Shown one piece after another: positions 1 to 64,000 of a stretch of 64,000 nucleotides of DNA (its first letter is position 1; every line of letters begins with the position of its first letter). Position numbers and translations under genes: made by a program. The DNA is from Paracoccus sp. MBLB3053 (GTDB lineage Bacteria; Pseudomonadota; Alphaproteobacteria; Rhodobacterales; Rhodobacteraceae): contig NZ_JAVQLW010000004.1 in assembly GCF_031822435.1 (NCBI RefSeq), positions 1-64,000 of the forward strand, given 5' to 3'. The notes below the pieces were generated by a model. That model did no database searches. It was given only the letters and a program-made list of their open reading frames with translations, and was not told where the DNA came from.

Positions 1-876
1 ATGAAACGGCTGCTGCTTGGGGCGTTGCTTCTGGCCGCGCCCGCCCATGCCGAAAGCTATCCTAAGGCCAGCCGTGTGCTGTCCCTGGGCGGCTCGGTCA
101 CGGAAATCATCTATGCGCTTGGCGAGCAAGACCGTCTGGTCGGGCGTGACACGACCTCGAACTGGCCGCCCGAGGCCAATGCTCTGACCGATGTCGGCTA
201 TATGCGCGCGCTTGCGCCTGAAGGCGTGCTGTCGGTTTCGCCCGATCTGATCCTTGCCGAGGAAGGCGCGGGTCCGCCCGAAACCGTCGCGGTCCTGAAA
301 TCCGCCAATCTGCCCTTTGTCAGCATCCCCGAAAGCTATGATGTCGCGGGGGTTCTGGCCAAGGTCGACGCCGTGGCCGAGGCGCTTGGCGTGGCGGATA
401 AGGGCAAGACCCTGCATGACAAGCTGGCCGCCGATCTGGGCGCGGCCGAAACCCGCGCCAAGGCGGTCGATGGCCCGAAAAAGGTGCTGTTCGTCCTGTC
501 TTTGCAAGGCGGTCGCGTGATGGCGGGCGGCGAGACAACCTCGGCCGATGGCATCATCCGTCTTGCCGGGGCGGAAAACGCGCTTGGCGGCGTTCAGGGC
601 TACAAGCAAGTCACCGACGAGGCCGTCATCAAGGCAGCGCCAGACGTCGTCGTGATGATGCGGCGCGGCAATGCCATGGCCGACGCGACTGCCAATGGCG
701 CTGCGGATGATACGGCGGCCATTCAATCGGCGCTGGCGCTTCCCGCGATTGCCGAAACGCCTGCGGGCCGCAATGGCCGCATTGTCATCATGGACGGGCT
801 GAAACTGTTGGGCTTCGGCCCCCGGACGGGCGAGGCCGCGGTCGAGTTGCATGATCTCGTCTACGGAACTCCGTGA
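1..876 (+). CDS. hmuT: Hemin ABC transporter substrate-binding protein HmuT
   Basis: Periplasmic receptor that captures heme and hands it to the HmuUV importer. The 291-residue product begins with a clear signal peptide (residues 1-17, ending AHA) and has the two-lobed metal-chelate binding fold (PF01497-type), with the characteristic early segment SRVLSLGGSVTEIIYALG. Length is normal for HmuT. The ATG is the first base of the window, so any upstream promoter, Fur-type site or hmuS/hmuR partner is outside view. Its stop overlaps the start of the permease gene (TGATG), so the two are translationally coupled. A vitamin B12 or siderophore receptor is the alternative, but the gene trio resembles hemin systems most. 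Confidence 0.88.
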   Translation: MKRLLLGALLLAAPAHAESYPKASRVLSLGGSVTEIIYALGEQDRLVGRDTTSNWPPEANALTDVGYMRALAPEGVLSVSPDLILAEEGAGPPETVAVLKSANLPFVSIPESYDVAGVLAKVDAVAEALGVADKGKTLHDKLAADLGAAETRAKAVDGPKKVLFVLSLQGGRVMAGGETTSADGIIRLAGAENALGGVQGYKQVTDEAVIKAAPDVVVMMRRGNAMADATANGAADDTAAIQSALALPAIAETPAGRNGRIVIMDGLKLLGFGPRTGEAAVELHDLVYGTP

Positions 877-1949
877 TGGACGCGGTTTCCCACCCACCAA
901 CGGTTCGGATCAGCGGGGATCGCAGCCATCGCGCGCGACTTACCGGCTGGATTTTGGTGGCGGTTCTGCTGGTGACGACGGTGCTGTCGCTGGGCTGGGG
1001 CGCCTCCGGGACCTCGCTTACCCGCGCAGTCTCGGATCTGCTGGCGGGGCGCGAGCTTGCCTTGCAGGACCGGGTCGTGCTGTTCGATATCCGCCTGCCG
1101 CGCATGCTGATGGGGATCTGCGTCGGGGCCTCGCTTGCAGTATCGGGCGCGCTGATGCAGGGGCTGTTTCGCAACCCGCTGGCTGATCCGGGCATTGTCG
1201 GCGTCAGTTCGGGTGCCTCGCTGGGCGCGATCATGGCCATCGTGCTGGGCGGTGCGCTGCCTGCCTCGATCGGCGCTTGGCTGGGCTGGTCCCTGGTGCC
1301 GCTGGCGGCATTCGCGGGCAGTTGGCTGACCACGATGGCGCTTTACCGGATTGCAACGCGGCAGGGGCGGACCTCGGTCGCGACCATGCTGCTTGCCGGG
1401 ATCGCCCTTGGCGCGATCATGAGCGCGATCGCCGGTCTGGTGATCCTGCGCGCCAATGACAGCCAGCTGCGCGACCTGACCTTTTGGGGACTTGGCTCGC
1501 TGGCCGGGGCGAATTGGCCAAAGCTCGCCGTCGCGGTTCCGGTCATGGCGGCAGGCCTGCTGGCCGCGCCGCTGCTGGCGCGCGGGCTGAACGCATTGAC
1601 CTTGGGCGAGGCTGCTGCGGGCCATGTCGGCATCCGCGTTCAGCGGATCAAGAACCGCGCCATTCTGAGCGTCGCCGCCGCCACCGGGGCGGCTGTCGCA
1701 GTCTCGGGCGGGATCGGGTTCGTCGGCATCGTGGTCCCGCATCTTCTGCGGCTTGCCAATGGGCCGGATCATCGCTGGCTGCTGGTGAATTCGGGCCTGC
1801 TGGGCGCGATCATGCTGCTTTGGGCGGATATGACCAGCCGCACGCTGATCGCCCCGGCGGAACTGCCCATCGGCATCGTCACCGCGATGATCGGCGGGCC
1901 GTTCTTTCTGTGGATTCTGCTGCGCAATAGGGGAGTGCTGGACCTGTGA
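876..1949 (+). CDS. hmuU: Hemin ABC transporter permease HmuU (FecCD family)
   Basis: Inner-membrane permease of the hemin importer, 357 residues, FecCD/BtuC family with many hydrophobic helices. Family landmarks seen are the RLPRMLMGICVGASLAVSG segment near residue 70, the GNPLADPGIVGVSSGA-like loop (here RNPLADPGIVG) and the ATPase-contact region GFVGIVVPHLLRL near the C-terminus. A GTG lies one codon upstream, but the ATG overlapping the hmuT stop is the simpler start. It overlaps hmuV by 4 bp. Function follows from family and operon position; heme versus other metal chelate cannot be decided from the permease alone. Confidence 0.88.
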   Translation: MDAVSHPPTVRISGDRSHRARLTGWILVAVLLVTTVLSLGWGASGTSLTRAVSDLLAGRELALQDRVVLFDIRLPRMLMGICVGASLAVSGALMQGLFRNPLADPGIVGVSSGASLGAIMAIVLGGALPASIGAWLGWSLVPLAAFAGSWLTTMALYRIATRQGRTSVATMLLAGIALGAIMSAIAGLVILRANDSQLRDLTFWGLGSLAGANWPKLAVAVPVMAAGLLAAPLLARGLNALTLGEAAAGHVGIRVQRIKNRAILSVAAATGAAVAVSGGIGFVGIVVPHLLRLANGPDHRWLLVNSGLLGAIMLLWADMTSRTLIAPAELPIGIVTAMIGGPFFLWILLRNRGVLDL

Positions 1950-2728
1950 GCCTGATCGTCGAAGACATCGCGGTCAGCCTTGGCCGCAAACAGATCTTCA
2001 GCGGGGTCTCGATCGCCGCGCAGGCGGGGCAGTTCACCGCCATCGTCGGGCCGAATGGCTCGGGCAAGACCACCCTGATGCGCGCGCTGACCGGCGAGTT
2101 GCCGCACAAGGGCCGGATCACCTTGGGCGGGCACGACATCGCCGCGCTCGCGCCCGAGGAATTGGCCCGGCGACGCGGCGTGCTGCCCCAGGCGGCCGCG
2201 CTGTCCTTTCCCTTTACCGTCGCCGAGGTCGTCCGCATCGGTCTTGAGGCGCGGGGCGAGCGCGCCGATGCCCTGATCCCCGCCGCTTTGGCCGCGGTCG
2301 ACCTGCCGGGCTTTTCCGGGCGGCTTTACCAGCAGCTTTCGGGCGGAGAGCAGCAGCGCGTGCAATTGGCCCGCGTGCTGGCTCAGGTCTGGCAGCCCGT
2401 CGGGCCCAATGGTCCGCGCTGGCTGTTTCTGGATGAACCGGTCATCAGCCTCGACATCGCACATCAGCTGACGGTGATGCGGCTGGCAGCGGATTACGCT
2501 CGCCGGGGCGGCGGTGTTCTGGCGGTGATGCATGACCTGAACTTGACGGCGCTCTTCGCGCAGAAGATCATCCTGATGGGCCGAGGCCAAGTCCTTGCGC
2601 AGGGCCGACCGGCAGAAGTGATGACCGACGCGATTTTATCCGAGGCCTATGGTTGCGCCCTGCGGGTGAACGAAGTTCCAAAGGACAGCATCTGGATACT
2701 GCCGCAAGCCACGTCCCTGGGCGGATAA
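1946..2728 (+). CDS. hmuV: Hemin ABC transporter ATP-binding protein HmuV
   Basis: Cytoplasmic ATPase that powers the HmuU permease; 260 residues. Walker A is GPNGSGKT (residues 35-42), the signature is LSGGEQQRV (about 132-140) and Walker B ends WLFLDEP, the usual order for HmuV. The loop between signature and Walker B carries the insertion QVWQPVGPNGPRW, typical of HmuV proteins. The GTG start overlaps the hmuU stop by 4 bp and has a GGGGAG ribosome-binding stretch upstream. The gene is complete, but IS6-transposase-like sequence begins about 30 bp after its stop, so the hmu operon ends at a mobile-element scar. Confidence 0.9.
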   Translation: MSLIVEDIAVSLGRKQIFSGVSIAAQAGQFTAIVGPNGSGKTTLMRALTGELPHKGRITLGGHDIAALAPEELARRRGVLPQAAALSFPFTVAEVVRIGLEARGERADALIPAALAAVDLPGFSGRLYQQLSGGEQQRVQLARVLAQVWQPVGPNGPRWLFLDEPVISLDIAHQLTVMRLAADYARRGGGVLAVMHDLNLTALFAQKIILMGRGQVLAQGRPAEVMTDAILSEAYGCALRVNEVPKDSIWILPQATSLGG

Positions 2729-2758
2729 GAGAAGGCGGTGCCGAAGATCACTACAGCG

Positions 2759-3078
2759 GTGGCGCAGATCTCTGGGCAATGCCCTTGGCGTGCGATCGAT
2801 GCCAGCGGCGTCGTGCGGGACATACTTGTTCAACCGCGCCGGAACGCAAAGGCGGAATAGCGCTTTCCGGGAAAGCTGATCGCGCGTTTCGGGGCGCCGC
2901 ATGTCGTCGTCACGGACAAGATGCGCAGCTACAACACGCCGATTGCCGAACTCGCGCTTGGTGCGGCCCGTCGCGCGCGCAAGGGCCAGAACAACCGTAC
3001 CGGGGGCACTCCACTGCCCGATCGGACGAAGAGAAAAGATGATGAGGCGGTTCAATCCTCCGCACCAGGCGCAGCGTC
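2759..3078 (+). mobile_element. IS6-family transposase remnant (C-terminal half)
   Basis: Plus-strand translation reads WRAIDASGVVRDILVQPRRN, then an in-frame TAG near 2858, then RFGAPHVVVTDKMRSYNTPI, RARKGQNNR and, after a frame change, RRFNPPHQAQR. This order matches the central and C-terminal catalytic part of IS6/IS26-type DDE transposases (D of VTDK visible, RKGLNNRAE-type motif degraded). There is no N-terminal half, no extreme C-terminus and no intact frame, so it cannot be active. Its end overlaps the last codons of the convergent gntR gene. Confidence 0.8.
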
Positions 3079-3765
3079 GGTGCACCCCGCCGGGCGCAGC
3101 GCCGCCAGGGTGGCTTGATAATGCTCGCTCAGCAACCGGCAGGCCAGTTCAGCATCGCGGCTCAGAACGGCGTCAAGAATGGCCTGATGCTCGGCCAGCG
3201 CGCCTTCGCGACGGGCCTGGCTGGAATGGGTGTTCATCGAGACGTTCCGGTAGCGTGCCGCCTGATCCATCATCGTCGCGCAAAAGGACAGCAGCCAGCT
3301 TGAGCCGCAGTGGTCGATCAGCTGCATGTGGAACTCCTTGTGGCGGATGTCCCATTCCTCGGATATCTCCCGCCCGTCATCGGGCATCAGCCGGCGCGAG
3401 GTGCGCGACAAGCGGTGAAAGCTGACGACCAGCGCCTCTTCCCACGCTTCGTCGGAACGGGCGATGGATTCCTGCAATGCGCGGGTTTCCAGCCAGATGC
3501 GGGTCTTGACCAGCTCCTCAAGATCGCCCATCTCCAGCGGGGCGACAAAAAAGCCGCGCTGGCTCTTGCGTTCTACCAACCCCTCGGCAGAAAGCCGGTT
3601 CAGGGCCTCGCGCACGGGGACAGCGCCGATTTTGTAGCGTTCGGACACCGTCTCGATGCGCAGCTTCATGTCGGGAAGAAGCAGCCCCTGCAGAATGTCG
3701 CGGCGGATCAGGTTATAGACCTGTTCCGACAGGCTGCGCATGTCGCTTGGCAACTTCTCTCCCAT
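3052..3765 (-). CDS. GntR-family (FCD subfamily) transcriptional regulator
   Basis: DNA-binding repressor or activator, 237 residues. The N-terminal winged helix (residues 10-70, with VREALNRLSAEGLVERKSQRGFFV) is followed by an all-helical FCD effector domain. It is the last gene of the minus-strand ABC operon, starting 5 bp after the permease stop, so it probably controls this operon and the divergent catabolic operon in response to the imported solute. The ATG at 3765 was chosen because the longer frame to 4500 is out-of-frame shadow of the permease gene. The last residues (DAAPGAED) are encoded opposite the IS6 remnant, so the native C-terminus may have been replaced by element sequence. 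Confidence 0.87.
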   Translation of the reverse strand: MGEKLPSDMRSLSEQVYNLIRRDILQGLLLPDMKLRIETVSERYKIGAVPVREALNRLSAEGLVERKSQRGFFVAPLEMGDLEELVKTRIWLETRALQESIARSDEAWEEALVVSFHRLSRTSRRLMPDDGREISEEWDIRHKEFHMQLIDHCGSSWLLSFCATMMDQAARYRNVSMNTHSSQARREGALAEHQAILDAVLSRDAELACRLLSEHYQATLAALRPAGCTDAAPGAED

Positions 3766-3770
3766 CGCGT

Positions 3771-4619
3771 TCAACCAAGGCCACCCGGCCGTTGGTCCTT
3801 GTTCCAGAACACGAACCGGCGTTGTGCCCAGACGACGGTGAAATACAGACAAAGTCCCAGCAGGCTCAAGTAGAGGATCAGCGCAAAGACGCGCGGCGTG
3901 TCCATCTGGCTGGCGGATTGCCGGATCAATGCCCCGAAGCCCTTGCCGCCGCCCAAAAATTCGCCAGTGATCGCCCCGGCCATGACGCCCACCGCCGCGA
4001 TTTTCAGGCCGGTGAACATATAGGGCAGGCCGGTCGGCAGTTTCAGCCGCAGCAGCGTCTGCATCCGCGTCGCGCCCATGGATTTGAAAAGCATCCGTTC
4101 GTTTTCGGTGGCGGCATAAAGACCGGCAGCGGTGGCGACGACGATGGGAAAGGTCGCGATAAAGGCCGCGAGCGCCACCTTGGAGGCAATGTCGAAGCCC
4201 AGCCATGCGATGAAGAGCGGCGCGAAGGCCACCTTGGGCATGGTGTCGATCGCGACCAGATAGGGCATGACCGCGCGTTCGCCGAATTTGGTCTCGCCGA
4301 CCAGAACGCCCAGCAGGAAACCGATGCTCGCCGCGATCAGGAAGCCGAAGAAGACCGTTTTGGTGGTCGTCCAGAGCGCGCCGAGCATGTAATCGCCGGT
4401 GATCAGATTGCGCCCCACGAAGATCAGATCCGCAAGCGTTTCGGCGGGGCTTGGCAGGATGATCGGAGATACCCAACCCCAGCGTGTCACCAGATCCCAC
4501 AGCGTGACGACAGCGATGAACAGAAGCGACATGGCGAGCCAGCGCGGCATGGCGTCGATCCAGCTGGTTTTCTCGATCCAGACGGTGTCAGGCAGGTCGT
4601 CGGAAGCGGTCTCGGTCAT
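3771..4619 (-). CDS. ABC transporter permease (TauC/SsuC type)
   Basis: Inner-membrane permease of a nitrate/sulfonate/taurine-type importer, 282 residues, BPD_transp_1 family. About six membrane segments are visible, and the EAA-like loop that docks the ATPase reads SMGATRMQTLLRLKLP near residues 185-200. It overlaps the ATPase gene by 4 bp (ATGA). The substrate cannot be read from the permease; the neighbouring acid hydrolase and dehydrogenase genes suggest a small organic acid or aromatic-derived acid rather than a sulfonate. Confidence 0.85.
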   Translation of the reverse strand: MTETASDDLPDTVWIEKTSWIDAMPRWLAMSLLFIAVVTLWDLVTRWGWVSPIILPSPAETLADLIFVGRNLITGDYMLGALWTTTKTVFFGFLIAASIGFLLGVLVGETKFGERAVMPYLVAIDTMPKVAFAPLFIAWLGFDIASKVALAAFIATFPIVVATAAGLYAATENERMLFKSMGATRMQTLLRLKLPTGLPYMFTGLKIAAVGVMAGAITGEFLGGGKGFGALIRQSASQMDTPRVFALILYLSLLGLCLYFTVVWAQRRFVFWNKDQRPGGLG

Positions 4620-5428
4620 TGCTCGGCCTCCTTGCCCAGCAGGTCGCGGATATGGGCCACGATCCGGCCGAATTCCGGGGTATTGATCATGTCCAGCGTG
4701 CGCGGCCGGGGCAGGGGGATCACCACCTCCTCGACGATGCGGCCGGGACGCGGCTTCATCACCAGGATGCGGTCGGACAGGATCACCGCCTCGGCCAGGG
4801 AATGGGTGACGAGAAAGGCGGTGGCGCGGGTCTCGTGGCAGATCCGCTGCAACTCCATGTTCATGAAATCCCGCGTCAGCTCGTCCAGCGCGCTGAAGGG
4901 CTCGTCCAGCAGCAAGACCGCCGGCCGGGTGATCAGCATCCGGCAGATCGAGGCCCGCTGCGCCATGCCGCCGGACAATTCGCCCGGATAGACATGCGCG
5001 AAATCGCCCAGACCCACGAGGTCCAGCAGATCCTGTGCCCGCGCGCGGGCGGCGCGGGCGGCGGATTTGCCCTGCCGGATCTCGATCGGCAGGACAATGT
5101 TTTCAATCGTGGTCATCCAGGGCAGCAGCGTCGCCTGCTGAAACATCATCCCGATATCGGCGCGGGTGCCGATGACGGGCTTGCCCTCGAGCGTGACGCG
5201 ACCCGAGGTCGGCGGCATGAGTCCCGACATGATCTTCAGCAGCGTCGATTTCCCGCAGCCCGACGAGCCGATGACCGAGACGAACTCGCCCTCGCGCAGG
5301 GTCAGGTTCACATCCGTCAATGCGACCAGGCGATTGCGCGCATAGGTCTTGGACAGGCGCGAGATCTCATAGACCGGTCGGGGAATGGCGGCGCTGTCCG
5401 GAAGGATCTGGGACTCGGCCATCGTCAT
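4616..5428 (-). CDS. ABC transporter ATP-binding protein (TauB/SsuB type)
   Basis: ATPase subunit of the same importer, 270 residues. Walker A reads GSSGCGKST (about residues 54-62), the Q-loop is MFQQATLLPW, the signature LSGGMAQRA and Walker B VLLLDEPFSALD. All catalytic motifs are present and the length is typical. It overlaps the substrate-binding protein gene upstream (ATGA) and the permease gene downstream by 4 bp, so the three subunits are translationally coupled. Confidence 0.9.
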   Translation of the reverse strand: MTMAESQILPDSAAIPRPVYEISRLSKTYARNRLVALTDVNLTLREGEFVSVIGSSGCGKSTLLKIMSGLMPPTSGRVTLEGKPVIGTRADIGMMFQQATLLPWMTTIENIVLPIEIRQGKSAARAARARAQDLLDLVGLGDFAHVYPGELSGGMAQRASICRMLITRPAVLLLDEPFSALDELTRDFMNMELQRICHETRATAFLVTHSLAEAVILSDRILVMKPRPGRIVEEVVIPLPRPRTLDMINTPEFGRIVAHIRDLLGKEAEQ

Positions 5429-6462
5429 GACGCGTTCCAGCCCTCGACGAATTCATTGCTATAGACCGCCGAGAGGTCATCGAGCGGCTTTTCCAACGCC
5501 CCCGAGGCCACGGCGGCGTCATGGATCATCTGCCAATGCTCGGGGGGCTGATAGCCGTAGCCCTTGGCGGCAAAGGCCTCGGTGGGCGTCATCCGGTCGA
5601 TCGCCGCCGCCAGAAGCGCTGCGGCGAATTTCTTGTCCTCGCCCTCCTGCGGGTTGCCGGTGGCGCAATGGGCCAGGGCCTTGTCATGGTTCGCCGGATC
5701 GCTGGCAAAGCGCATTCCCCGCACCAGGGCGCGCCCGAATTTCGGCGCAAGATCCGGGGTCGCGGCCATCTGGCTTTCCAGCATGGCGATGCCATTGCCA
5801 AAGAAGCCCAGATATTTCTCGGGCGTGATTTCACGCAGTTCCAGCCCACGCGCACCAAGGATCGCCGCATCCGAGATCGCACCCGCATAGGAGCCGACCT
5901 CGTCGCGCAGGAAGGCGACCGCAGCCGTTCCGCCATCGCCAACCGGCAGGAAGGTATAATCCACCCCGTCCTTCATCCCGAGATCCGTCAGGATGGCGCG
6001 GGTGAACGACACCTCGGCCCCGTCCGCCGTGCCGACGCCGACGACCGTCCCCTTCAGGTCCGCCGGGCTTTGCACCGCGCTGTCTTTCTTGACCAGAAGG
6101 CCAAAGACCGATTTCGGAAACAGATTATAGATGAACTTCACGTCCACGCCGCGCGCCCGCGCGCCAAGGACCGGCCCCGGTCCGGGGGCGCCGATCTGGG
6201 CCTGCCCGGCCGACATGGCCTGCAGCACGGCCGAAGAGCCGTCGATGGCCTGCAGGGTGGGCGCAAGCCCTTCTTCGCCGAAATAGCCCTCGCCGAGTGC
6301 CACCCAATAGGGCAGCCAGGTCAGGGCCGAGGGGTTTGGTACGGCGAATGTGATTGCCGTCTGCGCCCGCACGATCCCGGGACGCCCAATGGCAAAGGTC
6401 GCTGCTGCCGCTGCCGCAAGTCCCCCGAAGGCACGGCGGGAAAGTCTCGTTGCTTCCGTCAT
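5425..6462 (-). CDS. ABC transporter substrate-binding protein (NMT1/THI5-like)
   Basis: Periplasmic receptor of the importer, 345 residues from the chosen start. The N-terminus carries a twin-arginine-type signal (LSRRAFGGL followed by an Ala-rich stretch and VRAQT), so export may be through Tat after folding. The body has the NMT1/TauA-like binding fold (TWLPYWVALGEGYFGEEGL). The ATG at 6462 is preceded by a strong GGGAGGAG site, and upstream in-frame residues to 6549 look untranslated. It is first in the operon SBP-ATPase-permease-gntR and is divergent from the FAH operon across about 180 bp. Confidence 0.86.
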   Translation of the reverse strand: MTEATRLSRRAFGGLAAAAAATFAIGRPGIVRAQTAITFAVPNPSALTWLPYWVALGEGYFGEEGLAPTLQAIDGSSAVLQAMSAGQAQIGAPGPGPVLGARARGVDVKFIYNLFPKSVFGLLVKKDSAVQSPADLKGTVVGVGTADGAEVSFTRAILTDLGMKDGVDYTFLPVGDGGTAAVAFLRDEVGSYAGAISDAAILGARGLELREITPEKYLGFFGNGIAMLESQMAATPDLAPKFGRALVRGMRFASDPANHDKALAHCATGNPQEGEDKKFAAALLAAAIDRMTPTEAFAAKGYGYQPPEHWQMIHDAAVASGALEKPLDDLSAVYSNEFVEGWNAS

Positions 6463-6642
6463 CTCGTTTCTCCTCCCATGTCGCGGGTGGCGGGCCTCCT
6501 CAGATCCGCATCCCCTTGTCGAGGCTATACCATCTGCGAAGAAAATCAAAAAAATATACGATCCGAAAAAATTTAGGTTGGAATATCTTTATCCAGATGC
6601 ATGATCGGGCAAGCGGGTCGTTTGCCCCGAGGAGGAGATATG
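6463..6642. promoter_or_regulatory. Divergent promoter region between ABC operon and FAH operon
   Basis: This 180-bp gap separates two divergent operons. Its centre (about 6535-6600) is markedly AT-rich compared with the surroundings, containing runs such as aaaaaaatata and aaaaaattta, as expected for back-to-back promoters. The GntR protein of the left operon is the natural regulator. A half-site-like ATATACGAT lies near 6552, but I could not define a convincing palindromic operator. Confidence 0.5.
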
Positions 6643-7341
6643 ATGGCTTATGCCCTGACACCGCCCCAGCAGGCCTATCTGGACATCGTCGGCAGCGACG
6701 AGAAATTTCCGGTCCGGCGGATCTATTGCATCGGCAAGAACTATGTCGCCCATGTCATCGAAATGGGCGGAGAGGTCGAGCGCGACCCGCCGGTGATCTT
6801 TCAGAAACCGAATGATTCCGTGGTCCGCAATGGCGGCGAGATCCCCTATCCGGTCTATACCGAGAATTTTCATTATGAGGGCGAATTGGTCGTCGCGCTG
6901 AAATCCGGCGGGCATCATATTGCCGTGGCCGAGGCGGCGGGACATGTCTTTGGCTATGCGGTCGGGCTCGACATGACGCGGCGCGACCATCAGGCAAGGG
7001 CGCTGGAAAACGGCCTGCCCTGGGAGATCACGAAATCCTTCGATCACTCGGCCCCGATCGGTCCGATCAGCCGGATCGAGGATACCGGCGTCCTGACCGC
7101 AGGCCGGATCACGCTTTCCGTCAATGGCGAGACGCGGCAGGATGGCGATATCGGCTGGATGATCTGGAAGATCGACGAGATCATCTCGAAGCTCTCCGAA
7201 CAGTTCCGGCTGGCGCCCGGCGATGTCATCATGACCGGAACGCCGGCAGGCGTGGGCGCGGTGGTGCCGGGGGACGAGCTGGTCGTGCATGTGGACGGGT
7301 TGCAGGATCTGCACCTGCGGATCGGCGGCCCGGCGGCGTGA
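6643..7341 (+). CDS. Fumarylacetoacetate hydrolase (FAH) family protein
   Basis: Likely hydrolase, decarboxylase or isomerase of a beta-diketo acid or acylpyruvate; 232 residues, FAHD1/MhpD-like. The fold hallmarks are seen in order: YCIGKNYVAHVIEMG (28-42), KPNDSVV (55-61), the metal ligands in HYEGELVVAL (E79, E81) and GLDMTRRD (D110), and a C-terminal MTGTPAGVG motif. Two tandem ATGs exist; the second has better spacing from GGAGGAG at 6631-6637. It heads a four-gene operon with 4-bp overlaps. The exact substrate is unknown; the transporter next door presumably supplies the parent compound. Confidence 0.85.
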   Translation: MAYALTPPQQAYLDIVGSDEKFPVRRIYCIGKNYVAHVIEMGGEVERDPPVIFQKPNDSVVRNGGEIPYPVYTENFHYEGELVVALKSGGHHIAVAEAAGHVFGYAVGLDMTRRDHQARALENGLPWEITKSFDHSAPIGPISRIEDTGVLTAGRITLSVNGETRQDGDIGWMIWKIDEIISKLSEQFRLAPGDVIMTGTPAGVGAVVPGDELVVHVDGLQDLHLRIGGPAA

Positions 7342-7955
7342 CCCCTTATGCCAGATTAGCGGAACTTGGCGCGGCCACGCTGGGCGAGGCATGGCCCCAG
7401 GCGCGCATCGTGACCGCGCCGCCGCGGCCGCTTGCCCCGGACATGGCACTGGCCGGGCCGGCCGTGACGGTTCGGTGCCAGCCGGGCGACAATCTGGTGC
7501 TGCACAGGGTCATCGCCCAGGCCGGGCCGGGCGATGTGCTTGTCGTCGATTATGGGGGCAGGACCGACAGCGCCCCTTTTGGCGAGATCATGGCGCTGGC
7601 CTGTCAGCTGCGCGGCATCGCCGGTCTGATCATCGACGGCGCGGTGCGCGACAGCAGGGCGATCATCCGTGCGGGTTTTCCGGTCTTTGCCCGCGGCCTG
7701 ACGATCCGTGGCTCGACCAAACGGCATGTCGGCGCGATCGGCCCGAACCTGCTGCTCGCCGGAACCGAGGTCGCTGCGGGTGATCTGGTGGTGGCCGATG
7801 CCGATGGCATGGTCGTGGTCGCGCGGGATCAGATCGACACAGCGCTTGATGCCGCGCAGGCCCGCGCCGCGCGCGAGGAACACATCATGGCGCGGCTGCG
7901 GGCCGGGGAAAGCACGCTAGAGATTTTTGGCCTTGGGCCAAAGGAGGACGGATGA
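7338..7955 (+). CDS. RraA-like protein (possible HMG/CHA aldolase family)
   Basis: 205-residue RraA/MenG-like protein. The family either inhibits RNase E or, in catabolic operons, cleaves 4-hydroxy-4-methyl-2-oxoglutarate-type acids. The conserved core reads VVDYGG (69-74), FGEIMA (81-86) and IIDGAVRDSR (98-107) with the Arg-Asp pair at 104-105. In aldolases an acidic residue usually follows shortly after that pair, and none is visible here, so aldolase activity is uncertain. The GTG start overlaps the FAH stop by 4 bp, and the operon context argues for catabolism rather than RNase control. Confidence 0.75.
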   Translation: MTPYARLAELGAATLGEAWPQARIVTAPPRPLAPDMALAGPAVTVRCQPGDNLVLHRVIAQAGPGDVLVVDYGGRTDSAPFGEIMALACQLRGIAGLIIDGAVRDSRAIIRAGFPVFARGLTIRGSTKRHVGAIGPNLLLAGTEVAAGDLVVADADGMVVVARDQIDTALDAAQARAAREEHIMARLRAGESTLEIFGLGPKEDG

Positions 7956-8821
7956 GCGAGGTGATCGGCATTGCCGGAGTGGGTCGCATGGGCAGCGCCT
8001 TTGCGCAGCGTCTGATCGGAACCGGGCATCAGGTCCGGGTCTGGAACCGCAATCCCGATCGCTGTGCCCCGGCGGTCGCGGCGGGGGCCGAGCAGGTCGA
8101 TATGGCGGGGCTGGCCGCCTGTCCGGTCATCATTACCTCGCTTGCCGATGATCTGGCCGTGTCTCAGATCACCAAGGCGCTTATCGACGCGGGTCTTGGC
8201 GATGGCCTGTTGATCGAGATGTCGACGCTCTTGCCGAGCGAGGCCGCGGCGCTGGCGCAGCAGGTCGGCGCGGCGGGGGTGGAATTTCTGCATGCTCCGG
8301 TCGGCGGGACGGTCGAGCCCGCGCTGAAAGGGCAGTTGCTGGGCATGGCGGGCGGAAGCGCCGCGGCTTTCGCGCGCGCCCGGCCGGTTCTGGACCATCT
8401 GTGCCGCCGGGTCGAATATCTGGGCACACCCGAGGCAGCGGCACGGATGAAGCTGGCGATCAACCTGCCGCTCGCGATCTATTGGCAGACGCTGGGCGAG
8501 GCGCTGGCTTTGCTGCGCGGCGCGGGCATCGCGCCCGAACTCGCGATCAGCATGATCGCGGACAGTTCCGCCGGACCGACCGTGCTGAAGAACCGCCAGC
8601 AGGTCGTGGTCGATACATTGGCGGGGCAGGATCTGGCCGGCACCTTCGACCTGGCTGGCCTTGCCAAGGATCTGAACCAAGCCTTGGTTCTGGCGCGGGG
8701 CGAAGGCGCGGATATGCCGCTTTCCGATGCGACCGCCCCGCGCTATGCCCGGGCATTGGAGCAGGGGCATGGCGGGCTTGACGGCGCGAGCCTGTCGCGA
8801 CGTGCGGCGGGCTGGCCGTGA
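7952..8821 (+). CDS. NAD(P)-dependent beta-hydroxyacid dehydrogenase (3-hydroxyisobutyrate dehydrogenase family)
   Basis: Soluble oxidoreductase of 289 residues. The Rossmann motif GIAGVGRMGSAF (6-17) starts the protein, the substrate loop HAPVGGT lies at 114-120 and the catalytic lysine is K167 in RMKLAIN, the usual layout of the 3-hydroxyisobutyrate/tartronate semialdehyde family. It overlaps its upstream neighbour by 4 bp and the exporter gene downstream by 4 bp. Together with FAH and RraA-like proteins it would oxidise or reduce a hydroxyacid intermediate; the actual substrate is not inferable. Confidence 0.86.
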   Translation: MSEVIGIAGVGRMGSAFAQRLIGTGHQVRVWNRNPDRCAPAVAAGAEQVDMAGLAACPVIITSLADDLAVSQITKALIDAGLGDGLLIEMSTLLPSEAAALAQQVGAAGVEFLHAPVGGTVEPALKGQLLGMAGGSAAAFARARPVLDHLCRRVEYLGTPEAAARMKLAINLPLAIYWQTLGEALALLRGAGIAPELAISMIADSSAGPTVLKNRQQVVVDTLAGQDLAGTFDLAGLAKDLNQALVLARGEGADMPLSDATAPRYARALEQGHGGLDGASLSRRAAGWP

Positions 8822-9639
8822 TGGATGTCGCGACCCTGATCGAGCTTGTCCTTGCGCTGGCCGTCTCGGGCGCTTTGATCGGTTTTCTCGCGGGACTGTT
8901 CGGGATCGGGGGCGGCGCGATTTCCGTGCCGGTGTTTTTCGAGATCTTCCAGCTTCTTGGCTACGCGCCAGAAATTTCGATGCCGCTCGCGGTCGGAACC
9001 TCGCTCGCGGTGATCGTGCCCACCTCGATCGCCTCGGCGCGCGGCCATTGGCATCGCGGAACGGTTGACATGGCTTTGCTGCGCATCTGGGCGATCCCGA
9101 TCCTGATCGGAGTCCTGGCGGGCTCGGTCATTGCCCGATATGCCGACCCTTGGGTCTTTCAGGTCGTTTTCGTCGCCGTCGCGACGGTCATCGCCATCAG
9201 GCTGCTGACCGGGGGCCAAGGCTGGCGCCTTGCCGAGACGCTGCCCGGCCGCGCCCTGCTGACGATCTATGGCGCGGTGATCGGCTTTCTTTCGGCGTTG
9301 ATGGGGATCGGTGGCGGCGCGCTGTCGAATCTTGCCATGACCTTGCACGGCGTGCCGATCCATCGTGCGATCTCGACCTCGGCCGGGGTCGGGGTGCTGA
9401 TCGCGATTCCCGGCACCCTGGGCTATATGGCCGCGGGATGGGGCAGGGCCGGTCTGCCCCCCGACGCGCTTGGCTTCGTTTCGCCCATCACCTTCGCCCT
9501 GACCATTCCCACGGCGCTGCTGACCGCAAGGCTGGGCGTCAGGCTGGCCCACGCCCTGTCGCGGCGGCATCTTGAAATGGCCTTCGGCCTGTTCCTGCTG
9601 ACAGTATCGGCGCGGTTCCTGCTCGGATTGCTGGGATAG
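8818..9639 (+). CDS. TauE/SafE family membrane exporter
   Basis: Eight-helix-type membrane protein of 273 residues from the sulfite exporter TauE/SafE family. The duplicated family motif appears as GLFGIGGGAISVP in the first half and LMGIGGGALSN in the second. The GTG start overlaps the dehydrogenase stop. In catabolic operons such proteins are thought to export small anions or acids; here it may relieve accumulation of a product of the pathway. It is the last gene before an IS6 remnant. Confidence 0.85.
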   Translation: MMDVATLIELVLALAVSGALIGFLAGLFGIGGGAISVPVFFEIFQLLGYAPEISMPLAVGTSLAVIVPTSIASARGHWHRGTVDMALLRIWAIPILIGVLAGSVIARYADPWVFQVVFVAVATVIAIRLLTGGQGWRLAETLPGRALLTIYGAVIGFLSALMGIGGGALSNLAMTLHGVPIHRAISTSAGVGVLIAIPGTLGYMAAGWGRAGLPPDALGFVSPITFALTIPTALLTARLGVRLAHALSRRHLEMAFGLFLLTVSARFLLGLLG

Positions 9640-9789
9640 CCCCGGTACGGAACCCGTCCCCGAAGCTGCGACATGTCTTTGGCCGGCTGGACGCCCACAT
9701 CGGGAAGTGGCCATGACGGTCCCGCCGCCCGCACGCCGCGCTGGGGCCAATGCAATCCGCCGGGCGAGCGGAAGCCCCTGCATCGTTTG

Positions 9790-10122
9790 TTCGTGCATTC
9801 GAAAGCGCACGCGTAACGGTGCTCGACCGCCCGCCACAGCCAGAATGTCTTGCCGACCGTCTTCACCTGCCTCTCGTCCGGATGCCAGCTATCTCAGTGT
9901 CGCGGCTGTCTGCGGCGAAAACCATGGGCAATTCGCGGGACGAATTTGGCGATCCAATCGCCGGACGGTCTCGCAGGAAACGTCGAGACCGCGCTGCCGC
10001 AGGAACTCTTTCTCCTTGCGCAGGCTGAGATCGAAGCGGGCTTGGAGCCGGACGGCCTGGGCGATGATTTCGGGCGTGAAACGATCGCGCTTGTAGCTGA
10101 TCGGCGGCTGGGTGATCCGCAT
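9790..10122 (-). mobile_element. IS6-family transposase remnant (N-terminal half)
   Basis: Minus-strand translation from 10122 reads PPISYKRDRFTPEIIAQAVR, then LSLRKEKEFLRQRGLDVSCE and TVRRLDRQIRPA, which is the N-terminal helix-turn-helix of IS6/IS26-like transposases. After a frame change WHPDERQVKTVGKTFWLWRA continues the pattern (first catalytic Asp region) and homology fades near 9800. The C-terminal half is missing. The sequence from 9640 to 9790 between this relic and the exporter gene holds nothing recognisable. Confidence 0.78.
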
Positions 10123-10162
10123 CTGCCAGGCCGAAATCGCGCCGACCCCAATGACCGATCCG

Positions 10163-10870
10163 TTAACGTGACATCTCGGTCCCGTGTCCCGAGTCCCATC
10201 CGGGTGCCAGCGACAGGGCCTGCTCGACCCCTGCATTCAGGTGGTGGCGCAGCAGGGCGACGGCGGCTTCGGCGTCGCGGGCCAGCGCAGCGTCCTTCAA
10301 GGCCCCGTGTTCCGGGCGCGAGGCCGAGGGGCGGAAGGCCAGCGCGATCATCTGGTAGCGCAGGTACTTGTCGAAGACTTCGGCATGGGTGCGGATCATC
10401 AGCCGCGACCCACAAGCCGAGATCAGCGCTTGGTGGAAGCGCCAGTCGCTGAGCCGCCATTCCTCGATCCGGCTTGTATCGCCGGCCTCGAGGCGCTCTT
10501 CATGCGCGTCCAGCCGGTGATGCGCGGCGATCACCGCGACCTCCCATTCGAGCGTGCCTGCGGCGAAGCTGCGGCGCAGGGCCTCTTCCTCCAGCAGCAG
10601 GCGAAGCCCGGCGATCTCGCGCAGGCCCTCGGCCGAGACCGGGGCGACCTGGAAGCCGCGCTGCCCCTCGGCCAGAACAAAGCCGTCCGCCGCCAGCCGC
10701 GACAGCGCCTCGCGCAGCGTGCCAGGCGAGGCAGGGTAGTCGGCGCGCAACTGCTCCAGCCGCAGCCTATGGCCGGGCATCAGCCTGCCCATGATGATAT
10801 CTTGGCGCAGGCGCTGATAGATACCCGCGCCGACCGTCTCGCGCGCGGGAGGGTTCGCCACCGCGCTCAT
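10163..10870 (-). CDS. GntR-family (FCD) transcriptional regulator, second of a pair
   Basis: 235-residue regulator with an N-terminal winged helix (about 15-75, with TLREALSRLAADGFVLAEGQ) and FCD effector domain. It shares the whole architecture and many residues with the adjacent gntR (for example the RLRLEQLRADY / RLRLERLRDDY pair), so the two are tandem paralogues. Its start overlaps the stop of the upstream gntR (ATGA), giving a coupled pair divergent from the TRAP operon. The likely ligand is the carboxylate imported by the TRAP system. Confidence 0.86.
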   Translation of the reverse strand: MSAVANPPARETVGAGIYQRLRQDIIMGRLMPGHRLRLEQLRADYPASPGTLREALSRLAADGFVLAEGQRGFQVAPVSAEGLREIAGLRLLLEEEALRRSFAAGTLEWEVAVIAAHHRLDAHEERLEAGDTSRIEEWRLSDWRFHQALISACGSRLMIRTHAEVFDKYLRYQMIALAFRPSASRPEHGALKDAALARDAEAAVALLRHHLNAGVEQALSLAPGWDSGHGTEMSR

Positions 10871-11553
10871 GCGGCACCTGTCGTTTCGATCAGTCCATGG
10901 TTGATCGTGTGCTCGATGCAGGCCCCGATGTGGCGGCGCAGAGTGGCACAGGCGGCGTCGGTGTCGCGGGCGAGGGCCGCCGCCAGCAGGGCGTCATGCT
11001 CGCGCTTGGCGGCCTCGCCGCGAAACATCACCAGAAGGATCTGGTAACGCTGGAAGCGGTCGAAAATGCGCTGATGCGTGTCCAGCAACTCGGTCGAGCC
11101 GCAGGCGGCGATCAGCGCGAGGTGGAATTCCCTGTCATATCGCTTCCAGGTCGCCGTGATCCCCGGCTCATCGGCCATCATGCGGGCCTCGAGCCGGGAC
11201 AGCTTGTGATGCGCGGCGACAACGCCCGCTTCCCATTCAAGGTCTCCCGCCGCGAAGCTGGGACCGATAGCGTGGCATTCCAGAAGCGCCCGCATGTCCG
11301 AGATCTCGCGCAGGTCCTCTATCGAGATTGGCGCGACCTCGAAGCCCTTCTGGGCCTCGAAGAGGATCAGCCCCTCCGCGGCAAGGCGGCTCATCACCTC
11401 GCGCAAGGTCGCCACGCTGACCGCGTAATCGTCGCGCAGCCGCTCGAGCCGCAGCCTCGCGCCCGGTGCGAGCCTGCCGAAGATGATATCCTCGCGCAGG
11501 CGCCGATGCGTCGCGTCGCCCGACGAGCCGGGCCCTGGCGGTGCCGCTTCCAT
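10867..11553 (-). CDS. GntR-family (FCD) transcriptional regulator, first of a pair
   Basis: 228-residue winged-helix FCD regulator. The ATG at 11553 has a strong GGGAGGA site; further upstream in-frame residues to 11625 are probably untranslated leader. Motifs include TLREVMSRLAAEGLILFEAQ in the wing region. It is divergent from the TRAP operon, with a 17-bp near-palindrome in the gap. A tandem pair of FCD regulators at one transporter is unusual; it could reflect two effectors or a duplication. Confidence 0.86.
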   Translation of the reverse strand: MEAAPPGPGSSGDATHRRLREDIIFGRLAPGARLRLERLRDDYAVSVATLREVMSRLAAEGLILFEAQKGFEVAPISIEDLREISDMRALLECHAIGPSFAAGDLEWEAGVVAAHHKLSRLEARMMADEPGITATWKRYDREFHLALIAACGSTELLDTHQRIFDRFQRYQILLVMFRGEAAKREHDALLAAALARDTDAACATLRRHIGACIEHTINHGLIETTGAA

Positions 11554-11637
11554 GAATGTCCTCCCTCGCGCCATTTCAGCGCAGGTGGTCAGGATGCACA
11601 AGATCGACCCGATGTGCCAGATCATCAGAGAAAATAT

Positions 11638-11654
11638 GGTTCATCCGATGATCC
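11638..11654. promoter_or_regulatory. Candidate GntR operator (17-bp palindrome)
   Basis: GGTTCATC-C-GATGATCC is a palindrome with one mismatch in eight and a single central base, lying between the divergent gntR and TRAP operons. FCD-type GntR regulators bind short palindromes of this size, so this is the best operator candidate for the paralogous regulators. The assignment rests on symmetry and position only. Confidence 0.5.
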
Positions 11655-11751
11655 GGTGATTCATTGTTGATCGGCAAGCTATCCGATGCCAAGCTTGCCC
11701 GTAAGGCGGGGCGCGAGGGGAGTCGCGTGGCCGTCCGACAGGGAGGAAAGA

Positions 11752-12744
11752 ATGACCATCAAAGTGACGCGGCGCCGTTTCGCCGCCCTTGGCGCTGCCG
11801 CGATGGCCGCGCCCTTCGTTGCGCGGATGGCCCATGCGGCCGATCCGATCAAGCTGCGTTTCTCGGCCGTCTTTTCCGAGCAGGACATCCGCGCCCAGAT
11901 GATGAAGAAATTCGTCGAGGGGATCGGCCCGGATTTCGCCTATGAGGGCTTCTATGGCGGCACGCTCTTCAAGCAGGGGACCGAACTGGTCGCCCTTCAG
12001 CGCGGCAACCTGGAAATGTCGAACATCGCGCCGCAGGACGTCTCGAACCAGGTTCCGGCCTGGTCGGCGCTGACCTCGGGCTACCTGTTCCGCGACGCCG
12101 ACCACCTGGGCAAGTTCTTCGCCTCGGATGCGGGGACCGAGATGAAGAAGCTGGCCGAGGATCAGTTGGGCATCAAGATCCTGGGGCCGACCTTCTATGG
12201 CACGCGCCAGCTGGGCGTGAACATCGACAAGAAGATCTCGACCCCCGAGGACATGGCCGGAATCAAGCTGCGCATGCCCGGCGGCGAGGCCTGGCAGTTC
12301 CTCGGGACGGCGCTTGGCGCGAACCCGACCCCCATGGCCTATGCCGAGGTCTATACCGGCCTTCAGACCGGCGCGATCGACGGCCAGGACAACCCGTTGC
12401 CGAATGTCGAGAACATGAAGTTCTACGAGGTCATGAAGCAGATCGTGCTGACCTCGCATCTCGTGGCCTTCGACCTGCTGACCATGTCCGGCAAGGTCTG
12501 GGAGGGGCTTTCCGACGAGCAGAAGGCCGCGGTGCAGAAGGCCGCCGACGAGGCCATTGCCTTCTCGACTGCGGCCCATGTCACGCGCGAGGAGGAGCTC
12601 GCCAAGTCCTTCGCCGAACGCGGGCTGCAGGTCTACAAGCCCGATGTCGAGGCCTTCCGCGCCCATGTCCAGAAAGCTTACATGGACTCGGCCCTGGCCA
12701 AGGACTGGCCCGAAGGCCTGGTCGAGCGCATCTCGGCGCTCTGA
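11752..12744 (+). CDS. dctP: TRAP transporter substrate-binding protein (DctP family)
   Basis: Periplasmic receptor of a tripartite TRAP transporter, 330 residues. The N-terminus has a Tat-like signal (TRRRFAALGAAAM, cleavage near MAHA-AD). The DctP fold is shown by LRMPGGEAW, whose Arg normally pairs with a substrate carboxylate, and by the NPTPMAYAEVYTGLQTGAID stretch. The ATG at 11752 follows GGGAGGAAAG and is preferred over an in-frame upstream start. It is the first gene of a dctPQM-aroQ-like operon, so the ligand is probably an organic acid handled by that enzyme. Confidence 0.9.
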   Translation: MTIKVTRRRFAALGAAAMAAPFVARMAHAADPIKLRFSAVFSEQDIRAQMMKKFVEGIGPDFAYEGFYGGTLFKQGTELVALQRGNLEMSNIAPQDVSNQVPAWSALTSGYLFRDADHLGKFFASDAGTEMKKLAEDQLGIKILGPTFYGTRQLGVNIDKKISTPEDMAGIKLRMPGGEAWQFLGTALGANPTPMAYAEVYTGLQTGAIDGQDNPLPNVENMKFYEVMKQIVLTSHLVAFDLLTMSGKVWEGLSDEQKAAVQKAADEAIAFSTAAHVTREEELAKSFAERGLQVYKPDVEAFRAHVQKAYMDSALAKDWPEGLVERISAL

Positions 12745-12765
12745 TCCGGCCATGTGATCCCGGAC

Positions 12766-12797
12766 GGCCCGCGCGTCTCATGCTCTTCGTGCGGGCC
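12766..12797 (+). promoter_or_regulatory. Intercistronic hairpin between dctP and dctQ
   Basis: GGCCCGCGCG (12766-12775) pairs with CGTGCGGGCC (12788-12797) around a 12-nt loop. There is no following T run, so this looks like an mRNA-stabilising or attenuating hairpin that would allow more binding protein than membrane subunits, a common arrangement in solute operons. Confidence 0.5.
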
Positions 12798-12817
12798 TGT
12801 TTCATGCGAGGTGTGTG

Positions 12818-13324
12818 ATGTCCCTTTCACGGCTTGCCGGCTGGTTGTCGCGCCGGGCCGAGAACCTGCTGGTGGCGATGCTGCTGGTAATGTTCCTGGT
12901 CTTCCTGCTGCAGATCCTGTCGCGCTACCTGCTGAACCTGCCGATCGGCTGGACGCAGGAGGTCAGCGCGATGCTCTGGGTCTGGATGGTCTTGTTCGGC
13001 GCGGCCTTCGTCATCCGCGATGACGAGGAAATGCGCTTCGACCTGCTCTATCGCGGCGTCAGCCCGCGGATCCGGCGCGGCATGACGGCGGTCTCGGCGG
13101 GCTGCACGGTCCTGGCCTTCGCCGTGGCCCTGCCGGCGATCTGGGATTACGTCACCTTCATGAAGGTCGAAAAATCCGCCTATCTGCGGATACGCTTCGA
13201 CTGGCTCTACTCCATCTTCGTGGTCTTCGCCGTGGCCATGATCCTGCGCCATGTCTGGATCGGCTTCCGCGCCATTTACGGGCCCGACACCACCGAGACC
13301 GGCAAGCCGGGGTCCGCGCAATGA
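12818..13324 (+). CDS. dctQ: TRAP transporter small membrane subunit (DctQ family)
   Basis: Small TRAP subunit of 168 residues with four hydrophobic segments and the family motif LPIGWTQEVSAMLWVWMVLF around residues 38-57. The ATG at 12818 was preferred over the GTG three bases upstream. Its stop overlaps the dctM start by 4 bp. It forms the membrane complex with DctM. Confidence 0.88.
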   Translation: MSLSRLAGWLSRRAENLLVAMLLVMFLVFLLQILSRYLLNLPIGWTQEVSAMLWVWMVLFGAAFVIRDDEEMRFDLLYRGVSPRIRRGMTAVSAGCTVLAFAVALPAIWDYVTFMKVEKSAYLRIRFDWLYSIFVVFAVAMILRHVWIGFRAIYGPDTTETGKPGSAQ

Positions 13325-14622
13325 TCCTCGCAAGCCCTTTCGCGATCTGCATCCTCGCCATCACCGGCCTTGCGCTGCTTGGCCTTCCGATAGGGCTTGC
13401 CATGATGGTCGGCTCGATCGGCTACCTCTGGCTCGCCGGCATGGACATGGGCACCGTGGCCGAGCAATTCCTGAACGGGATGTATTCGAACTACATCATT
13501 CTCGCGGTGCCGCTGTTCATCTTCGCGGCCGAGATCATGAATTCCGGCTCGATGACCGAGCGGCTTCTGCGCTTCTGCAACGTGCTGGTCGGGCATTTCC
13601 GCGGCGGGCTGGCGCAGATCAACGTCATCCAGAGCCTGATCTTCGCCGGCATGTCGGGCAGCGCCGTGGCCGATGCGGCGGGCTCGGGGCGGATGATGCA
13701 GAACATGATGACGCGCGAGAACCGCTACACGCCCTCCTATGCGGCGGCGTTGACGGCGGTGACGGCGGTGGTCGGGCCGATCATCCCGCCCTCGATCCCG
13801 ATGGTGGTCTATGCGCTCGTCTCGGATGCCTCGATCGGCTACCTCTTCCTTGCGGGCGTGGTGCCGGGGCTGATGATGACTCTGGTTCAGATGGTGCAGG
13901 TCGTGCGCGACGCGAGGCGCAACGATTTCCCCGTCGAGCCCCGCGTGCCGCTGCGCGAGGTGCCTCGCATCACGCTGGCGGCGATCCCGACCCTGCTGAT
14001 GCCGGTGATCCTGCTCGGCTGCATCTATTCGGGCGTGACCACGCCGACCGAGGCCGCCGCCATCGCCGCCGCCTATGCGGTGCTGGTCTCGGTGCTGATT
14101 TATCGCAGCATGACCTGGCGCGAGGGCTATGCCGCGTTGAGGACCTCGGCCAAGACCTCGGCCGCGATCGGGATGATGATCGGCGGGGCCATGGTCTTCA
14201 ACTATGTCGTCACCATCGAGAACATCCCCGAGACCCTGCGCCGGATGATGACCGGCTGGGAGCTGACGGCGGTACAGTTCCTGATCCTCGTGAACGTCAT
14301 CCTGCTGCTTCTGGGCTGCGTGCTGGAAGGAACGGCGATCCTGCTCATCATTGTCCCGGTCTTCATCCCGACGGCGCAGGCGCTGGGTATCGACATGGTG
14401 CATTTCGGGATCGTAGTGATCGTGAATATCATGCTGGGCCTGGTGACACCGCCCTATGGCCTTTTGCTCTTCATCGTCGCCGGCATCTCAAAGGCGCCAA
14501 TGCGGGACGTCATCCGCGACAGCCTGCCGTTCCTGGGCTGGATGGCAATCTGCCTTGCCATCATCACCTTCTTCCCCGGCCTTGTCCTGTGGCTGCCCCG
14601 GCTTGCGGGCTATGGCGGCTGA
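13321..14622 (+). CDS. dctM: TRAP transporter large membrane subunit (DctM family)
   Basis: Large channel-forming TRAP subunit, 433 residues with about 12 hydrophobic segments. Family signatures include AVPLFIFAAEIMNSG near residues 60-74, the GMSGSAVADAAGSG loop and IPPSIPMVVYA. It overlaps dctQ by 4 bp. Length and motifs are typical; with DctP and DctQ it would drive sodium-coupled uptake of an organic acid. Confidence 0.92.
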   Translation: MILASPFAICILAITGLALLGLPIGLAMMVGSIGYLWLAGMDMGTVAEQFLNGMYSNYIILAVPLFIFAAEIMNSGSMTERLLRFCNVLVGHFRGGLAQINVIQSLIFAGMSGSAVADAAGSGRMMQNMMTRENRYTPSYAAALTAVTAVVGPIIPPSIPMVVYALVSDASIGYLFLAGVVPGLMMTLVQMVQVVRDARRNDFPVEPRVPLREVPRITLAAIPTLLMPVILLGCIYSGVTTPTEAAAIAAAYAVLVSVLIYRSMTWREGYAALRTSAKTSAAIGMMIGGAMVFNYVVTIENIPETLRRMMTGWELTAVQFLILVNVILLLLGCVLEGTAILLIIVPVFIPTAQALGIDMVHFGIVVIVNIMLGLVTPPYGLLLFIVAGISKAPMRDVIRDSLPFLGWMAICLAIITFFPGLVLWLPRLAGYGG

Positions 14623-14639
14623 ACCCATGAGCATCTGAC

Positions 14640-15068
14640 ATGACCATCTACATCCTGAACGGCCCGAACCTGAACCGCTTGGGCAAGCGCGAGCCCGAGA
14701 TCTATGGCCACACCACCCTGGCCGAGGTCGAGGCATGGTCCCGCGAGGCGGCCGGCGACCACGCCGTCGAGTTCCGCCAGACAAATGCCGAGCACCAACT
14801 GATCGACTGGATCCACGAGGCCATTGATGCTGGGGCGGCAGGCATCATCATCAACCCGGCCGGTCTGACCTTCACCTCGATCCCGGTGATGGATGCGTTG
14901 AAGATGTTCCCCGGCCCGGTGATCGAACTGCATATCTCAAACATCCACCGGCGCGAGGCGGTCTATCACGACTCGCTGATGTCGAAAGTCGCAACGGCTG
15001 TAATCGCGGGGCTCGGCCCAAAGGGCTATCCCACTGCGGTGCGCGCGATCCGCGATCTGATCGGCTAA
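14640..15068 (+). CDS. aroQ: Atypical type II 3-dehydroquinate dehydratase (AroQ-like)
   Basis: 142-residue type II dehydroquinase-like protein, cytoplasmic dodecamer family. The catalytic Arg and Tyr are visible in LGKREPEIYG (R17, Y22) and the His in ELHISN (H98). The normally strongly conserved NPxAYTHTS loop reads NPAGLTFTS (72-80), losing the Tyr and His, and the usual SNxEG segment reads TNAEHQL. It lies 17 bp after dctM in a TRAP operon, so a catabolic role on quinate/shikimate-related or other hydroxyacids is more likely than aromatic amino-acid synthesis. The altered loop could mean a changed substrate. Confidence 0.8.
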   Translation: MTIYILNGPNLNRLGKREPEIYGHTTLAEVEAWSREAAGDHAVEFRQTNAEHQLIDWIHEAIDAGAAGIIINPAGLTFTSIPVMDALKMFPGPVIELHISNIHRREAVYHDSLMSKVATAVIAGLGPKGYPTAVRAIRDLIG

Positions 15069-15154
15069 GACCTCCTGCAGCGGCCGCCAGGTGTCGCGGG
15101 TGGGGATTTCCGAATTGACTCGGGAAGCCTGCAATCAAGGGTAGGGTCTGGCGA

Positions 15155-15256
15155 TCAGGCGTGCATTTCGATCGCATAGCCGAGCCATAGGTCGAACGCA
15201 TCATCGATGGCATAACGGTATGAGATTGCGGAAAGGCGGCAGCGGCGGGGCAGGTC
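15155..15256 (-). mobile_element. IS6-family transposase remnant (extreme C-terminus)
   Basis: Reading the minus strand to a TGA at 15155-15157 gives PRRCRLSAISYRYAIDDAFD followed by LWLGYAIEMHA, the terminal segment of the same IS6-type transposase whose better preserved copy ends at 23019. Only about 33 codons remain. It sits between the aroQ-like gene and an IS110 scar. Confidence 0.72.
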
Positions 15257-15264
15257 AATGCGCC

Positions 15265-15535
15265 TTCTTTCGATGTGCGGGCGGCATTTTCTGGCGTTCT
15301 GGGCACCGCCCTCACCCAGACCCACGGGCTGGGTCCTTCGCTTGCCCTGAAAATTTTAGCAGAATGCGGCACGAGCGCTGAGGTGGAAAAACGCGAAGCA
15401 CTTCACATCATGGCTCTGCCTGACGCGGAGGAAACAAGATATCGGGCGGCAAGCTGATGCAGTACACCCGACGCTCTTCCAGCCGAGCGACAGCTCTCTT
15501 GCGCCTGACCGCCACGACAATCGGGCGCAGGTCAC
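15265..15535 (+). mobile_element. IS110-family transposase remnant
   Basis: Plus-strand frames read AAFSGVLGTALTQTHGLGPS and LALKILAECGT, then, after frame changes, ISGGKLMQYTRRSSSRATAL and LRLTATTIGR. This matches the C-terminal transposase_20 region of IS110-like elements (the HGLGPSLALKL helix-hairpin-helix region). At least two frame changes and loss of both ends make it inactive. Confidence 0.6.
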
Positions 15536-15549
15536 AAGCGCAGAACGGC

Positions 15550-15768
15550 ACCGACGCGCCTGCCAGGCCCGGTATCTTCGAGGATTTCAACCTGCTGGGC
15601 GCCGCGGCGCTGACCGGCCATGGTGTTGCGCTGTGTTCGCTGGCGTTGATCCACCCCGATCTCGCTGCCCGACATCTGGTCCAGCTCTCGAATACCTTGG
15701 CTCTGAACGCGTTCGATTGTTACCTGACCCAATCCAACCTGACCCCTAGATTCGGGAATTCTTGACTG
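15550..15768 (+). pseudogene. LysR-family regulator C-terminal fragment
   Basis: The translation FEDFNLLGAAALTGHGVALC followed by LALIHPDLAARHLVQLSNT is typical of the end of the LysR substrate-binding domain (GcvA/AmpR group). No HTH domain or upstream half is present, since the sequence immediately upstream is an IS110 relic. It is therefore a 3' remnant of a regulator destroyed by element insertion. Confidence 0.6.
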
Positions 15769-15984
15769 CGCCTTTCCCGCATGGCGTTTCCTGCTCAGCG
15801 TCCTGTTTTCTCGGCAGAAGTTCACGCTGGGCACGGATTCAGGCGGTGAAGCTGACGGAGGCGACGCGTGTTATATGCAAGCGATCTTGGCCTTTGCCCG
15901 GACGATCTCGATATTGCGCGCCAAGGTGCCACCCCCTCGTTGTTCACCGCAATTATTCCAAGACAATTTCTCACCCCCTCAGTC

Positions 15985-16797
15985 TTACGGCCAAGCCGCG
16001 AATGACGGCGGGCCGCCGTCCTGCGCCATGCGCCATGCGCCAGGTGGTTGGCCAACTCGGCGGTGAAACACCCGGCAGAAGTATGCCGGGTCCTGATAAC
16101 CCAATCGATAGGCTATATCGGCCACGCGCAGGGGTGTGCCAGTCAGCAGCATCTTGGCTCTGCCGATGAGTTCATCGTGCAGATAATCCTGCGGGCTGCG
16201 CCTGGTCTGTCGGCGCATCGCGCTGTTCAACTGAAAGCGCGTCACCGACAGCGCCTCGGCATAGGCATTCACAGTCCAATGTTCGTGCAAATGCTGGCCC
16301 GCCAGCAGCTTGAAGCGTTCGGCCAACGGCAATTGCCGCGTCATCTGGGTCGGGTCTGATTGCACCAGGCGCAAGAAATTGACCAGAAGCAGTGTGCAGG
16401 CCGCCTCGGCCATCAGGCCTCTGTCAGGCCGGGCCTCGGCCAGTTCGGTGGCGATATCCTCGAAAAGAAGAGCGATGCGCCCTTGTCGTGCGGCGGGCAG
16501 GCTGGCGATCAGGGTCATGCGCGTTAGTGGGGCAAAGCGTCCTCCGGCCTCGGCCTGCAGAACGATCCGCGCAAGCTCCGACTGGGTCAGAGACAGACCC
16601 ACGGAATGCGATCCCGCCTCGATCCGCAGAAGCTTGCGCCGACCCACTGGCAGCCAGGCCATCTGACCCCCGCTCAGCTGACGCGACTGCTCCTGCAGCT
16701 GGATACTGCCGCCTTCCAACAGGATCAGCTGGGCCATCGTTCCATCTAGGCCGAATTCGCGGGGCGCGAGGGATGATCTGAGACGCCGGATTTCCAT
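15985..16797 (-). CDS. AraC-family transcriptional regulator
   Basis: 270-residue regulator with an N-terminal cupin-like sensing region (about 1-150, LLEGGSIQLQEQSRQLSGGQ) and a C-terminal double-HTH AraC domain (about 165-260, with RVADIAYRLGYQDPAYFCRV and FHRRVGQPPGAWR). It is divergent from the liv-type operon across about 130 bp and is the natural regulator of that operon. Nothing suggests truncation. Confidence 0.87.
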   Translation of the reverse strand: MEIRRLRSSLAPREFGLDGTMAQLILLEGGSIQLQEQSRQLSGGQMAWLPVGRRKLLRIEAGSHSVGLSLTQSELARIVLQAEAGGRFAPLTRMTLIASLPAARQGRIALLFEDIATELAEARPDRGLMAEAACTLLLVNFLRLVQSDPTQMTRQLPLAERFKLLAGQHLHEHWTVNAYAEALSVTRFQLNSAMRRQTRRSPQDYLHDELIGRAKMLLTGTPLRVADIAYRLGYQDPAYFCRVFHRRVGQPPGAWRMAQDGGPPSFAAWP

Positions 16798-16924
16798 GGC
16801 GGGAGTCTAGCGTCACAGATGTGCTGCGAATAGTCACAAACGTGCAATGATACGCTGCCCGCACTGCGCGATGCTGGAGACGGGCCCGTGGCATCCGAAC
16901 CCACCGGCCGAAGGGGAGGATACC

Positions 16925-18133
16925 ATGATCGGATTTACGCGCCGGGCCGCCATCGGCCTGTTCTGCACGACTGCCGCCGTGACACTGAGCCTTGGGGCCG
17001 CGCAGGCGCAGGAGGTCGTGCGCATCGGCTATGTCGCATCGAAAAGCGGCCCCGCCGCCGCCGGGGCCGGGATTACCACCATCCCGAATTACGAGCTGTG
17101 GGTCCATGACGTGAACGCGGCGGGCGGGTTGAAACTGCCCGATGGCAGCCAGCACAAGATCGAGCTGATCGCCTATGATGACCGCTCCACCGCCGAAGAG
17201 GCGGTGCGCGCGGTCGAACGTCTGGTCAGCCAGGACAAGGTCGATTTCATCCTGCCGCCCTGGGGCACGGGCTTCAACCTGGCCATTGCGCCGCTGATGG
17301 ACCGGCTGGGCTATCCGCATCTGGCGGTGACCTCGCTGACCGACAAGGCGCCGGAATTCGCCGCGCGCTGGACGAAAAGCTTTTGGATGCTGGGCGGCGG
17401 GCATGATTATGCGGGCGGGCTGGCCGATCTGCTGGACAAGGCCGTGGCCGACGGCACGATCAACAACAAGGTCGCGGTCATCTCGGTCTCGGATGGGTTC
17501 GGCATCGACCTGATCTCGGCCGCGCGCCCGATCTTCGCCGAGCACAAGCTGGATCTGGTCTATGACAAGGCCTATCCCGTTGGCACCACCGATTTCGCCG
17601 CGATCATCGAGGATGTGAAGGCCAGCGGCGCCGACAGCTTCGTGGCCTTTTCCTATCCGCCGGAAACCTTCGCGCTGGCCAAGCAGTCCCAGACCGCTGC
17701 CTTCAATCCCAAGGTTTTCTTCACCGGCGTCGGCACGCCCTTCCCCAATTATCCCGGCGTGGTCGAGGGCAAGCAGGAAGGCGTCATGTCCGTGGGCGGG
17801 GTCGATGGCACGTCTGACAAGATCACGGCCTATTTCAAGCGCCATGCCGAGGTGATTGGCACGCCCCCCGACAGCTGGGCCTCGGCCATCACCTATGCCA
17901 GCCTCGAGATGCTTCAGCAGTCGATCGAACGGGTCGGGCTGGATCGCGAGGCGGTCGCGGGCGAACTGTCCTCGGGCAAATTCGACACGGTGATCGGCGA
18001 GGTGAAGCTGCAGGATAACCAGCTGCGCGACCTGTGGCTGGTCGGGCAATGGCAGGGCGACACGTTCAAGGGTGTTTCACCGGCCGATAAGCACGGCGCA
18101 ACTGCCCCGATCATCCCGAAGCCCAACTGGTAA
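16925..18133 (+). CDS. Branched-chain-type ABC transporter substrate-binding protein (LivJ-like)
   Basis: Periplasmic receptor of 402 residues from the HAAT (LivJ/LivK) family. A signal peptide covers about residues 1-28 (ends AQAQE) and the type I periplasmic fold begins VVRIGYVASKSGPAAAGAGI. The ATG at 16925 follows a GGGGAGGA site; the upstream in-frame extension to 16847 was rejected. The operon ends with an aromatic-type aldehyde dehydrogenase, so the ligand could be an aromatic or other non-amino-acid compound, as is frequent for this receptor family. Confidence 0.87.
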   Translation: MIGFTRRAAIGLFCTTAAVTLSLGAAQAQEVVRIGYVASKSGPAAAGAGITTIPNYELWVHDVNAAGGLKLPDGSQHKIELIAYDDRSTAEEAVRAVERLVSQDKVDFILPPWGTGFNLAIAPLMDRLGYPHLAVTSLTDKAPEFAARWTKSFWMLGGGHDYAGGLADLLDKAVADGTINNKVAVISVSDGFGIDLISAARPIFAEHKLDLVYDKAYPVGTTDFAAIIEDVKASGADSFVAFSYPPETFALAKQSQTAAFNPKVFFTGVGTPFPNYPGVVEGKQEGVMSVGGVDGTSDKITAYFKRHAEVIGTPPDSWASAITYASLEMLQQSIERVGLDREAVAGELSSGKFDTVIGEVKLQDNQLRDLWLVGQWQGDTFKGVSPADKHGATAPIIPKPNW

Positions 18134-18140
18134 GACGGCG

Positions 18141-18170
18141 GCCTTTCGGGCGAGCACCCGCCCGGAAGGC
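18141..18170 (+). promoter_or_regulatory. Intercistronic hairpin after the binding-protein gene
   Basis: A stem formed by 18141-18152 and 18158-18170 (GCCTTTCGGGCG against CCGCCCGGAAGGC, one mismatch) with a 5-nt loop lies in the 54-bp gap before the first permease gene. No T run follows. It probably sets a lower level of permease than receptor. Confidence 0.55.
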
Positions 18171-18187
18171 GCTGACGGAGAAAAACC

Positions 18188-19063
18188 TTGCTGTCCTCGA
18201 CCCTGATCCTGGGGCTTGTCCTTGGCGGCAGCTATGCGCTGGTCGCCGTCGGGATGACGCTTCAATATGGTATCGCGCGGATCATGAACCTTGCCTATGG
18301 CGAATTCATCATCCTCGCGGCCTTCCTGACTTTTCTTCTCTTCACCCATCTGGGCCTCAGCCCGCTGGTCGCGCTGCTGATCGTGCCGCTGATCGGCTTT
18401 GGCGCGGGCTATCTGCTGTTTCAGTTGATGATGCGGCCTCTTGTCGCGCGATCGGGCGGGACGGGGCGGCTGGAAGCCGATTCGATCCTTGCCACGTTCG
18501 GCCTGCTATTTGTCCTGCAGGGTATCATGCTGGTGATCTGGGGCGGGAATTTCACCTCTTATGCATATCTCGATCAGGGTGTGAACGTGCTGGGCACCAC
18601 GGTCGCGGCGAACCGGCTTCTGGCTTTCGGGCTTAGCTTCGTGATCGGGGCGGCGCTTTATCTCCTGCTGCAGCGCAGCCGCTGGGGGCTGAGCCTGCGC
18701 GCGGTCGCGCTGGCCCCGCAATCGGCGCCGCTGGTCGGGCTGAACGTCAAGCGCATCGCGGCGATCGGCTTTGGACTCGGCACGGCACTTGCGGCCGGTG
18801 GGGGCGTGATGGTGTCGATGTTCCAAACGTTTTCGGCCAATGACGGCGTCATCTTCACCATGAAGGCGCTGGTTGTCGTAATCATGGGCGGTGTCGGCAA
18901 TGTCATGGGGGCGCTGATCGCGGGAGTTCTTCTGGGCCTCGTCGAGACATTCGTGGCCCGCTACATCGACCCGGGCCTGACGCTGGCTGCGACCTATCTT
19001 CTGTTCCTCGGGGTTCTCTTGTGGCGGCCCGAGGGGCTGTTCGGAAAGGCGGTGGGACGATGA
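18188..19063 (+). CDS. Branched-chain-type ABC transporter permease (LivH-like)
   Basis: Membrane permease of 291 residues, LivH family, with the characteristic start LGGSYALVAVGMTLQYGIAR followed by IMNLAYGEFIIL, and GVGNVMGALIAGVLLGLVET near the end. The proposed start is TTG at 18188, supported by a GGAG motif 8-12 bases upstream and by matching family N-termini. It overlaps the LivM-like gene by 4 bp (ATGA). Confidence 0.87.
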   Translation: MLSSTLILGLVLGGSYALVAVGMTLQYGIARIMNLAYGEFIILAAFLTFLLFTHLGLSPLVALLIVPLIGFGAGYLLFQLMMRPLVARSGGTGRLEADSILATFGLLFVLQGIMLVIWGGNFTSYAYLDQGVNVLGTTVAANRLLAFGLSFVIGAALYLLLQRSRWGLSLRAVALAPQSAPLVGLNVKRIAAIGFGLGTALAAGGGVMVSMFQTFSANDGVIFTMKALVVVIMGGVGNVMGALIAGVLLGLVETFVARYIDPGLTLAATYLLFLGVLLWRPEGLFGKAVGR

Positions 19064-19971
19064 TGCAGCTACTGCCCTTCTACGCCGTTCTGATCCTCGC
19101 CGGTATCTCGACCTCCTGGATTGGCGATTACGGGGTCGGCCTTCTACTGGGCATGGCCAGCGCTGCCACCCTGGCCAGCGCCTGGGCGCTGTTCTCCGGC
19201 CCGACCCGCTATATCTCGCTGGCGACCGTCGCCTTTTACGGCATCTGTGCCTATGTCGTCGCGGTCTTTGCCGAAACCCAAAGCTGGCCCGTGATCCTGT
19301 TGATCGCCGCCGCCTTCGGGGCAGGGGTCGCGCTGGTCGTCGGGTTGTCGACCCTGCGGCTGGCCGGGATCTATTTTGTCATCTTCTCCTTCGGCCTCGC
19401 CGAGCTGATCCGGCAGCTGATCACCTGGTTCGAGGTCAATGTGACCGGCACGCTGGGTCGCTATATATTCACCGATTTCCAGCCGAAGCACCTGCTGTGG
19501 CAATTGCTGGCCCTGCTTGCCGTGACCCTGACGATCAGCGTCCGGATCAGCCGCTCGCGTCTCGGGCTGGCGCTGAAGGTCATCGGCGATGATGAAACCG
19601 TCGCTGCCCATGCCGGGATCAACCTCGCGCGAACCAAGCTGCTGCTTTTCGTTATCTCGGCCGTGCTGATCACCCTCGCGGGCGCGATCCAGTCGCCGCG
19701 TTGGGTCTATATTGAGCCCTCGATCGTCTTCAATCCGACCGTCTCCTTCACCGCCGTCATCATGGCGCTGCTGGGCGGGGCGAACCGAATCTGGGGGCCA
19801 ATCCTTGGCGCGGTGCCGCTGTATCTGGGCTTCGAGTTCCTCTCGACCCATTTCCCCGATCATTTCTCGATCCTGCTGGGGCTACTTTTCATCCTCGTGG
19901 TCTTTGCCCTGCCGAATGGGGTTCTGGCCGCCATCGAAAAACTCGGTCGCCGGAAAGGGGGTGTCGCATGA
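19060..19971 (+). CDS. Branched-chain-type ABC transporter permease (LivM-like)
   Basis: Second membrane permease, 303 residues, LivM family. Family features are the LRLAGIYFVIFSFGLAELIR stretch around residues 105-125, the SRLGLALKVIGDDETVAAHA loop contacting the ATPase, and a C-terminal GGANRIWGPILGA motif. It overlaps both neighbouring genes by 4 bp, so the order H-M-G-F is translationally coupled. Confidence 0.88.
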   Translation: MMQLLPFYAVLILAGISTSWIGDYGVGLLLGMASAATLASAWALFSGPTRYISLATVAFYGICAYVVAVFAETQSWPVILLIAAAFGAGVALVVGLSTLRLAGIYFVIFSFGLAELIRQLITWFEVNVTGTLGRYIFTDFQPKHLLWQLLALLAVTLTISVRISRSRLGLALKVIGDDETVAAHAGINLARTKLLLFVISAVLITLAGAIQSPRWVYIEPSIVFNPTVSFTAVIMALLGGANRIWGPILGAVPLYLGFEFLSTHFPDHFSILLGLLFILVVFALPNGVLAAIEKLGRRKGGVA

Positions 19972-20693
19972 GCCTCGTGCATGTTCAGGGCGTCACCAAG
20001 CGCTTCGGCGGGCTGTCGGCGGTGTCGGATCTGGGTTTCGCGCTCGAAAAGGGTGAAATTACCGCGCTGCTCGGGCCGAATGGTTCGGGCAAGACGACGA
20101 TGATCAACATGATCTCGGGGGCGCTGGTCCCGACCGAGGGGCAGATCATCTTCAAGGGCAACCAGATCGGGGGGCTGTCGGCGGACCGGATCGCGCGGGC
20201 GGGAATCGCCCGGACCTTCCAGCTGGTCCGTATCCTGCCCTCGCTGAGCCTGATGGAAAACGTCATGGTTCCCGCTGCCTTCGGGCCGCGCCGGCTATGG
20301 GGGAAACCCGCGCGCGACCATGCCGAGACCTGTCTGGATCGCGTCGGCCTTGCCGGGAAACTTAACCTTTCGGCCGCCGATCTGACCTATATCGACCAGA
20401 AGCGGCTGGAACTGGCCCGCGCGCTGGCGGCCGAGCCGGATCTGCTGCTGCTGGACGAATGGCTGGCCGGGCTAAATCCGGCCGAACTGGGGCAGGGGAT
20501 CGATCTGATCCGCCGCCTTGCGAGGAGTGGCATCACCATTCTGATAGTCGAACATATCATGGAGGCCGTGCGCGCCCTCTGCCCGCGCACCATCGTCATG
20601 GCAGCGGGACGCAAATTGGCCGATGGCGCAACCGTCGAGGTGCTGGCCCGGCCCGAGGTCATCACCGCCTATCTGGGAAGCGCCCATGCTTGA
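19968..20693 (+). CDS. Branched-chain-type ABC transporter ATP-binding protein (LivG-like)
   Basis: ATPase of 241 residues. Walker A is GPNGSGKTT (about 36-44), followed by the LivG-specific IARTFQLVRILPSLSLMENV segment and Walker B LLLLDEWLAGLNP. The Walker B glutamate is present but the motif reads DEW rather than the usual DEP/DEV. The ABC signature is degenerate: where LSxGxxR is expected the sequence is LTYIDQKRLELARALA, so LSGGQ is absent. This may lower ATPase activity or mark a divergent heterodimer with the LivF-like partner. Confidence 0.85.
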   Translation: MSLVHVQGVTKRFGGLSAVSDLGFALEKGEITALLGPNGSGKTTMINMISGALVPTEGQIIFKGNQIGGLSADRIARAGIARTFQLVRILPSLSLMENVMVPAAFGPRRLWGKPARDHAETCLDRVGLAGKLNLSAADLTYIDQKRLELARALAAEPDLLLLDEWLAGLNPAELGQGIDLIRRLARSGITILIVEHIMEAVRALCPRTIVMAAGRKLADGATVEVLARPEVITAYLGSAHA

Positions 20694-21441
20694 GATCCGC
20701 GATCTGACCATCCGCTATGGTCGCCATCTGGCCGTGGACGGGCTGAGCCTGCAGGTGGCGCCGGGCGAGACCGTGGCGCTTCTGGGCGCGAACGGGGCCG
20801 GGAAATCCTCGACCCTGAACGCCATTGCGGGGCGGGTCCGGCCCGCAGCGGGACAGATCAGCCTGTCCGGGGGAGACCTTCTGTCCCTGCCGCCGCATCA
20901 CGTCGTCGATCTGGGCGTCGCGCTGGTGCCCGAGGGGCGCGGCGTCTTCGGCCCCCTGAGCGTCGAGGAAAACTTGCGGCTGGGTGCAAACCCGCTGCGC
21001 GCCCGCGCCCGAGAGGCGGCAACCCGGGACGAGATCTTCAGCCTGTTCCCGCGACTGGCAGAAAGACGGCGGCAGGCCGTCAACACCATGTCCGGCGGCG
21101 AACAACAGATGGTCGCCATCGCCCGCGCCTTGATGTCCGCCCCGGATTACCTGTTGTTAGATGAGCCCAGCCTGGGCCTTGCCCCCGTGGTGACCGAGGA
21201 ACTTTTCGCGGCGCTTGCACAGATCAAGGCGCGGGGTCTGGCGATCCTGCTGATCGAGCAGAACGTCCGACTGAGCCTTGCCCTTGCCAGCCGCGCCTAT
21301 CTTCTGACCAGCGGACGGATGGCCGGGGCGGGCGACAGCGCCGCCATAGCCGCAGATCCGAAACTGACCGAAATCTTTCTGGGCCGCAGGCCCGACACCG
21401 ACATGACCGACAGGAAAGGCGTCTCACATGCACAAGGCTGA
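20686..21441 (+). CDS. Branched-chain-type ABC transporter ATP-binding protein (LivF-like)
   Basis: Second ATPase, 251 residues, with all canonical motifs: Walker A GANGAGKSS (about 36-44), signature MSGGEQQMVAIARAL and Walker B YLLLDEPSLGLAP. The ATG at 20686 overlaps the LivG-like gene by 8 bp. Because its partner lacks a proper LSGGQ motif, this subunit probably provides the intact signature of the heterodimer. Its 3' end overlaps the aldehyde dehydrogenase gene by 14 bp. Confidence 0.88.
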   Translation: MLEIRDLTIRYGRHLAVDGLSLQVAPGETVALLGANGAGKSSTLNAIAGRVRPAAGQISLSGGDLLSLPPHHVVDLGVALVPEGRGVFGPLSVEENLRLGANPLRARAREAATRDEIFSLFPRLAERRRQAVNTMSGGEQQMVAIARALMSAPDYLLLDEPSLGLAPVVTEELFAALAQIKARGLAILLIEQNVRLSLALASRAYLLTSGRMAGAGDSAAIAADPKLTEIFLGRRPDTDMTDRKGVSHAQG

Positions 21442-22879
21442 TCTCTACATTGACGGGGCCTATTCATCGGCATCCAGCGCCAAGACATTCGAGCGCGTGA
21501 ACCCGGTCACGGGCAAGCTTGCGACTACCGCCGCCGCTGCCACCAAGGACGATGCGGCGCGGGCGGCCGATGCGGCGGCGCGGGCCTTCGCGGGCTGGTC
21601 GCAGACATCCGCCGCCGAACGTCGCCGCCTGCTCTTCGCGGCCGGTCAGGCGCTTCTGGCGCGCGCCGATGATTTCGTCGCCGCCATGGCCGAGGAAATC
21701 GGCTCGACCGAGGCCTGGGCGCGTTTCAACGTCAAGCTGGCCTCGGACATGCTGATCGAGGCGGGGGCGCTGACCACCCAGATCAAGGGTGAGGTCATCC
21801 CCTCGAACCGTCCCGGCACCACGGCCCTGGCCCTGCGTGTGCCGGTCGGCGTGGTCTTTTCCATGGCGCCGTGGAACGCGCCGGTGATCCTTGGCGTGCG
21901 GTCCCTGGCGACGCCGCTTGCCTGCGGCAATACCGTGGTGATGAAGACATCCGAGCTTTGCCCGCGCACCCATGGCTTGATCGTCGAGACGATCGCTTCG
22001 GCCGGTTTCCCGCAAGGGGTTCTAAACGCGATCTCGAACGCGCCCGAAGATGCATCGGCCATCGTCGAGGAACTGATCGCCCATCCGGCTGTTCGGCGGG
22101 TGAATTTCACCGGCTCGACCCGCGTCGGGCGGATCATCGCGGAAAAGGCCGCAAAGCACATCAAGCCCGCGCTGCTGGAACTGGGCGGCAAGGCCCCCTT
22201 CATCGTGCTGGAGGATGCCGACATCGAGGCCGCCGTCGCGGCAGCGGCCTTTGGCGCTTACATGAATCAGGGCCAGATCTGCATGTCCACGGAACGGATC
22301 ATCACCGTAGGCGAGGTGGCGGATAAATTCACCGAAGCCTTTGCCACGAAGGTCGCCTCGCTGAAGGCGGGCGATCCGCGCGAGGGGGCGACGCCCTTGG
22401 GGTCCGTCGTTAGCACGGATGCCGCGAACCGCATCCGCGAATTAGTGCAGGACGCGACCAGCAAGGGCGCGAGACTGATCGCGGGCGGCGGCGGCTCGGG
22501 CACGCTGATCGACGCCGTGGCGCTGGATCATGTCACTCCGGCGATGCGGCTTTACAGCGAGGAAAGCTTTGGTCCCGTGGCCGTCATCATCCGCGCGGGC
22601 AGCGTGGACGAGGCGGTTTCTGTCGCCAATGATAGCGAGATGGGCTTGTCGGCGGCGGTCTTCGGACGCGACCAGGCTATGGCCATGACCGTGGCAGCGC
22701 GGATCGAAAGCGGGATCTGCCACATCAATGGACCGACCGTCCATGACGAGGCCCAGATGCCCTTCGGCGGAGTCAAGGAGTCGGGCTATGGCCGTTTTGG
22801 TGGACAGGCGGGAATCAACGAGTTCACGGAGCTTCGCTGGGTTACCCAGCAGAACGGCCCATTGCACTACCCAATCTGA
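21428..22879 (+). CDS. NAD(P)-dependent aldehyde dehydrogenase (vanillin/benzaldehyde type)
   Basis: 483-residue aldehyde dehydrogenase oxidising an aldehyde to an acid in the cytoplasm. Catalytic residues are all present: N150 in MAPWNAP, E251 in ELGGKAP and C285 in NQGQICMSTERI. The C-terminal NGPTVHDEAQMPFGGVKESG motif is typical of vanillin, benzaldehyde and salicylaldehyde dehydrogenases. It is the last gene of the Liv-type operon and overlaps livF, linking transport to aldehyde oxidation. The precise aldehyde is unknown. Confidence 0.86.
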   Translation: MHKADLYIDGAYSSASSAKTFERVNPVTGKLATTAAAATKDDAARAADAAARAFAGWSQTSAAERRRLLFAAGQALLARADDFVAAMAEEIGSTEAWARFNVKLASDMLIEAGALTTQIKGEVIPSNRPGTTALALRVPVGVVFSMAPWNAPVILGVRSLATPLACGNTVVMKTSELCPRTHGLIVETIASAGFPQGVLNAISNAPEDASAIVEELIAHPAVRRVNFTGSTRVGRIIAEKAAKHIKPALLELGGKAPFIVLEDADIEAAVAAAAFGAYMNQGQICMSTERIITVGEVADKFTEAFATKVASLKAGDPREGATPLGSVVSTDAANRIRELVQDATSKGARLIAGGGGSGTLIDAVALDHVTPAMRLYSEESFGPVAVIIRAGSVDEAVSVANDSEMGLSAAVFGRDQAMAMTVAARIESGICHINGPTVHDEAQMPFGGVKESGYGRFGGQAGINEFTELRWVTQQNGPLHYPI

Positions 22880-23018
22880 AGCGAGGCAGTGTGAATCTGT
22901 CAGCTGCCTTGTAAGAAACCCTGCTGACGTGACAACACCAGATGGCCCCTATCCCCATCCGGCGGGGGGCATCGCCAACTTGTTTTGAGGCTTGCGAATT
23001 CGGCCTGAGCTGGGTCTT

Positions 23019-23225
23019 TCAGGCGGTCATTTCAAGGGTGTATCCGGCCCACAGGTCATGGGCATCGGATCTGGCATGGCGATAGGAAGTGGCTGAGAGG
23101 CGATAGCGGCGGGGCCGGAAGATCGTGTTGATCTGGTCATGCGCGGCGAGGAACCTCTGTGCCAGCCTTGGTGACTTGAACTTGCCCAAGCTTCTCGCGG
23201 TTCCGGGTCGTTCGGCGGGGCCCTT
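23019..23225 (-). mobile_element. IS6-family transposase remnant (C-terminal 60 codons)
   Basis: On the minus strand, ending at a TGA at 23019-23021, the reading is GKFKSPRLAQRFLAAHDQIN, TIFRPRRYRLSATSYRHARS and DAHDLWAGYTLEMTA, a clean C-terminus of an IS6-type transposase. Just upstream a small deletion shifts the frame at TRNREKL/GKFKSPR, and the IS3-family element begins at 23231, so the rest of the transposase is lost. It lies 140 bp after the aldehyde dehydrogenase gene. Confidence 0.85.
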
Positions 23226-23306
23226 TGCTCTGCCCCCTGAAAACTGGACCGTTTGAAACTGGAGTTTTCGGCTAACCTTCCCTGGCTGGGAGAGGAGCTG
23301 AGAACG

Positions 23307-23573
23307 ATGAAGGCATCGAAGTTTACGGAGGCGCAGAAGGCGTTCATCCTGAAGCAGGGCGAAGAAGGGACGGCCGTTGCGGAGATCTGCCGCAAGGCGG
23401 GGATCAGCCAGGCGACCTACTTTAACTGGAAGAAGCGGTATGGCGGCTTGTTGCCCGACGAGATGCGGCGGTTGAAGGCGCTCGAAGACGAGAATGTGCG
23501 GCTGAAGAAGATCGTGGCCGACCTGACCTTGGACCGCGAGATGCTGCAGGATGTCATTCGCCGAAAGCTCTGA
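23307..23573 (+). CDS. IS3-family transposase OrfA
   Basis: 88-residue OrfA with an N-terminal HTH (KFTEAQKAFILKQGEEGTAV, AEICRKAGISQATYFNWKKR) followed by a leucine-zipper-like helix (LKALEDENVRLKKIVADLTL). This is the standard IS3 DNA-binding subunit. The start ATG at 23307 has a GAGGAG-like site upstream. The last codons contain a GAAAGC stretch where a -1 frameshift would fuse it to OrfB. Confidence 0.88.
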   Translation: MKASKFTEAQKAFILKQGEEGTAVAEICRKAGISQATYFNWKKRYGGLLPDEMRRLKALEDENVRLKKIVADLTLDREMLQDVIRRKL

Positions 23574-23605
23574 GGCCTGCCCGGACGCGCAAGCTTGTCG
23601 ACGGG

Positions 23606-24409
23606 ATGTTGGTCGATTGGGGTGTGTCGATCCGGCGGGCCTGCCGGGCGCTGCGGTTCGACACCTCGAGCTACCATTACAAATCCCGTCGCACCGGACA
23701 GGCCGGCCTTGAATTGCGGATCCGCGAGATCTGCGAGACGCGTGTGCGCTATGGCTACCGGCGCATTCATGTGCTGCTGCGGCGGGAAGGCTGGCAGGTG
23801 AACATCAAGAAGACGCGCAGGATTTACAATGAGTTGGGCCTGCAATTGCGCAACAAGCACCCTAAGCGCCGGGTGAAGGCCAAGCTGCGCGAGGACCGCC
23901 AGGAGGCCGCCGGGCCGAACGAGGTCTGGGCGATGGACTTCGTTCAGGACCAGCTTGCTTTGGGAAAGAAGCTGCGAATCTTGACCATCGTGGACATCCA
24001 TTCGCGCTACTGCCCGGCGGCAGATCCCCGGTTCGCCTACCGGGGCGAGGATGTGGTCCAGACCTTGGAACGGGTCTGTCGGCAGACTGGCTATCCGCAG
24101 ACGATCAGGGTCGACAACGGCAGCGAGTTCATTTCCCGCGACCTGGATCTCTGGGCCTATGCCAACGATGTCACCCTCGACTTTTCCCGACCGGGGAAAC
24201 CCACGGACAACGGCTTCATCGAAGCGTTCAACAGCAAGCTTCGGGCGGAGTGTTTGAACGCCCACTGGTTCATGGATCTTGCGGATGCTCGCGAAAAGTT
24301 GGAGGCTTGGCGCAGAGATTACAACGAAGTCCGGCCTCACAGCGCGATCGGATACAACGTGCCGATCAACCTGCACATTCCCGGTGGCGCAACCAGCCCG
24401 CCCCCGTGA
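23606..24409 (+). CDS. IS3-family transposase OrfB (DDE integrase domain)
   Basis: 267-residue catalytic half with an rve integrase core. The DDE triad is visible as WAMDFVQD (first Asp), TIRVDNGSEF (second Asp) and NGFIEAFNSKLR (Glu). The frame is open upstream of the ATG to about 23564 (KALRPARTRKLVDGML), in -1 phase to OrfA, so the native product is probably the OrfAB fusion made by programmed frameshifting at the A-rich GAAAGC site. Full length, no internal stops. Confidence 0.88.
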   Translation: MLVDWGVSIRRACRALRFDTSSYHYKSRRTGQAGLELRIREICETRVRYGYRRIHVLLRREGWQVNIKKTRRIYNELGLQLRNKHPKRRVKAKLREDRQEAAGPNEVWAMDFVQDQLALGKKLRILTIVDIHSRYCPAADPRFAYRGEDVVQTLERVCRQTGYPQTIRVDNGSEFISRDLDLWAYANDVTLDFSRPGKPTDNGFIEAFNSKLRAECLNAHWFMDLADAREKLEAWRRDYNEVRPHSAIGYNVPINLHIPGGATSPPP

Positions 24410-24506
24410 TCGGAGCCGCGAAACTCCAGCCCGCGGCGGTCCAAACCCGGGGAGCAGAGCACCAACCTGCAGACTCTCGTTATGAATGAGGGACCAGCAG
24501 GGGGCA

Positions 24507-24919
24507 GGTCACCTGATGTAGCAGGCAGCATCCACGACTACTGGCGACGAATTTGAGAAGGAAGCGACTCTTCTCTCGCGAGCAAATGACTACCTCTTGG
24601 GACAGGGTAGGCTCTTCCTCAGCGCGTCACTGATAGCAGATCGCTTCCCTTTCGCGACACCTCACCGGGGATGTTTCGTAGGCCTAGTTGAGGCCTCAAA
24701 CCGGATGTTGAGGGCCTTCGTCACGCTTAGAAGGGGAGAAAGCGCGGGATTCCCGGTCGGGGACAGTTCCTTATACAACGCTTCACGGCTCAAAGCCCGC
24801 ATCGCGGGCGACCAGCGACATGCCCCGAGCCCGGACAATGGATACTGCGCTGACGTCGCTGTTCCTTGAAATCTCTAGCACGCCGCCATATATTTTCCCC
24901 ATCTGGGAAAGGATTTGTC
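24507..24919. other. Non-coding or degraded stretch after the IS3 element
   Basis: No convincing gene. One plus-strand frame is open from about 24524 to 24869 (reading GDEFEKEATLLSRANDYLLG, then SASLIADRFPF) but lacks an ATG and a ribosome-binding site. It might be the tail of a gene cut off by the IS3 element; I do not recognise it. Confidence 0.3.
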
Positions 24920-25513
24920 GTGAGCGCCGAGTTGACCATCAATGAAGTGGCCCACATCGCTGAGGTCCCGCCACGTAGTGTGGAGAAGGCGATTGAGACA
25001 GGCATCATGAAGCCGGTGAAGCGCCGTGCGATGTTCACGAACACGATGGCGCGATTTCTCAACGAAAATTCGGTTTGCTACTTCGCGGCAGTCGGGCACT
25101 CGACTTACCTTAAGGAACTACCTGTCAGCCGCAAAAAGATGCTGATGAAGGCAATCCAGGGGATGACAGGCCCAAGCCTCGTACCGCTTGATCTCGAGCC
25201 TGGGCTCTACCTCGATCTGCCATTGATCGCCGGTGCAAAACTTGAGGCCGCGCGTGCATATATGACCGACAAAAAGCGATACATCACCAGCGATCCTGAA
25301 ATCTTTGGCGGGGTCCCGATCATCAAGGGCACCAGGATCCCTGTCTATGCGGTGCGCGACAGGCTGGCCGACGGCGATACGATTGACGATCTGTTGGAAG
25401 ATTATCCGGATCTTGCCCGAAAGGCCTTCATCGCGGCCAACATCTATGCATTGACTCACCCGGAACGGGGACGTCCGGTGGCGGCGGGTCGCCCTTGGGA
25501 ATCCGCAGCGTAA
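24920..25513 (+). CDS. DUF433-family antitoxin-like protein
   Basis: 197-residue protein with a C-terminal DUF433 domain (about 125-175: YITSDPEIFGGVPIIKGTRI then PVYAVRDRLADGDTIDDLLE). The N-terminal 100 residues contain a MerR-like helical segment (LTINEVAHIAEVPPRSVEKA). DUF433 proteins are paired with PIN-like DUF5615 toxins, and the next gene is exactly that, 6 bp downstream. The GTG at 24920 follows GGGAAAGG and is preferred to a TTG at 24866. Likely role: toxin neutralisation and autoregulation; this rests on family and gene order. Confidence 0.75.
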   Translation: MSAELTINEVAHIAEVPPRSVEKAIETGIMKPVKRRAMFTNTMARFLNENSVCYFAAVGHSTYLKELPVSRKKMLMKAIQGMTGPSLVPLDLEPGLYLDLPLIAGAKLEAARAYMTDKKRYITSDPEIFGGVPIIKGTRIPVYAVRDRLADGDTIDDLLEDYPDLARKAFIAANIYALTHPERGRPVAAGRPWESAA

Positions 25514-25519
25514 CTTGGC

Positions 25520-25918
25520 ATGAACCTGTTCTTTGACGAATGCGTTTCTGCGGGTGCGGCGGTGCATTTCCGCGACACGACGGACCATGCCGCTTGTCAT
25601 ACCCGCGACATCAATATGTCGGGTGCGCCTGACACGGAGGTGTTGGCCTATTGTATCGCGTTCGACCACATCTTGATCACGGTCAACGGCAAGGATTTTC
25701 GGAAGCTTTGCGCGACACCCGATCAGATGCATCCCGGGCTTATCATCGTTCCGTCCGTTTCCAAGGCGCGGCAGATCCTTTTGATCGAGGCCGCTCTCGC
25801 ACTGATCAGCCAAGAGGCTCCGCCCGAAACACCTCAGGACTGGATGGTCAACCGCGTCGTCGAGGTGGATGCCCAAGGTGCGGTTACGCACGCGCAGTTG
25901 CCGAAGTTGGGGTCCTGA
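25520..25918 (+). CDS. DUF5615 PIN-like toxin
   Basis: 132-residue protein of the DUF5615 (Mut7-C/PIN-like) family. The acidic start MNLFFDECVS, the DTEVLAYCIAFDHILIT segment and NGKDF motif resemble the metal-binding acidic cluster of PIN-like RNases. It directly follows the DUF433 gene, giving a two-gene toxin-antitoxin layout. Unlike short members it keeps a C-terminal tail of about 30 residues. RNase activity is inferred from family, not shown. Confidence 0.75.
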   Translation: MNLFFDECVSAGAAVHFRDTTDHAACHTRDINMSGAPDTEVLAYCIAFDHILITVNGKDFRKLCATPDQMHPGLIIVPSVSKARQILLIEAALALISQEAPPETPQDWMVNRVVEVDAQGAVTHAQLPKLGS

Positions 25919-26050
25919 ACACGCGTAACCGTGCTCGGGTTGGCCACATCGCGAGCATCAAGGTCGCTCGGTTTTGAGCGTAGTTGGAATGGTCCTGAAC
26001 GGAGGCCGCAATCCCTCAGGAGGATGGCCGATCGCTGACGCCATCGGTCT

Positions 26051-26972
26051 TCACCCCCACATATCGCGCATGCTGGCGCGGATATCGACGCGGCCCGGGG
26101 CAGGGGCGGTGGCCTCGGTCGCGTGTGGCGGTGCCCACCGCGTGACGTCGAAATGCTCCAGCATGTCGCTGGTGATGAAGCGGGTGCGGGCGGCGAAGAG
26201 ATGCCGGTCGCCGCGCTTGACCTGTTGCGTGACATAGAAGCGCAGGGGCATGCCGAGGGTCAGTTGGTCCTTGGCCCGGGTCATCGCGACGTAGAGCAAG
26301 CGCCGCTCCTCCTCGAGATCGGAGCTCTGGCCGGTCCCGAGATCCGAGGGGATGCAGCCATCGACCACGTTCAGCACGAAGACCGCCTTCCATTCCTGCC
26401 CTTTGGCGGAATGGATGGTCGACAGGATCAGGTAATCCTCGTCCTTCAGCGGCACGCCGGCCTCGGCGCTGGTCGCCTCGGGCGGGTCGAGCGTGACATC
26501 GGTCAGGAATTTCTCGCGGGTAGGGTAGGCCGAGGCGATCTGCTCGAGTTGCAGCAGATCGGCGCGGCGGAATTCGGCATCCTCATGGATGAGGTCAAGA
26601 TGGGGTTCGTACCAGAGGCGGGCGCGACCCAAGGCCTCGGGCCAGCCGCCGAGTTGCAGCACGGCGACCAGTTCTTCCCAACCCGTCACCTTGGCGGGTG
26701 CCGGCCCAGGCCAGCGCCTCGGCGCCGTAGCCGGTGCCCATGACGCTTTCGGTGATCCGCGCCACCCGCCGCGTCAATTCCGAGGCCGCGCGCCGTGAGA
26801 AGGTCATCAGGAGGATGCGTCGTGGATCAGCGCCCTGTTTCAAAAGATGGGCGACGCGATGTGCGAGCGTATTGGTCTTGCCCGATCCCGCCCCGGCGAT
26901 GATCAGCAGGGGATCCATACCATGCTCGACAGCCTGGCGCTGTGCCTCATTCAGGTTTTGCAGATAGCCCAT
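26051..26972 (-). pseudogene. UvrD/PcrA-type helicase with internal deletion
   Basis: The minus strand starts at 26972 with MGYLQNLNEAQRQAVEH and Walker A IIAGAGSGKTNTLAHRVAHL, continuing to ESVMGTGYGAEAL. At about 26695-26715 it jumps, in a different frame, to the C-terminal half with ILSTIHSAKGQEWKAVFVLN and LLYVAMTRAKDQL (helicase motifs V and VI). UvrD proteins are about 650-750 residues; only about 300 remain, so roughly half the gene including motifs II-IV is gone. It cannot encode a working helicase. Confidence 0.8.
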
Positions 26973-27360
26973 GTCGCCCCTCGGTTCTTGCAGATGAATT
27001 AGCGCAATTGGAACGGAAAGGGAACGTTTTTGGCGGGTCGGGTCGCGCAGCCCGGCCCGAAGTAAACAGACGAGGGCAGGGCAGGGCAGGGGAGGCGGCC
27101 ACCCTGCCTAGACGTCCTGATTCCGCCGCAGTGTCGAATGTCTTGCTAAAGTGACTCTCGCCGAGCGACTCAGCCTTAAAATCTTGGTCGCCCACCCATG
27201 CTCTGCCAAGCATTCCCGACCCAAATGCCAAGCAATTCTGACCCAAGTCACGCCGTCGCCCGACGAGCTTCTATTTTGGTGAGTGCGGTACTTGGCTGAG
27301 CCCTGCCCGAGCCGGTCGTTGCCGCTTAGGACCGTAACTCGGCTACGGCTGTCCTGCGCG
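26973..27360. other. Intergenic stretch without recognisable genes
   Basis: Low coding potential on both strands. It contains a short run of GGCAG repeats (about 27073-27092) and no tRNA-like fold or conserved ORF that I can see. Confidence 0.4.
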
Positions 27361-27798
27361 CTATTTGTCCAAATGGATCGAAGCGGGAACCGGAGCGTTC
27401 GGGGCGATCTGATCCAAGGTTAGTGCGCTGAAGCGCTTCGCGAAGAGTGCCGTGGCCTCATCCATCGTTTCTGCCAGGACGGCGTTGACCTTGGTCTCGA
27501 CGAGGCACTCCCCGTGTTCACTGCGACTGCCTATCGCAAACAGGTTCGGGCAACCCAATGCCTCGTAGACCGACATGAGCGTGATCCGCTCTAGCGGCTC
27601 TGCTAGCTGCCACCCCCCACCATGCCCTTTCTCCGACCGCACGATGCCAGCGTCGCGCAGACCCGCCATCGTACGCCGGAAGACGGCAGGATTAGTGCCC
27701 ATGCTGCGCGCCAGCACCTCGGAGGTCAGCGGCGCATCCGCCTGAGCCATATGCAGCAAAACATGGAGCACGTCGGACAGACGAGTGTCTTTGTTCAT
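27361..27798 (-). CDS. Rrf2-family transcriptional regulator
   Basis: 145-residue winged-helix regulator. The HTH reads LTSEVLARSMGTNPAVFRRT and the wing GIVRSEKGHGGGWQLAEPLE, the Rrf2 hallmark. The sensing region has one cysteine in GECLVETKV plus one in LGCPNLF, unlike the three-Cys iron-sulfur type, which suggests a redox or thiol signal. It is divergent from a CxxC flavoprotein, and two 22-bp direct repeats lie in the gap. The ATG at 27798 was chosen because HTH alignment starts right after it. Confidence 0.85.
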   Translation of the reverse strand: MNKDTRLSDVLHVLLHMAQADAPLTSEVLARSMGTNPAVFRRTMAGLRDAGIVRSEKGHGGGWQLAEPLERITLMSVYEALGCPNLFAIGSRSEHGECLVETKVNAVLAETMDEATALFAKRFSALTLDQIAPNAPVPASIHLDK

Positions 27799-27848
27799 CC
27801 TGGGACCTTTCCGCTTCTCTGCGCCGCGACCGCGATACCTGCCTATCT

Positions 27849-27904
27849 CGTACCTCCTATTGATACAAGACAGGACAAGGATTACGTACCTCCAAGTGAT
27901 ACAA
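27849..27904. promoter_or_regulatory. Tandem Rrf2-type operator: two GTACC-N7-GATAC sites
   Basis: Two copies of CGTACCTCC-ANTGATACAAGA-like sequence begin at 27849 and 27885, 36 bp apart. Each contains an imperfect inverted repeat GTACC-N7-GATAC (27850-27866 and 27886-27902). They sit between the divergent Rrf2 and flavoprotein genes, so they are strong candidates for the Rrf2 binding sites controlling both promoters. Copy number and conservation are visible; binding is inferred. Confidence 0.65.
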
Positions 27905-27957
27905 GAATCGGGCACCACCGCTTGCGGTGTCTCCCGGTCGGATAGAAGGAAAATCAA

Positions 27958-28854
27958 GTGACCTATGATGCAATCATCGTTGGAGGCAGCTTTGCCGGTC
28001 TGTCTGCTGCGCTTTACCTCGTGCGCGCCCGTCGATCGGTCCTCGTCCTCGACACAGGAAAGCCGCGCAACCGTTTTGCGGCGGCCTCTCACGGTTTTTT
28101 CGCGCAGGACGGAAGCGACCCCCTGGTCATGCTCGAGACGATGCGCGAGCAGGTGAAGGCCTACCCGGGCGCATCCTTTATGGACGCGAAAGCCGTGGAT
28201 GCCACGCGCACCGGCAACACCTTCCACGTCACTCTGGAGAACGGCGACGTAGTGTCCGGTACCAAGCTCCTGCTCGCCTATGGAATCACCGACATCTTGC
28301 CCGAACGTCCTGGCCTTCCCGAGCGGTGGGGTAAATCAGTCATCCACTGCCCCTATTGCCATGGCTATGAGTTCAGCGGTCAAAGGCTCGGGGTCCTCAA
28401 TCTCTCCGAAGCCTCGATCCATCAAGCCAGCCTGATCGCCGAATGGGGGCCGACCACCTTCTTCCTCGACGGCGGCACCATTGACCCCGACGCCATGACC
28501 ACCTTGCGAAAGCGTGGCGTCGGAATTGAACCGGGTACGGTAGCGGGTCTTGTCGGCGAAGGCGCCGGATTGACCGCCGTCAGCCTTGAGAATGCGCCCG
28601 AAAGGCCCATCGACGCGCTGTTCATTGCGCCTGCCAACCGCCCGAACAGTGACCTCGCCGAAAGGCTTGGGTGTGCCGTCGAGGCGGGGATGCTGGGGCC
28701 GATCATCACGGTAGATGATATGAAGACCACTACGGCGCCTGGGGTCCATGCAGCTGGGGACATCACGTGGTCCGGACACACGGTCACGTTCGCCTGCGCC
28801 GACGGGGTCATGGCCGCGCTCGCCATTCATCGGTCCCTGGCTTTTGGAGACTGA
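27958..28854 (+). CDS. Thioredoxin-reductase-like FAD/NAD(P) oxidoreductase
   Basis: 298-residue flavoprotein. The FAD-binding GxGxxG-type motif is AIIVGGSFAGLSAALYL (5-21), the redox pair is C131-P-Y-C134 in HCPYCHGYE, and GVHAAGDITW near 260 is the second FAD motif. CPYCHGYE-type proteins differ from true TrxB (CATC) and often act as thiol oxidases or ferredoxin-like reductases. The GTG start has an AAGGAAAA site upstream. It forms a divergent pair with the Rrf2 gene and an operon with the truncated methyltransferase. Confidence 0.86.
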   Translation: MTYDAIIVGGSFAGLSAALYLVRARRSVLVLDTGKPRNRFAAASHGFFAQDGSDPLVMLETMREQVKAYPGASFMDAKAVDATRTGNTFHVTLENGDVVSGTKLLLAYGITDILPERPGLPERWGKSVIHCPYCHGYEFSGQRLGVLNLSEASIHQASLIAEWGPTTFFLDGGTIDPDAMTTLRKRGVGIEPGTVAGLVGEGAGLTAVSLENAPERPIDALFIAPANRPNSDLAERLGCAVEAGMLGPIITVDDMKTTTAPGVHAAGDITWSGHTVTFACADGVMAALAIHRSLAFGD

Positions 28855-28858
28855 CATC

Positions 28859-29247
28859 GTGACACATGAACACTCCCCCTTCACGAACGTGGCCACCGTC
28901 GCATCATATGCCGAGAATGCCCGGCGCAACGTACCGGGACTAAGTGACCTTCATCGCATGGTGACCTTGCTCCTTGCTGAACGAGCGCCAGAAGAGGCGC
29001 ATATTCTGGTCGTGGGTGCTGGCGGAGGCATGGAAATTTCAGCCATGGCGGAAGCCCGGCCGATGTGGCGGTTCACCGGGGTCGATCCCTCAGTGGCGAT
29101 GCTGCACCTGGCCAAGGAAGTGCTCAGGCCGTACTGTGATCGTGTCGATTTGATCGAAGGCACAGCTGAGGACCTGCCTTCGAGAACATTCGACGGTGCA
29201 ACCTGCCTCCTGACTTTCCATCACCTCAACTGGCATGAACGTCTGCA
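28859..29247 (+). pseudogene. SAM-dependent methyltransferase, 3'-truncated
   Basis: The reading frame starts with GTG at 28859, 4 bp after the flavoprotein stop, and encodes the N-terminal half of a class I methyltransferase: SAM-binding motif HILVVGAGGGMEISAMAEA, the acidic WRFTGVDPSVAML loop and EGTAEDLPSRTFDGATCLL. Homology stops at NWHERLQ (about 29247), where sequence of a tniQ fragment in opposite orientation begins. The frame runs on to 29506 through foreign sequence, so a chimeric protein could be made, but the C-terminal half of the fold is missing. Confidence 0.72.
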
Positions 29248-29547
29248 GGCAAATTCGTCTCGCAGTCGGAAATGCCCTTTTCCGAGGTGGCGGACTGACA
29301 CCCACTCCAACGCAGCCGCATCGCACCCCGCCAGCTGCGCCAATTGCTCGATCGCGACCTTCTCCCCGCGGAACAGGGGATCGATCGGAAAGGCAATGTC
29401 GCCACAGAATCGCTGCATGGAGCTTGCGCCGCCCCTCGCCGCGAGTCGGGACAGCAAAGACGATGCCGGCTCGAAAGCGGCATGCGGCACGGTCAGCGGC
29501 AACTGAGGAAAGGTATTTCCGGGGATGGCAGGGAGGCTCTTGGCCAA
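29248..29547 (-). pseudogene. tniQ: TniQ-family protein, N-terminal fragment
   Basis: Minus-strand translation reads SLPAIPGNTFPQLPLTVPHA then SSLLSRLAARGGASSMQRFC and VRHLGKGHFRLRDEFA, the N-terminal part of TniQ, the target-selection accessory protein of Tn7/Tn5053-type transposons. It stops at the junction with the methyltransferase fragment at about 29247, before the zinc-binding region. No tniA/tniB is nearby. A TTG at 29547 is the only start in this frame. Confidence 0.6.
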
Positions 29548-30045
29548 ACGAGACTTCCGGGATCAGACAAAGGCAGGAATGTCCTGACCTTACGATCGCG
29601 AGCTCAACTGGGCAACGCCACTCCGCATTCTGGAAGTTCCGCCTGCGGGGTCAGGCATCTGACATGAAAGTCAGTTTTGCCTGACACCCCACACGCAGGT
29701 TTACGATCAGACACGCGGGGATTCGGACGAGCCGAACGCCCGCATTCCTGCTTGGGCCGCGCTGAAGCGCGTCCGTATTGGGAACCGCCGGTTCCCCCGC
29801 GCAAGTCCGGCGAACGGCGTCAGAGGCGGTGTCCCCAACCACGGTCTCGGCCAGAGGCCGAGCTGCGTGGCCGGGTGATACCCTTCCGCCTCTTCCTTGT
29901 CGCCGGGCTGGCGCGGGTCCCCCTCCAGCCCTCGCCGGGAGGCAGTCCGGCAAGAGAGGCGCCGCTTCGCGGACCTCACTTGCCAGACCGCCCCGATTGT
30001 TCGGCACCAGACTGGAACGGGGCCTCACCACGAAGGAGGCCAGAT
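29548..30045. other. GC-rich, hairpin-rich leader upstream of the DUF3768 gene
   Basis: About 500 bp without a supported gene. The stretch 29740-30030 carries many short inverted repeats (for example GGTCTCGGCCAGAGGCCGAG near 29840 and an AACCGCCGGTT palindrome near 29780). Long open frames on both strands are GC shadows. A similar leader precedes the ardC-type gene at 33.4-34.0 kb. Confidence 0.4.
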
Positions 30046-30495
30046 ATGGCTCAGTACCAATGCAAAAGCTGCGGCGAGATCGAAGTCTCAAACCTCGCCG
30101 CTCCCGAGGCGTGTACCCAATGCGGGGAGCGCGGCGCGATCGATCTCGACGCTCAAACCGCAGAAATCGCCAAGGCCAATGACGCCTTTCGCGCCGCGAT
30201 CCTTCAGGGCGGACATCCCGAGTTGCTCGGCCAGGTGGTTTGTACCCAAGGCGTCGCTGCCGAAGGCCTCGGCTTCGTGGCCCGCGCACAGATCGAAGTC
30301 GCGGGTTTTGCGAGCTTCACCGTGGAAAACGACCCTTACGGTGATCATTCCTTCGGTGCGCTGACCATCAACGGCAAGAAGCTCTGGTGGAAGATCGCTC
30401 TCTATGACGCCGATTACCGCTTCGGCGCCGCAGATCCCTTGGACATGGCCCAGACCCGCCGCGTCCTGACCCTGCTTTTCCCCAGCGAATACTGA
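30046..30495 (+). CDS. DUF3768 protein with N-terminal zinc ribbon
   Basis: 149-residue protein. Residues 1-30 form a probable zinc ribbon (C6, C9, C23, C26 in two CxxC pairs); residues 45-149 are the DUF3768 domain, with NDAFRAAI, VENDPYGDHSFGAL, KLWWKIALYD and RRVLTLLFPSEY in the expected order. DUF3768 genes are common on alphaproteobacterial plasmids and conjugative elements, but the function is unknown. A perfect AAGGAGG site precedes the ATG. It opens the mobilisation-type block. Confidence 0.82.
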   Translation: MAQYQCKSCGEIEVSNLAAPEACTQCGERGAIDLDAQTAEIAKANDAFRAAILQGGHPELLGQVVCTQGVAAEGLGFVARAQIEVAGFASFTVENDPYGDHSFGALTINGKKLWWKIALYDADYRFGAADPLDMAQTRRVLTLLFPSEY

Positions 30496-30502
30496 TCCCC
30501 GT

Positions 30503-30527
30503 CCCGGCCCTGCGCGGCAGGGCCGGG
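30503..30527 (+). terminator. Hairpin downstream of DUF3768 gene
   Basis: CCCGGCCCTG (30503-30512) and CAGGGCCGGG (30518-30527) form a perfect 10-bp stem with a 5-nt loop, directly after the stop codon. No T tract follows, so termination would need Rho or the hairpin may stabilise the transcript end. Confidence 0.5.
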
Positions 30528-30582
30528 ATCCCAAGGCGCAACCTGCGCCGGAAGGGAGGTGAGAGAAATCCACGATGAGATA

Positions 30583-30678
30583 ATGCAGAGCCGCCGGATC
30601 GAGGCCTGGGCGCTTCTCAGGAAGGGCGATCCTTTTGGCATCGGCCGCCGCTTCCTGATCCAGCACGGGGCGATCTGA
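30583..30678 (+). CDS. Possible 31-codon small ORF
   Basis: A short frame, MQSRRIEAWALLRKGDPFGI continuing to a TGA at 30676, lies between the DUF3768 and ParB-like genes. A GGAAGGGAGGTGAGAG stretch lies 14-30 bp upstream, with a tiny ATG-AGA-TAA frame between. It is basic and well formed, but its reality rests only on the ribosome-binding site and position. Confidence 0.3.
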   Translation: MQSRRIEAWALLRKGDPFGIGRRFLIQHGAI

Positions 30679-30752
30679 GCCCCCACGCCTCAGCCCAAGA
30701 GGGCTGGGGCAAGCCTAGCAGAATGTTTTCCAACATCACAAGGAATGTCCTG

Positions 30753-32594
30753 ATGAATGAACAGAGCCGCATCACGCCTGACGCAACCCGCTTCCCGCTC
30801 TCGCAGCTGATCCTTTCCGCCATGAACCCGCGCCAGCATGTCGATGAGGCGGAGGTTGCGGAATTGGCGGAGAGCATCTGGACCGCTGGTCTGATCCAGA
30901 ACCTTGCCGGCATCGAGACGGCAAGCGGTGAGATCGAGATCGTGGCAGGTGGTCGTCGTCTGCGGGCGCTGCAATTCCTCGCAGCCCGTCACGACGACCT
31001 TGCCCAAACCCGTCCCGAACTCGCCAACCCACCGGTGCGGATCGCGCCCGATATCCCCACCGCGCAGGCCTGAGCAGTGGCCGAAAACGCGGCGCGGCGC
31101 GATCTGCATCCGGCAGATGAGATCCGTGCCTATGGCAAGATGACGCAAAGCGGCGCGCCCGTTTCAACCATCGCCCGCGCCTTTGCCGTCAGCGAAAAAC
31201 ATGTCCAGCGCCGCCTTGCGCTGGCCGGGTTGCCGGACGCGGTGATTGCCGCTCTGGCCGCGAATGAAATCAGCCTCGGCATGGCGGCGGCCTTCACCAT
31301 CAGCATGGACGCGGCGCGCAGCCTCGAGGTGCTGGAGCTCTGCAAGAGCCGGGATTGGTCCGAGCATCAGATCAGGAGGGCGCTCAAACCCGAGGCGGTG
31401 AAGTCGAGCGACCGTCGCGCCTGTTTTGTCGGGCTTGAGGCCTATCAAGCCGCCGGAGGCCGCGTCAGTCGTGATCTCTTCGCCGAGGATGTGCTGCTCG
31501 ATGATCCGGACATCCTCGATACCGTCTCTACCGAGAAACTGGCCGCGCTTGCCGAGTCCTATCGGGACGAGGGCTGGAAATGGGTCGAAACCAGTTTGGA
31601 GAACTATATCGGCTACTACCAGATCGAGGAGGGGAAATTCGCGCGGCTCTACAAGCAGGAGGGCGCGCTTTCGGAAGACGAAGCCGCGCGCTTTGATGAA
31701 CTCACCGCACTGGAGGAGGCCGAGGCGCTGGATGCCAAAGGCCGCGAGGAATTGGCCGCGCTGCAAGCCATCCTCGAGGGCAGGTACAGCGAGGCGCAGA
31801 AGGCGCATTCCGGCCTGATCCTCTATGTCGATCCGCGCGGCGCGGCGCTGATCTGTGCCGGGCTGGTGCGCAAGGAGGACAAAGCGGCAGCCATCGCCGC
31901 CGGGCTTTTGACCGCATCGCAGCACGAGCGCGAGGATGCGTCAAAATCGCCGATCTCGCAAAAGCTGCGCGAGGATCTCGACCGCGTCGCGCAAGGCGCA
32001 AGGCAACATGCCATTCTGCGCGATCCGGAGCTGCTCTTCGATCTTCTGGCCTTCCAACTGAGCCATGCGCTGCATTGGCAAAAGCCCTTTGGGATTTCTC
32101 TGGGCGAAGTGCCGAATTGGCCAACGACCGGGGCTGAGGGCTACGCGCTCGATCCGCGTCTCGCGGAACACCCTGCCCGCGACATGCAGGGCAAGGATCT
32201 CGCCAAGAGCTTCCGCGCCTTTCGCCAGAAGGGTAGCGAATATATCCGGGGCGAACTCACGCGCTTTCTCGCCGCGCAATATCAGGGAGGCGAGAAGAAG
32301 CTCACCGCGCTTGTCGAGAAGGAGGTCCAGCCCCGGACCCGCGAGATCTGGACCCCCAATGCCGCGAATTTCTTCTCGCGGGTCTCGGGTCCCTACCTTT
32401 CGCACATCTGGAGCGAATTGCTCGACCTTGCGGAAGATGCGCCGAGCGCCGTGGCTTTCGACCGGTTCAAAAAGGCCGAGAAGGCGGCGCAACTTGAAAG
32501 CCTCTTTTCCGACGCCGCCACGCGCGAGGCGCTTGGCGTCAGCAAGGAACAAGCCAGTCGCATCGCCAATTGGCTGCCCGAAGGCATGTCCTGA
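30753..32594 (+). pseudogene. Large ParB/RepB-like nuclease-domain protein interrupted by one in-frame TGA
   Basis: About 613 codons in one frame, broken only by TGA at 31071-31073 (codon 107). The first part is a ParB N-terminal domain (FPLSQLILSAMNPRQHVDEA, then AGGRRLRALQFL); immediately after the stop the frame continues AVAENAARRDLHPADEIRAY and an HTH (STIARAFAVSEKHVQRRLAL). Family members read a Trp (TGG) at this position, so a single G-to-A change explains the stop. The long C-terminal part has no domain I recognise. The ATG at 30753 has an AAGGA site. A GTG at 31077 could restart translation of the C-terminal 505 residues. The role in plasmid-type elements is unknown, often annotated as chromosome-partitioning. 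Confidence 0.8.
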
Positions 32595-32702
32595 CACGGA
32601 GGCGGGGCAGAGTGCCCCGCCATGTCTTTTCTGGCTCGGCGGCGCGTATGCGCTGCCTTGATCATGGGAACCGGTCATCGGCTTCGTGGTGAAGCGCGCC
32701 TT

Positions 32703-32730
32703 GGCCCCCGCATCTCGCGGGGCCTTTCTT
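32703..32730 (+). terminator. Intrinsic-type terminator after the ParB-like gene
   Basis: GGCCCCCGC (32703-32711) pairs with GCGGGGCC (32717-32724), loop ATCTC, followed by TTTCTTTCCC. Position about 110 bp after the ParB-like stop fits a rho-independent terminator. Confidence 0.6.
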
Positions 32731-32844
32731 TCCCGCGCGGCTAGCGCTTACCCCGCAGCTAGCAGGGCAGGGGGCCGGGATTTCAGGCCCTTGGCGATCG
32801 ATCATTGGCTGCTATTCTCGCCTTCCTTGGAGGTCAGGGCACAG

Positions 32845-33105
32845 ATGCGCGATCCCGAAGATCAGCTTGATGTCTTTCCGCGAGAAATGGTGCTGCGGCG
32901 GATCGATCCTGAACGCAATATGCGGCGCTTCTACCGCCTCTCGGTCGAGCCTGATCTCTTCGGTGGTGCCAGCCTGGTGCGGGAATGGGGTCGGCTGGGC
33001 AGGAAAGGCCGGCAAGTGAGCGAGCCCCATGTGGATGAAGGCCAGGCCATCAATGCGCTCATGCGACTTGTCGCTGCCAAACGCAGGCGCGGTTACCAGG
33101 CCTGA
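32845..33105 (+). CDS. WGR-domain protein
   Basis: 86-residue protein consisting almost only of a WGR domain: RRIDPERNMRRFYRLSVEPD then LVREWGRLGRKGRQ. WGR domains bind nucleic-acid ends in PARP and in molybdate-linked proteins; single-domain versions are frequent on alphaproteobacterial plasmids, function unknown. The ATG at 32845 with a GGAGG site 11 bp upstream was chosen; the longer upstream frame is GC shadow. Confidence 0.75.
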   Translation: MRDPEDQLDVFPREMVLRRIDPERNMRRFYRLSVEPDLFGGASLVREWGRLGRKGRQVSEPHVDEGQAINALMRLVAAKRRRGYQA

Positions 33106-33194
33106 TAACCGCGCTCCTATAACTCGGGCGCGGCCAGGACTCGGTGCCGTGCGACGCGGAAAGCTTTCGAAGCGTCCGACGAAACCGGGTTCAC

Positions 33195-33443
33195 TCAGGC
33201 TTCGGCAGAGAGCGTCGCCAAGACTTCGGTGATCTGGGCCGGGTCATGCGGCAGGTCAATGCCGAGAAACTCGGCCGCAAGCTGGCGCAGCAGCACGATC
33301 TCGGTTGCCATCACTGCGGCCACCTTGCCCTGCAGATCGGCGAGATCGGGGGCATGCAGGGCGGCATCAAGTTCGCTCAGCGATGCCGCGGCACTGCTGA
33401 TGGTCGTGAGGATTTCGGCGCGGGCCTCGCCGTCAAGTTGCAT
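33195..33443 (-). CDS. Small hypothetical protein
   Basis: 82-residue, Ala/Leu-rich, acidic helical protein (ILTTISSAAASLSELDAALH) with no recognised domain. An AAGGAGAAAGGAA stretch upstream of the ATG supports translation. It is convergent with the WGR gene, whose stop lies 90 bp away. Similar short acidic helical proteins occur in plasmid accessory blocks, but I cannot assign a role. Confidence 0.5.
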   Translation of the reverse strand: MQLDGEARAEILTTISSAAASLSELDAALHAPDLADLQGKVAAVMATEIVLLRQLAAEFLGIDLPHDPAQITEVLATLSAEA

Positions 33444-34038
33444 CGCGGGGGTTCCTTTCTCCTTGTTTGAGGCGGTGGGACTATTCTGATGAACGCCAGG
33501 ATGCCACAGCCGGATCCGACGCTCGGCGGATTTCCGCCTTTCGCATGAATGGCATGGCGAGGGGGGCGCTGTTCAGCTCGCTTTGAGGACCCTCGGCCAT
33601 GCAGAGGGGAGCACTGCGTAAAGGACAGGCGGGAAGGAAAAACGGAGGCCCGCACCCTGGGCGCGGTCCGCGATATGAAGCGGACGGCGTGGCGGATCGA
33701 CCGGGCAGGGCCCGGCTCACCGCCCCACCGCGGTCCTTTCCGATCCTGATCTGTCCGCCTCGCATCCCCGGCGCGGTCGGATCAATGGGCAAGCGCCGCG
33801 CGGGGGGCGCGTCGTCGCGCGACCGGGCCGTGTCCTCGGCGCAAGCGCCTGCGGGCCGCACCACCCCGGTCCCGCGCCCCATGACCGCCCGCGCCGGGAC
33901 CACGGGCCGGGCTTTGCCCTTCCCGCTCTGCCCTCCGGAAAACATCGGGGTTTTCCAGAGAACAGACGGAAAGGCTCCGCCCAGAGCGGACGAGGGGGCG
34001 AGAGGCCCAAACGCCGCGACAGCATTGGAGGGCCGAGA
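33444..34038. other. GC-rich hairpin-rich leader upstream of the ArdC-type gene
   Basis: About 600 bp without a supported gene. It contains a perfect stem GGAAAAC-N5-GTTTTCC near 33937-33956, several GGGCC/GGCCC inverted repeats, and a GGAGGG site just before the ArdC ATG. It may hold a structured promoter; nothing else is recognisable. Confidence 0.4.
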
Positions 34039-34929
34039 ATGGCATTCGATCTTTATCAGCAGGTAACGGACAGCATCATTGCCAGCCTTGAGGCGGGCAG
34101 CCCGGCATGGCGCAAGCCCTGGACCGGCGAAGGCAGGGTGGCACAAATGCCCCTGCGCGCAAATGGCGAGGCCTATCGCGGCATCAATGTGCTGATGCTC
34201 TGGCTGGCGGCATCGGCGCAGGGTTATGGCAGCGCTTATTGGTTCACCTATAAGCAGGCCGAGGCCGCAGGAGGTCAGGTCCGCAAGGGCGAGAAAAGCG
34301 CCACCGTGGTCAAATATGGCACCCTTGCGCGGGAAGATGAGGAGAGCGGGGCGGAGAAGCGCGTCCCCTATTTGAAGAGCTATCGCGTCTTCAATGCCGA
34401 TCAGATCGAGGGCTTGCCCGTGGAATTCCATGCCGCGGCCCCCGAACCTGTCCGCGATCTCGGCACAAAACCCGATCCGCGCCTTGAGGCTTTCTTCGCC
34501 GCGACCGGGGCCGAGATCCGTATCACCCCCGAGCCGCGGGCCTATTACGATCCGCAGGCGGATTACATCCATATGCCGCCGATCTCGAGCTTTCATGACG
34601 CGGCTGGATTCTATGGGACCCTTGCCCATGAAGCCTGCCACTGGTCTGGCCACGGCTCGCGCCTTGACCGGCTCACTCGTTTCGCCGCGCGCAAGGCCTA
34701 TGCGTTCGAGGAGTTGATTGCCGAGATTGGCAATTGCATGCTCTGCGCCCAGCTTGGCCTGACGCCGGATTTTGGCCAATCGGCGGCCTATGTCGAAAGC
34801 TGGTTGCGCGCCCCGCAAGACGACAAGCGGATGATCTTCAAGGCCGCGACCGAGGCGCAGAAGGCGGCGGATTTCCTGCTGGCCTGCGCCGGAGAGGTGA
34901 AGTCGGTCGATCAAGGCGAGGCCGCCTAG
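34039..34929 (+). CDS. ArdC-type antirestriction / zincin-like metallopeptidase (DUF1738)
   Basis: 296-residue protein. The N-terminal ssDNA-binding ArdC domain (about 1-130, AWRKPWTGEG, YRGINVLMLW, QVRKGEKSATVVKYG) is followed by a zincin domain with HEACHWSGH (H197, E198, H201) and a downstream acidic FEELIAEIG ligand region. ArdC protects incoming single-stranded plasmid DNA from restriction in the recipient. It lies 2 kb from the putative oriT, as expected for an early-transfer gene. Full length with a good ribosome-binding site. Confidence 0.85.
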   Translation: MAFDLYQQVTDSIIASLEAGSPAWRKPWTGEGRVAQMPLRANGEAYRGINVLMLWLAASAQGYGSAYWFTYKQAEAAGGQVRKGEKSATVVKYGTLAREDEESGAEKRVPYLKSYRVFNADQIEGLPVEFHAAAPEPVRDLGTKPDPRLEAFFAATGAEIRITPEPRAYYDPQADYIHMPPISSFHDAAGFYGTLAHEACHWSGHGSRLDRLTRFAARKAYAFEELIAEIGNCMLCAQLGLTPDFGQSAAYVESWLRAPQDDKRMIFKAATEAQKAADFLLACAGEVKSVDQGEAA

Positions 34930-35062
34930 CGGCCCGCGATCTTACCGCCAAGTTTCGGCCTGTCGCGTCCAGCGGCGGGCCCCGGCAGGGAAGCGGAAAA
35001 TCCGGACGAGCCGGATTTGCGCCTGATATGCCCACGCCGGTCGCAAAACGCGCCGGTCGCGG

Positions 35063-35725
35063 TCAGTAGCCCGCGCGGGCGAGCCAGGTTTCGAGATGCG
35101 CGATCACCTTCCCCCGGACCCAGCGCGATAGCGCCGGGGTCAGCCCGGCCAGACCCTCGGGATCAATCTCCTGGCAGAGCCGGGCATGGGTGGCGCGGGA
35201 GAGGGTGATCGAGCTGTCGAAACGATGCGCCGATTGTTTGGCGCGCTCGGCAGGGATGTCGCGGTAGTCGATCCCGGCCTCGAGTGCCGCGACGAGCTCG
35301 GGGCGCAATTCGATCATGGCGCGGCGGAGCACGGTGCCGGTCGGGCAGCGCGCCTTCTCGGCCCATGCTGCCGCGCGGACGACCAAATCATCGGGCAGGC
35401 GATAGAGCACCCGGATCGTCACCATGTCCTCGCCCGAGGCCCGCAACCCGCGTTGCGTGGCAGGGGTGCTGCCAGTGCGCGGTACCGCAGCGCGCTTTCG
35501 CTTGGCTGATGCTGTGGCTGCTCCTTTCGGTTGCGGGTCATTGCTGGATCCACTTGGCGTCTCGGTCTCGGGCAATACGACTGTGTTTTCGGCTCGGCGT
35601 GTTGGCGGCAAAGGCTCTGCCAGTGGCGTGGGCGGCGAGTTCTCAGCTGCAGCTTCAAACTCCAGCCGCCGGCTAAAGCCGGGATCGGGTGCCGAGATCC
35701 GGCCCGGCAGCTTGAGCTTGGCCAT
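35063..35725 (-). CDS. VirC2-like conjugal transfer accessory protein
   Basis: 220-residue protein with a disordered, Pro/Ser-rich N-terminal half and a folded C-terminal half (about 105-218, TIRVLYRLPDDLVVRAAAWA) resembling the ribbon-helix-helix fold of VirC2. In Ti plasmids VirC2 helps VirC1 at the overdrive next to the T-DNA border. It follows the VirC1-like gene with stop and start abutting (35725/35725), so the two are coupled. Assignment is from gene pairing and weak sequence similarity. Confidence 0.65.
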   Translation of the reverse strand: MAKLKLPGRISAPDPGFSRRLEFEAAAENSPPTPLAEPLPPTRRAENTVVLPETETPSGSSNDPQPKGAATASAKRKRAAVPRTGSTPATQRGLRASGEDMVTIRVLYRLPDDLVVRAAAWAEKARCPTGTVLRRAMIELRPELVAALEAGIDYRDIPAERAKQSAHRFDSSITLSRATHARLCQEIDPEGLAGLTPALSRWVRGKVIAHLETWLARAGY

Positions 35726-36441
35726 TACGCCTCCTCCCGGATGGTGCGGTCGAGCTCCAAGAGGACCTCGTCCATTTCCTGCAGCGCCGTTCCGAGGTGG
35801 TTCGCGACGCCGGGATTCTTCGTCTTGCGGCGGATCTCGCCCAAGAGCCCCTGACCGTCGAGCCGGGTATACATCGCCCGGTTCATCACCACTTCGCCCA
35901 GAACCGGCATATTGCGGATCACCCTCTCATAGATCTCCTGCTCGGCTGCCGAGCGCGAGAGCGGTACGCGATTGAGCAGCACGCGGAAGGGCGGCAATTC
36001 GGCAGGATCCTCGACGCGGGATTTGAGCCGGACATACCAGAGCCCGGTCTCGAGGCTTTCCTCGTAATTATTCGCCGAGAGCATGCAGGGCGCGATCAGG
36101 AGATGCGAGATCAAAGCGAGATGATCCTGCGCCTCAGAGCCGCCACCAAAAGTGTCGACCAGGATCAGGTGCTCCTGGTCGGGCTGGGCAAAGATCGCGC
36201 TGATCTCCTCGATAACCATCGCCGCTGAGAGCGTCGGGATGACCCGGACCAGGTCATTCCAATGGTCCTGCGCCTTGGCGCGTTCCATCCATTTCCAGCT
36301 GCTGCGGCTCTCATCGGTGTCGAAGATCGTCACGCTCTCGCCGCGTTCGGCGGCAGCCGAGGCGAGCCCCATGATCAAGGTGGTCTTGCCGCAGCCGCCC
36401 TTGCGGTTCATCGCGGTCATGACACGAATGCCATTCTGCAT
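35725..36441 (-). CDS. VirC1/ParA-like ATPase
   Basis: 238-residue MinD/ParA-superfamily ATPase. The deviant Walker A is RKGGCGKTT (13-21, both lysines present), with FDTDESRSSWKWMER and ILVDTFGGGSEAQDH as Walker A' and B regions. Pairing with a VirC2-like gene and divergence from mobC-relaxase genes across a structured gap make a VirC1-like role, recruiting the relaxosome to the pole or oriT, more likely than plasmid partition. A GGAGGAG site precedes the ATG at 36441. Confidence 0.78.
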   Translation of the reverse strand: MQNGIRVMTAMNRKGGCGKTTLIMGLASAAAERGESVTIFDTDESRSSWKWMERAKAQDHWNDLVRVIPTLSAAMVIEEISAIFAQPDQEHLILVDTFGGGSEAQDHLALISHLLIAPCMLSANNYEESLETGLWYVRLKSRVEDPAELPPFRVLLNRVPLSRSAAEQEIYERVIRNMPVLGEVVMNRAMYTRLDGQGLLGEIRRKTKNPGVANHLGTALQEMDEVLLELDRTIREEA

Positions 36442-37125
36442 CAGCTCTCCTCCGGTTCCGCCGTGCGCAATTCAACGCACCTCCCAAAAGGCAATACCCG
36501 CATAGCGCGATACGTAACACACGAAACACGACACGCGAAGCCATAAGCGGAAAGCGGCACATGCGATGCGGAACCCGTCTCGCAGCATGCGGGTCTTGCG
36601 CTTGGAGAACGCTCGTCTCCCCGCGCCAATTCAGCGGGTTTCGGCGCTGGCGAGCTCCTGCCGCGGCACGATGCGGCCGTGTCATGGGGTGCCGCCGCCG
36701 TCCCGGCCTCAGCTATCTGCACACTGCGCCGTCCAGATGCATGGCCAGTTTTAGGGCAAATCTTTCACCGCTTCGCGGTAACTTCGCCGTTTTGGGCGAT
36801 GAAGCCGCGCCGCCGCTACACCACGCTCGCAGGTGCCAGGCAGTCCCACAACCCTGCCCGCAGGTCTTTGGGACTGCCTCACGGCAGCGGCTGCCCGAGG
36901 GGGCAGCCTCAGGGCGCGCCGCGCCCGAAACGGCCGGGCCTCCAGCCCGAAGCCTTGGGACGTGAAGCAAACGGACCCTTTGCGCCGCACCGATGGCCTC
37001 CCGGTCAGCGCGCCCTTCGCAAGCTCCGGTTGCGTTGACACAGGGAGTCGCATCTGGCAGCAAAGGGCTATGGCAGGAAATGCAGAATGTGTACAAAGCT
37101 CGCGCCCTGCCGGATCGGAGGAGCA
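36442..37125. other. Candidate origin of transfer (oriT) region
   Basis: A 680-bp gap between divergent virC-like and mobC-relaxase genes. It holds a perfect 11-bp inverted repeat AGGCAGTCCCA (36838-36848) / TGGGACTGCCT (36869-36879), a second stem GGCTGCCC (36889-36896) / GGGCAGCC (36901-36908), and several G+C-rich palindromes just after. Near virC1 are short direct repeats ACACGAA-ACACGAC-ACACGCG (about 36513-36535), reminiscent of an overdrive. I found no clear IncP/Ti-type nic consensus, so the nick site is not assigned. Confidence 0.55.
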
Positions 37126-37641
37126 GTGACGACAATCACGCAGGGCTCAGATCAAAGGCGAGGGGCGGCAGATGCTGCCGCCACTGGGATGGACGTTGCC
37201 AAGCTGAAGCGAGCCAAGACCCGGCGCATTCGGGAATCCGGGGCGACCACGACCTCGGGCAAGGCGGTGACGGTGCGGCTCTCGCCGGAAGAACTCGAGG
37301 CGCTTTCTCGGCTGCAGGCGCGCATGGGCGCGGGGTCGCGTTCGGATGCCTTGCGCTCGGTGCTGCGTGCCAGCGTCGGCATGCTGGAATTCCCGCCCGA
37401 GGAGGCCGCGAAGCTCGGCGAGATCAAAGCCGAGCTGCATAAGATCGGCGTCAATGTGAACCAGATCGCCTTGGCCGCCAATCGCGGGCGCGTCGATCTC
37501 GCCCGGGCCGAATGGCAGGTGCTGAACGAATTGCGCCTCACGCTGCCGAAGCTCCGGACCTGGCTCAATGCCGTGGTCGAGGAACAGCGCCGCCGTGGCG
37601 TGCGGCTCTTCCGCAGCTATTCGGAGCGTGCCGATGGCTAG
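37126..37641 (+). CDS. mobC: MobC-like relaxosome accessory protein
   Basis: 171-residue protein with an N-terminal ribbon-helix-helix (KAVTVRLSPEELEALSRLQA) and the MobC C-terminal motif AELHKIGVNVNQIALAANRG. MobC binds oriT and opens DNA for the relaxase. The GTG at 37126 sits close behind GGAGGAG; an ATG at 37189 (MDVAKLK) is an alternative start. Its end overlaps the relaxase ATG by 8 bp, a normal relaxosome operon layout. Confidence 0.82.
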   Translation: MTTITQGSDQRRGAADAAATGMDVAKLKRAKTRRIRESGATTTSGKAVTVRLSPEELEALSRLQARMGAGSRSDALRSVLRASVGMLEFPPEEAAKLGEIKAELHKIGVNVNQIALAANRGRVDLARAEWQVLNELRLTLPKLRTWLNAVVEEQRRRGVRLFRSYSERADG

Positions 37642-39463
37642 GGCAACGGATCCTATCCTCGAGGAGTTGCGCCTACGCTATTTGCGCGGCGGCAGCACTT
37701 CCGCGCGGCAGCGCTTCACCACCCGGGCCAATAATCTCTGGCGTCTGGCTCAGGGCTCGAATGCCGCTGTGCTGAAGAAGATCCATAACGGCGGTACCCA
37801 TAGCCGCAAGCAGCTCGGCAATCAGTTCGACTATCTCTTCTCCAAGGCGAGCGCGATCTTCGGCAATATGGTCGAGCATGACCCTGAGCGTCGCACCTTG
37901 AGCCGCGCGGAGCGCAAGACCATCGCCACGGATTGGGAAGATGCCTGGACGGGTGACCCGAAGAATGGTCATACCACGCATCTGCTTTTGTCCTTTCCGG
38001 CCGATGTCGCGCCCCATCGCGCATTGCAGGTCGCCGAGATCTGGGCCGCGGAAATGTTCCAAAGCGGCATGCATGTCGAGGATGAATGGGCCTATATCGC
38101 AGCTTTGCATAGCGATCGCAGCCATCCCCATGTCCATATTGTCCTCAACAATCGCGGGCTGGAAAACGATACCTGGTTCTACATGGCCAGGGGCCATGCC
38201 TTTGACGTGATCACGATGAAGGAGCGCATGGTCGAGATCGCCGCCGAACAGGGGCTTTTTCTCGACAGTGCCTCGCGCATCGAGCGCGGCAAGCTCACCT
38301 ATGGTCCCTCGCGCGTCGAGCTCGAGCGCGCCTTGCGCGAAGGGCGCGAGGTTCGGGAAATGCCGCTGCACGGCGCAGCCGTGCGCGATGCCCTGGTGCA
38401 GATCCGCGAGAATGTCGCGACCTTGCAGCTCTTTGCCTCCATGGCGCGGCAGAGTCGCGAGGCGGAATTGGCCGTCAAGATCGAAGCGGTCGCGCAGATC
38501 CTTTCGCGCGGCGGAATCATTCAATCGACGGAGGACCTCATGCAGGCACAAGACGTTCAGAACCGTGGCGATCTCGGCCTCTATTACGATGCCTGGCTCG
38601 ACCGGGTCGAAACCGGCATCCGGCAATTGCCGCAATCCGAGCAGGGCGAGACGCGGCGGGAATTCTATGCGGCGGCATCCGATGTCGCACGAGAATTGGG
38701 CGATGACCGCGGCGCTGCATTGATGCATCGCCCGGCGCGTGAGGCCCTGCATCGCAGCCAGATTGATGACCGCGCGATCACCCGCGATGGCACCACGCGC
38801 GAGATCGGCAATGACGGCATCGCCGAGATACGGGCGCAGATTTCCGATGCGGCGAAATCCGCCGGGCTTGATCCGGCCCAAATCCAGGACCGCATGGGCC
38901 AGGGCGCGGCCAATGCCTGGCAAGAGCGCGATTGGGTGCGGCGGGATATTCAGGCCGTGGCCGAAAGCCGGCATCTCGATCTCGCAAGCGAAAAGGACCA
39001 GGGGAAGGCGGCAGGCCTGGTCGAGAGTTTTTATGCCAAGGCGGCGGAACTCCTCGATCGCGCCCTTGAACCGCGCCGCGAGCATGACCGTATGTCACGC
39101 ACGCTGCAGACCATGGCGCAGGCGCTGAAGCAGGACGGGCAGGTGGCCTTCCAGAGTGACGACCATGCCGGGCGCTTCGCCAAGGATCTGCGCCAGCGTT
39201 ATGGCGAGGACCTGATGGCGCGGCTGGTCAAGGGCGACGATCGCGCCTTGGCGCTCGATATTCCGGACCCTGCGCAAAGGCGCGACATCGCGCGCGCCAT
39301 CATCACGGCAGCCGAGCAGCATGAGAGCATGGGCATGAGCCTGAAGCAGGTTCAGGAGGCCAAGATGCGTTTGCAGGATCTGGGCGCGGATGAGAACCGG
39401 CGCGAGTCGGACCGCTCGCCATCGATCACCCGTGAGGATCGAGACCGCGACCGGGAACGCTAG
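37634..39463 (+). CDS. VirD2/MobA-type relaxase (MOBP-like)
   Basis: 609-residue conjugative relaxase that would nick oriT and pilot the strand. The N-terminal relaxase domain carries the HUH-type signature HSDRSHPHVHIV (H159, H164, H166, H168) and a likely catalytic tyrosine at Y68 in NQFDYLFSKA. The C-terminal half (about 280-609) is long, helical and charged, with no primase or helicase motif, and ends in a Glu/Arg-rich tail that could be a secretion signal. The ATG at 37634 overlaps mobC. No coupling protein or mating-pair genes are in the window, so transfer would need a helper. Confidence 0.85.
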   Translation: MARATDPILEELRLRYLRGGSTSARQRFTTRANNLWRLAQGSNAAVLKKIHNGGTHSRKQLGNQFDYLFSKASAIFGNMVEHDPERRTLSRAERKTIATDWEDAWTGDPKNGHTTHLLLSFPADVAPHRALQVAEIWAAEMFQSGMHVEDEWAYIAALHSDRSHPHVHIVLNNRGLENDTWFYMARGHAFDVITMKERMVEIAAEQGLFLDSASRIERGKLTYGPSRVELERALREGREVREMPLHGAAVRDALVQIRENVATLQLFASMARQSREAELAVKIEAVAQILSRGGIIQSTEDLMQAQDVQNRGDLGLYYDAWLDRVETGIRQLPQSEQGETRREFYAAASDVARELGDDRGAALMHRPAREALHRSQIDDRAITRDGTTREIGNDGIAEIRAQISDAAKSAGLDPAQIQDRMGQGAANAWQERDWVRRDIQAVAESRHLDLASEKDQGKAAGLVESFYAKAAELLDRALEPRREHDRMSRTLQTMAQALKQDGQVAFQSDDHAGRFAKDLRQRYGEDLMARLVKGDDRALALDIPDPAQRRDIARAIITAAEQHESMGMSLKQVQEAKMRLQDLGADENRRESDRSPSITREDRDRDRER

Positions 39464-39493
39464 GACCAAGGCAAAGGGGAGGAGGGCCGGGCA

Positions 39494-39739
39494 ATGGAAA
39501 TCGATGAGGACAAGATTGACGATTGCGCGCTGGCCTTGCTTTTCCTCACCCTGGATCGCGATCACCGGGCCTGGAAGGGCTTCGACTGGGCGGTACTGCA
39601 GCGTCTGCACGACAAGGGCTATATCGGCGATCCGGTCAATAAGGCAAAATCCGTTTGGCTGACCCAGGAAGGGGCCGCGCGATCCCGGGCGCTCTTGGAG
39701 GCCTATTTCTCAAAGCCAGCAGGCAAGGACAGTGCATGA
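39494..39739 (+). CDS. DUF6429-type small protein
   Basis: 81-residue protein, MEIDEDKIDDCALALLFLTL then AWKGFDWAVLQRLHDKGYIG, matching the DUF6429 family of unknown function, a winged-helix-like fold by appearance. A GGGGAGGAGG site precedes the ATG. It lies 30 bp after the relaxase and overlaps the next gene (ATGA), so it is in the relaxase operon. Confidence 0.7.
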   Translation: MEIDEDKIDDCALALLFLTLDRDHRAWKGFDWAVLQRLHDKGYIGDPVNKAKSVWLTQEGAARSRALLEAYFSKPAGKDSA

Positions 39740-40731
39740 TTACTCTCAGGGTCTTTCCGGATGGGGCGGTGTTTGATCACGGCGGCGCCGAAGATCGCGG
39801 TGCGCCTGAACTGGACGCCTTGCTCGAGGAGCGGCGGCGGGGACGGATTGCGCCCGGCAAATACCTCTCCGCCTTGCGCGACTTGGTCGCGCGTGAGCCG
39901 GACTATATCGACGGCCACGCCCATCTCGGTGCGGCGCTGCAGGAGCAGGGCAAGACCAGACTCGCCTTGGGAGCTTGCCTTGCCGGGCTTGAGATCGGGC
40001 GCGCGGCCATTCCCATGGATTTCGAGGGGCCCATCACTTGGGGCATTCTTGAGAACCGGCCGTTTTTGCGCGCGGCGCAAGGTGCGGCAGTTTCAAGCTT
40101 TGCTTTGCGCCAGCATAGCGACGCCATTGGCCTGATCGAGGAAATGCAGCGCTGGAACCCGGATGATCATCAGGGCATGCGCTGGCTGCTCGGATCGAGC
40201 TATCTCCGCGCCGGCAGGATTGAAGATGCGGAGCTGGTGTTTCGAGAGAACTCGGAATACCCACCCTATCATTACGAGCTCGGCTTGCTCGAAATTGGCC
40301 GCAGCAATTACGTCGCGGCCGCGACCAGCCTGCGGCTCGGCTTTGCCGCCAATCCCTATATCGCGGAAATGCTTTGCGGCATGGCGGAGCCGCTGCCGCT
40401 CGGGATCTGGCATGCCAGCAATCTGGCCGAACCAGATACGGCACGGGACTATGTCCGTTTCGCGACCGATCTTTGGGAGAGGACACCGCCCGCGATTGCC
40501 TTCTTGCGCTGGCTGCACACGCATCCGAAAGTCATGGTCGAGCGGGCAGGGCTGCTCGCCCCGAGAGAAGCGTTGCTTTGGGAGGATGATCCAGAAAAGC
40601 GGCGCAAGCTGCTCGAGACAGAGGATGTCGCGCTCGTGGCGATAGACGACGCGCTGTCGCGCGAAATCATCGTCCGACGGGTTGGCATCCGTGGCGCTCC
40701 GCTCTGGCCCTGGGAAGCAGGGCGGTTATGA
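39736..40731 (+). CDS. Tetratricopeptide-like repeat protein
   Basis: 331-residue soluble protein. Several 34-residue TPR-like helix pairs are visible, e.g. HAHLGAALQEQGKTRLALGA and MRWLLGSSYLRAGRIEDAEL, between about residues 45 and 220, then a unique C-terminal region with WLHTHPKVMVERAGLLAPRE. No enzymatic motif. It overlaps DUF6429 by 4 bp and ends the mobilisation operon. Possible roles are a binding platform or cargo effector; I do not recognise a specific family. Confidence 0.6.
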   Translation: MITLRVFPDGAVFDHGGAEDRGAPELDALLEERRRGRIAPGKYLSALRDLVAREPDYIDGHAHLGAALQEQGKTRLALGACLAGLEIGRAAIPMDFEGPITWGILENRPFLRAAQGAAVSSFALRQHSDAIGLIEEMQRWNPDDHQGMRWLLGSSYLRAGRIEDAELVFRENSEYPPYHYELGLLEIGRSNYVAAATSLRLGFAANPYIAEMLCGMAEPLPLGIWHASNLAEPDTARDYVRFATDLWERTPPAIAFLRWLHTHPKVMVERAGLLAPREALLWEDDPEKRRKLLETEDVALVAIDDALSREIIVRRVGIRGAPLWPWEAGRL

Positions 40732-40841
40732 GATTGGCGTTTCTGTCTCGGATTTTTGCACGCGAGCGGCTCAAGCATCGACAAATTGCTAGTCGGCGCG
40801 CGTGCGCCTGACGGCCAGCAACCTGATCCGCGATCGACCTG

Positions 40842-41157
40842 TTGGGCGGTAAGCCGACCTTCGGCGGTGCGGCACAGCATCCGCAGTAATCTGAGATAGC
40901 AGCCATTCGTGCGCGTCGCAGCGAAACTTGGACCGTCACAGGCTCATCGGGCGGAAAGCTGACTTGCGGCAGCGCGGCACTGCATCCGCGGCAGTGTGAG
41001 ATAGCAATCCTTCGTGCGCGTCGCAGCGAAAGTGGGACCGTCATGGGCCCATCGAGCGGTAAGCTGACCACTGCGGTGCGGCATGATCGTCAGGGCAGAC
41101 CGCGGGAGCGGTCGTTCAGTCGGCGCGCAGCGGAAAACGTGGTCTCATGATCAAGGT
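40842..41157. repeat. Tandem 105-bp repeats, units 1-3
   Basis: Three degenerate units start at 40842, 40947 and 41052, each 105 bp. Each begins with a GGGCGGTAAGCTGAC-type block, has a TTCGTGCGCGTCGCAGCG-type block near position 70 and a GGACCGTCA-type block near 90 (conservation drops in unit 3). The array continues as units 4-6 to the right of the IS256 element; removing the element and one copy of its target repeat restores the 105-bp phase. The period is 35 codons and equals ten helical turns. No supported gene. Confidence 0.75.
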
Positions 41158-42534
41158 GAGTAATGGGCGAAAGTTGGTGATGGTCTGAAGGGTGGCATAT
41201 CAAGGCGGTGTTCAAGACGCCGTCAGTTCTCAGCAGAGAAAAGGATACGCCACATGTCATTGACTACCATCACGCAGCTGCCCGATCCATCCGGTTTCAG
41301 CGCCGACCCGTTCACCGACATCATCCGTGACGGCGCGCGCAAGCTGATCGAACAAGCGATCCACGCAGAATTGGCGGCGCTGATGGCCGCATTCTCTGAG
41401 GAAAAGCTCGAGAACGGCAGATCGCGGCTGGTGCGGCACGGTCACTTGCCGGAACGCGAGGTCATGACCGGGATCGGCCCAGTGCCCGTTAAGGTTCCTC
41501 GGGTGCGGGATCGCAAACCCGGTGAGGACAAGATCAGCTTCACGCCCAGCATCCTGCCGCGATACCTGCGCAAGGCGAAATCGGTCGAGGAATTGCTGCC
41601 TTGGCTTTACCTCAAGGGCGTCAGCACCGGCGATTTCAGCGAAGCGTTGGCGGCTCTTCTGGGCCCGAAGGCCGCGGGTCTTTCCGCCAAGACGATCACC
41701 CGGCTGAAGGCAGATTGGTGGAATGACTATGAGGCTTGGCAAAAACGCGACCTGGGCAACCGGCGCTTCCTCTACATCTGGGCCGACGGGGTCTATTTCA
41801 AACCTCGCATGGCCGAAGAAAAGCAATGCGTTCTGGTGATCGTCGGGGCCGATGAATATGGCCGCAAGGAACTTCTGGCGATGACCGACGGCTTCCGCGA
41901 GAGCGCCGAGAACTGGCGCGAGTTGCTGCTCGATCTCAAACGCCGAGGCCTGAAGCAAGACCCGAAACTGGCTATCGGAGACGGCGCTCTTGGCTTCTGG
42001 ACCGCACTCCGCGAGGTCTTCGCCTCCACCCACGAGCAACGCTGCTGGGTGCATAAGACCATGAACGTTCTGAACGCGCTGCCCAAATCGCTGCAGGACA
42101 AGGCCAAGGCTCATCTGCAGGATATCTGGCAAGCCGAAACCAAGGCCGAGGCCAGCGCCGCCTTTGATTTCTTCGTCGAGACTTACGGGGTGAAATACGA
42201 CAAGGCCGTTGCCAAGCTGGTCAAGGATCGCTCCGCGCTGCTCACCTTTTACGACTATCCGGCCGAACACTGGAAACACGTCCGGACGTCCAATCCAATT
42301 GAAAGCACCTTCGCTACCGTCCGGCATCGCACGCAGCGCACCAAGGGATGCCTTAGCCGCAAAACCGGGCTGGCCATGGCCTTCAAGCTGATGATGTCAG
42401 CGCAGCGCAAATGGCGCAAACTCGATGGCCAGAACCGCCTGCCGGAAATCATCCAAGGGGTTGAGTTCCGCGACGGCCTCCGCCAACTTCAAGCCGCCGC
42501 CTGATCAGGCGTCACCAACTTTCGCCCATATCTC
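41158..42534 (+). mobile_element. Complete IS256-family insertion sequence
   Basis: The 1377-bp element begins GAGTAATGGGCGAAAGTTGG and ends in the inverted repeat whose reverse complement is GAGATATGGGCGAAAGTTGG. It is flanked by a perfect direct repeat TCAAGGT at 41151-41157 and 42535-42541 (7 bp; IS256 elements usually duplicate 8-9 bp). The transposase gene is full length. Intact ends and target repeat indicate a fairly recent insertion into the 105-bp repeat array. Confidence 0.9.
41254..42504 (+). CDS. IS256-family transposase
   Basis: 416-residue mutator-type (IS256) DDE transposase. Typical segments are VPRVRDRKPGEDKISFTPSI, the first Asp region YIWADGVYFKPRM, LAIGDGALGFWTALREVF (second Asp) and a conserved CWVHKTMNVLNALPK, with the Glu in TSNPIESTFATVRHRT. 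No stop or frameshift. The ATG follows GAGAAAAGGA. Confidence 0.93.
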   Translation: MSLTTITQLPDPSGFSADPFTDIIRDGARKLIEQAIHAELAALMAAFSEEKLENGRSRLVRHGHLPEREVMTGIGPVPVKVPRVRDRKPGEDKISFTPSILPRYLRKAKSVEELLPWLYLKGVSTGDFSEALAALLGPKAAGLSAKTITRLKADWWNDYEAWQKRDLGNRRFLYIWADGVYFKPRMAEEKQCVLVIVGADEYGRKELLAMTDGFRESAENWRELLLDLKRRGLKQDPKLAIGDGALGFWTALREVFASTHEQRCWVHKTMNVLNALPKSLQDKAKAHLQDIWQAETKAEASAAFDFFVETYGVKYDKAVAKLVKDRSALLTFYDYPAEHWKHVRTSNPIESTFATVRHRTQRTKGCLSRKTGLAMAFKLMMSAQRKWRKLDGQNRLPEIIQGVEFRDGLRQLQAAA

Positions 42535-42540
42535 TCAAGG

Positions 42541-42856
42541 TCGGGCGGTAAGCTGACCACTACGATGCGGCATGGCAGCCGCAGAAAGATTGCGAGAGCG
42601 GCCGTTCAGGCGTTGCGCAGCGGGAAACCGCGCCTCGAGAGCTAGATCGGGCGGTGAGCTGACCACTGCGGCGCGGCATTGCGAACGCAGCAAGCTGGCA
42701 ATAACTGCCGTTCGTGCGCGTTGCCGAGAAATCTCGACCGTCACATGTCCTGCGGGCGGTTAGCTACCCACTGCGCTGTGGCACCACAGCCGCGGCATGA
42801 TTGCGGGTTCAGTCGTTCAGGCGGTGCGCAGCGGGCCGCACCTGAGGCTGCCGTTG
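42541..42856. repeat. Tandem 105-bp repeats, units 4-6
   Basis: Units start at about 42541, 42647 and 42752 (lengths 106, 105 and 105). The leading block is GGGCGGTAAGCTGACCACT in unit 4 and variants of it in 5 and 6, and a TTCAGGCGTTGCGCAGCG-type block recurs near position 70. The array stops at about 42856, where an IS91-type scar starts. Units 3, 4 and 6 resemble each other most in the middle block; units 1, 2 and 5 share the TTCGTGCGCGT block, so two subtypes exist. Confidence 0.72.
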
Positions 42857-42955
42857 AGATAGTTCGGCAGGCGCTGCCCAAAGCGTGCGCCTACTGTGGC
42901 GGCCCGATGCGGATCATAGAGATATTCCTGCGCGGCGAAAGGCGGCAATGGCGCG
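42857..42955 (+). mobile_element. Possible IS91-type transposase C-terminal scar
   Basis: The translation ALPKACAYCGGPMRIIEIFL followed by RGERRQ resembles the C-terminal CxxCGGRMxIIETF zinc-like motif of IS91-family (Y2) transposases. Only about 30 codons remain, with no upstream catalytic part. Confidence 0.45.
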
Positions 42956-43017
42956 AGGTTACGATACCGGCAGTGATTGGCCCCTCTCTCGGATTCTGCA
43001 ACCTTTACAACCCAATC

Positions 43018-43194
43018 TCAGGCTTTTCCCTGCACTCGTCTCCGGTTCGCGATCGCGCGCGCTGCCAGATTTCTTGCTTCGCCTGGCGCGACACCCAAGG
43101 CAGAGCAATTCGTCAGGATTGCTCGAATGATCTGCAGTTCTGCTTCAGCGTGTGTCGCGGATTTCTCTGCCGGTTGCGCCTGCGCGCCAGTCAT
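43018..43194 (-). CDS. 58-residue small protein, coupled to the 42-residue gene
   Basis: A 58-codon frame, MTGAQAQPAEKSATHAEAEL then QIIRAILTNCSALGVAPGEA, ends at a TGA at 43018-43020. Its ATG overlaps the stop of the preceding small gene by 4 bp (ATGA), a sign of translational coupling. The product is helical, basic at its end (ANRRRVQGKA) and contains one Cys. I do not recognise a family. Confidence 0.55.
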   Translation of the reverse strand: MTGAQAQPAEKSATHAEAELQIIRAILTNCSALGVAPGEARNLAARAIANRRRVQGKA

Positions 43195-43319
43195 TTAGGC
43201 TTACCCGAGACGAATCCGGACACTTTGTCCTTGGTGCTCGGTGCAGCCGCGATGACCTTGGGTTTGACCGTCTTGGGCTTCTTTTCGTCACGTTTTCGCT
43301 TGTTCATGCCCTTGGCCAT
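43191..43319 (-). CDS. 42-residue basic small protein
   Basis: A 42-codon frame, MAKGMNKRKRDEKKPKTVKP then KVIAAAPSTKDKVSG, preceded by a good AAGGAG site 8 bp before the ATG. Very basic (Lys/Arg-rich) small proteins starting MAKGMNxxK occur widely in alphaproteobacteria without known function; nucleic-acid or ribosome binding is a guess from charge. It forms a two-gene unit with the 58-residue gene. Confidence 0.65.
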   Translation of the reverse strand: MAKGMNKRKRDEKKPKTVKPKVIAAAPSTKDKVSGFVSGKPK

Positions 43320-43743
43320 TGGCCTGCTCCTTCGGATTGCCATCGGGAATCGACGGATTTGAAAGCCTAGACCTTTCCTTGCGGATAGATACCCAGTTTC
43401 TTAGAATTCGACTTCATGGCCGCAGTCCGGGATCGAGGTGATTTTTCAGCGAGGGCCCTACGGCTGGTTGGTAGGCCGTGCATGTAAATGGCGGCAATGC
43501 GAGGAGGGGATTGGCTGTAACGCCTTGGTCCGTCCGATGGATAGTCAGGTCCGACATCCGACACCTTTGGCAGTGATAGGAAGGTCTTTCGCTGCTGTCG
43601 CGAATGACGGGATCTTACTTTCTTCCGGGCGTTAACTAGGGGCTACGCGATTTCGCCGCGACGCCCGATGTAATTTAATGCCGAAGGCCCCAGCTTATGT
43701 GTATCCCCCGGTATGTTCCGGCGGTGTCATGGAGGACCCGACA
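43320..43743. other. Intergenic stretch without recognisable genes
   Basis: About 420 bp between the divergent small-protein genes. No convincing ORF, RNA fold or repeat seen; it must contain promoters for both sides. Confidence 0.35.
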
Positions 43744-43905
43744 ATGGGTGCCGACCAAGAACATAAGAAGCCAGTCCAACAGGAAAATCTCCCGCAGCAA
43801 ACTCAAGAGGCGCCTGACATGCCTCAGCGCGGCGACGGAGAGAAAAGCAATCAAATCGAGCGGCCCGGCGAGCATGAAAAGCAGCAGCGCGACCAGCGCG
43901 GCTGA
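43744..43905 (+). CDS. 53-residue hydrophilic small protein
   Basis: A 53-codon frame with GGAGG 8 bp before the ATG at 43744. The product (MGADQEHKKPVQQENLPQQT, then GDGEKSNQIERPGEHEKQQR) is Gln/Glu/Lys-rich, has no hydrophobic core and is probably disordered, like stress-related hydrophilins. No family recognised. Confidence 0.45.
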   Translation: MGADQEHKKPVQQENLPQQTQEAPDMPQRGDGEKSNQIERPGEHEKQQRDQRG

Positions 43906-44032
43906 CGGCGTCGAGCAAAGCCTGATCGCTCCCAGTTCCTGCGGGCGATCAGACACTACATTTCTAGAAAAGGCGCAGCGAGGTTCGGACTACCCGTCCG
44001 CACCGATGTGCTGAATGAATAACTCACAGGAC

Positions 44033-44064
44033 AAGGCGGGGAGGTCGCGACCTCCCCGCCTTTT
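44033..44064 (+). terminator. Perfect-palindrome terminator
   Basis: AAGGCGGGGAGGTCG (44033-44047) is followed directly by its exact complement CGACCTCCCCGCCTT (44048-44062) and then T residues. The 15-bp perfect stem without spacer works on both strands (AA on one side, TT on the other), a strong rho-independent terminator. Confidence 0.85.
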
Positions 44065-44089
44065 CAGCCTTTCACCCGAAGGAAACAAA

Positions 44090-44296
44090 ATGAGGCAAGA
44101 CATCGAACTCGTGAACTGTCTCAGTGGGATACGTGAAACCTATGCCTCACCACCATGGCGTCTGGAAGGCGTTACCGCACATGCGCGGGGAAGCCTTATT
44201 AGACTTGTGCATGTGAACGGCGAGCAGACTGCCATTCCGGTTCTTCTTAAAGCCGACCACGTTTTGCCAATGTTTGCGGTCTGGTCAACTGATTAG
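44090..44296 (+). CDS. 68-residue hypothetical protein
   Basis: 68-residue small protein (MRQDIELVNCLSGIRETYAS then GSLIRLVHVNGEQTAIPVLL) with beta-strand-rich pattern. A GAAGGAAAC site precedes the ATG at 44090, which lies 25 bp after a strong terminator, so it has its own promoter. No recognised domain. Confidence 0.55.
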   Translation: MRQDIELVNCLSGIRETYASPPWRLEGVTAHARGSLIRLVHVNGEQTAIPVLLKADHVLPMFAVWSTD

Positions 44297-44425
44297 CGAC
44301 GGGTTCCGCTCGATCTCGGGCCATCGCAAAGATACCAACTGTCTGCTCTGGAGCATCGCCCCAGGCATCTTACATCAGCAATGCCGGTTCGTGTCCTTTC
44401 GCCCGGCAACAGGGAGGTCCATTTA

Positions 44426-44974
44426 ATGGATTCCGAAGATATCACCGACAGCGTCGAGAAACGCCCTCTCCTACAGGACAGGGCGCGAGTAGGCGAGCGA
44501 CGAAAAACAGGCGGGGCCGAGTATGACATGCTGGTTCGCGCCACGAACGGTATGGATGATCCGGCCACCAACGAGGCATGGTCGACAAGCAAAGGGGGCC
44601 ATGACGAGCAGCCGCTGCATGGGGACGGGCAGACGGATGGTATAGGTGCGCATCTTGAGAGTCAGTTCAACGACCGAATGGACGCCCTCGCACTGCGTGT
44701 GAGCGAACTGGAACTGCAGGCGCTGCAAGAGGCAGAAAGCTCCGACCCTGGCGGCAGCGAGCAGACATTGAAAGAGGCCCTTGCATGGCTCGAGCGCGTG
44801 ACCCCGGTTGTTCGTCGGCTTTACTGGGCGGTCAAGGAAGCGGCTCCGCAATTTGAAGGGCCGGACAGAACGGCGCTCGATCAGGCTGTGGGCGCGCTTG
44901 ATGCATGGCAATCCGCCCATTCCCGGCTGCACGAGACGATTGCCGAAACAAAGGCGCGGGAGTTGGACCCGTGA
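44426..44974 (+). CDS. 182-residue hypothetical protein
   Basis: Soluble acidic protein. The first 90 residues are polar and likely disordered; residues 90-180 are helical with heptads (LALRVSELELQALQEAE, TLKEALAWLERVTPVVRRLY), suggesting a coiled coil. A GGGAGGTCC site precedes the ATG at 44426. No family recognised and no operon partner. Confidence 0.55.
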   Translation: MDSEDITDSVEKRPLLQDRARVGERRKTGGAEYDMLVRATNGMDDPATNEAWSTSKGGHDEQPLHGDGQTDGIGAHLESQFNDRMDALALRVSELELQALQEAESSDPGGSEQTLKEALAWLERVTPVVRRLYWAVKEAAPQFEGPDRTALDQAVGALDAWQSAHSRLHETIAETKARELDP

Positions 44975-45159
44975 GCATCTTTAGAGGCGTGAGACAGGTG
45001 GGAGAGGATCTGAATTAATCCGCTCTCGTGCTGGCGGGAAAAATTGGGTCACCTAGACAGGCGATCTTGAGGCAACCTGCAACGCGATGAACTTTGACCT
45101 TGCCCCGTGTCCCAGACTCTGACGAGACCGGGCCGAGCATCCTCGGATTTCGCATAGCG

Positions 45160-45624
45160 TCAGTACCTGAGCCCCCGCCCCAGGATTAGGACAGCACGTT
45201 CCTCCTGTGGCTCGTCCTCATCTCTCAGCGGCTGTTCGCTGATGACCGGACTGCTGGCCTGCAGCACATCCAGCATGTCGGGAAAGCCATGTGCCACATC
45301 CGGCATCCCCGCAATCTCATAGGCATTCTGTCCCAGTCCGGCATAATGGACGATCGTGCCGCCATGGCGCGTCAGCCTTGAGGCAAAGAAGGCGCAGGAA
45401 ATCAGGCATTCGTCGCCAAGCTCACGCGTTTCATTCTGTCTCGCACGCCTTTGGACCATCTCCAGCAAACGGAGCGTCAGGCGGTCCGGCATGATGGGGT
45501 GATCGATGTAGTGTGCGAGCGTCGAAGCCAGATGAAATTCCAGCTCCGCGGACAGAACGACCTGGCTTTCGCACATTCCCTTGATCACCAGATCACGGGC
45601 AGCGGCGAGATATGTGTTCGTCAT
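45160..45624 (-). CDS. 154-residue hypothetical protein
   Basis: Soluble helical protein, 154 residues (SAELEFHLASTLAHYIDHPI, LLEMVQRRARQNETRELGDE). No recognised domain; cysteines at scattered sites do not form a motif. An AGGGGT stretch 4-9 bp before the ATG serves as ribosome-binding site. It is divergent from groESL. Confidence 0.55.
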   Translation of the reverse strand: MTNTYLAAARDLVIKGMCESQVVLSAELEFHLASTLAHYIDHPIMPDRLTLRLLEMVQRRARQNETRELGDECLISCAFFASRLTRHGGTIVHYAGLGQNAYEIAGMPDVAHGFPDMLDVLQASSPVISEQPLRDEDEPQEERAVLILGRGLRY

Positions 45625-45754
45625 GCACCCCTCGGCATCAGTCTGAACGAACTCTTCCCATAGGAAAAGTTTGGCCTGACCTCCGGAGAGGTCAAGCCTG
45701 TCCTTCCTTTGAGGGCACTGGAATCACAGGCTATTGCTCAGAGTCCTCAAGCTG

Positions 45755-45781
45755 TTGGCAGTCTGTGTGTCTGAGTGACAA
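45755..45781 (+). promoter_or_regulatory. Degenerate CIRCE-like element upstream of groES
   Basis: TTGGCAGTC-N9-GAGTGACAA matches the CIRCE consensus TTAGCACTC-N9-GAGTGCTAA in 14 of 18 positions, with the exact 9-bp spacer. It lies 137 bp upstream of the groES ATG. CIRCE is the binding site of the HrcA heat-shock repressor; hrcA itself is not in the window. The four mismatches reduce symmetry, so binding may be weak or lost. Confidence 0.5.
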
Positions 45782-45918
45782 AAATCTTTCCCGGCCCTCT
45801 TGAAACCGTCTGGAGGCGTAGTAGGTCTTCTGTCACGTGATGCCGCTAGGGTCACGCGCGGCCCTTCCTCTGAGGCGAGGGGCCTTACAAACTGTTTGTC
45901 CAATTGAGGAGAACAAAC

Positions 45919-47915
<1,997 letters not shown>

Positions 47916-47941
47916 TCATCCCCCTGCCCCTCAAGGCAGAG

Positions 47942-47968
47942 AAGGCCGCCCTTAGGGGCGGCCTTTTT
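47942..47968 (+). terminator. Rho-independent terminator after groEL
   Basis: AAGGCCGCCC (47942-47951) and GGGCGGCCTT (47956-47965) form a perfect 10-bp stem with loop TTAG, followed by TTT. It lies 26 bp after the groEL stop. Confidence 0.9.
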
Positions 47969-47969
47969 G

Positions 47970-48469
47970 CTAATGGCGAAGCCATAACCTGACGCATGCG
48001 ACATGGATGCTTCGTGACGAATCTCCCGTTGAGGTGCTATGCTCGGCCGCTGCGCTAACTGCTTGCAAGGTCTCTGAGCGACCGCCTCGACGAATGCTGT
48101 CCTGCGGCACGAGCAGGGTTGGACAGGCGCAGTTGGCCGACCTTTCTTGCTTCGGTAAGCGTTACTGCACCACGCCCCGGGGCACGATCAAACCGGAGTT
48201 CAAAGCTCGCGATGCGCTCTAGAGTCTAGTTTCTGGCCAACCGGCAATGGGGACCTAGCAGATTCTTCCCGCTTGTTAGTATACATGACGGCTAAGCGGC
48301 GCTTGTCCTGCTGCTTTTGATTGGCCTTTCGTCGGATGGATCTTCTGTTGGGCATTCTAGCTTTCTGAATTCGATAACTTGGGAAGTTGTTTCGCACCGG
48401 ACAAAATCCCGCGCCTTCCATACCCGAAATCGGACACGGATTGCGCGGGTTCTGGCTATACAGGCCCGT
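47970..48469. other. Intergenic stretch without recognisable genes
   Basis: About 500 bp downstream of groEL with no supported ORF, RNA gene or repeat. Several short open frames on both strands look random. Confidence 0.35.
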
Positions 48470-48691
48470 TTAATTCTTTTTGGCAGGTCTGCTTCTTTGC
48501 GGCTTTGACGCGTTTGGGACCGCGTTGTCAGCTTCCTTGGCAAGACGTTGGGCCCGTAGACTGGCCGTCAATTCGGCCCGCCTCGTGTTCTGCTCGTCGA
48601 CGATGAGCCGGGCCTGAGAAGTGGTTCGCTCCATCGCAGTCATGGGTGTTGTTGCGAGGAACAGACTCTGCGATTTGTCCTTGGGTGGCAT
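48470..48691 (-). CDS. 73-residue basic helical small protein
   Basis: 73-residue protein (SLFLATTPMTAMERTTSQAR then LIVDEQNTRRAELTASLRAQ) with a basic, Lys/Pro-rich tail (SKPQRSRPAKKN). A GGAGG site lies 8 bp before the ATG. Proteins of this type are conserved hypotheticals in Rhodobacterales as far as I can recall; function unknown. Confidence 0.6.
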   Translation of the reverse strand: MPPKDKSQSLFLATTPMTAMERTTSQARLIVDEQNTRRAELTASLRAQRLAKEADNAVPNASKPQRSRPAKKN

Positions 48692-48757
48692 TCAAAGCCT
48701 CCACAGGTTTGGCCCGGCCATGAGCGGCCGAACCGAAGCGCCTTGGGGGCGAGCCAC

Positions 48758-48964
48758 TTAGGAGAGGGCGAGGTCGCGCGCGGATTCGCGGCCATCACGC
48801 GAAGTCTCGACCTCGAACGTCACGGCCTGACCGTCATTGAGACGGCCAATTCCGGCGCGCTCAAGCGCCGATATGTGAACGAAGATGTCCTTGCCGCCGC
48901 TTTCCGGGGCAATGAAGCCGAACCCTTTTTCGGCGTTGAACCATTTCACGGTGCCTTTGGCCAT
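48758..48964 (-). CDS. cspA: Cold-shock protein (CspA family)
   Basis: 68-residue single-domain CSD protein. RNP1-like KGFGFIAP and RNP2-like DIFVHISAL motifs are intact, with the usual MAKGTVKWFNAEKGF start. Binds RNA/ssDNA as a chaperone, often cold- or stationary-phase-induced. The ATG at 48964 (GGAG site 9 bp upstream) was chosen; in-frame residues to 49114 are leader. Which of the several Csp paralogues this is cannot be decided. Confidence 0.93.
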   Translation of the reverse strand: MAKGTVKWFNAEKGFGFIAPESGGKDIFVHISALERAGIGRLNDGQAVTFEVETSRDGRESARDLALS

Positions 48965-49169
48965 CGTGAGATCTCCTGTCTGGTGTGTCACCCGCAACAT
49001 GCGGCGACCGGGCACAGTCAGATCAAAACGCAGACTGAAGCCGAGGGGGAGACAGGATGCACAGGGAAATAACGTTGCACTTTTGCATTTGGGAATGACC
49101 CGGTAGAAAATCAATACCAGAGCAGCGTTCTAATAATGAGCAGCTCCTTGGATTGCCTATCTCCCCCCC

Positions 49170-49526
49170 GCCGCGACCTATGCCTCGCATCAGGCCCCGA
49201 AGGAGCTGATCGACAAGTTCTAGGGCGTGTTCGACATGGGCTGGAATGTCTATCGCGAAGAGACCTTCGAGCGCCCGAAGGAACGCGGGATCATCCTCGA
49301 GAATGCTGAGCTGACGCCCTGCCCTGCCAGCCTGTCTGCCTGGGACAGCCTGACCGACGGCGAGAAGCGGCTTTCCGCGCGCATGATGGAGGTCTTCGCG
49401 GCCTATGGCGAGCAGGTCGATTACGAGGTGGGGCCCGTGCTCGACTACGTCAAGATGCTGCCGGGCGCCGACAACGCGATGATCATCTATATCGTCGGCG
49501 ACAACGGCGCCTCGGCCGAAGGCGGC
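49170..49526 (+). pseudogene. Arylsulfatase internal fragment
   Basis: Translation reads YASHQAPKELIDKF, an in-frame TAG (about 49222), then GVFDMGWNVYREETFERPKE, ARMMEVFAAYGEQVDYEVGP and YIVGDNGASAEGG. This is the middle of a sulfatase (corresponding to roughly residues 240-370 of the intact arylsulfatase at 56-58 kb, but a different paralogue). Neither end is present, and a recombinase fragment on the opposite strand begins at about 49527. Confidence 0.78.
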
Positions 49527-49640
49527 TTCGGGCCTGGCCGTGTCCGGCGAATGTCGCAGGAAGGCTGCGAAAGCCTTGATAGCCCGAATATGAGACTGCG
49601 GCTCCTCGCCCATGCCGAGAATACTATGCCCTGTCACGCG
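49527..49640 (-). pseudogene. Tyrosine recombinase/integrase N-terminal fragment
   Basis: The minus-strand reading EEPQSHIRAIKAFAAFLRHS then PDTARP resembles the SAM-like N-terminal domain of tyrosine recombinases, including IS91-associated integrases (TQSHYIRAVxxFAAFLGRSPDTA). About 38 codons remain and abut the sulfatase fragment. Confidence 0.5.
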
Positions 49641-49711
49641 CCCGACAACGGACCGCCGACTGGCTAATTCGAGCCCTTACCGGACGGTCGGTCCGAAGAC
49701 ACTTTCCTAAG

Positions 49712-50458
49712 CTATCCACCTAGTTCAGATTCGAAGGGATGGAGCACTGAGTTATCGCCGCACAAGGCGAGCAGTTGTGCTCGGTTGGTAACCCGTATCT
49801 TTCCATAGCCGAGTTCAACACAGGCGAGATCTCGCATTCTCCTCAAGACCCTCTGCAATGTCGGTTGTGACAACGCAACGAGTTCCCCCAGCTTCGCTTG
49901 GGATATTTCGACCCAACCGTCCGGATCCGGCGCATGTTCCAAGTGCATGAGTAGCCGCAGTGCTACGCGGGATTCCGATGAGGCGATGGAAATATTGGCC
50001 AGGAGGAAAAAAGTGGTCGCGAAGTTTTCGTAGGTGAGCGCATAGAAATCGTGGAGAAGCGCTGGATGGGATTTCACCAGTGCAAGGATCTCGTCCACGT
50101 CCAGATGAACAACCGTGGCGTCAGACGCTGCATGGACGGAAACAAGGCGTCTAGCCGATGACATCAATGCGAGATCACCTACCCAGAAGCCCGGATCGGC
50201 CTTGTGAAACGTAAAGTCGTTTCCGTCGGCACGCGGCACTGAAATATCAAGTGCTCCGTCGACCAGGCCAAAGATACCATTCGGCTCATCACCCACAGCG
50301 TAGAGCGTTGCCCCGGTCTCGAATACTTTGAGCCGAGCGATACTCGCGATCAAAGCGCGGCATTCTGTCGAACGCTGCCCGAACCAACCGGAGCGTGACA
50401 GCAGGTCGATGGCGCGATCCAGTCGGATCGCATTGCCGGGTGTGTCGCGCCGTCGCAT
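49712..50458 (-). CDS. Crp/Fnr-family transcriptional regulator
   Basis: 248-residue regulator with an N-terminal cyclic-nucleotide-binding-like beta roll (about 30-145, LKVFETGATLYAVGDEPNGI, GFWVGDLALMSSARRLVSVH) and a C-terminal winged helix (about 185-225, ISQAKLGELVALSQPTLQRV, LRRMRDLACVELGYGKIRVT). No N-terminal Cys cluster, so it is not an FNR-type oxygen sensor. It is divergent from the alkyl sulfatase gene across 175 bp and may control it. Confidence 0.85.
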   Translation of the reverse strand: MRRRDTPGNAIRLDRAIDLLSRSGWFGQRSTECRALIASIARLKVFETGATLYAVGDEPNGIFGLVDGALDISVPRADGNDFTFHKADPGFWVGDLALMSSARRLVSVHAASDATVVHLDVDEILALVKSHPALLHDFYALTYENFATTFFLLANISIASSESRVALRLLMHLEHAPDPDGWVEISQAKLGELVALSQPTLQRVLRRMRDLACVELGYGKIRVTNRAQLLALCGDNSVLHPFESELGG

Positions 50459-50633
50459 CCAATCCCCTCAGATGAATTTTTTGCTTTCTTCATGGCAAGC
50501 TATGCTCGCGCAGACCACAGATCGAATCAGACTTGCCGTCAAGAGGAGTGGAACCGGATTGTGCGTGCGTCTTTCAGACTAGTCGCCCCATCCGCCTAAG
50601 ACGGGCGCCCGTTGAGAATATCAGGTGAAAAAT

Positions 50634-52607
50634 ATGCCGATCGCGCAACGCTTACTGACTTCTGCAACTATTCTTGCAGCCTTGGCCCTACCGGCATCAG
50701 CACAAGATGATCCCCGAAAGGACGCAACCGACACCACCGTTTCGACCAATGCGAGACTCCTCGATTACCTGCCCTTCGACGACAAGACCGACTTCGAGGA
50801 TGCCAATCGCGGTAAGCTCGCGGATCTGCCGCCGGAAATGATCAAGACAGCAGAAGGTGCCCTGATCTGGGATCCGGGCAAATACGGCTTCATTGAGGAA
50901 GGCTCTGAAGCGCCGCCGACGGTAAACCCTAGCTTGTGGCGTCAGTCCCAGTTAATCAACATCAGCGGTCTGTTCGAGGTAGTGAAGGACGGAATCTATC
51001 AGGTCCGCAACCTTGACCTGTCGAACATGACCATCATCGAGGGCAAGGAAGGCATCACGATCGTCGACCCGCTGGTGTCTGCCGAGACCGCCAAGATCGC
51101 GTTGGACCTTTATTACAAGACCCGCGGGGAAAAGCCCGTCAAGGCCGTGATCTATACCCATAGCCATGTCGACCATTACGGCGGCGTGCGCGGCGTCACC
51201 AGCGACGAGGACGTGGCGAGCGGCAAGACCAAGATCTATGCCCCGGAAGGCTTCCTGGAGGCAGCCGTGGCCGAGAACGTCTTTGCCGGCACCGCGATGA
51301 GCCGCCGAGCCAGCTACATGTATGGCAACCTGCTGCCGCCGGACGAAAAGGGTCAGGTCGGCGCAGGGCTTGGCACTACGACCTCGGCAGGGACCGTCAC
51401 GCTTATTCCGCCCACCGATATCATCACCAAGACCGGGCAGAAGGAAACCATCGACGGCCTGACCTATGAGTTCCTGATGGCGCCCGGCTCGGAAGCGCCC
51501 TCGGAAATGCTGTGGTATGTCGAGGACTACAAGGCGATCGAAGCATCCGAAGACGCGACCCATACGCTGCACAACACCTATTCGCTGCGCGGTGCCAAGA
51601 TCCGTGAGCCGCTGCCCTGGTCGAAATACCTGAACGAGGCCCTGGTGATGTGGGGCGATGACGCCGAGGTGCTTTTCGCGCAGCACCACTGGCCGACTTG
51701 GGGCAACGACAACGTCGTCGAACTGCTGGAAAAACAGCGCGACCTGTATCGCTACATCAACGACACCACGCTCAACATGGTCAACAAGGGCATGACCATG
51801 CGCGAGATCGCCGAGAACTTCAAACTGCCTCCGGTGCTGGACAAGTTCTGGGCGAGCCGTGGTTACTATGGTTCGATCTATCACGACGTGGCGGCGACCT
51901 ATGTGCTGTATCTGGGCTGGTTCGACGGCAACCCATCGACCCTGCACGAGCTGCCGCCAGTCGAAGGCGCCAAGAAGTTCGTGGAATACATGGGCGGCGC
52001 GGATGCCGTCATGGAAAAGGCCAAGGCCGACTACGATGCCGGCAACTTCCGCTGGGTGGCCGAAGTCATGAACAAGGTCGTGTTCGCCGATCCGGACAAC
52101 CAGGCGGCCAAGGACCTGACCGCCGACGCGCTGGAACAGCTGGGCTATCAGGCCGAATCCGGCCCTTGGCGCAACTTCTATCTGTCGGGGGCGCAGGAAC
52201 TGCGCAAGGGCGTGGCCGAGCTTCCGACGCCCAACACCGCAAGTCCCGACACGATCGAGGCCATGTCGCTTGAAATGATTTTCGACTATGCGGGCGTGCG
52301 CCTGGACAGCGAGAAGGCGGGTGATGCCAACATCAAGCTGAACTTCGACTTCGGCGCGGATGGCAAATACTTGGTCGAGCTTGAGAACGGCGTCCTGAAC
52401 CACACCAAGGACATTCAGGCCGATGACGCGGGAGCCACCGTGACCATGCCGCGCGCTGCGTTGAACAAGATCATGCTGGGCGAGGAGACGCTGGATCAGG
52501 CCACGACCGGGGGCGAGGTCAAGGTCACCGGCGACGCTGCAAAACTGACCGAGCTTGTCTCCTACCTCGACAAGTTCGAGTTCTGGTTCAATATCGTCAC
52601 GCCGTAA
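50634..52607 (+). CDS. Secreted alkyl sulfatase (SdsA1-like metallo-beta-lactamase fold)
   Basis: 657-residue exported enzyme that would hydrolyse primary alkyl sulfates such as SDS. A signal peptide (1-23, ends ASAQD) is followed by a metallo-beta-lactamase domain with the zinc motif THSHVDHYGG (175-184) and downstream VLFAQHHWPTWGN, then the dimerisation domain (about 380-520) and a C-terminal SCP2-like domain (about 540-657). The ATG at 50634 was chosen because AGGTGA lies at the right distance; a GTG at 50625 is the alternative. Divergent from the Crp/Fnr gene and followed by a terminator. Confidence 0.92.
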   Translation: MPIAQRLLTSATILAALALPASAQDDPRKDATDTTVSTNARLLDYLPFDDKTDFEDANRGKLADLPPEMIKTAEGALIWDPGKYGFIEEGSEAPPTVNPSLWRQSQLINISGLFEVVKDGIYQVRNLDLSNMTIIEGKEGITIVDPLVSAETAKIALDLYYKTRGEKPVKAVIYTHSHVDHYGGVRGVTSDEDVASGKTKIYAPEGFLEAAVAENVFAGTAMSRRASYMYGNLLPPDEKGQVGAGLGTTTSAGTVTLIPPTDIITKTGQKETIDGLTYEFLMAPGSEAPSEMLWYVEDYKAIEASEDATHTLHNTYSLRGAKIREPLPWSKYLNEALVMWGDDAEVLFAQHHWPTWGNDNVVELLEKQRDLYRYINDTTLNMVNKGMTMREIAENFKLPPVLDKFWASRGYYGSIYHDVAATYVLYLGWFDGNPSTLHELPPVEGAKKFVEYMGGADAVMEKAKADYDAGNFRWVAEVMNKVVFADPDNQAAKDLTADALEQLGYQAESGPWRNFYLSGAQELRKGVAELPTPNTASPDTIEAMSLEMIFDYAGVRLDSEKAGDANIKLNFDFGADGKYLVELENGVLNHTKDIQADDAGATVTMPRAALNKIMLGEETLDQATTGGEVKVTGDAAKLTELVSYLDKFEFWFNIVTP

Positions 52608-52626
52608 GCAGCCTCGGAAAACGAGT

Positions 52627-52647
52627 GGGCGGGAAACCATCCCGCCC
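52627..52647 (+). terminator. Hairpin terminator after the alkyl sulfatase gene
   Basis: GGGCGGGA (52627-52634) pairs with TCCCGCCC (52640-52647), loop AACCA, 20 bp after the stop, followed by TCTATCC. Perfect 8-bp stem; only a weak T-rich stretch follows. Confidence 0.6.
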
Positions 52648-52845
52648 TCTATCCTAGAACAGGTCTCCTTGCAGGATTTTGTGGCGCGCCACCGCTGAGG
52701 CCCGCTATCGTCGACGAAACTCGATGCAGACCGAGGGAAATATCTCGGCCGTCGAATGTCCGCTTCGTCCGCATAGCCGTGCCCGGCGAACTACTCCTGA
52801 GCGGCCGCCAACTCGTCCGTCCGGGTGGACCGCAAACACCGTATT

Positions 52846-53166
52846 TCAGAAGCCTATGCCAAAGCTCACGCCACCTCGCCTCATGCATCCACCAGGCGAC
52901 AGCCATCGGCTCGAGGTGAAAGGATTAGAGATCTCCTCTCCAGCCTTTTCCTTCTTCTGAAGAATATACCGCATCCGTTCATACTGGTCGCGGCAGGTCG
53001 TTTCAGCTGCGATCTGTGCGATATCCATGCGACTGAAGACATGCGGGTTGAGACCCATGATCGCAGCCTCTTGGACATGGCCCGGAGACAGCGGTTTGCT
53101 ATCTGCAAGAGCCGATCCCGTCGCAACAGAGAAAACCAATGCGACAAGAGAGAGATTCCTGAACAT
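52846..53166 (-). CDS. Small exported hypothetical protein
   Basis: 106-residue protein from the ATG at 53166 (GGAGG 7 bp upstream). Residues 1-21 are a signal peptide (FRNLSLVALVFSVATGSALA), so it is periplasmic. The mature part has three cysteines and a helix AQIAAETTCRDQYERMRYIL. No family recognised. It lies downstream of the DUF1254 gene on the same strand, with a 330-bp gap. Confidence 0.55.
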   Translation of the reverse strand: MFRNLSLVALVFSVATGSALADSKPLSPGHVQEAAIMGLNPHVFSRMDIAQIAAETTCRDQYERMRYILQKKEKAGEEISNPFTSSRWLSPGGCMRRGGVSFGIGF

Positions 53167-53501
53167 CTGGGGCCTCCACATCTGATATGACTCCCATGGA
53201 TGTGGTCACTCTGGTGGGCCGATAGTAGAGCAGCTGGCGAGGTAAGATTACCACCAGGTGGGGACAACGCCCATCAATTCGGCCAGACGAGCAGAGACCG
53301 GTCGAGGAGGAGGCGAAAACAACCCACCGTAGCAATGTCCCACATCGCTGCCGCCGAAGATGCAACTGCAGGGTTGGCTGCTGCAGCTTCGCGAACGTCC
53401 GCTATGTCCGCATCGAGCGTTCGCAGCCTTTCGCACGTGCAATCCCCATTGCTGCCGCTCAGCCATGACCATGCCGCCGCCTGCTACCTTCGGGATTTAC
53501 C

Positions 53502-55109
53502 TCACTGCACGAGTTCGATCTCGCTAATGCGCCATGACTTGTCGAAGAATGGCTCCAGCGGGCTGTAGAGTCTCAGGCAAACGAACCAGCCCTTTTCGGG
53601 GTCGGTCTGGATCCAGTTGCCGCGTGGCACACCCTCCGGCTGCGTTGAGGAGAAGTAGATTGTCGTCGAGCCGTCGGCATTGGCCTCGGCTGCGGGCGAC
53701 GGGTAACTCTGGCTGCCGGCGCGCGGGTAGCGCTGCGGCGTGTCCAGCATGGAACGTGTCATGTTGTCGTAGACCGTCAGCGACCAGAAGTTCGCCTGCG
53801 GGATATCTTTCGGCAGCGTAACCTTGTAGGTCTTCGACCCGTCGAAATAGTTTCGGTCAGCATCCTTGGCGGTGATGAGGTATTGCGAACCGATCCCTGT
53901 CAGCCGCATGGCCATGGCAGGCGTGATCCCGGTAATGCCGTAGAAGAAGGCCGTGCGGGCATCCATCTGCCGGTAACCGGTCGCTGGGAACGGCTTTGCA
54001 CCTTCTGCCGTGATTTCGGGAATTGGCGTTTCAAACTCGAAGCCGCTCTTGAAGAGCATATTGTACCAGGACGAGTCCGGATAATAGAACCAGTCCGGGT
54101 CACGCGGGTTCATGAGAAGGTTGCGCGACGCGGCGTTCGCCACGGCGACTGCGTCCGTCATGATCCCCTTCATGCGCTCATCCGGCTCGAAGGGCTTGTC
54201 CTTGACTATACCGAGGGCTGCGATCGGCCCCATCAGTTCGACGTCGAGCGCGGTGGCGGGTTCGCTCTGTACCACCTCGTTCAGAAGCTCGAAATAGCTC
54301 CAGTCGGATGGCGGGAGCGTGTTCATGACCATGCCCGTCCCTTCGTGGAAGACGGTCGCGGGCGGTTCGGAGATCTTCCCAAGATGGACATCGCCCTTCA
54401 GAAACTCTGCGATCGAAGTTCCGACCCCACCTGGCTTAAACGGATAGACCTTGGTCGATGCCTTGATCACCTCGACGGACGGCTTGGGATCGCTACCTTC
54501 CTTCAGGAACGAGCGACCGAACCAGAGGATACTATTTGTACTGGCGTGTGCGACGAAATATCCGCCCTGGGGCAGAGGGCCATCATATCCCGGCGGGACG
54601 AGCAGATACTTGCCGCCCATTCCACGGTCTGGTCCCGGGCTGCCCATATCGGTCACCCAGTTGAACCAGGCGTCTTGCACGATGCCAAGGAAATCGGGCG
54701 GGGACTCGATCACCACCGGGCCGTCGCTGAGGTCAATCCAGCCCATGACGTAGATCGTGTCGGCATTCGGCGTCAGGAACAGCGATTTCGCGTCCATCAA
54801 TTCCGAAAAAACCAGCACCTCGTTCTTCTTGATGCCCATGTCCTCCATACCACGGCGGAGCGAGTGGATGCTGACCCCCTGCATGGCATCCATGTAGGCA
54901 CGATAGGCATAGGTGAAGTCGAGCTGATCGTAGAGCGCCTTCGCCGTTTCTTCGCTCGGCACGCCGTCGGTGAAGTTGAACGTTCCGCGCGACGTTTCGA
55001 CGACATCGGGCGTGACCAGCGAAGGGGGGATCGCCGCCGTATCCTGCGCCCGTAGCGGCGACGCCAATATGCAAGCCGCAGCGATGGTTAAAGGCCATAG
55101 TCGGAACAT
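53502..55109 (-). CDS. DUF1254/DUF1214 exported protein
   Basis: 535-residue periplasmic protein. A signal peptide (1-22, ends LRAQD) precedes a DUF1254 domain (about 50-180, with TPNADTIYVMGWIDLSDGPV) and a C-terminal DUF1214 domain (about 400-520, ANFWSLTVYDNMTRSMLDT and GNWIQTDPEKGWFVCLRLYS). The family has no known biochemical activity; genes are often found with sulfatases or in stress islands. The ATG at 55109 follows GGAG at good spacing. First of three DUF1254-type genes here. Confidence 0.85.
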   Translation of the reverse strand: MFRLWPLTIAAACILASPLRAQDTAAIPPSLVTPDVVETSRGTFNFTDGVPSEETAKALYDQLDFTYAYRAYMDAMQGVSIHSLRRGMEDMGIKKNEVLVFSELMDAKSLFLTPNADTIYVMGWIDLSDGPVVIESPPDFLGIVQDAWFNWVTDMGSPGPDRGMGGKYLLVPPGYDGPLPQGGYFVAHASTNSILWFGRSFLKEGSDPKPSVEVIKASTKVYPFKPGGVGTSIAEFLKGDVHLGKISEPPATVFHEGTGMVMNTLPPSDWSYFELLNEVVQSEPATALDVELMGPIAALGIVKDKPFEPDERMKGIMTDAVAVANAASRNLLMNPRDPDWFYYPDSSWYNMLFKSGFEFETPIPEITAEGAKPFPATGYRQMDARTAFFYGITGITPAMAMRLTGIGSQYLITAKDADRNYFDGSKTYKVTLPKDIPQANFWSLTVYDNMTRSMLDTPQRYPRAGSQSYPSPAAEANADGSTTIYFSSTQPEGVPRGNWIQTDPEKGWFVCLRLYSPLEPFFDKSWRISEIELVQ

Positions 55110-55307
55110 GGGAAAAGACTCCATTGCCAGTTGCTAATAAGAATTTGATCTATTCTGGACACATTGCTCTGCGTCACTGGCGTGCCTGCTCCAGAAGTGG
55201 GTAGCTCGTAACGAATGAGATTGCCGACATTTTTAGGGCCGAGAGAGCATTGACCAGTTCGTTGGGAGAATGGCCTCGCACTTCCCTGCACGAGATTACC
55301 TCTTTAC

Positions 55308-56066
55308 CTAGAATTTATAGGCAATGCCGATGACGGGCCCATGGACGTCGATATCCAGCTTGGCGTTGCGATCGCCTTCTTTGACAATCGACAGATAGCG
55401 ATAGCCGAAGGCCGCATCCCAGTTCTCGCTGATAGCGTAATTGCCACCACCATAGACCTGCCAACTCAGGTCAGAGGAACTGTCGAAGCCCCCGACATCC
55501 AGAAAGCTCCGGAAAGACCACCGTTCATTCAGTTTGGTTTCCCCGCGCAGGCCGATGATTCCATCTGTCCATGATATCTGGGCGTCCGACTCTCGTTCAC
55601 GCAAATCGGTTGCGCTGCCAAAATCCATGTCGACGTCGAAATACCGTGCGCCTGCATAGATATCTGCGCTGCTGCGTGCGTCCTCATGCCAGCGATAGGC
55701 CGCGGCCAATGTGACCATCTTTACCTTTGTCTCTGTTGAGATCGTCAAGCGGTTACCCAACCAGTCCGCATCATGGCTGAGGTCGATATAGACCAGATCT
55801 GCTAACAGGCCCCATTTATCCCGTCTCAACTCAGCCGTTCCCATGAACGCCATATCGAGCCGGGACAGGATATCATCCTGCTTGAGGTCGAGCACCGGCT
55901 CACCATCCAAGCCCTGTTGGGCTCCCGAAATGACGGGTAGCCAGCCATAGAGTGTCGCCTGAGCGCTCCAACCCTCGCTTGTGTCGAAGGGCTGTGCAGT
56001 TCCTTGCGTGGTTGACGCGATGAGCGAACAGGTCGCGATGACGAGTCCCGTGGTGCGACGAAGCAT
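55308..56066 (-). CDS. Outer-membrane beta-barrel protein
   Basis: 252-residue protein with a signal peptide (about 1-24, CSLIASTTQGTAQP) and alternating hydrophobic/polar strands ending in a C-terminal aromatic, GPVIGIAYKF, the outer-membrane insertion signature. Resembles small OmpW/COG3637-type barrels. The ATG at 56066 has GGAG upstream. Placed between DUF1254 and arylsulfatase genes on the same strand, it may allow entry of the sulfated substrate; this is inferred from position. Confidence 0.75.
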   Translation of the reverse strand: MLRRTTGLVIATCSLIASTTQGTAQPFDTSEGWSAQATLYGWLPVISGAQQGLDGEPVLDLKQDDILSRLDMAFMGTAELRRDKWGLLADLVYIDLSHDADWLGNRLTISTETKVKMVTLAAAYRWHEDARSSADIYAGARYFDVDMDFGSATDLRERESDAQISWTDGIIGLRGETKLNERWSFRSFLDVGGFDSSSDLSWQVYGGGNYAISENWDAAFGYRYLSIVKEGDRNAKLDIDVHGPVIGIAYKF

Positions 56067-56230
56067 CTTGATCTCCAATTTGATCATCTTCGTGGAAAGC
56101 AGGCCTTTGCCCTTATTGTCGTGAAGTTTTCGGATGGTCTGCGCCCTGCGACCTGGTCGATAGTTGTTCGAAACCGGTGCCGTCATGGCTGAAGAGCGAT
56201 ATTCAATTCAGACGCGTCGCAACCTTTGGC

Positions 56231-56270
56231 TTGGGGCAAGGTGGGGTTTCCACCCCGCCCCAGCGGGGCT
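56231..56270 (-). terminator. GC-rich hairpin downstream of the arylsulfatase gene
   Basis: A stem pairs GGGGCAAGGTGGGG with CCACCCCGCCCC around TTT within 56231-56270, directly after the arylsulfatase stop on the minus strand. It lacks a T tract; it may act as terminator or mRNA stabiliser. Confidence 0.5.
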
Positions 56271-56272
56271 GC

Positions 56273-58645
56273 TCACTCCTTGTAGGCGACCTTCACCTGA
56301 TCAATGATTCCGTTGAAGGCAAAGGGTTTGCGATCAAAATAGGCCTCAGAGACCGGTGAGTAGCTGTCTTGCCCGACATCGAAGGCATCATTTGCGGTGA
56401 AGGTCAGCGGGGCGGAGCGCGGCACGGTCCCATTGGCCATCTCTGTCCCGTTCACGCGGATCACAATATCAAGCGGCCCGGTATGATCTTTGCTCGTCTT
56501 GGTGGTCTCAATCTCAATCGTGACCTTACCCGTGGGCAGCGTATCCGTCGTTGCTATCTGGGTGCGATCGATTTCAAAGAGGTTATATTCGTAGGTCAGC
56601 TTGCCCTGATCGACCCACAGCGCCAGCCCGCCGGAGAAGGCGCCCAAGGCGTATAGGACACCGGCCGAATCCGGCTTCAGTTCGGCCTCGATGGTGACCA
56701 GATTGCTGCGCGCACCGACCTTCGGCGCAGTGAATTCCGGCACCTGGATCACTTCCTGCGTATAGGTGAATTCCGTCGCCGGATTGTGTGGTGCATCCTC
56801 GGGGTGGAAGATGATCGACCACAATCCGCCACCGACCGGGAAGACCTTGTTGTCTTTGGCATCAATGAGGAAGGCGTCCTTCAGCTCCTTGACCTTGTCG
56901 GGATTGTCGGTCGCCAGATCATGCGCTTGCGAATGATCCTTGCTGAGGTCATGCAGTTCCCAGCTGTCCTTGTCGGGTGACCACTGGAGGATTGCGGGAT
57001 CAATTCCGGGCACCCAAGGCGTGCGGGGCCCGAAGACCGAAGCAATCCAGTCGTCCTTGTAGTATGAGCGGCTGCCCATCACCTCGAAATATTGGCCATG
57101 CTTCTGACCTTCCGCTTCGGGTGCATCAAATGTATAGGCCATGCTGATCCCGTCTAGCGGGTCTTGGGTGATGCCATCCACAGTCTTCGGCGGCTTGATT
57201 CCCAGCACGTCATAGATCGTCGGAACAATGTCATTCACATGGTGAAACTGGCCACGTGGCCTTCTGTCCGGCGTGATATGGCCCGGCCACGAGATCACCA
57301 GCGGCGTGCGCGTGCCGCCGAAATGGGCCGCCACCAGCTTGGTCGAGCGGTAAGGCGTGGACCCCGCCCAAGCCCATCCGGCATGATACATGTTGTCGGC
57401 CTTGGGCGAGCCCAGCACGTCCAGCCCGCCAAGATCGTCCATCGCCTTGATGTGGTCCTTTATTTCGGTCTTGATGCCGTTCTGGGCCAACAGCTCGCTG
57501 ATCGTGCCGTTCTGACCCTCGGCGCTGGAGCCGTTATCGCCCCAAACATAGAAGATCAGCGTATTTTCCCTCTCGCCGATCGCGTCCAGCGCATTGAGCA
57601 ATCGACCGGCCTGCGTATCGGCATGTTCGGTATAGCCTGCAAAGACCTCCATCAAGCGCAACTGGAACGCGCGTTCGTCCTCAGGAATGTCGGACCAGCC
57701 TGCAAGGCTGTCGGGACGGGCCGTCAGGTCGGTGTCGGATGGAACCCAGCCAAGTTCCTTCTGCTTCGCGAAAATGTCGTCGCGCATCTGGTCCCAGCCA
57801 GTATCGAACTTGCCCTTATACTTGTCGGCCCAGTCCTTGAAAATGTGATGAGGGCCATGCGAAGCGCCGGGCGCCCAGTAAACCAGAAAGGGCCGGTCCG
57901 GGGTCAGCGCATGAACTTGCTTCATCCAAGATACAGCCTTGTCGGCCATGTCCTCGGTGAAATGGTAGCCTTCCTTGCCGTGCGAAGGATCGAGGCGGAT
58001 GGTGTTTTCAACCACTGCCGGTTCCCATTGCGAGGATTCCCCCGCAAGGAAGCCGTAGAAATAATCGAAACCGACGCCTTCGCCCACCGGCCAGTTGGTA
58101 TAGGGTCCGACGGTCGTGGTTTCATTCGCGGGTGTGTTGTGCCACTTGCCAAAGGCGGCGGTCGCGTAGCCATAGCCGCTCAGCACTTTCGCAACCGTTG
58201 CCGAGGTCCGAGGAATATGGCCGGTATAGCCGTCCCAGTCATTCGCAAGCTCGGCAATCTGCCCATAGCCGACACGGTGATGGTTGCGCCCGGTCAGCAG
58301 CGAAGCGCGTGTGGGCGAGCACATCGCCGCGTTGTGGAAGCGGCTGAAGGCGATACCTTCCTCAGCCAACGCATCCAACGTCGGGGTGGTGATCGGCCCG
58401 CCGAACGTATGCGGCAGTGCAGGGCCGACATCGTCGAGCATGATGATGACGATATTCGGCGCATTCTCTGGCAGGTGAGATTGCGGCGGAAGCGGGTTGT
58501 AGGTTGATTCCGCGATCGTCGGACCCGCTTTGCTGCCGGATGGCGCCGGGGGGAATGGCAATGCGTCCTGCGCGTGGACGCCCGTCGCACTGACCAGCGC
58601 TACAGCGCCAAAATAGCACAATCCCCGGAATTTCGTCACTTCCAT
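56273..58645 (-). CDS. Arylsulfatase (formylglycine-type)
   Basis: 790-residue exported sulfatase. A signal peptide (about 1-25, ends GVHAQD) precedes the catalytic core: metal-binding DD (71-72, VIIMLDDVGP) and the C-x-P-x-R motif CSPTRASLLTGR with C109, the cysteine that must be oxidised to formylglycine. No maturation enzyme (FGE or anSME) is in the window, so it depends on one elsewhere. A C-terminal beta-rich region (about 640-790) is lectin-like (LWVDQGKLTYEYNLFEIDRT). The ATG at 58645 follows GAGAGGG. Upstream of the OMP and DUF1254 genes on the same strand. Confidence 0.92.
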   Translation of the reverse strand: MEVTKFRGLCYFGAVALVSATGVHAQDALPFPPAPSGSKAGPTIAESTYNPLPPQSHLPENAPNIVIIMLDDVGPALPHTFGGPITTPTLDALAEEGIAFSRFHNAAMCSPTRASLLTGRNHHRVGYGQIAELANDWDGYTGHIPRTSATVAKVLSGYGYATAAFGKWHNTPANETTTVGPYTNWPVGEGVGFDYFYGFLAGESSQWEPAVVENTIRLDPSHGKEGYHFTEDMADKAVSWMKQVHALTPDRPFLVYWAPGASHGPHHIFKDWADKYKGKFDTGWDQMRDDIFAKQKELGWVPSDTDLTARPDSLAGWSDIPEDERAFQLRLMEVFAGYTEHADTQAGRLLNALDAIGERENTLIFYVWGDNGSSAEGQNGTISELLAQNGIKTEIKDHIKAMDDLGGLDVLGSPKADNMYHAGWAWAGSTPYRSTKLVAAHFGGTRTPLVISWPGHITPDRRPRGQFHHVNDIVPTIYDVLGIKPPKTVDGITQDPLDGISMAYTFDAPEAEGQKHGQYFEVMGSRSYYKDDWIASVFGPRTPWVPGIDPAILQWSPDKDSWELHDLSKDHSQAHDLATDNPDKVKELKDAFLIDAKDNKVFPVGGGLWSIIFHPEDAPHNPATEFTYTQEVIQVPEFTAPKVGARSNLVTIEAELKPDSAGVLYALGAFSGGLALWVDQGKLTYEYNLFEIDRTQIATTDTLPTGKVTIEIETTKTSKDHTGPLDIVIRVNGTEMANGTVPRSAPLTFTANDAFDVGQDSYSPVSEAYFDRKPFAFNGIIDQVKVAYKE

Positions 58646-58766
58646 CAACGCACCCTCTCGATGAACTGATCTGTATTGTGCAAGGTTAGCAAAGTACGAG
58701 TGAAGCTGTAGCCGACCATTGCTTACGATCCGCCGTCCGACCTTGCTGCTCATATCGCGCCACCAA

Positions 58767-59138
58767 CTAGCTTTTTATGGCCTGACGGAACTGACGTGGC
58801 GTTTGGCCGGTCCAGCGAACGAAGGCGCGAGAAAAATTGCTTGGCGTCGAATATCCAAGCCTTCCTGCGATTTCCTGGGCCGGAAGATCAGTCTGGCGAA
58901 GAAGCGTGCTCGCGGCCTGAAGCCGCACCGTATCTACCAGCGACCGGAATGCTAGGGATCGCGACGCGAGATGCCGTTGCAAGCTACGGGGCGAGGTTCC
59001 AACATGGCGCGCAACTCGTTCGAGGGACAGTGGCCCAGACATCACGAGTTCGGCCATCAATTGCTGCAATTCCGAGGAATCGCCTATCGCGTGTGTTTCA
59101 GGAATGAACATCCGATTCTGTAGATTTTGAAGTTTCAT
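58767..59138 (-). CDS. Stand-alone AraC-type DNA-binding domain protein
   Basis: 123-residue protein that is only an AraC double HTH (about 30-120, LSLERVARHVGTSPRSLQRH and EIAGRLGYSTPSNFSRAFVR), lacking a sensor domain. An in-frame TAA lies two codons upstream of the ATG at 59138, so no longer version exists; an ATG at 59111 is a possible later start. It may be a truncated regulator or a competitor for the operators of the divergent full-length AraC regulator. Confidence 0.75.
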   Translation of the reverse strand: MKLQNLQNRMFIPETHAIGDSSELQQLMAELVMSGPLSLERVARHVGTSPRSLQRHLASRSLAFRSLVDTVRLQAASTLLRQTDLPAQEIAGRLGYSTPSNFSRAFVRWTGQTPRQFRQAIKS

Positions 59139-59228
59139 GCATTAATCATTTCACGCAACAACAACCGGGGCCGCTCGTTCCGCGCCACTATGTGCGTATG
59201 CTGGACTTGCGCAGCAGGAGTGAAATGC

Positions 59229-60227
59229 ATGACGCAGCCGGCGATCGTGCGAGCCGCCTATCTGCAGGTTTTCATAGACCTGTTGCGGGAGATTGGGGTG
59301 CCCATTGAACGCGCGCTCGAGCGCTCAGCGCTACCAACTTGGATCGAAGATATGCCCGATGCCTATGTCAGTTTGCCGCTGGCAATCGACTGGGCCCTGC
59401 GCACTGGCCGTGACGTCGACCCCATGGAGTTCGGATACCGCGCCGCAATGCGGCAATCCCTTGCCACAATGAGTCCGGAATTCCGTGGGGCATTGTTGGA
59501 TGCACCGACCGGGCTGGTCAGGATGCGCACATGTCTGAGCGCGGCGATGCGGGAAGACAGCTCGCTCTCAACCCGATCGTGGCGCGAGGGGAATAGCGTT
59601 CGCCTTGTCTGCAACACCTTACGCTTCGACGGCGGACCAAGCACCTGCCTGGCAGAATGGGGGATTATTCAGGCTTTGGTGGACACCATGCGCAGCGTGG
59701 CCGGTCCGAAGTGGTATCCAGAGGAGTTGACGTTCGTTTCCTCCTGCGCACCAGGTACCACAGTGTTCGAAGCCTACGGTAATACTCGCATAGCCGTCGG
59801 ATGTCCGCATACGTCGATATTGGTCAAGTCAGCCGACCTGTTTCGTCCATGCGCTGAGCAGGTTACATCCGCCTCCAATCTGACCGTTGAAAATTGGGAG
59901 ATGGACTTCGTCGCCCGTCTCCGTGCGGTCATCAGACCGTATCTAGGCGACGGGCATCCATCCATCTACCAAACAGCGGAGATCATCGGGATGAGCAGCC
60001 GCACATTGCAACGGAAACTGACTTCATTGGGTCACACCTACTCCGGCATATTGGCCGGGACCCGAGTCGAACAGGCAAGTGAACTTCTCTCTGATCCGGG
60101 TATCAAGATTGTGGATATTGCGCTTTCGCTCGGCTATGAGGACCCACAGAATTTCTCCCGCATCTTCCGTCGCATGACCGGCATGACGCCGACTGCCTAT
60201 CGGCAGTCAGTATCGGGAGAGTTGTAA
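59229..60227 (+). CDS. AraC-family regulator (OruR/ArgR-like)
   Basis: 332-residue regulator with an N-terminal AraC_binding_2/Arabinose-like sensor domain (about 10-200, AYLQVFIDLLREIGVPIERA) and a C-terminal double HTH (about 235-325, TAEIIGMSSRTLQRKLTSLG and DIALSLGYEDPQNFSRIFRR). The ATG at 59229 with GGAG 9 bp upstream is preferred to longer frames. It is divergent from the HTH-only gene and the arylsulfatase block and is the likely local activator. Confidence 0.86.
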   Translation: MTQPAIVRAAYLQVFIDLLREIGVPIERALERSALPTWIEDMPDAYVSLPLAIDWALRTGRDVDPMEFGYRAAMRQSLATMSPEFRGALLDAPTGLVRMRTCLSAAMREDSSLSTRSWREGNSVRLVCNTLRFDGGPSTCLAEWGIIQALVDTMRSVAGPKWYPEELTFVSSCAPGTTVFEAYGNTRIAVGCPHTSILVKSADLFRPCAEQVTSASNLTVENWEMDFVARLRAVIRPYLGDGHPSIYQTAEIIGMSSRTLQRKLTSLGHTYSGILAGTRVEQASELLSDPGIKIVDIALSLGYEDPQNFSRIFRRMTGMTPTAYRQSVSGEL

Positions 60228-60699
60228 GCCTGATGTCGTGGACCTGCAGATCAGGTCGGCGGTGTCATCCTTGCCCGCGTCTTCGTAAATCTGACCGCTT
60301 GGCGTCTGTCTGACAGCATTGCGAATGCTGCAGGGGGAATTTGGCGCAGTCGACTATTCAACATGCTGTTCCAGCTATGAGGCGCGTGTTGCCGCTGTGC
60401 GCCAAATGACCGACGGTTCAGAAAATTTGCTGCAGTTGCTATGCCGCAAAGCAGCTGGCAGCTTCTGTGCGCGGCGGACCATCTATGTTGTAAGTGCCAG
60501 CACTCACATGCTGCGGGCGCGAAAGGCCGGTTTGTCCGCATCACAGACCGTCATAGGCTCGAAATGCTGCGCCACGTGTCGAATGGCCGCTTCGGCGAAT
60601 ACCGCCGTGCGGCATCGGCGGTGCTCGACCGTCGGCAAAGGGCCCGCCTTTGTGATGACATAACATGGCGGGTGGCATAGCACAAAGGTGATGTCGGGA
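60228..60699. other. Intergenic stretch without recognisable genes
   Basis: About 470 bp. Open frames exist on both strands (for example 60319-60663) but lack ribosome-binding sites and look like degenerate GC-rich sequence. No RNA gene or repeat seen. Confidence 0.35.
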
Positions 60700-61089
60700 T
60701 CAGCCGCAGATCAGGGGGAGAACCATATCGCGCGTTAGCGGAGCGAGGTCGAGTTGGCCTTGCGAGTCGGGGTGCACCCATCGAGCCTCTTCTATCTCCG
60801 CTCGAGGTTCGACGTCATGGTTAATCTGCACGCGAAAGACCTCAGCCGTAACCAGGAAGCCGGGCTCGTTAGCAGCGGGAGCAGAAAAACGTCCGAGGTA
60901 TTTCGCGTCGTTCGGTTGAATTTCCACCGCGAGTTCCTCGAAAAGTTCACGACAAAGAGCTGACAAGGGCGTTTCGTCGCCGTCGATCTTCCCGCCTGGC
61001 TGCATGAAGGCGGACGTCCCGCGCTTTCGGACAAGCAGGGTTGCACCATCGTCCCGAAGGATTGCAGTAGCGGCTATGCGGATCTCCAT
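60700..61089 (-). CDS. Nudix hydrolase
   Basis: 129-residue Nudix enzyme hydrolysing a nucleoside-diphosphate-linked compound. The Nudix box is intact: GGKIDGDETPLSALCRELFE followed by ELAVEI, fitting Gx5Ex7REuxEE, though the final Gly is Ala. The ATG at 61089 follows GAGGA at 8 bp; upstream in-frame residues to 61248 are probably untranslated. Substrate unknown. Confidence 0.85.
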   Translation of the reverse strand: MEIRIAATAILRDDGATLLVRKRGTSAFMQPGGKIDGDETPLSALCRELFEELAVEIQPNDAKYLGRFSAPAANEPGFLVTAEVFRVQINHDVEPRAEIEEARWVHPDSQGQLDLAPLTRDMVLPLICG

Positions 61090-61237
61090 CAGTGCATTCC
61101 TCACAGGGTCGTTTCGGTCCTCCATAACGGAAGGCACATTGCTGCCCAATGGCGGGATTGCAGCTTCGATGCGGTACTGAACCAAGGTTCCGGGAACGAC
61201 CAGTCCGCTACGTTGTTGGTTCCGAGGAGGAAACAAC

Positions 61238-61679
61238 ATGAGAAGCAAAATTCTTCATGATGCCGCTGGCCAAAAAAGACCTATGCCTTGATCTTGGAAA
61301 GCGGCGACGAAGTCATGTCCTGCCTTCAGGATTTCGCGGAAAAAAACGGGCTTAACGCAGCGAGTTTCAAGGCGATTGGTGCATTCGAAACCGCAACATT
61401 GGCGTTTTTCGATTGGTCCTCGAAGGCATATTTGCCGATACGGGTGGACGAGCAAACTGAGGTCGCATCATTTACCGGGGACATCGCCAGGGCCCCGAGG
61501 GCAAACCCGCAGTACATGTTCACGCGGTCCTGGGGCGGCGAGACGGAAGCGCCCTGGCAGGTCATCTAAAGGCTGCGAAAGTCAGACCGACGCTCGAGGT
61601 CATTCTCATCGAATCTCCCCAGCATCTCTGCAAGCAGCATGATGTCGAGACTGATCTTGCCTTGATCCGCCTTGATTGA
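61238..61679 (+). pseudogene. PPC/DUF296 domain protein with two frameshifts
   Basis: The gene starts at ATG 61238 after GAGGAGG and reads RSKILHDAAGQK, then a frameshift near 61272 (A6-G run), then SGDEVMSCLQDFAEKNGLNA, VDEQTEVASFTGDIA, a second frameshift near 61493 (GGGCCCC run), then EGKPAVHVHAVLGRRDGSAL and AGHLKAAKVRPTLEVILIES to a TGA at 61677. All parts are in family order for the PPC (AT-hook-associated/DUF296) domain, about 147 codons. Each shift corresponds to one lost base. It is either a young pseudogene or carries sequencing errors. Confidence 0.8.
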
Positions 61680-61993
61680 CGCGCGTGCCCATCCGTTTCG
61701 GCAAGAGAAATCCTAGAGTGTCTTCCTACGCAGCGTTTGGTTGAACCGGCGGGGCCTCGATAGGGTTAAACTCTCAGGAGGCTTTCATACACAGCCGGAT
61801 TTGGCATACTCCAGAACTGCCTTTCACCTCTGACCCATGCTGCCTCACCGCATCCCCGGAAATGGGCGCTCGGGCGCCGCGCAGCTAGATCGTCGTTTTG
61901 ACCATAGTTCAGCTAACCATCTTGCGTTCCATCACCTAACAACTTTTGAACTGCTTAGGCGCAACGCCCATCGACGACGCTATGTGAGGGCGT
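61680..61993. other. Intergenic stretch without recognisable genes
   Basis: About 310 bp between the PPC relic and the DUF1254 gene; AT-richer in the last 80 bp. No ORF or RNA recognised. Confidence 0.35.
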
Positions 61994-63361
61994 TTAGCTG
62001 ACTATCTCGATGACGGGTGGTTTCCAGCGACCATCAAGGGCCACGTCTTTGGGCAGATAAAGGCGCATGACGGCGTAAAAGCCCTCGGATGGTGTGGGCA
62101 ACCAGTTCGCCCCCTGTTCTTCGCCGGGGCTTTCGGACTGAAGGTGGATGACGATTGCACCGGCCTCGTCGCGATTCAGACCGGAGAGCATCGGGGAGTT
62201 GATCAGGTAGCGATTGATCGGGTTGTCGACCAACAACTGCCGGGCCTTGTCATACATCGTGATCGACCAGAAGGCGGAGACAGGTGGTAGGGCATCGGCC
62301 GCAAACCGCAACGCGTAATGATGCGCCTTGCCGTCCAACAGCGCGCCTTTCGCGTCCACGTTGTAGATGACGTAGAGCGCCTCTTGCGCCGTGTTACCAT
62401 AGATGCCGCCCTGCGCGGCAGCGGCGCGGTCCATATAGCGCCCCTTCATGAACTCGGGCGTTCCGAACAGCTTTGCGGAATCCGTGAGATGCGCGACGGT
62501 GTTGCGGATCTCCTGATCGCTGGGCCGTACAAGATCGCGCATCTGGGTCACGGTGCCCTCGGGCAGGCTGGCGGGCGGCCAGGCGGTCCCGGCTTGCAGT
62601 CCGAGCGAGGCGGCGAAACTGTCGCGCAGGTTGCCCTCCCATGCCAGCGGCGGGGCGAATTGCAGCAGGAAAGCCGTCAGCGGCCAGAACTCGCTTAGCA
62701 TCCGGTCGTCGTCGATCGCGGGCCAGTCGATGGCAGGCGCTGGAGCCGGGGCAGGCTTGCCCTCATAGGCCGACAATGTCCGTGCGCTGTAACCAGCCTG
62801 AATCGCCTCGACCTTGCCGATGTCATCCGGCGCAAAAAGCTGAGTGCGGATGACGACAAGACCCAGATCGGTCGGTATCCGAACCACGCGCTTGATCCCG
62901 GCAGGAGCCTCACCTTGCCAGCCCGGCCCTGCGATCAGAAAATCCCCGCCGCCATTGCCATCCATCCGCGTCCCCAGATAGTCGACATTGTGGGTATAGA
63001 GATCGATGATCTGGGCTGAGTAGTAGCGATCCGCCTCGATGGCGGGCAAGGTCACGACCAGCGGCTCGGCGCGCAGGTCCATGACCATGAAAGAATAGGG
63101 TGTGTCGGAGTTGGGGGTGATGATCGCCGTATCTTCGGGTGTATAGACCCGGGCGATGCTGGTCAGCGTGTTGAGCGGACCCTTGTACTGCTTGCCTCCC
63201 GGCTCCAGCGCATATTGGTAGAGGGTGAGGTAATTTTTCACCATCGGATAGGCATAAAGAAACGCCTCATGCGCCAGGGCGCCTGTATCCTGCGCGTGCA
63301 GCGGCAGGCTTGGCAACACTGCGGCCGCGACGCTTATCTGAAGCAGAGTCCGACGGTTCAT
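61994..63361 (-). CDS. DUF1254/DUF1214 exported protein (second copy)
   Basis: 455-residue protein with signal peptide (1-24, ends LHAQD), DUF1254 domain (about 30-160, TPNSDTPYSFMVMDLRAEPL, VDYLGTRMDGNGGGDFLIAG) and DUF1214 domain (about 330-450, VSAFWSITMYDKARQLLVDN, GANWLPTPSEGFYAVMRLYL). It differs strongly from the 535-residue copy and so is a separate subfamily. Its start overlaps the stop of the DUF1254 fragment upstream by 4 bp, so an operon existed. Confidence 0.85.
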   Translation of the reverse strand: MNRRTLLQISVAAAVLPSLPLHAQDTGALAHEAFLYAYPMVKNYLTLYQYALEPGGKQYKGPLNTLTSIARVYTPEDTAIITPNSDTPYSFMVMDLRAEPLVVTLPAIEADRYYSAQIIDLYTHNVDYLGTRMDGNGGGDFLIAGPGWQGEAPAGIKRVVRIPTDLGLVVIRTQLFAPDDIGKVEAIQAGYSARTLSAYEGKPAPAPAPAIDWPAIDDDRMLSEFWPLTAFLLQFAPPLAWEGNLRDSFAASLGLQAGTAWPPASLPEGTVTQMRDLVRPSDQEIRNTVAHLTDSAKLFGTPEFMKGRYMDRAAAAQGGIYGNTAQEALYVIYNVDAKGALLDGKAHHYALRFAADALPPVSAFWSITMYDKARQLLVDNPINRYLINSPMLSGLNRDEAGAIVIHLQSESPGEEQGANWLPTPSEGFYAVMRLYLPKDVALDGRWKPPVIEIVS

Positions 63362-63690
63362 CGCACTTCCTCCGATTTTGGGAAAACCAATTTGCCATCA
63401 AGAATGCTGGTCTCGGGGCGGTAGAGGCGCACCATCCAGTTCCAGCCCTCCGGCGTTGGTAGGCAGTTCACGACCGCGCCGTCGCATCCTGCGAATTGGA
63501 CCGTTACGCTGCCATCGGCATTGGGCCTCGCGGTCAGTTTGTTCAGCGTATAAGCGTCCTTGGCGTTCGGCAAATATTATCCTTCGGCATTATAGACTGA
63601 GATCGACCAGAAGCCCTGCACTGGCACCTTGCCGTCAGTGCTTTGCTCTGTGATCGACGGCTTAGTTGCCGTTACTTTTGGCGGGCAAGG
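63358..63690 (-). pseudogene. DUF1254/DUF1214 protein, C-terminal fragment with internal stop
   Basis: Minus strand reads TEQSTDGKVPVQGFWSISVY then NAEG, a TAA at about 63579, then YLPNAKDAYTLNKLTARPNA and NCLPTPEGWNWMVRLYRPET to a stop at 63358. This is the end of a DUF1214 domain; family members have a Tyr codon where the TAA is. No upstream part is found beyond about 63690, so both a stop and a 5' truncation disable it. Confidence 0.72.
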
Positions 63691-64000
63691 ACGGCGAGGA
63701 GGTTCCTGCTGCGAGATGCCTGACCGGCCGCTATGACGAAACTGCCGCGCCACCTTGGCTGTAGTCGAACGGCCGCAATGGGCCGGCCCGCCCTGGCGGA
63801 GAGCAGGAAGCCCAACTCAGTCAGATCAGCCAATTGCTGTCCCGCAGCATGTTGCTCGGAGCCCCAAAGCCGCCGGTCGCGGACTGACCTACAGTCCAGT
63901 GCTCGCCGGTCGCGAATAGCCCCAAAGCGGTCGTTCGCGCACATTCTACGAGTGGCGGACGAAGCGGTCGTAGCGGTGGCCCTGGCGTCACTCGATAACC
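63691..64000. other. Terminal stretch without recognisable genes
   Basis: About 310 bp to the window edge. It has GCCGGTCGCG and GCGGTCG repeats and an open frame on the minus strand without a start signal; nothing recognised. A gene beyond the edge cannot be excluded. Confidence 0.3.

Follow-up and report, generated by a model that had tools for sequence, protein, structure and literature searches.

The tandem array of 105-bp units in the window (by which we mean the whole stretch of 64,000 nucleotides of Paracoccus sp. MBLB3053 that was analysed) belongs to a large family of DNA sites that appears not to have been described, and comparison of related replicons gives good support to the view that the edge of these units is a recombination border between gene modules. 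The frame initially placed around the array was too narrow: it is a tandem run of module-border sites. On balance we consider it probable that the 105-bp units are half-sites of a cassette-like site-specific recombination system. No description of the repeats, or of the recombinase discussed below together with them, was found in titles and abstracts of open-licence papers in PubMed Central.

The original prediction, made from the letters alone, had described six tandem units of 105–106 bp each, interrupted by an intact IS256 element. The array was confirmed in the sequence, and all six unit starts were recovered as profile origins, with a conserved edge, GGGCGG, 2 bases inside each of them. 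Units of this kind are termed T1 and those of a longer related type T2; the features of the window are as follows.

37087..37641, + strand: MobC-like gene of the left-hand module (Pfam RHH_1/MobC)
37568..39463, + strand: relaxase gene of the left-hand module (PF03432)
40842..40946, + strand: T1 unit 1, edge GGGCGG at 40844, profile E 7e-24
40947..41051, + strand: T1 unit 2, edge at 40949, profile E 7e-20
41052..41157, + strand: T1 unit 3, edge GAGCGG at 41054, right end holding the left TCAAGGT, E 1e-12
41151..41157, no strand: left target-site repeat TCAAGGT
41158..42534, + strand: intact IS256-family insertion sequence, transposase ORF 41254-42504
42535..42541, no strand: right target-site repeat TCAAGGT, ending 1 bp ahead of the GGGCGG of unit 4
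42541..42646, + strand: T1 unit 4, edge at 42543, profile E 2e-18
42647..42751, + strand: T1 unit 5, edge at 42649, junction against contig C10 of genome G009
42752..42850, + strand: T1 unit 6, edge at 42754, third arrangement in contig C9 of G009
60374..60473, - strand: T1 unit outside the main array, E 1e-10
60520..60646, - strand: T2 unit, 174 bp from the adjacent T1 unit, E 1e-22
61806..61926, + strand: T2 unit oriented towards that at 60646, with 1.16 kb from edge to edge, E 2e-12
63697..63786, - strand: T2 unit, E 6e-12

Tandem Repeats Finder reported a period of 105 at 40844-41069, and when the insertion sequence was removed and its flanks joined at TCAAGGT, 105 was the sole lag between 20 and 399 to exceed 36% matches (40.1%), so that the predicted register was upheld. 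The array is likewise beyond chance, the best other copy in its own genome being found at E 2e-24. The expectation that the units are not recent copies and are nevertheless held in register was borne out, here and in other genomes: mean identity was 59% between units of the same locus (57 pairs) as against 53% between units of different loci (3513 pairs). Two types of middle block do exist, but their strict alternation was not upheld, the order by eye being A A B B A-like B; unit 5 has, again by eye, the appearance of a hybrid. The insertion sequence has a 99.9% identical counterpart in contig C7 of G009, and related plasmid copies are annotated as IS256 family transposase. The relaxase neighbourhood, which had been pointed out as a setting without a named element of this period, is partly a recurrent one, T1 units of three further replicons (C6 of the same genome, contig C4 of G006 and P. 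tegillarcae pBM151) also having a homologous relaxase module on their left, but two G009 relaxase stretches related to the window's left module (L182, L183) are without any unit.

A DNA search of the window's own genome revealed more copies on C4 (the window's contig), on C6 and on the largest, chromosome-sized contig, C1, and a model built from 14 copies (R1) gave 22 matches at E 0.01 and 37 at E 1. T1 units occur in at least 80 of 125 genomes of the genus (E 1e-6) and, in a sample of the family at E 1e-4, in at least 32 of 248 Rhodobacteraceae genomes and at least 31 of 247 genera; these counts are lower bounds, since few candidates were scored per genome. Named Paracoccus plasmid records also carry the T1 unit, while outside the Rhodobacteraceae weak matches were obtained in 3 of 16 genomes at E 0.01. 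Iterated profiles run over 150 loci (1.34 Mb, E 1e-5) yielded 200 T1 matches and 60 of T2.

T1 starts abruptly with GGGCGG and T2, its diverged relative, with CGGCCC, and both edges are strongly conserved per base (0.94–0.99 in 114 solo T1 units; 0.90–0.97 in 41 T2 units). Reading inwards from the 6-bp core at the left edge, the common layout is a conserved box (AAAGCNGNC..TTCG), then a short inverted repeat, then another box resembling the first and finally a spacer that is variable in sequence and nearly constant in length; in T1, conservation extends over about 82 bp at 0.4–1.0 bit per base (10-base means), but over roughly the final 20 bp it is only about 0.1. A weak motif, ATCGACGNNAA, in which each named base is present in 37–62% of copies, also precedes the units, extending from -11 to the edge in a set of 114 non-redundant solo T1 units. 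Neighbouring T1 units less than 300 bp apart are spaced by 103–107 bp in 51 of 58 cases and by exactly 105 in 27, a count that left out the plasmid records L158, L159 and L161, two of them because they repeat genome loci. L160 and L295 possibly come from closely related strains. A sub-period of 52 bp was rejected, the self-match of the consensus being best at lags of 30 and 35 (mirrored at 70 and 75). T2 units in the same orientation lie 2.5–3.7 kb apart in L090 and L197; a gene that had seemed truncated at a T2 edge (L197, 3142-3819), for which there was no Pfam match, was dropped.

The units are intergenic. Coding overlap was absent from 66 of 72 arrays or single units, slight in two (0.03 and 0.16) and above 30% in four, in loci where a simple codon model called 79% of the DNA coding, and no rule was found for the orientation of the genes that flank these 72. 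Pfam families were sought in genes near units, of which 150 were drawn from 410 and 147 scanned (the window genes at 41254, 37568 and 48758 were left out); Phage_integrase was among the three commonest families, with 6 of 147 genes, level with HTH_3 and HTH_31.

The edge was seen directly as a junction when replicons were aligned. In G009, a relative, contig C10 matches the window at 99.85% identity over the 4.7 kb that follow position 42646, but where the window has unit 4, just before the edge of unit 5, C10 has the end of an AraC gene. Contig C9 of the same genome is about 90% identical to the DNA that follows unit 6, with homology beginning 23 bp within unit 6 and DNA other than that of the window to its left. 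Homology borders were collected from the 150 loci by comparing each with every other and keeping alignments that reached 300 bp and 80% identity. Of the resulting 386 free alignment ends most (256) lay beyond 400 bp from any edge, which counts against the edge reading, while within 400 bp of an edge 56 ends retain the unit side and 74 lose it. The 56 unit-kept ends are concentrated at the border, 32 being within 25 bp of the edge and none 75–400 bp outside it. When each locus pair was represented by a single such end (the nearest to an edge, within 150 bp), 23 pairs remained, 11 of them within 3 bp of the edge and 13 within 8 bp; because four loci supply several pairs, the 11 amount to about nine independent loci. 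The other 10 of the 23 break more than 8 bp from the edge, one of them at an IS end, and these too count against the reading.

All five pairs that do not involve an IS and are at least 99% identical, among them the pair at window unit 5, break at -3 to 0. Over its first 45 bp the unit is identical in each pair except one, which has 44/45, and since the unit is the same, or nearly so, to its first base, the border does not result from similarity between one unit and another. Some exchanges do fall inside units, as at +23 in window unit 6, and are such as ordinary homologous recombination would give. Modules shared on the left show the reciprocal arrangement: after an AraC module (L140 and L269, 87% identical) and after a 2.6-kb module (L090, L139 and L142, 96–99.7%), different units or unit-like starts follow at the same place to within about 10 bp. 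For L090 and L139 the alignment extends 83 bp into the next unit, where 3 of the first 45 bases differ as against about 0.3% in the module. Left-shared pairs are less sharp overall (42 pairs, -142 to +83), a scatter that arises in part because alignments run into the unit. At one and the same place, L146 has one 105-bp unit more than L148.

A motif search among 1212 predicted genes of the loci detected eight tyrosine-recombinase-like genes, six of them in one family of about 230 amino acids, to which a protein search added a seventh member. Three of these proteins scored 66.0, 64.9 and 55.5 bits with the tyrosine recombinase family PF00589 (gathering score 27.1), and the catalytic motif reads HSMRR ... 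LLGH ... Y. The candidate falls below every NCBIfam cut-off listed and has no PDB relative by sequence, at least 8000 homologues are present in the protein collection, and at about 230 amino acids it is too short to include an arm-binding domain. When the genus was searched with one member, 54 of its 125 genomes proved to have the family.

The genes lie next to unit edges. Thirty recombinase loci were fetched by protein similarity alone, with units disregarded, and 27 of these were readable by script: 21 had a same-strand unit within 120 bp behind the stop codon, in 20 of them with a T2 edge 22–47 bp behind the stop (E below 1e-3) and in the remaining one at 117 bp, and eight of the 27 had an outward-pointing unit at the 5' side. 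Three loci outside the script count (L307, L317, L321) have a T2 hit at 16–35 bp, counted from where the reading frame or the match stops. As a control within unit-rich DNA, a T2 edge lay no more than 60 bp behind the stop of 11 of 1205 other genes compared with three of seven recombinase genes, and an outward T1 edge lay at the 5' side of 8 of the 1205; the pattern of hexamer plus box followed the stop in 18 of the 30 recombinase loci and in 22 of 1114 genes.

Between the recombinase stop and T2 there is a hairpin, the right arm of which is the edge itself. In the 13 of 30 loci that were aligned, standard pairs fill 93% of its pair cells, and its covariation score was reached by 2 of 500 shuffles; double changes, at 2 of 10 pairs in these 13 loci, were not above shuffles. 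A like hairpin with a GGCCC edge was recognised by eye in five of seven recombinase loci from other genera. A reading of the hairpin as a terminator was set aside, as no run of T follows it in the sequences viewed; it may still have some role in termination.

Association at the level of whole genomes was mixed. Across 248 Rhodobacteraceae genomes no co-occurrence of recombinase and T1 was found (T1 in 8 of 74 genomes with the recombinase and in 24 of 174 without, p 0.68), whereas within the genus T1 was present in 42 of 54 genomes with it and 38 of 71 without (p 0.008, a value that ignores descent). No family member adjoins the window array, a result that, like the missing co-occurrence across the family, counts against the reading; the sole copy found in this genome, at limits of E 1e-15 and 1e-40, is 86 kb off on the same contig, at 129182 of C4. 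A predicted head-to-head site without a recombinase gene, T1rc-CSGCCC-T2, occurs once among the loci (L292), and the head-to-head pattern sharing a hexamer gave 13 matches in 12 of 125 genomes as against one for the reversed pattern. Because both sides carry a profile hit in only two of the 13, and neither side does in one, these sites lend moderate support to the suggestion that the recombinase gene inserts at a core shared by T1 and T2. Judging from gene position and sequence, the candidate adjoining the edges is the likely enzyme of the exchange.

Under the mechanism that we propose, strand exchange would take place at the left edge of the unit, with the recombinase presumably cutting at the hexamer, and a module would consist of a unit and the genes that follow as far as the next edge. 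If exchange occurs at the edge, any DNA may come to lie left of a unit, while the unit and the module to its right stay joined. Modules without genes would be one unit long, and their insertion would make arrays grow as tandem runs of unlike units with a period of 105 bp. The enzyme would be the recombinase of about 230 amino acids, with its gene often followed by a T2 edge on the 3' side and at times flanked on the 5' side by an outward T1 edge, and the process may still be active.

The most serious challenge to this mechanism is that the units are dispersed intergenic repeats with no recombinase of their own (REP-, MITE- or RIME-like) and that modules were swapped by RecA-dependent or microhomology recombination. 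Such an account, which we hold to be rather unlikely, sits well with the intergenic position of the units and their presence on C1, C4 and C6, with the hybrid look of unit 5, the exchange inside unit 6 between the window and contig C9 of G009 and the additional unit of L146; but the five recent pairs exchange at the outermost 0–3 bp and not within the unit, and both the weak left arm outside the unit and the near-constant distance from recombinase stop to edge are left unexplained by it. That the edge is instead the terminus of a transposing element, one-ended or decayed, with the new DNA on the left being the insertion target, seems improbable. Left-hand DNA that differs from one arrangement to the next while unit and right-hand DNA stay constant would fit, as would the number of units found near contig ends, yet the AraC and 2.6-kb left modules each have nearly one and the same end point ahead of different units, a pattern that independent insertions would not produce. 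No transposase family, moreover, is dominant among the 25 commonest of the 149 families in the 147 of 410 near genes, an IS110 domain being present in four.

The original prediction had offered three identities for the array: an iteron-like binding array, a structured RNA array or a decayed repeat-protein gene. Only the first has kept any validity, and that when taken more broadly, with the units as probable recombination sites bound by a protein. Replication iterons were rejected, copies being present on the chromosome-sized contig as well as on two smaller replicons of the genome, and the units in four annotated plasmids have no gene for a replication initiator next to them; partition genes lie 1.4 and 5.4 kb from a unit in two of the four. 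A binding array for a structural or partition protein, to which exchange at the edge would be incidental, could account for conserved boxes with a variable spacer and for a period of ten helical turns, but is hard to reconcile with the many single units, with flanking genes whose orientation follows no rule and with exact junctions at one edge, and we judge it very unlikely. Least credible of all is an RNA array or a decayed repeat-protein gene. The consensus alone folds to -54 kcal/mol, because it is GC-rich, and 3 of 31 pairs of this fold stand over 3 standard deviations above shuffles; against this, RNAalifold returned no consensus structure for 76 non-redundant copies on either strand (a weak structure of 10 pairs obtained from 14 copies had gone with 76), the consensus fold pairs the unconserved spacer with the first box in a long stem that is not above shuffles, and Rfam gave no match at gathering score in the window and none up to E 1 in two arrays. 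As for coding, the distance to the next unit is not divisible by three in 29 of 58 cases and all six frames contain stops on both sides of the IS; this reading is refuted because the frame is not kept.

The proposed half-site system can be set beside several known ones. Integrons and superintegrons carry cassette arrays built on IntI, attI and attC, and attC sites end in GTTRRRY with a paired RYYYAAC. The likeness lies in a tyrosine recombinase beside the sites, in imperfect sites of about 105–126 bp that separate modules, perhaps in one orientation, and in exchange at one edge. The differences are that the edge here is GGGCGG or CGGCCC rather than GTTRRRY, that the modules hold several genes of either strand and that tandem bare units are common. 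The integron integrase model TIGR02249 was above cut-off in none of 26 genomes, and three proteins of the candidate family scored 17–20 bits with it against 265; by the tests made, the system is not an integron. REP/BIME, RIME and Bru-RS are dispersed intergenic bacterial repeats of about 100 bp that are sometimes tandem; unlike these, the units have no strong palindrome in the consensus alignment, and they do have exact junctions at one edge and a recombinase gene beside them.

According to the excerpted text of PMC7399989, the Xer sites that flank modules in Acinetobacter plasmids lack accessory sequences, and those Xer/pdif modules resemble ours in being site-bordered plasmid modules associated with tyrosine recombinases. 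The conserved site here appears to differ in its length of about 80–126 bp, its G+C-rich core and its long conserved arms, and the candidate scored 48 and 34 bits with XerC and XerD, whose cut-offs are 335 and 330. MITEPye1 of Paracoccus yeei is, in the excerpt of PMC11578231, an element of 159 bp with copies 96–100% identical, one to three per chromosome, bounded by 18-bp inverted repeats of IS1182 type and 4-bp direct repeats; it is likewise a small non-coding intergenic repeat of this genus, whereas the units described here are diverged and tandem and lack such termini, no inverted termini being seen in the unit junction views. The candidate, as a short protein of the Phage_integrase family, is comparable to the simple tyrosine recombinases of Smyshlyaev et al. 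2021 (PMC8138268), the excerpted text of which names no subgroup for module shuffling at long tandem sites in Alphaproteobacteria.

It is possible, although we put this forward tentatively, that the system constitutes a third cassette-shuffling platform beside integrons and Xer/pdif, in which armless tyrosine recombinases of one family use long two-part sites whose 6-bp cores are specific to the type, insert their own gene there and build tandem arrays of bare sites, and which has shaped plasmids and intergenic DNA throughout Rhodobacteraceae. Plasmids of this group look highly mosaic, and we know of no general mechanism for their joints. The joining of modules at unit edges may be an unrecognised way of gene shuffling in Paracoccus-type bacteria; with a set of joints that lie on a recognisable sequence and a candidate enzyme encoded beside the same kind of sequence, the exchange of modules is reduced to a simple experiment with two plasmids, and the units provide a marker for module borders in alphaproteobacterial genomes.

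The left-hand module of the window, which carries ParA-like, MobC and relaxase genes, recurs on a different replicon of the source genome and twice in its relative G009, with 85-88% identity, and at every one of these occurrences the DNA to its right is different.

ParA-like/MobC/relaxase module in the window and in extracted loci
window 35060-39540
locus L092, 6340-10825
locus L183
locus L182

The module to the right of the array of T1 units contains a groES-groEL-like pair (window 45904-47915); this stretch is absent from the related module on contig C9 of G009, whose homology to the window breaks off at about 45.2 kb and resumes at about 47.3 kb.

The two proposed half-sites, T2 and T1, are paired in the same orientation, 172-175 bp apart, in five loci.

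T2/T1 pairs
L090, 9623-9898
L139, 4818-5093
L142, 5439-5714
L285
window 60473-60646

At the end of the 2.6-kb module in L142 (position 8046), the adjoining DNA begins with CCGGCCC and then diverges from the T2 units that occupy the corresponding position in L090 and L139, which suggests that additional site types exist beyond T1 and T2.

The IS256 copy within the array (window 41151-42541 with its target duplication) has a duplication that ends 1 bp short of unit 4 and its GGGCGG edge; unit edges may therefore also serve as preferred IS targets. On contig C7 of G009, a nearly identical IS256 copy seems to have disrupted a candidate recombinase gene at its C-terminal end.

A number of units lie close to the end of a contig, no more than a few hundred bases away (on G001:C164, G321:C14, G329:C231, G338:C136 and G383:C54, given as genome and contig), as would be expected if the units border multi-copy DNA.
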